From Actinomycetota bacterium (GTDB lineage Bacteria; Actinomycetota; Acidimicrobiia; Acidimicrobiales; MedAcidi-G1): a stretch of 34,820 bases of DNA. The notes below the pieces were generated by a model. It did not search any database. It was not told the origin of the DNA and worked only from the letters and a program-made list of their open reading frames with translations. The stretch spans positions 1 through 34,820 of the forward strand of contig JACNKQ010000058.1 of assembly GCA_014381945.1 (NCBI GenBank), in the 5' to 3' direction. Positions within the stretch are counted from its first letter, which is position 1. The number at the start of each line of letters is the position of its first letter. Of this stretch, positions 1-34,820 are shown piece after piece. Made by a program: the position numbers and the translations under genes.

Positions 1-396
1 CCGAAGGCGGCAGCGTTTGCCGGGATCAACGTCCCACGTCGGATGGTCGCCGTGATGCTGGTGACGGGTGCGATCGCAGGCCTCGGTGGGATGCTCCAGT
101 TGGCCGGCTCTCCCGGCGCACAGCAGCTCAACTCAGGGTTCTCCGCCCAGTACGGGCTCTCCGGGTTCATCGTCGCTGCAATCGCAGCCGGGTCGTTCCT
201 GGGCCTCGTCGTGGGAGGTTTCATGATCGCGGCGATGTTCTTCGCCGGCCTGGTCCTCCAGACCCGGGGGCTGTCCGTCTACATCATCTTCGCTCTCTAC
301 GGGATCATCCTCATTGGCGTCGCCGTCGGTGAGGTTGCGGCGCGGTTCCGGCTGGTCCGCGCCGATCTCGATGCAGTGGCACCAGGTTCGACATGA
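1..396 (+). CDS. ABC transporter permease, C-terminal part (BMP/nucleoside type)
   Basis: This is the last 131 residues of an inner-membrane permease whose start lies left of the window. The open frame runs from base 1 and begins PKAAAFAGINV, the cytoplasmic coupling-loop sequence typical of BPD_transp_2 permeases (NupP/YufP-like), followed by several hydrophobic segments rich in Gly and Ala and a short charged tail. In this family the protein pairs with a second permease, an ATPase and a BmpA-type lipoprotein to import nucleosides or similar solutes. The stop overlaps the next permease start (ATGA), so the two are translationally coupled. The ATPase and binding protein should lie upstream. 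The substrate cannot be told from the sequence. Confidence 0.85.
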   Translation, partial: PKAAAFAGINVPRRMVAVMLVTGAIAGLGGMLQLAGSPGAQQLNSGFSAQYGLSGFIVAAIAAGSFLGLVVGGFMIAAMFFAGLVLQTRGLSVYIIFALYGIILIGVAVGEVAARFRLVRADLDAVAPGST

Positions 397-1379
397 CCCT
401 CGCACTGGTCGAAGGCGCCCTGCTGAGCCTCATCAAAGTCGCGATACCGGCCAGCACGGTCGTGGTCCTGGCGGCACTCGGCATCATGCTCAATGAGCGG
501 GTCGGCGTGCTCAACCTTGGCCAAGAGGGCCTGATCGGGATCGGAGCCGTATATGCGGTGATCGCTGCGACGGAGTGGGGGGTCGCCAGCCCCTGGGTCT
601 CGATGCTTGTGGGGATGATCGCAGCTGCGGCGGCCGGCGCATTCTTTGCACTCGTCGTGGTGGTGTTTCGTGCAAACCAGGTCCTGGCGGGGCTCGCACT
701 TGCGATCGGCGGAATCGGATTGTCCAACCAGTTGGGCACCAACCGGAACGGGACGCCGATCACGACCCTGTTCTCGGAGGTCAATCCGGGTGGCAGGTTC
801 ACCTCCAATTCGGTCCTGGAGGCCTTCATGTTCCACGACCCCGTCGTGTACATCGCCTACATCTTCCTGCCGGCAGCACTCTGGTTCCTGCTGTTCCGGA
901 CTCGACACGGCATGAACATGCGGGCAGTCGGCGAGAACCCTGCCGCAGCCGATGCCGCAGGGGTCAGCGTCCTGTGGGCACGCTTCGGGTACACGGTGGC
1001 GGGTGCGGCGCTGGCCGGCGCCGGCGGTGCGTACATGGTCCTGTCGTTCACGCCCATGTGGGCACCCGACATCGCCCGTGGCCGGGGGTGGGTTGCGCTG
1101 GCGGTCGTGATCTTCGGCGCCTGGCGGCCCTTCAGGGTAGTTGCCGGGGCGCTGTTGTACGGGGCCATGATCTCGCTGGGGATGACGGCACAGGCCAGGA
1201 ACTGGAATCTTCCGTTCCTGGGGGCCAGGGACCTGAGCTTCTTCCTGTCCATGATCCCCTACCTGGTCACGATCGTGGCGATCCTCATCCCGGCAGGTGC
1301 GGCCAGGTTGGGCCGTCGAATCCGGTCCACGAGCGCTCCGGGCGGCCTCGCCGTCCCCTATTCGCGCGAGGAACGCTGA
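393..1379 (+). CDS. ABC transporter permease, second subunit (BMP/nucleoside type)
   Basis: A 328-residue integral membrane protein of the BPD_transp_2 family (YufQ/NupQ-like). The segment NERVGVLNLGQEGLIGIGAV near residue 30 is the family hallmark at the end of the first membrane helix. The coupling loop GMNMRAVGENPAAADAAGVS lies near residues 175-195, and about eight hydrophobic stretches follow the usual pattern. The length is normal. The ATG overlaps the stop of the preceding permease by four bases, so the pair is coupled and presumably forms the heterodimeric channel. The tail is basic. It is the last gene of its operon. Nucleosides are the best-known cargo of the family, but purine-like or other solutes are possible. 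Confidence 0.88.
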   Translation: MTLALVEGALLSLIKVAIPASTVVVLAALGIMLNERVGVLNLGQEGLIGIGAVYAVIAATEWGVASPWVSMLVGMIAAAAAGAFFALVVVVFRANQVLAGLALAIGGIGLSNQLGTNRNGTPITTLFSEVNPGGRFTSNSVLEAFMFHDPVVYIAYIFLPAALWFLLFRTRHGMNMRAVGENPAAADAAGVSVLWARFGYTVAGAALAGAGGAYMVLSFTPMWAPDIARGRGWVALAVVIFGAWRPFRVVAGALLYGAMISLGMTAQARNWNLPFLGARDLSFFLSMIPYLVTIVAILIPAGAARLGRRIRSTSAPGGLAVPYSREER

Positions 1380-1423
1380 ACCGGGAGGTGGATCCCACGG
1401 TGCGGACCCTCCAGCGGACCGCC

Positions 1424-1456
1424 GGTCACCTGGATGCCGACCTGCCGCCGGTGACC
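1424..1456 (+). terminator. Possible hairpin terminator after permease operon
   Basis: A 7-bp perfect inverted repeat, GGTCACC (1424-1430) and GGTGACC (1450-1456), with a 19-nt loop, lies between the permease operon and typA. There is no T-run, so this is only a candidate intrinsic terminator. The rest of the 152-bp gap (1380-1531) holds nothing else I recognise apart from the typA promoter. Confidence 0.3.
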
Positions 1457-1519
1457 CGGGGCCTGTCGCTGCTCCACGGGTATCGGTCACATTGCCGTCC
1501 CCGGGGTGGGTGCCGGCCC

Positions 1520-1525
1520 TAGCGT
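1520..1525 (+). promoter_or_regulatory. -10 element TAGCGT of typA (leaderless)
   Basis: TAGCGT lies 6 nt before the GTG at 1532 and no Shine-Dalgarno sequence is present, so transcription should begin at or next to the start codon. Confidence 0.55.
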
Positions 1526-1531
1526 TCTTCC

Positions 1532-3364
1532 GTGGCCATTCGCTCCGACCTTCGAAACATCGCCGTCATCGCACACGTCGACCACGGCAAGACGACGCTC
1601 GTCGATGCCCTGCTGCGCCAGTCGGGCGCATTTTCGGCCCACGAGGAGCTCACCGAACGGATCATGGACTCCATGGACCTCGAACGTGAGAAGGGCATCA
1701 CTATCCTCGCCAAGAACACGGCGATCCAGCGTGGCGACGTCAAGATCAACATCGTCGACACCCCCGGCCACGCAGACTTCGGCGGCGAGGTCGAGCGGGC
1801 GCTCAACATGGTCGATGGCGTGCTGCTGCTCATCGACTCAGCCGAGGGTCCCCGCCCCCAGACCCGTTTCGTGCTGCGCAAGGCCCTCGAGGCCGGCCTC
1901 GCCATCGTGGTCGTGGTCAACAAGATCGACCGCCCCGACGCCCGCCTCGAAGCCGTCGTCGACGAGGTCTACGAACTGTTCATGGACCTCGATGCCACCG
2001 AGGAGCAGATCGAGTTCCCGATCGTCTACACGGACGCCCGCGCCGGTACTGCCACGCTCGACCCGGCGGTTCCCGGCACCGACCTGGGGCCGTTCTTCGA
2101 TGTGGTGATGGAGCAAGTTCCGCCACCCTCATACGACGAGGAAGCGCCGCTTCGGGCGCACGTCACCAACCTCGACGCCTCGCCCTATCTGGGCCGTATC
2201 GCCGTGGTCCGGATCGAAAGCGGCACGCTGCGACCAGGTGCCTCGATCGCATGGTGTCGCACAGACGGCTCGATCAAACCGGCACGGATCGGCACGGTCA
2301 CGATCACCGAGGCCCTGAACCAGGTTGAGGTCTCCGAGGCCGGCCCCGGTGAGATCGCCTACGTCTCCGGGATCGAGGGTGTCACCATCGGCGAGACCCT
2401 CGCCGACCCCGAGGATCCCCGTCCGCTGCCCATCATCAGCGTCGACGAACCGACGCTGTCGATGACGCTCGGCGTCAACACCTCGCCGGTCGCCGGTGAC
2501 GACGGCTCCAAGCTGACTGCCCGTCAGGTCAAGGCCCGCCTCGACACCGAGCTCGTCGGCAACGTGTCGATCCGGGTGCTGCCCACCGAGCGTCCCGACA
2601 CCTGGGAGGTCCAGGGACGCGGCGAGCTCCAGTTGGCAGTGCTGGTCGAGACCATGCGCCGTGAGGGCTTCGAGCTCACCGTCGGCAAGCCGGCCGTCGT
2701 GCTGCGCGAGTTCGACGGCAGGGTCCACGAGCCGACCGAGAGCCTTTCGATCGATGTCCCGGAGGAGCACGTCGGCGCCGTCACGCAACTTCTGGGCGAG
2801 CGGCGGGCACGCATGGTCGACATGGTCAACCACGGCACCGGCTGGGTGCGCCTCGACTACATCGTCGCCGCCAGGGCGCTCATCGGTTTCCGCACCGAGT
2901 TCATGACCGAGACCCGTGGCGCCGGGATGCTCCACCACGTGTTCGAGGGATGGGAGCCGTGGATGGGCGAACTCCGCACCCGCCCGACGGGCACGGTCGT
3001 CGCCGACCGCACCGGAGCGGTCACCGCCTATGCCATCGCCGGCATCCAGGAGCGGGCCAGCCTGTTCGTCGCCCCGACCGACAGGGTCTATGCGGGGATG
3101 ATCGTCGGCGAGAACCCCCGGTCCGAGGACATGGACGTCAACATCTGCCGCGAGAAGAAGCTCACCAACGTGCGTGCGTCTTCGTCTGACGACACCATCC
3201 GCCTCACGCCTCCCCGTCGGCTGTCGCTCGAGCAGGCGCTCGAGTTCATCGCCGACGACGAGTGCGTCGAGGTCACCCCGGGGGCCGTCCGCCTCCGCAA
3301 GGTCACGCTCGACGCCGGCGAGCGGGCCCGCAACCTCAAGAAGCTCAAGAACGCCAGCGTCTGA
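1532..3364 (+). CDS. typA: Ribosome-associated GTPase TypA/BipA
   Basis: A 610-residue translational GTPase of normal family length, acting on the ribosome in stress adaptation and 50S assembly. The G-domain motifs are all present: P-loop AHVDHGKT (residues 14-21), GITI near 55, DTPGH (76-80) and NKID (130-133). The beta-barrel domain II, EF-G-like domains III and V and the TypA-specific C-terminal domain follow, the last ending in a Lys/Arg-rich tail ([20 protein letters not shown]). The start is GTG at 1532, placed by the -10 hexamer 6 nt upstream and by the [20 protein letters not shown] start typical of the family. It appears to be a single-gene unit between a transporter operon and a convergent gene. 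Confidence 0.97.
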
Positions 3365-3394
3365 CCCCCACCGGGGAACACGTCAAGGCAGGCG

Positions 3395-5068
3395 TCAGGA
3401 CAGGACCCGGACCACGCCCTCCACCGGATCGACCTCGATTCGGTCACCGTCGGCGATCGCATCCATGGCGCCGGCTGCGCCGACGACCGCCGGGATGGCG
3501 AGTTCCCGTGACAACACCGCTGCGTGGCTCATGGGGCCACCTTCGGCGGTGACCAGGCCGCCTACAAGACCAAGTACCAGGTTGTAGGCGGGCGTCGTCG
3601 TGCGGGTGACGAGGACCTCACCCGGTTGGAGCCTCTCGAGTGCCTCGTCGGCATTCTCGGCTACCCGTGCGACGCCCTCGAACGCCGTGTGGCCGATGCC
3701 GGATCCCCGAAGCGGTGGCCTCCCTTCCTGATCACCTTCGTCGACGGGGGTCACCATTCCCAGTTCGGTGAGGCAGGCCAGGATGACGGTCACGGTCTCG
3801 GCGAGTGGACCCGGGAGGGATTCGAGCGCCGGCGTGCCCTCGACGTCGCCCAGGGTCTGCGGGGGATCGAGTGTCTTCTGGCGGGCGCGCTCGGCGGCCC
3901 GTTCGGCCAGGTCGTCGGCGGTCGGCCCGGCGCCGGTTGAGGTCAGGGCGGTGAGCTCAGCGGGCCCCAGTTCGAACACGTGTGCCGCCTCGTGGAACCG
4001 TCCCGAGGCTTCCAGCCGCCGACCTGCCTCGAGCATGGCGAGGCGCAACAGGCCGGCCGGCCATTCTGCTGTGACCGGGCCGTTGTCGTCGCGCAGGTCC
4101 ATGGCCTCGCGGGCCCCTGCCAGCAGGTTGTCGAACCGGTCACGGTCGGATTCCGGAACGCGTGCCCGGAGACCGGCGACGGTGGATGCGAGCAGGTGGG
4201 GATCGTGGGCCCGTTCGTCGGCTCCCGAAAGAATCGTGGCCAATACGATGTTGGGCATCTCGCCGAGTGTGGGGGCGTCGAGGTCGTAGCCGGCGAACAG
4301 CACCGACCCCTGGTGCCTGAGGTAGGTGTCGAGTTCCGCAGACACCTGAGGCGAGATCGCAGCGACCTCGGCGAGGCTGCCCGGTGCAGCTCCGGATGCA
4401 GCGAGCAGACTGCGGATGCGCCGGAGCGCCTCGATAGGTGCGGACGTGGACGGCGAAGCCCCGACGAGCGCAGCAAGCATGTCGCCGCCCGGGATGCCCC
4501 AGCGGTTGCCGGCCACGAGCAGTTGGCCGATCGGTCCAAGGTCGTAGCCGTGGAGACGGAAGTGCTCCTCGAAGGTCCAGCGGATGTGGACTAGCAAATC
4601 GTCGATGTGGTCGGTCAACCCTTCGTCATCGAGGCCCGCCAGGTCGATCGCGCCGAACGCCAGGTTCTGTTCGACGAGTCGTGGACGGGTCTCGGCATGC
4701 CACCTGGCGATGACCGCCGGGGCCGGCGAGTGCTCGAGGTTGCGCCGTGCGGCCCGGGTCCGGCGGCGGAACTCGGGATGGAGCCGAGAGGCGACCTTGA
4801 GGAGGAGAGTCGGCGGCGGCTTCGCCGAGGGCCTGTCGGGCCGGATGAGGGGCCGCATGCGCGTGTAGGTGAACCCGTGCACGAACCGGAACGAGAGCGT
4901 CTCTGCAGGCACGCCGAGGATCGGCCACTGCTTGCGGTAGGCGGCCTGCATGGCCTCGGGCACCAGCCACTGCATGATCGGCGTGGTGCCGCCCGGGAAG
5001 TGCGACCGGTCAAGCTGCCAGTAGCCAGGCCCCGGTGCCGCGAAGGAGTCGGTTGCCTCTGCTGCCAC
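3395..5068 (-). CDS. PEP-utilising-enzyme-like protein with C-terminal phosphohistidine swivel domain, no ATP-grasp
   Basis: A 557-residue protein. Its C-terminus is a PEP-utilisers mobile domain (about residues 470-557) with the GGPMSHAAVLSRE motif. His515 is the residue that would carry the phosphoryl group in PEP synthase, PPDK and rifampin phosphotransferase. The N-terminus (YWQLDRSHFPGGTTPIM) and the helical middle resemble the substrate-binding part of rifampin-phosphotransferase-like proteins. The ATP-grasp domain that normally charges the histidine is absent. The start is GTG 5068, not the GTG three codons earlier: TAGCGT (5081-5076) lies 7 nt upstream and the earlier GTG overlaps that hexamer. 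It is divergent from tmm. A partner ATP-grasp protein elsewhere, or a non-catalytic role, is possible; the substrate is unknown. Confidence 0.8.
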   Translation of the reverse strand: MAAEATDSFAAPGPGYWQLDRSHFPGGTTPIMQWLVPEAMQAAYRKQWPILGVPAETLSFRFVHGFTYTRMRPLIRPDRPSAKPPPTLLLKVASRLHPEFRRRTRAARRNLEHSPAPAVIARWHAETRPRLVEQNLAFGAIDLAGLDDEGLTDHIDDLLVHIRWTFEEHFRLHGYDLGPIGQLLVAGNRWGIPGGDMLAALVGASPSTSAPIEALRRIRSLLAASGAAPGSLAEVAAISPQVSAELDTYLRHQGSVLFAGYDLDAPTLGEMPNIVLATILSGADERAHDPHLLASTVAGLRARVPESDRDRFDNLLAGAREAMDLRDDNGPVTAEWPAGLLRLAMLEAGRRLEASGRFHEAAHVFELGPAELTALTSTGAGPTADDLAERAAERARQKTLDPPQTLGDVEGTPALESLPGPLAETVTVILACLTELGMVTPVDEGDQEGRPPLRGSGIGHTAFEGVARVAENADEALERLQPGEVLVTRTTTPAYNLVLGLVGGLVTAEGGPMSHAAVLSRELAIPAVVGAAGAMDAIADGDRIEVDPVEGVVRVLS

Positions 5069-5075
5069 GACCGCC

Positions 5076-5081
5076 ACGCTA
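5076..5081 (-). promoter_or_regulatory. -10 element TAGCGT (leaderless, minus strand)
   Basis: Read on the minus strand, TAGCGT is followed after 7 nt by the GTG at 5068. It decides the start of the PEP-utilising-like gene. Confidence 0.5.
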
Positions 5082-5159
5082 GACGCGGTTGACGATGGTC
5101 TCGGCGGTCTCGGCTGCGTGTCTGGGCCGGCCGGCCTTGCCGCCGGTTTCGACTGCTGA

Positions 5160-5165
5160 TACTTT
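5160..5165 (+). promoter_or_regulatory. Candidate -10 element TACTTT of tmm
   Basis: TACTTT lies 38 nt before the ATG at 5204 and is followed by a Shine-Dalgarno stretch GAGAGG (5189-5194). Unlike many neighbours, tmm therefore seems to have a leader of about 30 nt. Confidence 0.4.
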
Positions 5166-5203
5166 CCGGGTGTTCCAGCGTGACCCCTGAGAGGAAACTT
5201 TCC

Positions 5204-6550
5204 ATGACCGAGCGCATTGCCATCATCGGGGCCGGACCCAGCGGGCTGGCCCAGTTGCGGGCGTTCGCCTCAGCCGCCGCCCAGGGCGCCGAGATCCCCG
5301 AACTCGTCTGCTACGAAAAGCAGGAGGACTGGGGCGGCCTGTGGAACTACACGTGGCGCACCGGCGTCGACGAGTACGGCGAGCCGGTCCACGGCTCGAT
5401 GTACCGCTACCTCTGGTCCAACGGCCCCAAGGAGTGCCTCGAGTTCGGCGACTATTCCTTCGAGGAGCACTTCGGGAAGCCCATTGCCTCGTACCCGCCC
5501 CGGGAGGTCCTCTGGGACTACATCAAGGGTCGTGTCGAAAAAAGCGACGTCCGCCGGTTCATCCGCTTTCGGCACGCAGTACGCGAGGTCACCTTCGACG
5601 ACGCAACGCAGAAGTTCACCGTCACCGCCCACGACCTCCCCAACGATGTCATCTCGTCGGAGGAGTTCGACCACGTGGTGGTCGCCAGCGGACACTTCTC
5701 GGTGCCGAATACGCCCTATTTCCCCGGGTTCGAGAAGTTCATGGGCCGGGTGCTCCACGCCCACGACTTCCGCGACGCCGTCGAGTTCCGGGGCAAGGAC
5801 GTCCTGCTCATCGGCGCCAGCTACTCGGCCGAGGACATCGGCTCGCAGTGCTACAAGTACGGCTGCTCCTCGGTCACCATCAGCTCGCGCGGGGGTGGCA
5901 CGGGCTACGACTGGCCGGAGGGCTTCGCCGAGGTGCCGCTGCTCACCCACATCGACGGCCGCACCGCCCACTTCACCGACGGCACCAGCCGTGAGATCGA
6001 CGCCGTGATCCTGTGCACCGGCTACCTGCACCACTTCCCGTTCCTGCCCGACGAGTTGCGCCTCAGGACGAAGAACCGGCTGTGGGTATCGGACCTCTAC
6101 AAGGGGGTCGTGTGGCGGCACAACCACCGGCTCCACTACCTCGGGATGCAGGACCAGTACTACACGTTCAACATGTTCGACGCTCAGGCCTGGTTCGCGC
6201 GCGACGTGATCATGGGCCGCATCGAGCTCCCCTCCGATGAGGTGATGGACGCCTACGAGGCACGCTGGTCGGCCGCCGAGCAGGCCCTCGAGACCGCCTA
6301 CGAGGAGATCGACTTCCAGGGCGACTACACGCAGGACCTGGTCGACGACACCGACTACCCCGACTTCGACATCCCCGCCGTCAACCAGATGTTCAAGGAC
6401 TGGAAGGCCCACAAGAAGGCCGACATGATGGGCTACCGCGACCTGGGCTTCCGGTCGACGCTCACCGGCACCGTTGCGCCTGCGCACCACACACCGTGGA
6501 TCGAGGCCATGGACGACTCCCTCGAGGACTACCTCTCCGAAGAGGCCTGA
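5204..6550 (+). CDS. tmm: Trimethylamine monooxygenase (flavin-containing, Tmm-type)
   Basis: A 448-residue class B flavin monooxygenase that would oxidise trimethylamine to trimethylamine N-oxide with FAD and NADPH in the cytoplasm. Seen: the FAD site GAGPSG (9-14), the FMO signature [12 protein letters not shown] (179-190) and the NADPH site [10 protein letters not shown] (204-213, including Tyr207). The segments [28 protein letters not shown] and [19 protein letters not shown], and the end [18 protein letters not shown], agree closely with my memory of bacterial Tmm, more than with generic FMOs. Asn73 in WSNGPKE probably corresponds to the conserved active-site Asn. The start at 5204 is chosen for GAGAGG 9 nt upstream; an in-frame GTG at 5180 lacks support. 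No TMAO demethylase or TMA transporter is visible nearby. Oxidation of other methylated amines is possible. Confidence 0.9.
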
Positions 6551-6582
6551 CCTTCTGAGCCCTGATCCGGCATCCTCAGGCC
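6544..6582. terminator. Bidirectional hairpin spanning both convergent stop codons
   Basis: GGCCTGA (6544-6550) and TCAGGCC (6576-6582) form a 7-bp stem around a 25-nt loop. The TGA of tmm ends the left arm and the TGA of the histidine kinase gene (minus strand) lies in the right arm. It may terminate both transcripts; the loop is long and there is no T-run. Confidence 0.35.
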
Positions 6583-8042
6583 GTCGGGAACACCACCCGG
6601 AACCTGCCGCCGCCCAGGGGCGAGTCGACCACTTCAACCCGACCGCCGTGGGCCCCTGCCGTGGCTGAAACCACCGCCAGCCCCAGCCCGGAGCCTCCGG
6701 CGTCGCGGGTCCGGGCGTCGTCGAGGCGGGTGAAGCGCTCGAAGACCCTCTCACGGTCGGCTTCGGGGATCCCGGCGCCATCGTCGTCCACGAGCAGCTC
6801 GGCCTCGCCGTCGAAGGCCCGCAACTCTATCCGGATCCGGGCTGCTGCATGCCGGTCGGCGTTGTCGAGCAGGTGGGCGACCAGGCGTCCCAGGGCGACC
6901 GGGTCGCCGACCACCTGAACCGGGGTGACACCCGAGGCGTCGATTCCGGTCGAACGTGGACGTCCCACCTCGTCCCGGATCACGTCGTCGAGGTCGACGG
7001 TGCGGTGCTGGCCGCCGTCGGTTTCGTCAGGCTCGTCGGACCGGGCCAGGGCAAGCAGGTCCTCGACGATCTGGCCCATGCGCAGGGATTCGGCGAGCAC
7101 ATCACCGGCGAACTCGCGCTGTTCGTCGTTCGATGCACTGTGGACGTTCACCTCGGCGGCACTGCGCAGGATCGTCACCGGCGTGCGCAGTTCGTGGCTG
7201 GCATCAGCCACGAAACGTCGCCGACGGATCGAATCGTTCTGGATGCGACCGAGCATGGCGTTGACGGTCGAGGCCAACTCTGCGATCTCGTCCTCGGTGC
7301 CCGGCACCGGTACCCGTTCGTGCAGGGTGCCGCCGCTGATCGCCGCCGCCTGCCGCGAGATGGCACGCACCGGCCGCAGTGCCCGACCGGTGAGAAGCCA
7401 GGCGGTGAGCGCCGCAAGGGCGATCAGCAGAGGAGAGATGGTCCAGAGCACTCGTCGTATTGCAGCGACGCCGTCGGTGATGCTGGCGACATCGGTCGAA
7501 AGCACGACGGATTCGATTCCGCCGACCGTGCGGATCGCCGAGTCCCATTCGAGGTCGAATTCCAGTCTCGGCCATTCTGTCTCATCGGGCTCCCAGAGCA
7601 CGCTCATCAGGTCGAGGAACTGGACCGCCGCCGAGTCGATGTCGCCCGGCTGGAATATGGACCCACCGTCCAGGGGTCCGAAGAGGACCTCGCCTTCGTC
7701 GGTGATCACGCCGAGTCGACCGCCCGGCGACACGACGCTGAGCCCCAACTCGGAACGGGCGGCGTCGAGGATTGTCAGGTCGTCTTCGGCCTCGAGGAGC
7801 TCAGGGATCAGGAACTCCAGTTCCTGCTCCCACAGCCAGTCGTCGAACTCCGGTGACGGTTCGCCGAAGGCGTCGACATCGAGGAACATGGATTCGCCAT
7901 CCGCTGCGCGCTCATCGAACTCGGCGGCGACCAGCGATGACTCGATCCGGTCCATGCCAAATGTTGCCGTCAGCACCACGATCAGTGCGGTCAACGTTCC
8001 GACCAGCAGGGTCAACGTGCCGCGCACGCCCGGACGTCTCAC
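6576..8042 (-). CDS. Sensor histidine kinase (HAMP-HisKA-HATPase)
   Basis: A 488-residue membrane sensor kinase. Order: membrane helix 1 (about residues 9-29), an extracytoplasmic sensor region (30-200) unusually rich in Asp, Glu and Trp, helix 2 (199-219), HAMP (about 220-270), HisKA with FVADASHELRTP and phospho-acceptor His283, then HATPase with an N box (LLDNADRHA), G1 DDDGAGIP and G2 GGSGLGLAVV. The GTG start at 8042 overlaps the TGA of the response regulator gene (GTGA), so the two are coupled. The acidic sensor domain may read a cation or cationic compound; this is inference. Its likely target lies divergently at 8850. Confidence 0.94.
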   Translation of the reverse strand: MRRPGVRGTLTLLVGTLTALIVVLTATFGMDRIESSLVAAEFDERAADGESMFLDVDAFGEPSPEFDDWLWEQELEFLIPELLEAEDDLTILDAARSELGLSVVSPGGRLGVITDEGEVLFGPLDGGSIFQPGDIDSAAVQFLDLMSVLWEPDETEWPRLEFDLEWDSAIRTVGGIESVVLSTDVASITDGVAAIRRVLWTISPLLIALAALTAWLLTGRALRPVRAISRQAAAISGGTLHERVPVPGTEDEIAELASTVNAMLGRIQNDSIRRRRFVADASHELRTPVTILRSAAEVNVHSASNDEQREFAGDVLAESLRMGQIVEDLLALARSDEPDETDGGQHRTVDLDDVIRDEVGRPRSTGIDASGVTPVQVVGDPVALGRLVAHLLDNADRHAAARIRIELRAFDGEAELLVDDDGAGIPEADRERVFERFTRLDDARTRDAGGSGLGLAVVSATAGAHGGRVEVVDSPLGGGRFRVVFPTA

Positions 8043-8710
8043 GGGGCCACGATCCGGTATCCGATGCCCCGAACCGTCTGGATCGACTCGACCCCGAACG
8101 GGCGGTCGACCTTCTTGCGGAGGTATACGACATAGACCTCCGCCACGTTCGGGTCACCGTCGAAATCGAGTCCCCAGACCTCGTCGATGAGCTCTGCCTT
8201 CGAAACGACATCGGGCGATCGGCGTAGAAAGAGCTCGAGGACCGAGAACTCCCGTGGTGTCAGAGAGATGTCGGTACCGGCCCGGCTGACCCGTCGTGTG
8301 GCCGGGTCCAACTCGAGGCTGCCTTGCGTCAGGACAGCAGGGCGGGAGCCGAGTGAACGACGGGTGAGCGCCCGCAGGCGGGAGACCAGCACCGCATGGG
8401 AGAACGGCTTGCGGAGGTAGTCGTCGGCGCCCATCTCGAAGCCGTCGGTCTCGTCGTACTCTCCGTCCTTGGCGGTCAGGAACAACACCGGTGTCCAGAT
8501 GTCCTCGGATCGCAGTGTGCGGCAGACCTCGTAGCCGTTCATGCCCGGGAGCATGATGTCGAGCACGATGGCGGCATAGCTGCCCTCCCGTGCCCGCCAG
8601 AGACCGTCCAGGCCGTCGTGGACCACGTCGACGTCGAAGCCGTCGGCCTCGAGGCCCCTGGCGACCGATTGGGCCAACCGCACCTCGTCCTCCACCATGA
8701 GTACCCGCAT
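8039..8710 (-). CDS. OmpR/PhoB-family response regulator
   Basis: A 223-residue two-domain regulator. The receiver domain has Glu7-Asp8 for metal binding, phospho-acceptor Asp51 (VLDIMLPGMNG) and the conserved Thr/Lys segment LFLTAKD. The C-terminal winged-helix domain (about 127-223) carries LTPREFSVLELFLRR and the end VESIQTVRGIGYRIV, standard for OmpR-type DNA binding. It is the first gene of a two-gene operon with the kinase. The ATG at 8710 faces the divergent gene at 8850 across a gap filled by six CTCAG boxes, so autoregulation and control of that gene are likely. Confidence 0.96.
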   Translation of the reverse strand: MRVLMVEDEVRLAQSVARGLEADGFDVDVVHDGLDGLWRAREGSYAAIVLDIMLPGMNGYEVCRTLRSEDIWTPVLFLTAKDGEYDETDGFEMGADDYLRKPFSHAVLVSRLRALTRRSLGSRPAVLTQGSLELDPATRRVSRAGTDISLTPREFSVLELFLRRSPDVVSKAELIDEVWGLDFDGDPNVAEVYVVYLRKKVDRPFGVESIQTVRGIGYRIVAP

Positions 8711-8732
8711 GTGCCAAGTGTGGCAGGTGATC

Positions 8733-8791
8733 CTGAGAAGAGTCTGAGAAGAGTCTGAGAAGTCGCTCAGGTGCTCTCAGGTTGCTTTCAG
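8733..8791. promoter_or_regulatory. Symmetric six-box CTCAG operator between divergent genes
   Basis: Three CTGAG boxes start at 8733, 8744 and 8755, as part of the 11-bp tandem unit CTGAGAAGAGT. Three CTCAG/TTCAG boxes follow at 8766, 8776 and 8787. CTGAG is the reverse complement of CTCAG, so each divergent promoter has its own triplet of direct repeats spaced 10-11 bp, and the array is mirrored about 8762. Direct repeats at one helical turn are the usual target of OmpR/PhoB-family dimers. Confidence 0.75.
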
Positions 8792-8849
8792 GACGGATCG
8801 GTCATTGTCGGTACATGAAAGCGGGAACCTGAACCAAGGAGATCTGACC

Positions 8850-9773
8850 ATGAACACAGAAGAACTCAATCCAGTTGATGTTGACAAGACCGGATCCGAC
8901 CGGCGCTGGCGTCCGATGTTCGCTGCGTTGTTCGGTAGCGCTGCGGTGATCGGCGCTCTGGCCCTGGCCAGCATCACGGGCGCCCAGCAGTCCGATGGCC
9001 CGACCGTGAGCGCACCTGTAGAGAGGGTGGATGTGCCCACCACCGTGGTCGACCTTGACCAGGCCCCCGAATTCGCCGGCTCGATCGAGGTGCCCTGGGA
9101 CGATGACTCGATCGAGTTGCCATTTGACGATGCCGAGTGGGATCTCGAGTGGGGTGCGTTCAAGGCCTGCATGGACGAGGCCCTGGTCGATGTCGGGATC
9201 CCCGACAAAGACGTCGAGTTGTCCGAGGCCGAGTGGGTCCGGATCGATGAGGCGTTTGCAGCGGCCGATGCTGCGTGCGAGGGCCTGCTGCCGTTCGGCT
9301 CTATCTCGGTGATCAGCAGCGAGTTGCCCGGGGACTGGGACGATGCCATCGAGCTGCCCTGGGGCATCGATATGTCATTTGACGATGCCATGGAGTTCGA
9401 GGTCTGCTTCAGCGAAGCCCTTTCGGTCGATGTCAGGTTCCCAGATGCACTAGACGTCGAGTTGTCCGATGCCGAGTGGCTCTCTATCGACGAGGCCTTC
9501 GAAGCGGCCGAGGCTGAGTGCGAGGGCCTGCTGCCGTTCGGCCCGATCGAGCTGCCCTGGGATGATGCCGAGTGGGATGTTGAGTGGGATGCGTTCTTTG
9601 CCTGCATGGACGAGGCGTTCATTGACACTCACGCCGAGTTGTCCGATGCCGGTTGGAACGGGATTGAGGCCGGGATCGACGAGGCCTTCGAAGCGGCCGA
9701 GGCTGAGTGCGAGGGCCGCCTGGTGCCGGTCGGCCCCATTTCGATTATCAGCAGCGAGATGGTTATCGACTGA
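8850..9773 (+). CDS. Secreted or membrane-anchored acidic protein with three two-Cys modules
   Basis: A 307-residue protein I cannot assign to a named family. One hydrophobic segment (about residues 22-42, after RRWRP) acts as signal or anchor. The rest is very acidic and Trp-rich, with three related modules. Each has a D/E-W-rich start, a Cys in an ACMDE or VCFSE context, an AEW or AGW step, then DEAFxAAxAxCEGLLPFG with a second Cys. Modules 2 and 3 share a 43-bp identical DNA stretch (9486-9528 and 9675-9717), so the duplication is recent. The start at 8850 has AAGGAG upstream with good spacing. Its promoter region carries the CTCAG operator, so it is probably the main target of the adjacent two-component system. 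Metal or cation binding at the cell surface is a guess. Confidence 0.85.
   Translation: MNTEELNPVDVDKTGSDRRWRPMFAALFGSAAVIGALALASITGAQQSDGPTVSAPVERVDVPTTVVDLDQAPEFAGSIEVPWDDDSIELPFDDAEWDLEWGAFKACMDEALVDVGIPDKDVELSEAEWVRIDEAFAAADAACEGLLPFGSISVISSELPGDWDDAIELPWGIDMSFDDAMEFEVCFSEALSVDVRFPDALDVELSDAEWLSIDEAFEAAEAECEGLLPFGPIELPWDDAEWDVEWDAFFACMDEAFIDTHAELSDAGWNGIEAGIDEAFEAAEAECEGRLVPVGPISIISSEMVID
9486..9717 (+). repeat. 43-bp exact direct repeat inside the acidic protein gene
   Basis: Bases 9486-9528 and 9675-9717 are identical, 189 bp (63 codons) apart and in the same frame. They encode the IDEAFEAAEAECEG part of modules 2 and 3. Confidence 0.95.
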
Positions 9774-9800
9774 CCGAAGTCCCCTCCTGCCCCAGCCGGG

Positions 9801-9823
9801 CCCGCTCCTGACAGGGGAGCGGG
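9801..9823 (+). terminator. Hairpin terminator after the acidic protein gene
   Basis: CCCGCTCC (9801-9808) and GGAGCGGG (9816-9823) form a perfect 8-bp GC-rich stem with a 7-nt loop, 27 bp after the stop at 9773. It is followed only by TTCGG, not a true T-run, as is common in high-GC actinomycetes. Confidence 0.6.
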
Positions 9824-9858
9824 TTCGGCCGCGTTCTGCCACGGGCCGGGGCCGACCG

Positions 9859-9864
9859 TAGGCT
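9859..9864 (+). promoter_or_regulatory. -10 element TAGGCT of the EamA transporter gene
   Basis: TAGGCT ends 9 nt before the ATG at 9874 and no Shine-Dalgarno is visible, so the transcript is leaderless or nearly so. Confidence 0.5.
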
Positions 9865-9873
9865 CTGCGGTCC

Positions 9874-10704
9874 ATGGCCGCCCTCTTCTCCCTTGTCGCT
9901 GCGGCGATATTCGGGGTCGGCGACTTCTTCGGAGGGCAGGCCTCGAAGCGCACCACGGTCGTCACGGTGGTCGCCGGCTCCAACATCGTGGGGCTGGCGC
10001 TCGTCCTGGCCCTGGCACCGGGCATGTCCGAACGCTTCGACGGCGGCGACTTCGTGGCCGGCATGTTTGGTGGCCTCTCCGGGCTGATCGGCATCACCCT
10101 GCTCTACCGGGGGCTGTCGACCGGGCCCATGGCGGTGGTTGCACCCATCGCAGCAGTCACCAACGCCGCAGTTCCGGCCCTGTGGGGCATTGCCTTCGGT
10201 GAACGGCTCACCCCGCTCCAGCAGGCGGGCGTGGTGCTGGGCCTCGTTGCGATCGTGCTGGTGTCGCGGCCACCGGAGGCCGCCGGGCGGGCCACGGTCG
10301 GACTCATCGTGGGTTCGGTGCTGTCCGGCATCGGGTTCGCCGGCTTCTCCATCGTGCTCAGCGGCACGGATCCCGCCGGCGCCCCATGGCCGGTCGTCGG
10401 CAGTCGGCTCACGACCGTCGTGATCCTCGTGACGGTGCTGGTATTCGTCCGGCGGGCACGGGGGCCGGTCCGTGACGCCAGACGGCTCATCCTCGTATGC
10501 GGGCTCTGCGACAGCGGAGGCAACGTGATGCTCCTCGAGGCGCTCGGCCGGGGGATGCTCAGCCTCGTCGCAGTGCTTGCCTCGCTCTACCCGGCGGTCA
10601 CCGTGCTGCTGGCCCGGACCGTGCTCAAAGAGCCGATCTCGCGTGGTCAGGTGGTCGGGCTGGCCGGCTCCCTGGGTGCAATCACCCTGATCGTCGCCGG
10701 ATGA
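9874..10704 (+). CDS. DMT-superfamily transporter (two EamA domains)
   Basis: A 276-residue integral membrane protein with about ten hydrophobic helices in two EamA repeats (residues 1-130 and 145-276). The first repeat ends LTPLQQAGVVLGLVAIVLVS and the second ISRGQVVGLAGSLGAITLIVAG, the classic EamA repeat endings. It begins at once with a helix (AALFSLVAAAIFGVGDFFGGQASKR read from the first codon). Proteins of this kind export amino acids, metabolites or drugs, or import small solutes; the cargo cannot be told. It stands alone between a terminator and the lipoprotein gene 47 bp downstream. Confidence 0.9.
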   Translation: MAALFSLVAAAIFGVGDFFGGQASKRTTVVTVVAGSNIVGLALVLALAPGMSERFDGGDFVAGMFGGLSGLIGITLLYRGLSTGPMAVVAPIAAVTNAAVPALWGIAFGERLTPLQQAGVVLGLVAIVLVSRPPEAAGRATVGLIVGSVLSGIGFAGFSIVLSGTDPAGAPWPVVGSRLTTVVILVTVLVFVRRARGPVRDARRLILVCGLCDSGGNVMLLEALGRGMLSLVAVLASLYPAVTVLLARTVLKEPISRGQVVGLAGSLGAITLIVAG

Positions 10705-10751
10705 GGCGACGGTGGGAACGCATCGGGCTTCCGGCGTGCAATCCTTGGGGG

Positions 10752-11912
10752 ATGCGTTTCGTTGCCGCCGTTGCCGCCGTTGCCGCCGTTGCCGCCATTG
10801 TGACGTTGGCCTCTGCCTGCAGCCTGGGGGAGGGCCCTACGCTCGGTACCACGACCACGCTGCCCGACCTGTTCGGTGACGCCCCGACGCTCGGTGCCAC
10901 GACCACGCCGCCCGCCGAGGTCCCGGACTGGGAGCCGGCGCAGCTGGTCTCCGTGCGCAAGGATGCAGAGGCCTGTATCCAAAATGCCCGCCCGGACGAG
11001 ATCGTGCTCCCGGATGAGGGCCCCCGGACCGTGACGGTCGAGTCGGGCGACACCCTGGGCAGGATCGCCGACCGCTTCGACACCACCGTGGCGGCGTTCA
11101 TGCGGGCCAACTCGCTCAGCGACCCCGACCGGCTGCGGGTGGGGCAGGTGCTGATAGTGCCGCGGGAGCGACCCGACGATGTCGACGGACCGGAAGGCCC
11201 CGAGATCGAGTGGGAGGAACTGGTCTGCGTGCTCGACACGGGTGCTGCGGCCCACGGCCCCGACGGGCTTCCGGTCGGAGCCCCCGGGCTGATCGAGGTC
11301 GTGGTCCGTTGGCCCCGGATCGACGGGACCGACGAGGCGCCCCGCGTCAACGGTCGCCTTCTCGGCCTCATCCAGGGGGCGCTGGCCGGCTTCCTCGATG
11401 ACGCGATCAGCGCAGTCGAGAGCAACGGCTATGCCTGCAGGGAGGCGCTCGACGGACGCTGCATGTGGATCATGCACGAATACGAGGTGCTGCTGTCGAC
11501 CGACGACGTGTTCAGCGTCCGCAACACCACGCGTCGCCTGCTTCCGGGGATGGCCGCCGAGTCGTCGGAGGTGCTGACGGAGACCTTCGACCTCGTTGTC
11601 GGCCGCCCGTTCGCCATCGACGTGCTGTTCGACGAAGATGCCGACTGGGTCGGGGCCGTGTCGGCGGAGGCGGTCAGGCGCCTCGAACAGGAACCGTGGG
11701 TCGATGAGCGTCGCCTTGAAGGGGCCGGCCCGGACGCCGTCAACTTCGAGCGCTTCAACCTGACCCACGGTGGCCTGGTCCTGTCGTTCGCCCCCTTCAC
11801 GGTCGGGGGGTCGGGCGCCAGCTCGGTCTCGATCACGATCCCGTACCGTGCACTCGAGGGCCTGTGGGCCGAAGACGGACCGGTGGCGCCGCTCCTCGCG
11901 AAGTTGGACTGA
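10752..11912 (+). CDS. LysM-domain lipoprotein with C-terminal DUF3298/RsiV-like domain
   Basis: A 386-residue exported protein. The signal peptide carries three VAA units encoded by a 9-bp tandem repeat and ends in an atypical lipobox, LASAC, with Cys23. A Thr/Pro linker with two TLG(T/A)TTT copies follows, then one LysM domain (about 93-137: VTVESGDTLGRIADRFDTT to VGQVLIVP), which binds peptidoglycan or chitin-like glycans. The last 80 residues (FERFNLTHGGLVLSFAPFTVG to VSITIPYRALEGL) match the DUF3298 pattern of RsiV-type proteins. The ATG at 10752 is chosen because the signal peptide begins there; upstream in-frame codons overlap the preceding gene. It is probably an envelope-attached sensor or lysozyme-interacting protein. 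No sigma factor gene is adjacent, so an anti-sigma role is unsupported. Confidence 0.82.
   Translation: MRFVAAVAAVAAVAAIVTLASACSLGEGPTLGTTTTLPDLFGDAPTLGATTTPPAEVPDWEPAQLVSVRKDAEACIQNARPDEIVLPDEGPRTVTVESGDTLGRIADRFDTTVAAFMRANSLSDPDRLRVGQVLIVPRERPDDVDGPEGPEIEWEELVCVLDTGAAAHGPDGLPVGAPGLIEVVVRWPRIDGTDEAPRVNGRLLGLIQGALAGFLDDAISAVESNGYACREALDGRCMWIMHEYEVLLSTDDVFSVRNTTRRLLPGMAAESSEVLTETFDLVVGRPFAIDVLFDEDADWVGAVSAEAVRRLEQEPWVDERRLEGAGPDAVNFERFNLTHGGLVLSFAPFTVGGSGASSVSITIPYRALEGLWAEDGPVAPLLAKLD
10761..10796 (+). repeat. GTTGCCGCC x4 tandem repeat
   Basis: Four perfect 9-bp units encode Val-Ala-Ala repeats (the last codes VAA before I) in the signal peptide of the LysM lipoprotein. Unit number could change by slippage without breaking the frame. 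Confidence 0.95.
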
Positions 11913-11941
11913 CGGGTTCGGCCACGGCAGCCGGCGTTTCC

Positions 11942-11947
11942 TAGGCT
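11942..11947 (+). promoter_or_regulatory. -10 element TAGGCT of the nitroreductase gene (leaderless)
   Basis: TAGGCT is followed after exactly 7 nt by the ATG at 11955, favouring that start over the GTG at 11949. Confidence 0.55.
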
Positions 11948-11954
11948 TGTGGCC

Positions 11955-12632
11955 ATGGAACTGAACGAGGCCATGCGCACGACCTTCGCCTGTCGGGAGT
12001 TCACCGCCGAACCGGTGACGGACGAGGTGCTCCATCGGATCCTCGACGTCGCACGCTTCGCCCCGTCGGGCGGCAACCGACAGGGTGGGCACGTGGTGGT
12101 GGTGCGGGACCCGGCCGTCCGCCGACGCCTGGGCGAACTGGTCCAACCTACGCTGCGGGTCTACGCCGCCCAGGCGGCGGCGGGGGAAACGCCTTTCAAC
12201 TCGGTGCACCCGACGGCGGTCGACGTCGAGGCGGCGCTCGCCACGCCCACCGACATACTTCCGATGTTCGACCACCTCGACGAGGTGCCGGTGGTGCTGG
12301 TGGTAACCGTCGACCTGGCGCAGGTGGCTTCGGTCGACAAGGACCTCGACCGGGTCGGGCTCGACACCGGTGCGTCGGTCTACCCGCTGGTCTGGAACAT
12401 CCTGCTGGCCGCGCGCGCCGAGGGCCTGGGTGGTGTCCTCACCACGGTGATCGCCCCGGCGGAGGCCGACGTGCAGGAGTTGCTGGGCCTCCCCGCGTCG
12501 CATGCCATCGCCGCACTGATCCCGCTGGGGCGGCCGGTGAAGCAGCTCACGAAGTTGCGTCGGCGCCCGGTCGAGGACTTCGTCACGATCGACAGCTTCG
12601 ACGGAGTACCCCTCGGGCGCGTTGGGGACTAG
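11955..12632 (+). CDS. Nitroreductase-family FMN oxidoreductase
   Basis: A 225-residue soluble flavoprotein of the nitroreductase fold. The N-terminal FMN-binding signature is clear: AMRTTFACREFT (Arg contact to phosphate), then ARFAPSGGNRQ near residue 40 with the Ser and Asn-Arg that hold the flavin. The central part (DTGASVYPLVWNILLAARAEGLGG) contains the helix and Gly segment that complete the second FMN contact, and LPASHAIAALIPLGRP is the usual C-terminal strand. It would reduce nitro compounds, quinones or a dedicated substrate with NAD(P)H. It is apparently monocistronic; its TAG stop is reused as part of the promoter of the next gene. Confidence 0.92.
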   Translation: MELNEAMRTTFACREFTAEPVTDEVLHRILDVARFAPSGGNRQGGHVVVVRDPAVRRRLGELVQPTLRVYAAQAAAGETPFNSVHPTAVDVEAALATPTDILPMFDHLDEVPVVLVVTVDLAQVASVDKDLDRVGLDTGASVYPLVWNILLAARAEGLGGVLTTVIAPAEADVQELLGLPASHAIAALIPLGRPVKQLTKLRRRPVEDFVTIDSFDGVPLGRVGD

Positions 12633-12635
12633 GTT
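12630..12635 (+). promoter_or_regulatory. -10 element TAGGTT overlapping a stop codon
   Basis: TAGGTT starts with the TAG stop of the nitroreductase gene (12630-12632) and lies 7 nt before the GTG at 12643. The promoter core is thus embedded in the end of the upstream gene. Confidence 0.5.
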
Positions 12636-12642
12636 TTCACCC

Positions 12643-13545
12643 GTGGTCGAGGAACCCATGTCCCCTGTGGTCCAGGACCGTCCCCGCGGTCGGCTCATGT
12701 TCGGCGCCCTGCTGGGTTCGTTCGCAGTCGTCGCGGCGCTCGTGGCGTCGGCGTCGGCCGGCGCCGGGGAGTCGGGCCCCACGATCGACTACTCCCGGCA
12801 GTTGTCGGCCGAGCGGAATGCGACGCTTGCCGGCGACATCGAACTCGATGCGCACGGACCGACCTTTTCGTTGGAGGTGTGCATCAACGGCGTGCCGCAC
12901 CGCTGGGAGGGCGAGCACGTTCCAGGGCGCACCTTCGGAAGCGACCTCGACGACCTCGACGACCTCGATGCCGACCCCGACGGCGAGTGCAACATGCCGG
13001 GCTTCGGCCCGGGGCGGGGCGGGCACGGCGGGATGTTCGACTTCGCCCCCAACTTCGAGGCGTTCGAGGCCTGCCTCGCCGAGCAGGGCGCCGACGCCGA
13101 TTCTCCGGCGGACGGGAACCGGACCAGCGTGATCGTCGTCGGCCCCGATGGCCGCACCGTGGTCGAGTTCAGTGACGACCCCGGGTCGGTCACGGTCACC
13201 GGCACCGGCGAGGGCGTCGAGGTCACGGCCGAAGGCGGCGCAGCGGTGGTCGATATCGAGGCCCGGGAGCGGTCCCGCAGGGAGGCCTTCGTTGCCTGCG
13301 AGTCCCTGCTGCCGGAACCACCCAAGGGGAAGTTCAACCTCTTCAGGCCGTTCGAGGGCGGGGGGCACGACCTGGACAAGGGCTTCTTCGGCGAACGCCT
13401 CGAGGAGTTCGAACTGGAACTCGAGTTGCACGAGGTCGATCCCGGCGAGCACCGGCGAGAGCGCCGCGCCGCCGAGATGCGCGAACTGTTCAGCGGCGTC
13501 GCCGACGACGGCGGCCGCTGCGGCGGCGCCTCCCAGTCTGCCTGA
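12643..13545 (+). CDS. Secreted or membrane-anchored acidic protein with a two-Cys motif
   Basis: A 300-residue protein of unknown function. A basic N-terminus (RPRGR) precedes a single hydrophobic segment (about residues 20-42, LMFGALLGSFAVVAALV), which closely resembles that of the acidic repeat protein at 8850. The exported part has a DLDDLDDLDADPDGEC stretch, a Gly-rich patch, then FEACLAEQGAD and, after a beta-rich stretch, AFVACESLLPE. This CLxE to ACExLLP pairing is the same two-Cys pattern as in the 8850 modules and recalls actinomycete secreted proteins with CMRxxG and AC motifs. The C-terminus is highly charged and probably helical. The start is GTG 12643, set by TAGGTT 7 nt upstream; the region before it belongs to the nitroreductase gene. 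Confidence 0.78.
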   Translation: MVEEPMSPVVQDRPRGRLMFGALLGSFAVVAALVASASAGAGESGPTIDYSRQLSAERNATLAGDIELDAHGPTFSLEVCINGVPHRWEGEHVPGRTFGSDLDDLDDLDADPDGECNMPGFGPGRGGHGGMFDFAPNFEAFEACLAEQGADADSPADGNRTSVIVVGPDGRTVVEFSDDPGSVTVTGTGEGVEVTAEGGAAVVDIEARERSRREAFVACESLLPEPPKGKFNLFRPFEGGGHDLDKGFFGERLEEFELELELHEVDPGEHRRERRAAEMRELFSGVADDGGRCGGASQSA

Positions 13546-13560
13546 GGGCCCCCCGAACGC

Positions 13561-13890
13561 CTAGGTTCCTGGCGGGCTGTACGACACGGAGTCACGGACC
13601 GTCGCGGCCGCCGTGTCGATCTCCTCGGGCGTCAACAGCACGGTGACCCGGGCGTTGACCGCCCCCGATGCGGAGACGGCCAGGCTGAGGGCTGCTGCGG
13701 CCTCGTTGGAGGGCAGGTCGGCGACCACGATGGCATCGTCGCTGCCGAAGGCGAAGTAGAAGGCCTCAATGGAACCCCCCAGGGTTTCGCCGGCCGCCGT
13801 CGCCGCGGCGACCCTGGCCGACCCTCCGTCGGAGAGCAGTCCCTGGACGCCTTCGGTCGTGTAGCTGGCATGGATGAGGTACCTGGGCAT
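13561..13890 (-). CDS. GYD-domain protein
   Basis: A 109-residue small soluble protein. It begins MPRYLIHASYTTEGVQGL and continues with GGSIEAFYFAFGSDDAIVVADLP, the pattern of GYD-domain proteins (ferredoxin-like alpha/beta fold), and ends with a short VTVLLTPEEIDTA segment. Family function is not established. The ATG at 13890 is preceded by a G-rich stretch (GGGGGCG) that can serve as ribosome binding site; a longer frame upstream lacks protein-like sequence. It is convergent with the gene at 12643 (15 bp between stops) and its 5' end faces the LLM oxidoreductase gene at 14026 across 135 bp. Confidence 0.85.
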   Translation of the reverse strand: MPRYLIHASYTTEGVQGLLSDGGSARVAAATAAGETLGGSIEAFYFAFGSDDAIVVADLPSNEAAAALSLAVSASGAVNARVTVLLTPEEIDTAAATVRDSVSYSPPGT

Positions 13891-14012
13891 GGTCGCCCCC
13901 CATTTCTTCTTGGTCTTGCCGACCGCCTTCGACCGGCTGGCGACGAGTCTGTCACGGTTCCCGCAAGCGTGCACGGGGCAGGCCCGGCGCATCGGCCGAA
14001 TAGTGCGCCGTC

Positions 14013-14018
14013 TACCCT
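14013..14018 (+). promoter_or_regulatory. -10 element TACCCT of the LLM oxidoreductase operon (leaderless)
   Basis: TACCCT is followed after 7 nt by the GTG at 14026. It settles the start, since an open frame extends 52 codons further upstream without protein-like sequence. Confidence 0.5.
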
Positions 14019-14025
14019 CGGTGCC

Positions 14026-14874
14026 GTGCAACTCGGGCTCACCATCCACCTGACCGACCGGTCCATCGACATCCGCGACCTGGCTGTGGAGGCCGAGTCC
14101 CGGGGCTTCTCATCGCTCTGGATACCGGAGCACACCCACATCCCCGCCGGCCGGCAGACGCCGACCCCGCAGGGTGGCATGGACCTCGCCGAGGAGTACC
14201 CCCGGTCGCCCGATCCGTTCGTGTCGCTGGCAGCGGCCGCTGCGCTGACTGACAGAATCCGGCTCGGTACCGGCGTGGCGCTTGTCGCCCAGCACCACCC
14301 GATCAACCTGGCCAAGGCGGTTGCGTCGGTGGATGCCCTCTCGAACGGACGATTCAGCCTCGGCATCGGCTACGGCTGGAACGTCGAGGAGATGGCCCAC
14401 CACGGCGTCGAGTTCCGGACCCGCCGGGCGCAGGTCCGTGAGCACGTGCTGGCCATGCGCGAGCTCTGGACGGAGGAGGCCGGCGAATTCCACGGCGAGT
14501 TCGTGGACTTCTCTCCCAGTTGGTCGTGGCCCAAGCCCATGCGTGCAGGGGGTCCGCCCGTCTACATCGGCGGAGGGGCCGGACCGAAGATGTTCGCAGC
14601 CGTCGCCGAGTACGCGGACGGCTGGATGCCGATCGGGGGCGCCGGCGTGCGTGCAGCGCTCGGTGACCTGGCCACCGCCTGCGAAGAGCGTGGCCGCGAC
14701 CCCGGCGAGGTCGACGTGATCCCGTTCGGCACCCTGCCCGACGAGGGGAAGCTCGACTACTACGCCGGGCTCGGCATCACCGAGGTCGTGTTGCGGTTGC
14801 CGTCTTCCCAACGCGACGACGTACTGTCGGTGCTCGACGAGTTCACCCACTTCGTCGACGAGGGAAACGACTGA
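14026..14874 (+). CDS. LLM-class (luciferase-like) F420/flavin-dependent oxidoreductase
   Basis: A 282-residue TIM-barrel protein of the bacterial luciferase superfamily. It starts QLGLTIHLTDRSIDIRDLAVEAESRGFSS after the GTG, then has IPEHTHIP, RIRLGTGVALVAQHHPINLAKAVASVDALSNGR, and FSLGIGYGWNVEEMAHHGV, all hallmarks of the F420-dependent LLM group (TIGR03619-like). The segment GGPPVYIGGGAGPKMFAAVAEYADGW is the cofactor-binding end. It would carry out a hydride transfer or monooxygenation using F420H2 or FMNH2; the substrate is unknown. Ten bases separate it from the amidohydrolase gene, so the two form an operon and may act on the same compound. Confidence 0.92.
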   Translation: MQLGLTIHLTDRSIDIRDLAVEAESRGFSSLWIPEHTHIPAGRQTPTPQGGMDLAEEYPRSPDPFVSLAAAAALTDRIRLGTGVALVAQHHPINLAKAVASVDALSNGRFSLGIGYGWNVEEMAHHGVEFRTRRAQVREHVLAMRELWTEEAGEFHGEFVDFSPSWSWPKPMRAGGPPVYIGGGAGPKMFAAVAEYADGWMPIGGAGVRAALGDLATACEERGRDPGEVDVIPFGTLPDEGKLDYYAGLGITEVVLRLPSSQRDDVLSVLDEFTHFVDEGND

Positions 14875-14884
14875 GGAGGCTTCG

Positions 14885-16591
14885 ATGGCGCACGACCTGG
14901 TGATCAGAGGCGGAACGCTCGTCGACGGGACCGGCGCACCGGCGACCACTGCCGACGTGGCGATCGACGGCGACCGCGTGGTCGAGGTCGGCCGGGTGGT
15001 CGGCAGCGGCCGCCACGAGATCGACGCCGACGGCCTGGTGGTCACACCCGGCTTCGTCGACATCCACACCCACCTCGATGCCCAGATGTCCTGGGACCCC
15101 ATCGGCAGTTCCTCGTGCTGGCACGGCGTCACGTCGGTCGTGCTGGGCAACTGCGGCGTCACCTTCGCCCCGGTGTTGCCGGGAGGCCGGGAGTTCCTCG
15201 CCGAGATGATGGAGTCGGTCGAGGACATCCCCGCCCAGAGCATCCTCGACGGCCTCTCCTGGAACTGGGAGACCTATGGCGAGTACCTGGCCGACGTGGC
15301 CGGCCTGTCCAAGGGCGTGAACGTGGGCGGCATGGTCGGCCACTGCGCCGTGCGTGTCGCTGCCATGGGGGAACGGTCGCTGGACGAGGACCCGGCCACC
15401 GCCGAGGACATCGCCGCCATGGTGCCGATGGTCGATGAGGCGCTGGCCGCCGGGGCGCTCGGCTTCTCGTCCTCGCGCACCTTCCTGCACCGGGTGCCCG
15501 ACGGCCGCTACGTGCCAGGCACACACGCTGCCGAAGATGAGCTCCTGGCCTTCGCCGACTCGCTAGGCCGGTACGGCGGAATCTTCGAATGTGCCCCCAA
15601 GCTGGGTGGGCGCAACGACCCGGACGGTGTCTTCACCCGTGACGAGATCCGCATGTACGGCGAAATCAGCCGGCGGGCCGGCTGCCCGGTCACCTTCGGC
15701 CTCACCCAGGTCGACATCGTGCCCGACATGCACCTGAGGGTGCTCGACTACGTGGCCACAGAAAACGCAGACGGGGCCCGGATCCGTCCTCAGACGACCT
15801 CCCGCCAGATCGGCATCCTGTTCGGGCTCTCCGGTCGCACCCCGTTCGACCGCGCCGACGGCTGGGACCAGTTGGCCGACCTGCCGCTCGCCGACAAGGT
15901 CGCCCGCCTCACGGAGCCCTCGTCGCGGGCGGCGCTGGTCGCTGCCGCCGACGCCCGGGTCGAGCACCTACCGCTGGACTGGTTCGCCTTCTATCCGCTC
16001 CCGAACGACCCGGTCCGCCATGACCTGGCCCGGGAGGAGAGCGTCGCCGCCGAAGCCGAACGACGGGGCGCGACCATCGCCGAGGCGTGGGTCGACCTGG
16101 CACTTGAACTCGACGGCCGCCGCCTGTTCACCCTCCCGTTCCTCAACCAACGCATGGAATCCGCCATCGAGATGCTCGAACGTCCAGAGGTCGTGATGGG
16201 GCTTGCCGATGCCGGCGCCCATGCGAAGCAGATCATGGACGCCAGCCAGCCGACGTTCTTCCTGAGCCACTGGGTGCGCGACAGGGGTCGTGTCACCATC
16301 GAGGAGGGGGTGCGGCGCATGACCTCCGACACCGCCGACCTGTTCGGCATCGCCGGCCGGGGCCGCCTCGAGCCGGGGGCGTGTGCCGATGTCAACGTGA
16401 TCGACCTCGAGGGCCTGCGCCTGCACTACCCGGAGATGGCCCACGACTTTCCGGGGGGAGCCGGCCGCTGGATCCAGAGGGCTGATGGCTACGAGGCGAC
16501 CATCGTCAACGGCGAGGTGTTCATGGAGGACGGCGAGCACACCGGGGCGCTGGCCGGCCAGATGCTGCTGGGGTCGGCCGCCACCGGCTGA
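14885..16591 (+). CDS. N-acyl-D-amino-acid deacylase-like amidohydrolase
   Basis: A 568-residue amidohydrolase of the D-aminoacylase group. Metal ligands are intact: GFVDIHTHLD with His61 and His63, and GNCG with Cys90 at the place of the D-aminoacylase zinc cysteine. Later elements include MVGHCAVR, a stretch with FGLTQVD, and the C-terminal VMGLADAGAHAKQIMDAS with the catalytic-type Asp, followed by the usual closing part (FGIAGRGRLEPGACADVNVID). It is longer than D-aminoacylase (about 480). ATG 14885 has GAGGAGG 5 nt upstream. It is cotranscribed with the LLM oxidoreductase. It is likely cytoplasmic, hydrolysing an N-acyl or cyclic amide; related proteins of this size are usually annotated only generally. 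Confidence 0.9.
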   Translation: MAHDLVIRGGTLVDGTGAPATTADVAIDGDRVVEVGRVVGSGRHEIDADGLVVTPGFVDIHTHLDAQMSWDPIGSSSCWHGVTSVVLGNCGVTFAPVLPGGREFLAEMMESVEDIPAQSILDGLSWNWETYGEYLADVAGLSKGVNVGGMVGHCAVRVAAMGERSLDEDPATAEDIAAMVPMVDEALAAGALGFSSSRTFLHRVPDGRYVPGTHAAEDELLAFADSLGRYGGIFECAPKLGGRNDPDGVFTRDEIRMYGEISRRAGCPVTFGLTQVDIVPDMHLRVLDYVATENADGARIRPQTTSRQIGILFGLSGRTPFDRADGWDQLADLPLADKVARLTEPSSRAALVAAADARVEHLPLDWFAFYPLPNDPVRHDLAREESVAAEAERRGATIAEAWVDLALELDGRRLFTLPFLNQRMESAIEMLERPEVVMGLADAGAHAKQIMDASQPTFFLSHWVRDRGRVTIEEGVRRMTSDTADLFGIAGRGRLEPGACADVNVIDLEGLRLHYPEMAHDFPGGAGRWIQRADGYEATIVNGEVFMEDGEHTGALAGQMLLGSAATG

Positions 16592-16609
16592 AACCTCCCC
16601 GGCAGCGCG

Positions 16610-17446
16610 TCAGGCCCTGACCGGATCGCCGCCGACCACCACCGGGAACTGCCGGTCGGGGTCGCTCTGCAGGGAGCGGCCCGTCGGTTGCCCCTTCATC
16701 GGGTCGCCGTCGAGCCGCACGGCCCCGTCGGGGGCGTACTGGAGGATGTAGGTCCTGCGCACATCGTCGGTGGTGTTGGGGCCCGTCATGTGCGGCGTGA
16801 GAGACGAAAACACCACGATGCTTCCCGCCCTTGCCGGAACGGCCACGGCCCCCTCGGGATCCTCGAGGCACTGGTGGCCCAGCGGCTCGATGTAGGTATG
16901 GGCGAGGGTGCCGCCCAGGTGCAGGCCGGGGACGACCCACGGACAGCCGTGCTCGACGGTTGCGTCGACGAGCGGCACCCAGCAGGTGAGGTACTGCTGG
17001 GGTTCGATGTATGTGTAGCCGTTGTCCTGGTGCCACGGGAAGTGCCGGGGCTTCTCCGGATGTTTGTACACGAGCTGGTCCCAGTAGAGGCGCACGTCGT
17101 CGCCGACCAGATCGTGGCAGAGGCCGGCGAACACCGGATGGGCGGCGAACCGGCGGGCCACCTCCGAGGCGAGCACTGCGTGGGGCGAGAACAGGATCGC
17201 CCCGACCTCGGCGATCGAGAGCCGCTCGTCGGGCATCTGGCGCAGGAACGCCTCGGTTGCCGCGGCACGCTCGTCGAGGGCGGTCGCCACCTCCGCGAGG
17301 GTCGCAGCGTCGAGGACGTCCTCGACGAGCACGAAGCCCTGTTCGTGGAAGGCGTCGGCCTGCTCGGCGCTCAGCACCAGCAGGTCGGAGCGTTCGGGGC
17401 GTTGCCAGGCGAAGCCCTCGTTCCAGGGATGGGGATTCGAGTTCAC
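16610..17446 (-). CDS. Phytanoyl-CoA dioxygenase-family (PhyH) Fe(II)/2-oxoglutarate oxygenase
   Basis: A 278-residue double-stranded beta-helix oxygenase. The iron triad is visible: PWHQDN with His139 and Asp141, and distal His219 in LTPHMTGPN; Arg231 in RRTY is placed to bind 2-oxoglutarate. The N-terminal helix FHEQGFVLVEDVLD is typical for PhyH proteins. It would hydroxylate an unactivated carbon of a small molecule. The start is GTG 17446, set by TACGAT 6 nt upstream. It is divergent from a second PhyH gene over a 45-bp gap and convergent with the amidohydrolase (18 bp between stops). The substrate is unknown; PhyH relatives act on lipids, ectoine, quorum signals or phosphonates. Confidence 0.92.
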   Translation of the reverse strand: MNSNPHPWNEGFAWQRPERSDLLVLSAEQADAFHEQGFVLVEDVLDAATLAEVATALDERAAATEAFLRQMPDERLSIAEVGAILFSPHAVLASEVARRFAAHPVFAGLCHDLVGDDVRLYWDQLVYKHPEKPRHFPWHQDNGYTYIEPQQYLTCWVPLVDATVEHGCPWVVPGLHLGGTLAHTYIEPLGHQCLEDPEGAVAVPARAGSIVVFSSLTPHMTGPNTTDDVRRTYILQYAPDGAVRLDGDPMKGQPTGRSLQSDPDRQFPVVVGGDPVRA

Positions 17447-17452
17447 CTGCCG

Positions 17453-17458
17453 ATCGTA
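17453..17458 (-). promoter_or_regulatory. -10 element TACGAT (minus strand) of the divergent PhyH pair
   Basis: On the minus strand TACGAT is followed after 6 nt by the GTG at 17446, with no room for a leader. Confidence 0.55.
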
Positions 17459-17477
17459 GGCACACGGTTCCGGTGGC

Positions 17478-17483
17478 TACGGT
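17478..17483 (+). promoter_or_regulatory. -10 element TACGGT (plus strand) of the divergent PhyH pair
   Basis: TACGGT is followed after 8 nt by the GTG at 17492. It lies 19 bp from the opposing hexamer, about where that promoter's -35 would be, so the two promoters overlap. Confidence 0.55.
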
Positions 17484-17491
17484 GCCGGGCT

Positions 17492-18379
17492 GTGAGGGGC
17501 CTGACCGAACAAGAGTTGGAATCGTGGGAGAGCGACGGGTTCGTCGTCGTACCCGGGTTCGCCGACGCCGCCCGGTGCGCCGCCCTGTGGGACCGGATGG
17601 TCGAGATCAGCCGGAACGCCGAAGGCGGAGGCGACGTGGGCGACGCCCAGGTGGTGCTCGAGCCGGTTCCGGACCCGGCGGCGACCCTCCCGGAGGAAAA
17701 GGTCGGCAAGGTGTTCCGCCTACACCACGAACCGGGCCCCTACGCGGACCTGGCCCACGATCCACGTCTCGGGGGCCTGCTGGGTGACCTGCTGGGCGAC
17801 GACGTCGACTGCTTCCTGTCCCAGTTCATCTTCAAGAACCGTGGCGCCCTGGGCCAGCCGTGGCATCAGGACGCCTGGTACTTCCGGATGGAACCGGGCG
17901 ACCAGGTCGGAGCGTGGCTGGCGGTCACCGAGGCGACGCTCGACAACGGCCCGCTCTGGGTGCTGCCTGGATCACACCGCGAGCCGGTCCACGACGTCGA
18001 GGCAGACAGAAGGCCCGGCGCCCAGTTGGGCTACGTCGAGATCACCGACCACGACACCGGCGATGGCGTGCCGGTGCTGCTGAATGCCGGCGACCTGCTG
18101 CTGTTCCACGCCAACCTGATGCACCGGTCCACCGACAACGCAACCGACGCTCCCCGGGCCGCCATGGTCCTGCACTTCGGTGCCGCCGGCACCCACGACC
18201 CGGCCCTCGATCCCGATCCTGTCGTGCTGGCCGGCTTCCTGCGAAGCCTCGGCCTGGCCGTGGACGAACCCCTGACGCCCGCCATAGAGGCAGCGGTGCG
18301 TTCCAACGTCAGGAACCGGTGGGTGCCGGTCCGCAGAGCCGGTCAGCCGTTTACGGGGGCGGAGGGCAACGGGTCGTAG
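17492..18379 (+). CDS. Phytanoyl-CoA dioxygenase-family (PhyH) oxygenase
   Basis: A 295-residue Fe(II)/2-oxoglutarate oxygenase, clearly distinct in sequence from its divergent neighbour. Motifs: QPWHQDAWYF with His125 and Asp127, distal His211 in LMHRSTDN, and Arg222 (APRAAM) for 2-oxoglutarate. The N-terminus LTEQELESWESDGFVVVPGF is the standard PhyH opening. The start is GTG 17492 following TACGGT; a longer in-frame reading back to 16688 is antisense to the other PhyH gene and is rejected. Its 3' end overlaps the convergent binding-protein gene by 37 bp. The substrate is unknown. Confidence 0.92.
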   Translation: MRGLTEQELESWESDGFVVVPGFADAARCAALWDRMVEISRNAEGGGDVGDAQVVLEPVPDPAATLPEEKVGKVFRLHHEPGPYADLAHDPRLGGLLGDLLGDDVDCFLSQFIFKNRGALGQPWHQDAWYFRMEPGDQVGAWLAVTEATLDNGPLWVLPGSHREPVHDVEADRRPGAQLGYVEITDHDTGDGVPVLLNAGDLLLFHANLMHRSTDNATDAPRAAMVLHFGAAGTHDPALDPDPVVLAGFLRSLGLAVDEPLTPAIEAAVRSNVRNRWVPVRRAGQPFTGAEGNGS

Positions 18380-20226
18380 TAGGGGGACTGTTCGGCCTCG
18401 GGCGCATCCATGTACATCGAGATCGCACCGTCGGGGTCGAACGCCTTCGGCGCTGCCTCGGGCATCTCGCCCAGCAGGTAGCGCACGCCGCCGTCCACGA
18501 ACATGTACATCCCCTCGCCCTCCCGGCGGAGCTCGTCGATCCCGACCTCAGTCGGGTTCCACCACACCTCGGTGACATCGTCCACGCCGCGGTGGTCGGG
18601 CTCGAGGTCGGCCGGCCAGCGGCCCTGGTCTCCGAACGAGATCGACGGAACGGTCACGCCCCGCTGGGTGGGGTTGCCTGTATAGAGGCTGGCGGCGAAG
18701 TTCTCGATGGTGAGGTCGGGCCCGACGGCGGTGAGCACCGAGTAGAACAGCGCCGGGTTCGGGTCGATGATGCCGATCGTGTCGTCGGCAGGCGGCGTTT
18801 TCCCATTCCACCACTCGTAGATGAAGGTGGAACCGCTCTGTCCGGGGGCCACCCGCGCCGAGAGGTTCGAGAGGCCGAAGGCGTTCGCCCACTGCTGCTG
18901 GTCGTAGGTGCGGGCGAACACGTTGGTATCGACCAGGACCGAGCCGGTGAGCACCCATTCGGGGAACCAGCCCTGGTCGGTGGCCTCACGGGTGAAGTCG
19001 CGGGGGGCGATCGGGTCGCCGTTGAAGATCACCGAGTTGACGCCGGCCGCCTTCATCTTGGCGATGACGTTGGCGGCGGTCTCCTGGATCGTCGCCGGGT
19101 CGAGGGCATACGACTCGGAGGCCCCGAGTCCGACGCCGTACCCGGCGAGGGCCTCCTCGAACTGGGCGTTGAGCTCGGTCGAGGCGGCGCTGGCCTCGAG
19201 CCAGATGCGGCCGAAGACCCGTTCCTCACCGTGCATCGACTCGTCGCCGGCATGGATGGCGTTGTCGCCGGCGAGGCGCTTGCCGACGTACTCGGCCACG
19301 AGCAGGTTCAACTGCTCCGGCCCCTTGGAGAGCGACCACCCGTAGGGATGGTGCTCCTCGTAGTAGGCGGCCGACTGGCCGGGCCCGCAGCCGAAACACG
19401 GGATGCCCCTGGCCATGAGCTCCTCGGAGAAGGCGTTGGTGAGCCCGGGCCCGCTCCAGACCATGAAGGGATCGAGGTCCTCGGCGATCTTCACGGCGTC
19501 GGCCCGTGCGGAGATCGGGTCGAGGACCATGCCCGAGCCGGTCATGACGTGGAGTTCGACGGACCGGCCGTAGGTCTCGTAGTACGACTCGTAGTAGGCG
19601 ATCAGGTCGAGCGCCGTCTCCTCGACATCGGCGTTCGTGTCGTCGCTGTCGATGGCATCGGTGATGTACGCCATGATCGGATCGGATTCCATGGGAAGCC
19701 AGTAGACGATGTTGATCGTGTCGGCGGTGACGCCTGGTGCCGTCGCGCCTCCGTTGTCGCCCTCGAAGGGCGCCCAGCAGGCGGTGCGGAAGAACCAGGG
19801 GAGGGCGATCAGGCCGGTATCGGTGTCGCAGCGGGCACCCCAGTCGATGGTGTCCTCGATGCCGAGGTCGGCTGCGGCGGCGTAGGAGAGCACGTGCTCG
19901 GGGAGCCCGGTGCGCGTGTCGATGCCGTCGACGACGACCGGCGCTTCGGTGGTTGTGGGCGCGGCCGTGGTGGTGGGCGCGGCCGTGGTTGTGGGCGCGG
20001 CCGTGGTGGTGGGCGCGGCCGTGGTGGTGGGCGCGGCCGTGGTGGTGGGCGCGGCCGTGGTGGTGGGCGCGGCCGTGGTGGTGGGCGCGGCCGTGGTGGT
20101 GGGCGCGGCCGTGGTGGTGGGCGCGGAGTCTTCGCTGCCGCCACAAGCGGAGGCGATCAGGGCGCATGCCAGAAGGGCGACACCCAGAGTCCCCCGGGTC
20201 GATCGTTCTCTTCGCATCCGTCGCAT
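18343..20226 (-). CDS. Large substrate-binding lipoprotein of a Liv-type ABC transporter
   Basis: A 627-residue lipoprotein, third gene of the transporter operon. The signal peptide (MRRMRRERSTRG then a hydrophobic core) ends in IASAC with Cys28. A linker of ten APTTTA-type repeats would extend it from the membrane. The rest is a type I periplasmic binding protein fold of the LivJ class (GVTADTINIVYWLP, then alternating alpha/beta), considerably longer than the usual 350-400 residues. ATG 20226 is chosen for AGGGGGA just upstream; GTG 20241 is an alternative. The start lies 33 bp after the MFS-LivFG stop. Branched-chain amino acids are the archetypal ligand, but amides, urea or peptides are equally possible. 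It overlaps the convergent PhyH gene by 37 bp. Confidence 0.88.
   Translation of the reverse strand: MRRMRRERSTRGTLGVALLACALIASACGGSEDSAPTTTAAPTTTAAPTTTAAPTTTAAPTTTAAPTTTAAPTTTAAPTTTAAPTTTAAPTTTEAPVVVDGIDTRTGLPEHVLSYAAAADLGIEDTIDWGARCDTDTGLIALPWFFRTACWAPFEGDNGGATAPGVTADTINIVYWLPMESDPIMAYITDAIDSDDTNADVEETALDLIAYYESYYETYGRSVELHVMTGSGMVLDPISARADAVKIAEDLDPFMVWSGPGLTNAFSEELMARGIPCFGCGPGQSAAYYEEHHPYGWSLSKGPEQLNLLVAEYVGKRLAGDNAIHAGDESMHGEERVFGRIWLEASAASTELNAQFEEALAGYGVGLGASESYALDPATIQETAANVIAKMKAAGVNSVIFNGDPIAPRDFTREATDQGWFPEWVLTGSVLVDTNVFARTYDQQQWANAFGLSNLSARVAPGQSGSTFIYEWWNGKTPPADDTIGIIDPNPALFYSVLTAVGPDLTIENFAASLYTGNPTQRGVTVPSISFGDQGRWPADLEPDHRGVDDVTEVWWNPTEVGIDELRREGEGMYMFVDGGVRYLLGEMPEAAPKAFDPDGAISMYMDAPEAEQSPYYDPLPSAPVNG
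19949..20128 (-). repeat. 18-bp tandem repeat, ten copies, coding for a Thr/Ala/Pro linker
   Basis: Ten in-frame units of the 18-bp type GTGGTGGTGGGCGCGGCC (plus-strand reading) lie just after the lipobox of the binding protein. The two divergent GTT units (copies 1 and 3 from the left) are the only clear differences, so the array is nearly homogeneous. Confidence 0.95.
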
Positions 20227-20259
20227 CCATTCCCCCTGCACGTTGGCGGCGCCCGTGGC

Positions 20260-23253
20260 TCAGTCGCCGGTCGGACCCGAACGGGCAATCGTCGCCCGAT
20301 CGGTCCCGAGATAGGAGGCTACGACATCGGGATGGTCCAGCACATAGGCGGGCTCCCCCTCTGCCACCACCGCCCCCTGGTCGAGCGCCACCACCCGGTC
20401 GACGACAGACCGCAGCAGCGCCATGTCGTGCTCGATCACGACCAGGGCGCAGTCGAGTTCGTCCCTGACGCTGTGCAGGACCGGGGCGAGGGCCTCGGCC
20501 TCCCGCTGGGCGATGCCGCTGGACGGCTCGTCCAGGAGCACCACCAACGGCCGGTGGGCGACGACGGCGGCCAGGTCCACGATCCGCCGGGTGCCGGTCG
20601 AGAGCTCGTGGACGAACTTGGAGCGGTACGCCCCGAGCCCCATGAGGTCGACCAGTTCGTCGACCTGTGACGCCACCCGTCGCTCGCTGAGCAGCGCATG
20701 TGGAAGGCGCAGGGCTGCCGAGGCCGGGTCGCGGGAGCGGAGCCTGCGCTCGAGCGAGACGGCCAGCACCTCGTCGACCGTGAGTGCAGGGAACAGTCGG
20801 GCGTCCTGGAACGAACGTCCCAACCCGCGTCGGGCGCGGGCTGAGGCGCTCAGGCCGTGGATCGGCCTGCCGTCGAGGTGCACGGTTCCGGCGTCGGCGG
20901 CGGTGAAGCCGCTCACGAGGTCGAACAGCGTCGTCTTGCCGGCGCCGTTCGGGCCGATCATCCCGAGGATCTCCCGGTGCCTGACATCGAGGTCCACGCC
21001 GTCGACAGCCAGAATGCCGCCGAACGAGCGGACCATGCCCCGGAGCTCGAGGATGCTCTGATCATGCTCGGCGGCAGCGCCGCGATCTGTCAGATCGGAG
21101 GTGGTTGCGGGTGCGGCGAGTTCACCTCCGGTTCCCTGTGCCCGGGCAACGCCGGCAGCGACCCCTTCGAGGAACACGGAGCGCAGAACGTCGGGCCGCT
21201 CGAGGAGCTCGGCCGTCGGCCCGTGGAAGCGGATCTCGCCCTTCTCCATGAAATAGGCCGTCTCGGCGACGGTGAGTGCGATGTTGACGGACTGCTCGAC
21301 GAGGATCACTGTCACACCTTCGGCGGCCAGTTCCTCGACCATCGGCAGGAGCTGCTCGACCACGACGGGGGCCAGCCCCAGGGTCAACTCGTCGATCATG
21401 AGCAGCCGGGGTTTCGACAGGAACGCCATCGCCAGGCCCAGCATCTGCTGCTGACCACCGGAGAGGTCGCCGGAACGGTGGTCGAGTCGGTCGGCCAGGT
21501 GCGGAAACCGCCCGAGCACGTCGGTGATGTCGTCGGAACGCCGGCGACGGTCCAGCCAGGCGGCAGCCCTGAGGTTCTCCCGGACGGTCAGCGACGGGAA
21601 AACCCCGATCCCGCCCGGAAGCTGCGAGACGCCGTGGCCGGCGATCTCGTTGGGTGGGGCGTGGGTGATGTCCCGTCCGTCGAGGATCACCGCACCGCCG
21701 TCGGCCTCGGCGATTCCCGAGATGGCCTTGAGCAGCGTCGACTTGCCGGCGCCGTTGGTGCCCAGCAGTGCGACGATCTCCCCCTCCTGTACCTCGAAGT
21801 CCACGCCGAACAGGACCTGGACGCCGTCGTAGCCGACGTCGAGGCCGCGGCACAGCAGCAGCTTGCGGTCACCGCGTTGACGGGCCAGCAGCACCTCGGA
21901 GCGTGCCGCAGCGGTCTGCCAGACATCGCTGATGTCGCCGGCGATCAGCTTCCCGGCCGAGGCGACGATCAGGCCTCCGATGACGCCGACCGGCAGCATG
22001 ACCACCATGCCGTAGCGGATGCCCCAGTTGTCGGCGATCCAGCCGACGAACGGGAGGACCAGCAGCCCGGGGAGGATCCAGAGCGAACCGATCGAAAACA
22101 CCATCGCCCGCGCACGTGGCGGTGCGACCATCGAGAGGACAGCGAGTATCCCAGGCCCGAGGATGGCCCCGCAGATGATGATCGTGGCCGCAGCCCCGAA
22201 CGCAACGGCCAGGTTCGGAGCCACGGCGTAGAGGACGGCCAGACCACCCTGGACCACAGAGGTCAGTGCTATGAAGCGGAGGACCAGCCCCGGATCACGT
22301 GCGAGCAGCCGTGTGCCGACGCGGGCCCCGATGACCAGGCCGATGACGGCCAGCGGCGCCAACGAGGCTCCGAAGACCGCCCGGGCCCGCACGTCCAGTC
22401 CGAACACCTCCTCCAGGAACAGGATGTTGAGCGACTCGAAGCCGACGAAGGAGATGGTCAGGAAGGGCATTGCGGCGAAGATCCTCCGCAGGGCTGCGAT
22501 CTTCCAGGCCATCCGCCACGCCTCCGCATACGAAGGGGGCGCCTCTTCGATGTCGACCGCCTCGGCCGCTGCGCCGGCGGCCCTGCGCTCATGGGAACCA
22601 CGGATCGGTTCCCTGAGTCGAACGGCGAGGACCACCAGTATCAGGGTGGGAAAGGCGAGGACGAAGAACGGGGCACGCCAACTGATGTAGTAGCCGAGCA
22701 GGCCGGCGGCCAGGACGCCGATGGTTCCACCCACGGGGTTGGCCGCACGATGGAACGAAAACGCCTTCGGGCGGTCAGCCGGGGGGAACCAGTCGGCCAG
22801 CAGCGAGTTGTGGGTCGGGTCGTTGACGGCCTTGCCGATGGCCGAACCCGACCGGGCGAACCCCAGGAACACGATGCCGGTGGCCAGGCCCGTGGAGAAT
22901 GAACAGAATGACCAGGCCACCGCTCCCGCCATGGCGAGGCGGACACGGGGATGGCGGTCGGCCATCCCTGCGATCGGAACCTGGAGGGCGAGTGCAGCGG
23001 CGGCGACGACTGCGATGAGGGTGAGCAGGCCCTGGAAGCCGAGCTCGAACTCGTCCCGGATCTCCGGGGCCAGGATCGCGAATGCGGCACGGTCGAGCTC
23101 GTCGACGGCGTTGAGGCCGAACAGGATGAGCAGCGGGTAGAGGGGCCCGTCGCCTGCGAGCGCCTGAAGCGACGTGACGGGGTGCCGGACGACGTGCAGC
23201 ACGCCGAGCGTGCCCGCCCTGACCTGTGCACCCATGCCGCCTATGCCGCTCAC
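20260..23253 (-). CDS. MFS transporter domain fused to LivF- and LivG-type ATPases
   Basis: A 997-residue three-part fusion. Residues about 35-440 form a major-facilitator domain (twelve helices; GMADRHPRVRLAMAG is the loop 2-3 motif). A LivF-like ATPase follows: Walker A GTNGAGKST (498-506), signature LSGGQQQ, Walker B LLMIDE with the LTLGLAP D-loop. A LivG-like ATPase ends the protein: Walker A GPNGAGKTT (about 767-775), signature LSTGTRR, Walker B VVLLDEPSSGI. Both nucleotide-binding sites look competent. The start overlaps the LivHM stop (GTGA). The ATPases should drive the LivHM channel; the role of the MFS half is unclear and could be a second transport route, a scaffold or a regulator. 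No frameshift or internal stop is seen, so the fusion is real in this sequence. Confidence 0.93.
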   Translation of the reverse strand: MSGIGGMGAQVRAGTLGVLHVVRHPVTSLQALAGDGPLYPLLILFGLNAVDELDRAAFAILAPEIRDEFELGFQGLLTLIAVVAAAALALQVPIAGMADRHPRVRLAMAGAVAWSFCSFSTGLATGIVFLGFARSGSAIGKAVNDPTHNSLLADWFPPADRPKAFSFHRAANPVGGTIGVLAAGLLGYYISWRAPFFVLAFPTLILVVLAVRLREPIRGSHERRAAGAAAEAVDIEEAPPSYAEAWRMAWKIAALRRIFAAMPFLTISFVGFESLNILFLEEVFGLDVRARAVFGASLAPLAVIGLVIGARVGTRLLARDPGLVLRFIALTSVVQGGLAVLYAVAPNLAVAFGAAATIIICGAILGPGILAVLSMVAPPRARAMVFSIGSLWILPGLLVLPFVGWIADNWGIRYGMVVMLPVGVIGGLIVASAGKLIAGDISDVWQTAAARSEVLLARQRGDRKLLLCRGLDVGYDGVQVLFGVDFEVQEGEIVALLGTNGAGKSTLLKAISGIAEADGGAVILDGRDITHAPPNEIAGHGVSQLPGGIGVFPSLTVRENLRAAAWLDRRRRSDDITDVLGRFPHLADRLDHRSGDLSGGQQQMLGLAMAFLSKPRLLMIDELTLGLAPVVVEQLLPMVEELAAEGVTVILVEQSVNIALTVAETAYFMEKGEIRFHGPTAELLERPDVLRSVFLEGVAAGVARAQGTGGELAAPATTSDLTDRGAAAEHDQSILELRGMVRSFGGILAVDGVDLDVRHREILGMIGPNGAGKTTLFDLVSGFTAADAGTVHLDGRPIHGLSASARARRGLGRSFQDARLFPALTVDEVLAVSLERRLRSRDPASAALRLPHALLSERRVASQVDELVDLMGLGAYRSKFVHELSTGTRRIVDLAAVVAHRPLVVLLDEPSSGIAQREAEALAPVLHSVRDELDCALVVIEHDMALLRSVVDRVVALDQGAVVAEGEPAYVLDHPDVVASYLGTDRATIARSGPTGD

Positions 23254-25319
23254 GTCGTGGCCTCCGGCTCGGGAACTGCGTCGAGGCGGTCTTCAGTGAA
23301 TCCGGGCGCCTCGATGCCCCTGTGTACCGCAAGGCGGGACAGCGCAGCGTCGCGCAGTTGGTAGATGCCGCCGGCCAGGCCGCCCGGAAGGATCAGCAGC
23401 ACGAGCAGGACGCCGCCACCGGTGGCGAGCAGGCGCCAGGTGCCGGGCAGCCACCAGATGCCGCCCCAGTACCAGAGGGCACCGACGGCGGCGCCCAGCA
23501 GCGAGCCCAGCCCGCCGGCCACCCCGGACACGAAGATGGAGAGGCTGCCCTCGGCGCCACGACCGTCCATGACGAGTGCCTGCTGGTGGTGGACCGACAG
23601 CGACCCGGATGCGGCAGCGATGAAGCCCGAGATCCCGAACGCCATGAGCTTCGCCCGCCTGGCGCTGACCCCGAACGCCTCGAGCGCAGCCTCGTTCTCA
23701 CGCAGGGCTATCAGGACCCGACCCGTGCGGCTGCGCCGGATGCCTGCCACTGCGATGAAGGTCAGCGTCATCGCCACCAGGCTCACGTGGTACATGGCAA
23801 ACGAACTCTCCCAGCCGATGCGCCCGAGGATCGGGTGCCGCTCGATCCTCCCCGAGGGGAGCCAATCGAAAAAACGCGGGTTCAACAGGTAGGCGGTGAC
23901 TGCCACGGCGAAAGCCAGGGTGGTGACCGCCAGGTACATGCCGCGCACCCGCAGTGCGGGAAACCCGACCACGAGCGCAGCGACAAGGCCACAGCATCCG
24001 GCCAGCAGCGTGGCGAGGATGATGTCGGCACCCCATTGCTGGGTGGCGTGTGCGCCCGCCACCGATCCGACGGCGACGAACGCAATCTGTCCGAGCGAGA
24101 TCTGACCGGCCCATCCGGTGAGCACCACCAGCGAGACCAGGACCATGGTCATCAGGTACAGGAACGACAGGCGCAGCACGTGCTCGGTGCCGAGGTGGTG
24201 GGGGAGCGTCAGCAGGAACGCCCCCAGGGCGAGCAGCGCCGACCAGCGTGCGATTCGGACCTCCGGCAGGCGCCGCAGCACATCGGGGAGTCGCCGCACC
24301 TCGCCGATGGCCCGGAAGGCCCCCAACTCCAACTCACCGCGTTCGGGACGGACCTTGCGCAGGATCAGGGCGACGATGATCACAGCCGCCATCAGGGCGT
24401 CGCCGACGAGGGAACTGGACTGGTTCCAGTCGACCCCCATGTGCAGGATCCCGAGCGCAATCGAAGAGCACAGGACCGTCGGAAGGTGTTCGAGCCTTCC
24501 GATCACCAGTGCGGCCAGCGCCCGCAGAAGGAGCCCGACGCCGAGGGATCCCGCCACCGGGAGCCCAATGACGCCGGCGCGCAGGAACAGCGCCAGGAAC
24601 GCCAGGGTCCCGGCGATGGCCCACACCAGCGTCTGGATCGCCTTGACCGGGATACCCAGGGAGTTCGCCCGGTCGGGGCGTTCGGCGGCGGCACGTACAG
24701 CGATGCCGAGGTCCGTGTATCGCAGCAGCGCACCGACCCCCAGCAGCACGAGGGGGGCAACCACCAGGACCAGGAGGTGGTCGGAGCTGAGGCGGATCGG
24801 GCCCACATCCCAGACGGCGTCGATCGGCACGTCGATGCGTTGCGATACGACCTTCGAGTCCCACCACTTCGGCATCCAAAGGGCCAGGAAGCCGAGCGCC
24901 TGTGCGAGGCCGAGCGTCGCCACGGTCAGGACCAGGCGTGGGGCGCGGAAGAAGCGCCGGATGACCAGGAACTCGGAGGCGCCACCGAGGGCGAACGACG
25001 CCACCAGACCGACGACGAGGGCGAGCAGCCACGGCAGGCCGGTCTCGGTGATCAGCATGACGGCCAGGACTGCGGGAATGAGCCCCAGCTCTCCCTGGGC
25101 GAAGTTGATCACCCGGTTGGCCCGGTAGACCAGGAACATCCCCAACGCCACGAGTGAGGTGATCAGGCCCAGGACGGCGCCGTTGATTAGAACTCCGGCG
25201 GGAGCCCCGAAGAACGCCAACTGCACGGCCAGGATGAGGAGCGGCCCTGCCAGCCAGGCGACCCGTTTCCCTAAGATCTGCGTGCGGGGCAGCGACAGCG
25301 CCCCTTGATCCACCCCCAT
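23250..25319 (-). CDS. LivH-LivM fused ABC permease
   Basis: A 689-residue fusion of both channel subunits of a branched-chain amino-acid-type importer. The LivH half (about residues 25-325) has the conserved FLVYRANRVINFAQGELG segment and the coupling loop AVRAAAERPDRANSLGIPV. The LivM half (about 370-665) has LTGWAGQISLGQIAFVAVGS and RTGRVLIALRENEAALEAFG, its coupling loop. Separate genes of about 290 and 320-400 residues are the norm. First gene of the operon. ATG 25319 lies 9 nt after TAGTGT (leaderless-like), but GGAGG sits 7 nt before an in-frame GTG at 25313, so that start is an alternative. The neighbour gene product supplies the ATPases. Confidence 0.93.
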   Translation of the reverse strand: MGVDQGALSLPRTQILGKRVAWLAGPLLILAVQLAFFGAPAGVLINGAVLGLITSLVALGMFLVYRANRVINFAQGELGLIPAVLAVMLITETGLPWLLALVVGLVASFALGGASEFLVIRRFFRAPRLVLTVATLGLAQALGFLALWMPKWWDSKVVSQRIDVPIDAVWDVGPIRLSSDHLLVLVVAPLVLLGVGALLRYTDLGIAVRAAAERPDRANSLGIPVKAIQTLVWAIAGTLAFLALFLRAGVIGLPVAGSLGVGLLLRALAALVIGRLEHLPTVLCSSIALGILHMGVDWNQSSSLVGDALMAAVIIVALILRKVRPERGELELGAFRAIGEVRRLPDVLRRLPEVRIARWSALLALGAFLLTLPHHLGTEHVLRLSFLYLMTMVLVSLVVLTGWAGQISLGQIAFVAVGSVAGAHATQQWGADIILATLLAGCCGLVAALVVGFPALRVRGMYLAVTTLAFAVAVTAYLLNPRFFDWLPSGRIERHPILGRIGWESSFAMYHVSLVAMTLTFIAVAGIRRSRTGRVLIALRENEAALEAFGVSARRAKLMAFGISGFIAAASGSLSVHHQQALVMDGRGAEGSLSIFVSGVAGGLGSLLGAAVGALWYWGGIWWLPGTWRLLATGGGVLLVLLILPGGLAGGIYQLRDAALSRLAVHRGIEAPGFTEDRLDAVPEPEATT

Positions 25320-25328
25320 GCCTCCGGG

Positions 25329-25334
25329 ACACTA
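25329..25334 (-). promoter_or_regulatory. -10 element TAGTGT of the transporter operon
   Basis: On the minus strand TAGTGT is followed after 9 nt by ATG 25319. It faces TACGGT of the divergent gene at a distance of 20 bp. Confidence 0.45.
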
Positions 25335-25354
25335 GTGCCGGGCAGCGATGCCAC

Positions 25355-25360
25355 TACGGT
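25355..25360 (+). promoter_or_regulatory. -10 element TACGGT of the second PEP-utilising-like gene (leaderless)
   Basis: TACGGT is followed after 7 nt by the ATG at 25368, which fixes that start within a longer open frame. Confidence 0.55.
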
Positions 25361-25367
25361 CCGACGG

Positions 25368-27140
25368 ATGCTGCCGCCCGACGAGCGCCTCCCGTTCGAG
25401 TTGGTCGACTTCGGGCTGGGCCCCTACGTCCACGGCCGGCCGAGTCGACGGTTTCCCGTCTACACGCGGGGCAACGCCGGCGAGGTATACCCGGAGGTGG
25501 TGTTCCCCCTGACCTCCTCGATGTCGGTGGCGCTGGCCGGCGACCCGGCCCGCGATGCGATGCTCGCCACGGGGATGATGACGGCCGCCGAGTGTGACGA
25601 GGACGCCGATGTCCACATGGGCGTGTTCGGTGGCTACACCTACCTCAACCTCTCGGTGTCGAGGGTCATCGCCGTGCGCACACCTGGTACGACCATCGCC
25701 GAGACCGACGCCACCTTCCTCGGCTCCGAGGACATCGCCCCGCCTCACGTTGGGCAACGGGGCGACCGCAACCTCATGGCGACGGTGCGGGGGATCAGGT
25801 ACGGGCTCTCGATGCTCGCCGGCGGGCCGCTGTCGGGCTTCGAATCCGATCGTTCCGAGGTGGCGGCATGGCGCCGGTCGCTTCCCGAAGCAGCCACGGC
25901 CTCCGACGATGACCTCGTCGCCCTGGTCGAGGGTGCCATCGTGATGCTCAGTCGGATGTTCGGAAACCACCTGCTGGTCTCCGGTGGCGCCGCCGCCGGG
26001 CTGGGCCTTCTGCGTCGTGTCTGCGAGAAGCGCCTGGACGACGCAGACCTGGCGCTGACCCTGTTGGCGGGCCTCGGCGACGTGGCCTCGGCGCAGCCCT
26101 CCTGGGATCTCTGGGAACTCGGGCGAATGGTCACCGAATCGGCAGAGGTGACCGCCTGCTTCGAGTCGGGCCTGGAAGGCCTCGAGGATCGCCTGAGGGC
26201 AGAACCGACGGCGGCAGAATTCGTCGTTGCCTTCGACGCCTTCCTCGAACGCCACGGTGCCCGGGGGCCCAACGAGTGGGAGATGGCCTGCGAGGTGTGG
26301 GACACCGACCACCGGTACCCGCTGGCGTTGGTCGACCGGATGCGGGTCGCCGGTCCCGACCATGCCCCGGCGGTCAGGGCAGCCCTGCTTGCGACGGAGA
26401 GCGAGGCGGCGTTGGTCGCTGCCCGCAGCCGGTTGCGTCGCCGGCACCGTCGCTGGTTCGACCGTTGCCTGGAGTCCGCCGGGTCGTACACGCGCGCCCG
26501 GGAAGCCGGCAAGGAGCACCTCGTCGAACTCATCCACGAATGCCGCCTGGCCCTGCACGAGCTGGGGCGGCGCCTCGCAGAACGGGCGGGCGGAGCGCCG
26601 GATGACATCTGGTACGTCCTCTACACGGAACTCGACGACTACCGGAGCGATCCGGCTTCGCTGGCAGGGGTCGTGGCCGGGCGTCGGCGGACACGCGAGA
26701 TGCTGTCCGAGCTGGTGCCCCCTTTCGCCTTCGACGCAGAGATGCCGCCGGTATCGACATGGGAGCGGCGATCCGACTCGGAGATCGTGCCCGTGCCGGT
26801 CGGATCGGTCCTCGCCGGAATAGCCGGATGCCCCGGCGTGGCAACAGGGCGTGCCCGGGTGGTGCTCGATCCCTCGCAGCCCGGAGACCTCGGTCCGGGC
26901 GACGTGCTCATAGCGCCGTTCACGGATCCGAGTTGGACACCGCTGTTCGTGCCCGTCGAGGCGGTCGTGGTCGACGTGGGCGGCCAGATGAGCCATGCCG
27001 TCATCGTGTCGCGCGAGTTCGGCCTGCCGTGCGTGGTGGCCGTGACCGGAGCGACCACATCGATACCGGACGGGGCTCTCGTCGAGGTCGACGGCACCGC
27101 CGGCACGGTTACGGTGCTGGAAGGGTCGGTCTCCGGCTAG
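25368..27140 (+). CDS. PEP-utilising-enzyme-like protein with phosphohistidine swivel domain, no ATP-grasp (second copy)
   Basis: A 590-residue protein with the same plan as the one at 3395: an N-terminal rifampin-phosphotransferase/PEP-synthase-like middle region (LPPDERLPFELVDFGLGPYV start, then mainly helical with many Arg) and a C-terminal swivel domain (about 495-580) with DVGGQMSHAVIVSREFGLP and His543. No ATP-grasp domain is present, so the histidine cannot be charged by this protein alone. The two copies are only distantly similar outside the last domain, so they are old paralogues or separate acquisitions. It is divergent from the Liv-type transporter operon by 48 bp and its stop overlaps that of the small convergent gene by four bases. 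Substrate unknown. Confidence 0.82.
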   Translation: MLPPDERLPFELVDFGLGPYVHGRPSRRFPVYTRGNAGEVYPEVVFPLTSSMSVALAGDPARDAMLATGMMTAAECDEDADVHMGVFGGYTYLNLSVSRVIAVRTPGTTIAETDATFLGSEDIAPPHVGQRGDRNLMATVRGIRYGLSMLAGGPLSGFESDRSEVAAWRRSLPEAATASDDDLVALVEGAIVMLSRMFGNHLLVSGGAAAGLGLLRRVCEKRLDDADLALTLLAGLGDVASAQPSWDLWELGRMVTESAEVTACFESGLEGLEDRLRAEPTAAEFVVAFDAFLERHGARGPNEWEMACEVWDTDHRYPLALVDRMRVAGPDHAPAVRAALLATESEAALVAARSRLRRRHRRWFDRCLESAGSYTRAREAGKEHLVELIHECRLALHELGRRLAERAGGAPDDIWYVLYTELDDYRSDPASLAGVVAGRRRTREMLSELVPPFAFDAEMPPVSTWERRSDSEIVPVPVGSVLAGIAGCPGVATGRARVVLDPSQPGDLGPGDVLIAPFTDPSWTPLFVPVEAVVVDVGGQMSHAVIVSREFGLPCVVAVTGATTSIPDGALVEVDGTAGTVTVLEGSVSG

Positions 27141-27415
27141 CAGTCGACGAGGCGCTCGAACACGAACTCGTAGTCGAGGTAGGCGTTGAGGTGTTCCTGA
27201 CCGGCCGGCGGCGCGATGAGCTGTGCCGACTGCAGCAGACGCCATCCGTCGCGCAGGGCTTCCACTCCGGTGTCGTAGGGGGGCTTCCCGTCCGCCACCT
27301 CGGGTAGCCCCTCGACGCTGCCGTCCGACCCGTCGTGGAACGCCCAGGCCACCACGTTCGAGTCGAGCGCCGAGCCGTTGGCCCACAGGTAGAGGACCTG
27401 CTGGTGGGCGGTCAT
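27137..27415 (-). CDS. Small hypothetical protein coupled to a PhyH gene
   Basis: A 92-residue protein I do not recognise. It is soluble-looking, with a Trp/Ala-rich start (VLYLWANGSALDSNVVAWAFHDG), a charged middle (KPPYDTGVEALRDGWRLLQSAQ) and a C-terminal part EHLNAYLDYEFVFERL that resembles the end of small alpha/beta proteins; the final residue is Cys. There is no signal peptide or membrane helix. Its ATG overlaps the stop of the PhyH gene by four bases, so it is translated with it and may serve as a partner or act on the same substrate. Its stop overlaps the convergent gene stop by four bases. Confidence 0.75.
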   Translation of the reverse strand: MTAHQQVLYLWANGSALDSNVVAWAFHDGSDGSVEGLPEVADGKPPYDTGVEALRDGWRLLQSAQLIAPPAGQEHLNAYLDYEFVFERLVDC

Positions 27416-28293
27416 CGGTCCACCAGCTTCGCCCGGCCCTCGAGCCGGGTCAGGTAGTGGTCGACGTCGTAGGAGTCGTCACCGGTCAGGTAGCGCCACA
27501 GCCGTGCCCGCTGCACCTGCTCGTTGCGGTATGTCGTGACGCCGTGCCAGGGGTGCCAGGCCCGGAAGGTGTGGGCGACGCTGTCGGGTTGCATCCGGGC
27601 GAACACGTGGTCGGAGGGGTCGTTGTGGAGTTCGGCCAGGTCGGCGGTGTCCCAGTGGAGCACCTGGGGCTGTGTCGGGTTCAGGCGGATCTTGTGCATC
27701 CAGCGGTCGTCGGGGCCGGGGTTGGGCTGGCCGGCATGCCAGAGACCGTGGTGGAACACCAGGACGGTCCCGGCGGGTCCGGTGAACCGCTCCTCGCCGG
27801 CGATGTGCTGGTAGCGGTCCAGGGCCGACGGCTGGATGCGATGCAGGTGGCTGCCCGGCACGAAGCGGGTACCGCCCTCGTCTGGCTGCACCTCGTGGGG
27901 GAACCAGAAGAGTTGGATGTCGAAGGTCGGGTCGTCGGAGTCGATGATGGCATCGGCGTGGAGGTGCTGCCCGTCGGTGGTCCCGGCGGCGATGTGGTGG
28001 GTCCAGTCGTGGTCGAAGGTGGGGTCGGGGCCCAGCAGCGACCGGATGATGCCCTGCACGGCGGGGAGCCGCAGGTACTCGCCGATCACCGAGGGCGGCG
28101 GGTAGCACCCCTCCAGTGGCGTACCGGTAGCCGGGGGTCGCAGCCCGTCGCCGGCGAAGCGCTCGTCCCTGAGGCGCCCCATTTCGTCGATCGCCCGGTG
28201 GTTGATGTCGTCGGGGACAAGTGCGTCGAAGCGCAGGTAGCCGTCGGCCACGAACGACGCCATCTGGCGGGTTGTGAGCAGATTGCCGACCAT
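27412..28293 (-). CDS. Phytanoyl-CoA dioxygenase-family (PhyH) oxygenase, third in window
   Basis: A 293-residue Fe(II)/2-oxoglutarate oxygenase. His112 and Asp114 (QHLHADAI) and distal His186 (HHGLWHAGQPN) form the iron triad, and Arg203 (HKIRLNP) or Arg197 can bind the cosubstrate. N-terminus LTTRQMASFVADGYLRFDALV is PhyH-like. The middle sequence FDIQLFWFPHEVQPDEGGTRFVPGSH is the conserved barrel core. It differs from both divergent PhyH proteins at 16610-18379 and belongs to another subgroup. The ATG at 28293 has TAGGTT 6 nt upstream. It forms a two-gene operon with the 92-residue protein. Confidence 0.9.
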   Translation of the reverse strand: MVGNLLTTRQMASFVADGYLRFDALVPDDINHRAIDEMGRLRDERFAGDGLRPPATGTPLEGCYPPPSVIGEYLRLPAVQGIIRSLLGPDPTFDHDWTHHIAAGTTDGQHLHADAIIDSDDPTFDIQLFWFPHEVQPDEGGTRFVPGSHLHRIQPSALDRYQHIAGEERFTGPAGTVLVFHHGLWHAGQPNPGPDDRWMHKIRLNPTQPQVLHWDTADLAELHNDPSDHVFARMQPDSVAHTFRAWHPWHGVTTYRNEQVQRARLWRYLTGDDSYDVDHYLTRLEGRAKLVDR

Positions 28294-28299
28294 GCAGGC

Positions 28300-28305
28300 A
28301 ACCTA
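28300..28305 (-). promoter_or_regulatory. -10 element TAGGTT of the third PhyH gene (leaderless)
   Basis: On the minus strand TAGGTT is followed after 6 nt by the ATG at 28293, without a Shine-Dalgarno. Confidence 0.55.
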
Positions 28306-28316
28306 CTGTCGGGTGA

Positions 28317-28342
28317 CCCCCCGGTTCCCCTCGGGTCGGGGG
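28317..28342 (-). terminator. Possible GC-rich hairpin after serC
   Basis: CCCCC (from 28317) and GGGGG (28338-28342) can pair around a loop of about 16 nt, 13 bp past the serC stop. There is no T-run; weak candidate. Confidence 0.3.
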
Positions 28343-28354
28343 CGGCGGCGGGGC

Positions 28355-29461
28355 TCAGTCGTTGGCGGTCCTGAAGTCGGCCATGAACGACACGAGCGTC
28401 TCGACCGATCCGAGCGCCATGGCGTTGTAGACGCTGGCCCGGATACCGCCGACGCTGCGGTGGCCCTTGAGGTTGACCATGCCCGCATCGGTGGCCTCGG
28501 CGACGAACCTCTTCTCGAGGTCCTCGTCGGGAAGGCGGAACACGATGTTCATGTGCGAGCGCGAGGCCTCGTCGACCGGCGAGAGGTACCACCCGTCGCT
28601 GGAGTCGATGGCGCCGTAGAGCAGGGCGGCACGCTCGGCGGCACGGCGTTCGAACTCACCCAGGCCGCCGTCGGCGATCATCCATTTCAGGACCTTGCCC
28701 ATGACCCAGATCGAGAACATGGGTGGCGTGTTGGCCAGCGAGTCGTTGGCGTCCTGGACGGCGTAGTCGAGTGCCGACGGGAGGTCGCGGCCCGAACGAC
28801 CTAGCAGTTCCCGCTTGACCACCACCACCGCCATGCCGGCCGGAGCGAGGTTCTTCTGGACGCCGCCGTAGACCAGGTCGAAGCGACCCCAGTCGATCGG
28901 CCGGGAGAGGAAGTCGGAGCTCATGTCGCCGACCATCGGCAGGTCGACGTCGGGGTAGGCGGGGAGGCGGATCCCGCCGATGGTCTCGTTGGTCGTCACG
29001 TGTAGGTAGCGGGAGCCTGCGGCGATGTCGAGTTCGTCGACCGACGGCATGCGGGCGAAGCCCTCGTCGGCGCCGGTCCATGCCTCGTGGAGGTCGGCAA
29101 CCCTGCGGCCGTCGCTGAGCGCCTTTTTTCCCCATGCGCCGGTGTTGAGATGGCTGGCGGTCTCGCCGTCGGCCAGCAGGTTCATCGGGACCTGGGCGAA
29201 CTGGAGCGTGGCACCACCCTGGAGGAACAGCACGGCGAAGTCGTCGGGGACGCCGGCAAGTGACCGGAAGTCGGCCATGGCGGCTGTGTGGACGGCGTCG
29301 TAGGCAGGTGCCCGGTGGCTGTCCTCGAGCAGCGACATGCCGATGCCGTCGAAGTTCAGGAGTTCGTCGCGGACCTCTTCGAGGATCGAGACGGGCAGCG
29401 TGCAGGGGCCGGCGCAGAAGTTGTGCACGCGTGTTGCGGCATCGAGAGAAGCGGTGGTCAT
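28355..29461 (-). CDS. serC: Phosphoserine aminotransferase
   Basis: A 368-residue PLP enzyme that converts 3-phosphohydroxypyruvate and glutamate to phosphoserine in serine synthesis. Motifs of the SerC family: NFCAGPCTLPVSILEEVRDEL at the start, GMSLLEDSHR, FLQGGATLQFAQVPMNLL, TTNETIGGI, SDFLSRPIDW and the PLP lysine 203 in VYGGVQKNLAPAG. The C-terminus MVNLKGHRSVGGIRASVYNAM is diagnostic. This is the type found in Proteobacteria, Bacteroidetes and Firmicutes, not the mycobacterial/streptomycete type. Start ATG 29461 has AAGGAG 7 nt upstream. A candidate -10 TAGCCT lies on the minus strand at 29536-29531, which would give a leader of about 60 nt. Confidence 0.96.
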   Translation of the reverse strand: MTTASLDAATRVHNFCAGPCTLPVSILEEVRDELLNFDGIGMSLLEDSHRAPAYDAVHTAAMADFRSLAGVPDDFAVLFLQGGATLQFAQVPMNLLADGETASHLNTGAWGKKALSDGRRVADLHEAWTGADEGFARMPSVDELDIAAGSRYLHVTTNETIGGIRLPAYPDVDLPMVGDMSSDFLSRPIDWGRFDLVYGGVQKNLAPAGMAVVVVKRELLGRSGRDLPSALDYAVQDANDSLANTPPMFSIWVMGKVLKWMIADGGLGEFERRAAERAALLYGAIDSSDGWYLSPVDEASRSHMNIVFRLPDEDLEKRFVAEATDAGMVNLKGHRSVGGIRASVYNAMALGSVETLVSFMADFRTAND

Positions 29462-29594
29462 CGGGTGTCTCCTTGGCGAGCCCGGACCGGCCGTTGGTGG
29501 CGGATCTCAGGGTCATGATCGACGTCGGACAGGCTATCCGCGACGGTGCTTGACGGTCCCTGGTTCGGGGCAGGCATCGACGAGGGTCAGGCTA

Positions 29595-29616
29595 CCTTCG
29601 CACCCGGCTGGGAAGG
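29595..29616 (-). terminator. Possible hairpin after the CapA gene
   Basis: CCTTC (29595-29599) and GAAGG (29612-29616) pair around a 12-nt GC-rich loop directly after the CapA stop at 29618. It is short; weak candidate. The rest of 29462-29617 holds only the serC promoter region. Confidence 0.3.
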
Positions 29617-29617
29617 C

Positions 29618-30898
29618 TCAGCCGAACGAGTCGATGGTGAGGCGCCGCAGCCCCGGTTCGACGACGGCGGCGGTCCTGCGGGCCGATTCGGCGAGGACGG
29701 CGGGGTCGACGTCTGCGGGTTCGTCGATGCCGAGTGGGACGATCTCGTAGGTCGACGAGCGGCGGACCCAGGTGGGTACGTAGCCGGCGTCGATCACACC
29801 CACGGAGCCGTCGGAGAGGTCGCCGACGGCGAACCAGGCGATCAGGCCGTCCTGGGTGGCGGCCGGGCACTCGCTGCACATGCGGCGCTCGTCGCCCGGC
29901 TGGTTCGACAGGAAGTTGCCGAGCCCGATTACCGCGTACCTGCCGTTCTGCCGGATGACTGGCTGTGGCACGTGGGTGCCGTGTCCGAGGATCAGGTCCA
30001 CGTCCGGCGAGGCCAGGAGGGTGGCTACCAGTTCTTCCTGGCGGCTGCTGGCGGCGGTTTCGTATTCGGGTCCCCAGTGGAGGCTGAGCACCACGAACTC
30101 GGCACCGGCGGTCCGGGCGGCTGCGGCGTCGGCGAGGATCTCGTCGGCGTCCACCCGGGGTACCAGCCTCGGCGGCTCGGTCGGAAGGGAACCCCCGTTC
30201 ATGAGGTCGGTGTAGGACAGGTGGGCGATCGGGATCCCGTCCGCCTCGAAGGTCGCCGGAACGTCGCCCGCAGCGTCGACCGCCATCCCGACTGTCGACA
30301 CCCCTGCCCTCCCGAGGTGGTCGAGGGTGCTGGCCACGCCGGTGGTTCCGGCGTCGAGGCTGTGGTTGGAGGCCACCGAGCAGCCGTCGTAGCCGGCGTC
30401 GGCGATCGCATCGGCCAACTCGAACGGAACGCGGAAGCCCGGGTAGTAGGCGAGGTCGGAGTTGTCAGCGGAAAGGGGTGTCTCAAGGTGGCACAGGGCC
30501 ACGTCGGCGCCGGAAAGTATCGGCCGGACGAGCCGGAACATGGGGCGGAAGTCCCAGGTGCCGACGCCGCCGTAGTCGGCAGCCCGGTCGGCGACGTATT
30601 CGTGGACCAGCAGCTCGCCGGTGGCAACGAGCGTGAAGGAACGGGCCGGCGCCCAGGTGGTGGTCGTGGAGGTGGAGGTGGAGGCTTCCGGGTCCGGGGT
30701 CGTCGGAATCCCGCCAGAGCCGCTGTTGTCGGGCGGCACCGTGGTCGTGGCTGCGAACGGTGAGCCGCCGCCGTCCGCTCCTTCACGCACGATGTCCCGT
30801 ACGGCCAGTGCGCCGATTGCCAGTGCGCCGATCAGCACGACCTGGGTGAGCCGCCAGGCCACCCGCCGTTCACGGGGCGAAAGGAGCATGCGCGTCAT
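29618..30898 (-). CDS. CapA-family (poly-gamma-glutamate synthesis type) membrane-anchored protein
   Basis: A 426-residue protein with an N-terminal signal anchor (about residues 17-36) and a Thr/Ser linker, then the calcineurin-like CapA fold from about residue 85: LVATGELLVHEYV, ALCHLETPLS, VASNHSLDAGTTGVASTLDHL, LSLHWGPEYE and ILGHGTHVPQPV. These are the conserved blocks of the family, with Glu where many members have Asp in the first (GD) motif. CapA proteins take part in capsule or poly-gamma-glutamate handling at the cell surface, but most homologues are of unknown function. The ATG overlaps the stop of the upstream amidohydrolase (ATGA). It ends before the serC region and is the second gene of that operon. 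Confidence 0.88.
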   Translation of the reverse strand: MTRMLLSPRERRVAWRLTQVVLIGALAIGALAVRDIVREGADGGGSPFAATTTVPPDNSGSGGIPTTPDPEASTSTSTTTTWAPARSFTLVATGELLVHEYVADRAADYGGVGTWDFRPMFRLVRPILSGADVALCHLETPLSADNSDLAYYPGFRVPFELADAIADAGYDGCSVASNHSLDAGTTGVASTLDHLGRAGVSTVGMAVDAAGDVPATFEADGIPIAHLSYTDLMNGGSLPTEPPRLVPRVDADEILADAAAARTAGAEFVVLSLHWGPEYETAASSRQEELVATLLASPDVDLILGHGTHVPQPVIRQNGRYAVIGLGNFLSNQPGDERRMCSECPAATQDGLIAWFAVGDLSDGSVGVIDAGYVPTWVRRSSTYEIVPLGIDEPADVDPAVLAESARRTAAVVEPGLRRLTIDSFG

Positions 30899-32544
30899 GT
30901 TTCGCCCCGCAGGATCGGGATGCCGGGACGCTCGTCCTGGTCGTTGGTTCCGTCTCGGCGGACGAAACGGCCGCTCACGAGCACATGGCGGATGCCGGTC
31001 GACTCGACGCCGGTGTCGGCAATCGACGACCGGTCGGCCACCGTGGCCGGGTCAAATACCGTCACGTCGGCGGCGGCCCCGGCCTGGATGCGGCCCCGCC
31101 GCGCCATGGCGGGGCTGACGTCCCCCAGCATCCGTGCCGGCAGGATCGTCATGCGTCCCAGGGCGTCCGGAAGGTCCAGGACGCCGCGTTCGCGCACGTA
31201 CACGCCGAGCAGTCGGCTGAAACACCCCGTCGAACGGGGGTGGTTGTTGTGGCTGATGGTGAGGATGGCGTCCGATCCCAGCATCACCCAGGGGGCGGCC
31301 AGGGCGTCGGTGATGTCCTCTTCGGACATGGCGAAGGCGGCCGTGAGCAGGTTGTCGGAACGGGCCTTCCGGAAGGACGCCTCGGTGAGGCGGTTCGGGG
31401 TGTTCGCCACCTGCAGGTCGCCGTAGCCGATCCCGTACTTGTCCTGGAAGTCGTCGAAGCGTGCGCTTGCCGCATAGGTCGCCCAGAAGGTGTACGGGTA
31501 GACGCAGGCGGTGATCGACAGGCCCTCGGCCCTTGCAGCCTCGACCTGGGCGATGGCATCCGCCATGCGCCCGGTGCCGCCGGTGGAGTTGATGTGCTCG
31601 ATGTGTATCCGACAGCCCGTCTCCCGGGCCACGCGGATGGCCTCGTCGACACCCTCCTCCTGGAGCGACGGCGGGTCGGGCTTCGAGTGCCGCAGGTGGA
31701 GGCACAGCGGCACGTTGCGGCGGGCGGCAACCCGGCCGTGGGCCAGCATCTCCTCGAAGGTCGCACCGATCGTGTACTCGGGCTGCTCGTGGATGCCGAG
31801 GGCCCCGGCCACCAGGTCGGCCTCGGCCCTTGCAGCCAACTCCGCGATCTGGTCCTCGGTGGCGTAGCCGATGTTGGCGCCCAGGTCCTTGCGGTGCTCG
31901 TACTGGTCGGCGGCTCCTCCGTAGTTGACCGGCGGGTCGTTGCGGTCGCCCCGGTCGAGGAAGTCCACCATCGTGTCGTCGATGCCGTGGAGGCACAGGT
32001 TGGTCGTGACCCCGTCGGCGACCTTGAACCACTCGCCGTAGCCGTTGGGCGGGTAGCTCAGGATGTCGATGAAGCCGGGCGAGACCACGAGGCCTGCGGC
32101 GTCGACGGTCGTCGTGCCGGTGAGCGGCTCGAGGCTGATGCGGGTGATGGTGTCCCCGTCGATGCCCACGTGCGCCACGGCGTCGAAGTGGGAGTCGGGG
32201 TCGATGACCCGCCCGCCCGAGATCACGACGTCGTGCACGTGCCCGTCATCGACGATGGCGAGGCTGTCGTCGAGTACCGGGGGCACGTCGGGAACGGGAC
32301 GCTCGGGTGCCGTCGTGGAGGTCGGGGTGGAGGTCGGGGTGGAGGTCGGGGTGGATGACGTGGATGTGGAGGTCGGGTGCGGGCCTGCCGAGGATCGGGG
32401 CGTGGCGTTGCGCCCGGTCGGAAGGCGTCGCAACATGCCGAGGCTGGCGGCGCCCAGCCCGAGCCCGATCAGCACGCGCCTGCGTGCCACAGAGGCCGGT
32501 CCGGACGCGGGTCCCTGTTCGCCGGGCTGATGGTCGTGGGTCAC
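30895..32544 (-). CDS. Tat-exported D-aminoacylase-like amidohydrolase lacking the HxH motif
   Basis: A 549-residue protein of the N-acyl-D-amino-acid deacylase group. The N-terminus has a Tat-like signal (SVARRRVLIGLGLGAASLG, Arg21-23) and a Ser/Thr/Pro linker (about residues 57-80). In the barrel the expected GFIDIHTH reads GFIDILSYPPNGYGEWF, so both histidines are replaced (Leu162, Tyr164). Later positions remain: HLRHSKPD, HIEHINSTG and LGSDAILTISHNNHP. The usual closing Ala/Gly/Asp-rich segment (GAAADVTVFDPATV) is present. The start is GTG 32544 after TAGCGT; longer readings overlap the divergent gene. It is coupled to CapA downstream. It could be an altered mononuclear enzyme, a related subfamily with other ligands, or a non-catalytic binding protein. 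Confidence 0.85.
   Translation of the reverse strand: MTHDHQPGEQGPASGPASVARRRVLIGLGLGAASLGMLRRLPTGRNATPRSSAGPHPTSTSTSSTPTSTPTSTPTSTTAPERPVPDVPPVLDDSLAIVDDGHVHDVVISGGRVIDPDSHFDAVAHVGIDGDTITRISLEPLTGTTTVDAAGLVVSPGFIDILSYPPNGYGEWFKVADGVTTNLCLHGIDDTMVDFLDRGDRNDPPVNYGGAADQYEHRKDLGANIGYATEDQIAELAARAEADLVAGALGIHEQPEYTIGATFEEMLAHGRVAARRNVPLCLHLRHSKPDPPSLQEEGVDEAIRVARETGCRIHIEHINSTGGTGRMADAIAQVEAARAEGLSITACVYPYTFWATYAASARFDDFQDKYGIGYGDLQVANTPNRLTEASFRKARSDNLLTAAFAMSEEDITDALAAPWVMLGSDAILTISHNNHPRSTGCFSRLLGVYVRERGVLDLPDALGRMTILPARMLGDVSPAMARRGRIQAGAAADVTVFDPATVADRSSIADTGVESTGIRHVLVSGRFVRRDGTNDQDERPGIPILRGET
32315..32350 (-). repeat. 12-bp tandem repeat, three copies
   Basis: Three perfect GTGGAGGTCGGG units (plus-strand reading) encode part of the Pro-Thr-Ser-Thr linker of the Tat-exported amidohydrolase; degenerate copies flank them. 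Confidence 0.9.
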
Positions 32545-32551
32545 CGGAGCG

Positions 32552-32557
32552 ACGCTA
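32552..32557 (-). promoter_or_regulatory. -10 element TAGCGT of the amidohydrolase-CapA operon (leaderless)
   Basis: On the minus strand TAGCGT is followed after 7 nt by the GTG at 32544. Confidence 0.5.
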
Positions 32558-32631
32558 CCGGCGGGCTCCGGCCGGGTGGGGGCACGCTGCCCCATTGGTG
32601 GGGGTGCCCTCCCGGTGAGGAGGCGGGTCGG

Positions 32632-32637
32632 TACGGT
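32632..32637 (+). promoter_or_regulatory. -10 element TACGGT of the GH18-like gene (leaderless)
   Basis: TACGGT is followed after 6 nt by the GTG at 32644. Confidence 0.5.
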
Positions 32638-32643
32638 CTGGGC

Positions 32644-33690
32644 GTGGAAGGACGGGGAATCGCCGGGATAGCGATGCTGTTCGTGATCCTGTTGGCGTTC
32701 GTACTGGGAGCGTTTCTGACATCGGGTGCGGGTCACTACGTGATTCCCCGTGTCTCCGCCGATCCGATGGCGACGGTGGCACCGACGCTCGTCGTCGATG
32801 CCCCCGACGGCAGGGCGCAGCCGCACCAGCGCACCCTGGAGCCCTATCGGGGCCTCGGCACCTGGGTCGACTCGTACGACGCCGACCCGGAGGTCGCCCC
32901 CGCTGCCCCCACCGTCTATCCGGGGGACGTGGCTGCGATGGCGGCACAGGAAGTGCGGACCTTGTTCCTGCAGGGGGCGCGGGCGTCCGAGGGGGCGCGG
33001 TTCCCGACGGCCGACCCGTGGCTGCTGGCCGAGTACCTGCTGGCCGGACATGCCTCTGACGTGGCGGTCGTTGCCTGGTACCTGCCGATGTGGGAGCCGG
33101 GCGATGAGGACCTCGACCGACTTGTGGCGCTGTCGGCGTTCGAGGTGCTGGGCCACCGCTTCGACGGCATCTCGGTTGACATCGAGTGGAAGGACGACGG
33201 CCTCGAGCCCGAGGAACGCAGCCGGCGCCTTGTCGACCTCGGGCAGCGCCTGCGCAGCACCGTCGGGACCGACACTCTCGGGGCGATCGTGATGCCTCCG
33301 GTGGTGACCGACGTGATCAACCCGGACTTCTGGCCGGGATTCCCCTGGGACGGGATCCGGTCGACCTACGACGTCTGGCTCCCCATGTCGTACTGGTCGT
33401 TCCGCACCGAGGAGCATGCGGATCCCGGCTACTACACGGCGGAGAACATCCGGTTGCTGCGCCTGCTCCTGGGGGACGGCTCAGCGGTGGTGCACGGCAT
33501 CGGCGGCGTCGGGGCAGCCGACGGATCGGACCTGCCTGACCCGGGCGAGCCCCTGGCCCTCGTCGGGGACCTCGAGGGGTTCCTTGCTGCGCTCGGGGAG
33601 GCCGGGGCAGTGGGTGGTTCGATCTACGACTGGGCGACCACGGGTCCCGAGGCCCGGCAGCGCCTGGCCGAGGCGGTGTTCGAATCGTGA
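32644..33690 (+). CDS. Membrane-anchored GH18-like glycoside-hydrolase-type TIM-barrel protein
   Basis: A 348-residue protein. A hydrophobic N-terminal segment (about residues 5-26, IAGIAMLFVILLAFVLGAFL) anchors or exports it. The remainder looks like a TIM barrel with HRFDGISVDIEWKDD near residues 175-190, close to the GH18 DGxDxDxE pattern but with Ser in place of the first inner Asp; the last Asp and Glu are kept. VWLPMSYWSF and the ending GGSIYDWATTG fit the later GH18 strands (MxY and W). It could hydrolyse a glycan such as peptidoglycan or chitin-like polymer, or be a related non-catalytic protein. The start is GTG 32644 after TACGGT; upstream in-frame codons overlap the divergent gene. 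It is divergent from the amidohydrolase-CapA operon. Confidence 0.75.
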   Translation: MEGRGIAGIAMLFVILLAFVLGAFLTSGAGHYVIPRVSADPMATVAPTLVVDAPDGRAQPHQRTLEPYRGLGTWVDSYDADPEVAPAAPTVYPGDVAAMAAQEVRTLFLQGARASEGARFPTADPWLLAEYLLAGHASDVAVVAWYLPMWEPGDEDLDRLVALSAFEVLGHRFDGISVDIEWKDDGLEPEERSRRLVDLGQRLRSTVGTDTLGAIVMPPVVTDVINPDFWPGFPWDGIRSTYDVWLPMSYWSFRTEEHADPGYYTAENIRLLRLLLGDGSAVVHGIGGVGAADGSDLPDPGEPLALVGDLEGFLAALGEAGAVGGSIYDWATTGPEARQRLAEAVFES

Positions 33691-33750
33691 CTGTCCGGCG
33701 GACTTGCGTGTGGGTGCCGGCCGGAGCGCTTCGCTGAGGTGTTTCCCTGG

Positions 33751-34473
33751 TCATGACGGCTTCCCGAGAGACCGGGTGAGCGACTTCCATGTGGGTCCTT
33801 CGAGGAGTTGGGCCAGGTCGGCCAGTGCCTCGGCGGGGTCGGGCATGAGGCGGTTCGCCCACCGTGCGAATGATCCGTCGTCGAACCAGCCGGCGTGGGC
33901 GGGGGTGATTCCGGCGATGTCGAGGTACCCATCGACACAGCGGCGCCGGATCGCCGGCCAGTCGAGGGAGTTGGGGCGTAGCGCCAGCACCTGACACACG
34001 GAGGGGCCGCGGGTGCCGAGCGGTCTGTCGAGTACAACGGCGAGTATCCGGTCGAGCCAGAGGGTGTCGAGGAACATCCGGGAGGGTTCCTCCGGCGGCG
34101 GAGTCCTGAGTCCGATGATGCGGCGACAGAGGTCGTCGAGCGGGCCGGTGCCGTCGGACAACAGGTCGACGTGGTGGTCGAGTTGCCTGCCCGAGACGCT
34201 GCGACCGTTTCGGGTGACGAGGTGGAGCAGGGTGATGTGGTCGACGCCTTCGGGTCCGACCGCCGTGGCCGGGGCCACCAGAGCGGCTGCGGTCCAGCAC
34301 GAGGGGGCGGTCCAGCCCAGCAGGTCGTCGAGGCAGCCGAACGGGTGGCGGGCCAGGCGGCGGCGTCGGCTGACGCCGTAGAGGCAGGGCTGTTGCGGGT
34401 CGAGCAGGTGGAGGAGTCGTCGGAGGTTCCGGATGTCGGTGCCGGCAGATGAAGCGGCAGATGAAGATGGCAT
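33751..34473 (-). CDS. Hypothetical protein, 240 residues
   Basis: I do not recognise a family. It is Arg- and Leu-rich and appears globular, largely helical and soluble, with no signal peptide: RNLRRLLHLLDPQQPCLYGV near the start, ITLLHLVTRNGRSVSGRQLD, a middle with EEPSRMFLDTLWLDRILAVVLD, and an ending PDPAEALADLAQLLEGP. The ATG at 34473 has GAGGG 7 nt upstream. Two alternative frames are open over the same stretch but read as low-complexity Pro/Arg/Ser sequence, so this frame is preferred. Its 3' end is convergent with the GH18-like gene (60 bp between stops). The 5' side is the repeat-rich non-coding region at the window end. Confidence 0.65.
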   Translation of the reverse strand: MPSSSAASSAGTDIRNLRRLLHLLDPQQPCLYGVSRRRRLARHPFGCLDDLLGWTAPSCWTAAALVAPATAVGPEGVDHITLLHLVTRNGRSVSGRQLDHHVDLLSDGTGPLDDLCRRIIGLRTPPPEEPSRMFLDTLWLDRILAVVLDRPLGTRGPSVCQVLALRPNSLDWPAIRRRCVDGYLDIAGITPAHAGWFDDGSFARWANRLMPDPAEALADLAQLLEGPTWKSLTRSLGKPS

Positions 34474-34820
34474 GGGCGTTCCCTCGGGAGGGCGGGCGTC
34501 GGGGGAAGCCGTGCAACACTTTCGCCAGGGGCCTGCGACAGCCGATCCGGTGGCGGTACGTGTCCGGGGTTGTGAGACATAGGTGGATCAGATGGTGGTG
34601 GCTGAGCCTCCTCGGGTTGGATGGTCCGGGCACTGGTGTGAGTTGTGTGGGGATTGTGTGGGGACTGTGGCTGGGCGGTGATCCGCGCTGGTTTCAAGGG
34701 GCATGCGGGGGTGCGGGTGTCCGGGGGCGTGCGGGCGTCCGGGCGTGCGGGCGTCCGGGGGTGCGGGTACCCTTTGACTATAAAACCCAGCAATGGGCTG
34801 ATGAAAAAGATTGGAAATGG
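34474..34820. other. Non-coding, repeat-rich window end
   Basis: No gene is seen in these 347 bases. From about 34600 the plus strand is G- and T-rich. It holds two 11-bp tandem units TTGTGTGGGGA (34643-34664) and a degenerate array (34711-34770). From about 34771 the composition turns AT-rich (for example TTTGACTATAAAA from 34773), with A-rich stretches up to the end. On the minus strand TATAGT could be a -10 for the gene at 34473, but that would make a leader of over 300 nt. Confidence 0.6.
34711..34770. repeat. Degenerate 16-18-bp tandem repeat
   Basis: About three and a half copies of the type GTGCGGGCGTCCGGGC (units at 34711, 34729, 34745 and a partial at 34761). It is G-rich and ends exactly where the AT-rich stretch begins. 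Confidence 0.85.

Follow-up and report, generated by a model that had tools for sequence, protein, structure and literature searches.

We found that a 997-residue protein joining a Spinster-like MFS carrier to LivF- and LivG-type ATPases belongs to a genuine variant of LIV-type ABC importers that is widespread and, it appears, has not been described before. It is encoded on a 34,820-nucleotide stretch of an Acidimicrobiales contig (hereafter, the window, which denotes the whole stretch analyzed), as the middle gene of a tight operon whose three genes lie head to tail in the order LivHM, MFS-LivF-LivG and lipoprotein:

23250..25319, minus strand: LivH-LivM permease fusion, 689 aa, the partner permease (two BPD_transp_2 domains, Pfam)
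20260..23253, minus strand: MFS-LivF-LivG fusion protein, 997 aa (ORF, Pfam and NCBIfam; start supported by GTGA and GGAGG)
18343..20241, minus strand: lipoprotein substrate-binding protein candidate, 632 aa (assigned by its conserved place in the operon)

The fusion frame opens with a GTG codon and contains no internal stop. Its start overlaps the LivHM stop in a GTGA, and a GGAGG is located at 23265-23261, seven bases 5' of the GTG. Pfam assigned MFS_1 to residues 46-350 (E = 3.5e-34) together with two ABC_tran stretches, and NCBIfam placed a UrtE/LivF-like match at residues 469-683, followed by a LivG-like match at 732-984. The claim of the preliminary description that one frame holds all three domains is thus borne out by both family searches, by the start signals within the operon and by relatives in many species. 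BPD_transp_2 matched LivHM in two stretches (177.5 bits). The lipoprotein candidate matched nothing in Pfam or NCBIfam and had no meaningful sequence match in the PDB; its place in the operon is conserved. An 18-base tandem repeat at 19949-20126 (9.9 copies, 98% matches) encodes an Ala/Pro/Thr-rich spacer following the lipoprotein signal of this candidate.

In a scan of approximately 85,000 species genomes, 80 loci from other genomes were kept, with identities of 44-89%. By their titles, essentially all came from Acidimicrobiia or other Actinomycetota; two carry the names of different groups and could be bins with a wrong label. The three-domain fusion was found again in 92 or more distinct relatives, a LivHM-type ORF lies 5' of it wherever the contig of an 80-set locus extends that far upstream, and a related binding-protein gene lies 3' of or close to it in most loci. 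The MFS subfamily occurred in 65 of the 198 genomes and 46 of the 104 genera of the class sample (E below 1e-20), where strong matches were nearly all inside long fused frames, and in 20 of the 396 genomes of the phylum sample (E below 1e-25), of which seven lie beyond this class. Embleya (Streptomycetaceae) carries a diverged MFS-LivF, the sole plasmid match covering most of the query. The window belongs to a draft genome of 78 contigs, which is what would favor an assembly, frameshift or gene-prediction artefact; against it stand the uninterrupted frame with its start signals and the three-domain relatives, one of which sits in a complete genome (CP011489). With the same fusion found in relatives, most of which also share the neighbors, we rejected an artefact, whose probability we regard as practically nil, and the possibility raised earlier that the halves are always separate, with an error at the junction, fell away likewise. 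Our literature searches found no paper on the MFS-LivF-LivG architecture, and the Foldseek matches listed for the whole model, filled by ABC chains, included no MFS-plus-ABC chain.

The fusion protein is divided as follows:

21958..23148, minus strand: Spinster-like MFS domain, residues 36-432, 12 TM helices (Pfam MFS_1, AF2, VIA and profile match)
21865..21957, minus strand: MFS-LivF junction helix, residues 433-463, of constant length and with D440 and G461 invariant (alignment; predicted helix 434-459)
21163..21864, minus strand: LivF-type ATPase, residues 464-697, with Walker A, LSGGQ, Walker B Asp-Glu and an H-loop Gln
21061..21162, minus strand: LivF-LivG linker, residues 698-731, disordered, with a length that varies (pLDDT under 50 at 691-730)
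20299..21060, minus strand: LivG-type ATPase, residues 732-985, with Walker A, Walker B Asp-Glu, an H-loop His and LSTG(S/T)

The two connections within the chain differ sharply. From D440, just after TM12, to the LivF Walker A there are 58 residues in 64 of the 68 relatives and 59 in the remaining four, whereas the LivF-LivG linker ranges from 40 to 105 residues. The junction is nearly constant in length in the more distant MFS-LivF class as well. In the predicted model, a single helix (434-459) runs directly into LivF, and the LivF-LivG stretch is disordered; the full-length 997-residue model reached a pTM of 0.65, so that domain placement is unsure. A constant junction beside a varying linker is the strongest hint that geometry has been selected, beyond mere tethering, although packing constraints alone could fix the junction. 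D440 is also present in stand-alone MFS proteins, and it is therefore part of the MFS fold and no argument for contact with LivF.

Other layouts of the same parts were found. A second system in the genome of the window has the MFS fused to LivF only, with LivG on the LivHM C-terminus; other genomes encode LivHM and LivF-LivG without an MFS, or a single LivHM-LivF-LivG chain. Such single-chain importers (L152, L156-L160, L165 and L166) have open frames of 1,237-1,361 residues. Given the supported branches of the LivF-LivG tree, the MFS label must have changed five times or more, a count that cannot separate gain from loss at every node. A single clade of all MFS-bearing sequences was rejected (p-AU ~1e-117), and the MFS-free sequences L151, L155, L164 and L150 are nested within MFS-bearing groups. 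Conversely, three stand-alone MFS proteins (L140, L141 and L129/L146), which retain most of the key residues described below, are nested in the tree of MFS fusions, where two changes are needed. The MFS half is therefore a module that joins, leaves and can exist by itself, and it is an accessory, as the importer has close relatives without it.

The MFS half was predicted by AlphaFold as a complete 12-helix fold (residues 13-462; pLDDT 93.7, pTM 0.90), so the degenerate helices considered in the preliminary description do not occur. The first five Foldseek matches of this half were all Spns structures. VIA alignment to human Spns1 (9boi) gave Z = 40.2 with an rmsd of 3.1 over 402 residues; Z scores to Spns1 were 39-40, and those to other MFS families were lower by merely a few units. 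By sequence, the top PDB match was HnSpns (E = 4e-15 for the single sequence and 4.7e-30 for the profile). In comparisons with four close relatives, the MFS half had a dN/dS of 0.10-0.24, within the range of LivF and LivG, indicating strong purifying selection.

In HnSpns, the switch for proton and substrate consists of Asp41, Arg42, Arg122 and Glu129, the last acting as master switch, and the motif-A relay is made up of Asp87-Arg91-Asp142; E129Q perturbs that transporter (PMC9440201). The Spns1 mutants E164A/K likewise perturb theirs. Two segments of the window correspond to parts of this switch:

23089..23103, minus strand: TM1 motif D51-E52-L53-D54-R55 (D54 and R55 align with HnSpns D41 and R42)
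22831..22833, minus strand: K141 in TM4, aligned with E129, the proton switch of HnSpns (112 relatives)

Examination of the proton and substrate residues, as suggested earlier, gave a divided answer across 112 relatives of the MFS half. The motif-A relay (D99, R103 and D154) is present in 111-112 of them, D54 in 100, R55 in 83 and R134, equivalent to HnSpns Arg122, in 107, but the Glu129 switch is not kept: its site is Lys in 62, Arg in 21, Gln in 14, Ala in 3 and Glu in only 3 relatives. Nor is the periplasmic Spinster salt bridge between Asp60 (TM2) and Arg289 (TM7) found in the window, which has F73 and E282 there (alignment to the HMMER fragment of 6e8j); among relatives, the first site is Asp in 21 of 112 and the second is Arg in 9 of 112. 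The half has new conserved charged residues, D51, E52, H148 and H168. D54, R55, H148 or H168 are lost in various combinations in L029, L030, L134 and the MFS-LivF class, and the cavity is therefore not uniform. E52 (23098-23100) and K/R141 tend to disappear together (raw counts 82/15/1/14); after phylogeny-corrected pairing, the co-loss gave p ~0.06, and a possible charge pairing of E52 with K141, strong in the raw counts, is only a lead. The substitution at the Glu129 site suggests that the carrier is not driven via the canonical Spinster switch.

Both ATPases were previously described as having intact Walker and signature motifs. Both Walker A/B pairs are indeed intact, but only LivF has the canonical signature. 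Its motifs are GTNGAGKS, LSGGQQQ and Asp-Glu, and a Gln occupies the position of the switch His. LivG has GPNGAGKT, Asp-Glu and His, and its signature LSTG(S/T)RR (20581-20607 in the window), found in nearly all of 68 relatives, departs family-wide from LSGGQ. LivF- and LivG-like subunits usually pair as ABC heterodimers. If they pair so here, one ATP site is consensus, built of the LivG Walker A, Walker B and His with the LivF LSGGQ, and the other is degenerate.

The surroundings did not indicate a single pathway. No dominant family was found among the 92 nearest flanking genes, and we rejected one shared substrate pathway on that ground. Acyl-CoA synthetase-like or AMP-binding genes lie beside stand-alone MFS relatives (L140, 5814-7907; L141, 3461-5929; L149, 5247-6881). 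They are a possible substrate hint, too few to rely on, and in L140 and L141, two of the three stand-alone genes, the label comes from sequence and not from a family search. In the window, a PEP-utilising mobile domain is the only Pfam match at 25305-27140 and at 3395-5077; one of these two proteins flanks the operon, as do similar proteins in L040 and L043. Three PhyH-type (phytanoyl-CoA dioxygenase-like) oxygenases are also encoded near the operon (16610-17446, within 16688-18379, and 27412-28293).

We favor, with moderate confidence, the reading that a complete Spinster-like carrier works aboard a LIV-type importer complex and is not merely an anchor. The operon would encode a LIV-type (HAAT) importer made up of LivHM, its paired LivF/LivG ATPases and a binding protein, plus an extra transmembrane subunit, the Spinster-like MFS, welded to the LivF N-terminus via the fixed-length helix. 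LivHM would form the ATP-driven import path, and the MFS half would be an alternating-access carrier within the same complex that operates without the canonical Spinster Glu proton switch. Its solute may be the same or a related one, probably anionic or amphipathic, handled by exchange, return or a second path, and its gate may be mechanically influenced by the ATPase cycle. The other system of this genome, in which the parts are joined differently but the MFS again sits on LivF, was counted in favor of this explanation. Counted against it were the MFS-free LivF-LivG importers, in which the ABC core manages without the MFS, so that coupling could amount to co-localisation alone. In a bolder and less likely version, the ABC ATPases would gate or drive the alternating access of the MFS: with the Spinster Glu switch given up and the half rigidly joined to LivF, one ATPase pair would serve both the LivHM and the MFS pathways in a single complex.

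The carrier may instead be independent and tethered to the importer for co-expression or co-localisation, without energetic coupling to LivFG, a reading that we consider less likely. It would fit the four or more nested relatives that have the ABC core but no MFS, and the three cases of an MFS without the ABC; moreover, one switch-residue substitution need not end proton coupling, since TM1 has gained the conserved acids D51 and E52. One would expect a pure tether to vary, however, and the junction measures 58-59 residues in all 68 relatives, where D440 and G461 never change. The MFS half could also be a non-transporting membrane scaffold or a transceptor-like solute sensor, with a regulating or anchoring role toward LivFG. 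The loss of the canonical proton switch, the missing Asp60:Arg289 bridge in the window and the lack of the MFS in some close relatives of the importer point in that direction, but the motif-A relay, which is required for alternating access, is near-invariant, stand-alone MFS proteins survive with most of the same residues, and the ATPases are already anchored by LivHM; together with the predicted complete fold and the strong purifying selection on this half, these make a scaffold or sensor unlikely. The membrane anchor proposed in the preliminary description is accordingly disfavored: the apparently intact fold, the carrier residues under purifying selection and the stand-alone copies speak against a degenerate anchor, without proving transport.

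The system shares with LIV/HAAT importers (LivKHMGF; TC 3.A.1.4) and the urea importer UrtABCDE a LivH/LivM-type permease and LivF- and LivG-type ATPases; next to these it has a candidate for the extracellular binding protein. Unlike in LIV/HAAT, the permeases are fused together, the ATPases are fused together, an MFS carrier precedes LivF, the LivG signature is LSTG(S/T), and the binding-protein candidate is too divergent for Pfam. With the Spinster proteins (HnSpns 6e8j, human Spns1 9boi and SPNS2) it has in common the fold, the TM1 Asp-Arg, the TM4 Arg and the motif-A relay, whereas Lys, Arg or Gln mostly stands in for E129, the Asp60:Arg289 bridge is missing, D51, E52, H148 and H168 are new, and the carrier is fused to ATPases. 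When coupled to the ArsA ATPase, the secondary carrier ArsB is able to run on ATP, a case of dual energy coupling (PMC4979069). ArsAB is a functional analogue in idea only; we claim no homology, ATP dependence would be hypothetical for the MFS here, and the present ATPases possess their own ABC permease partner. A sensor kinase-MFS fusion family (TC 2.A.1.34) is listed in transporter surveys (PMC3924187). It also combines an MFS with a cytosolic catalytic partner, a kinase there and an ABC ATPase here; the two are compared solely in their architecture.

Secondary carriers and ABC pumps are assigned to different energy classes. In the present system, a carrier and an ABC pump are joined by a conserved junction in many species, the carrier has been removed or freed several times, and its proton-switch residue has changed. 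Systems with the MFS, systems without it and the MFS alone form a natural set for testing if ATPases are able to power or gate a fold of the MFS kind, and for learning what advantage a carrier on board brings to an ABC importer.
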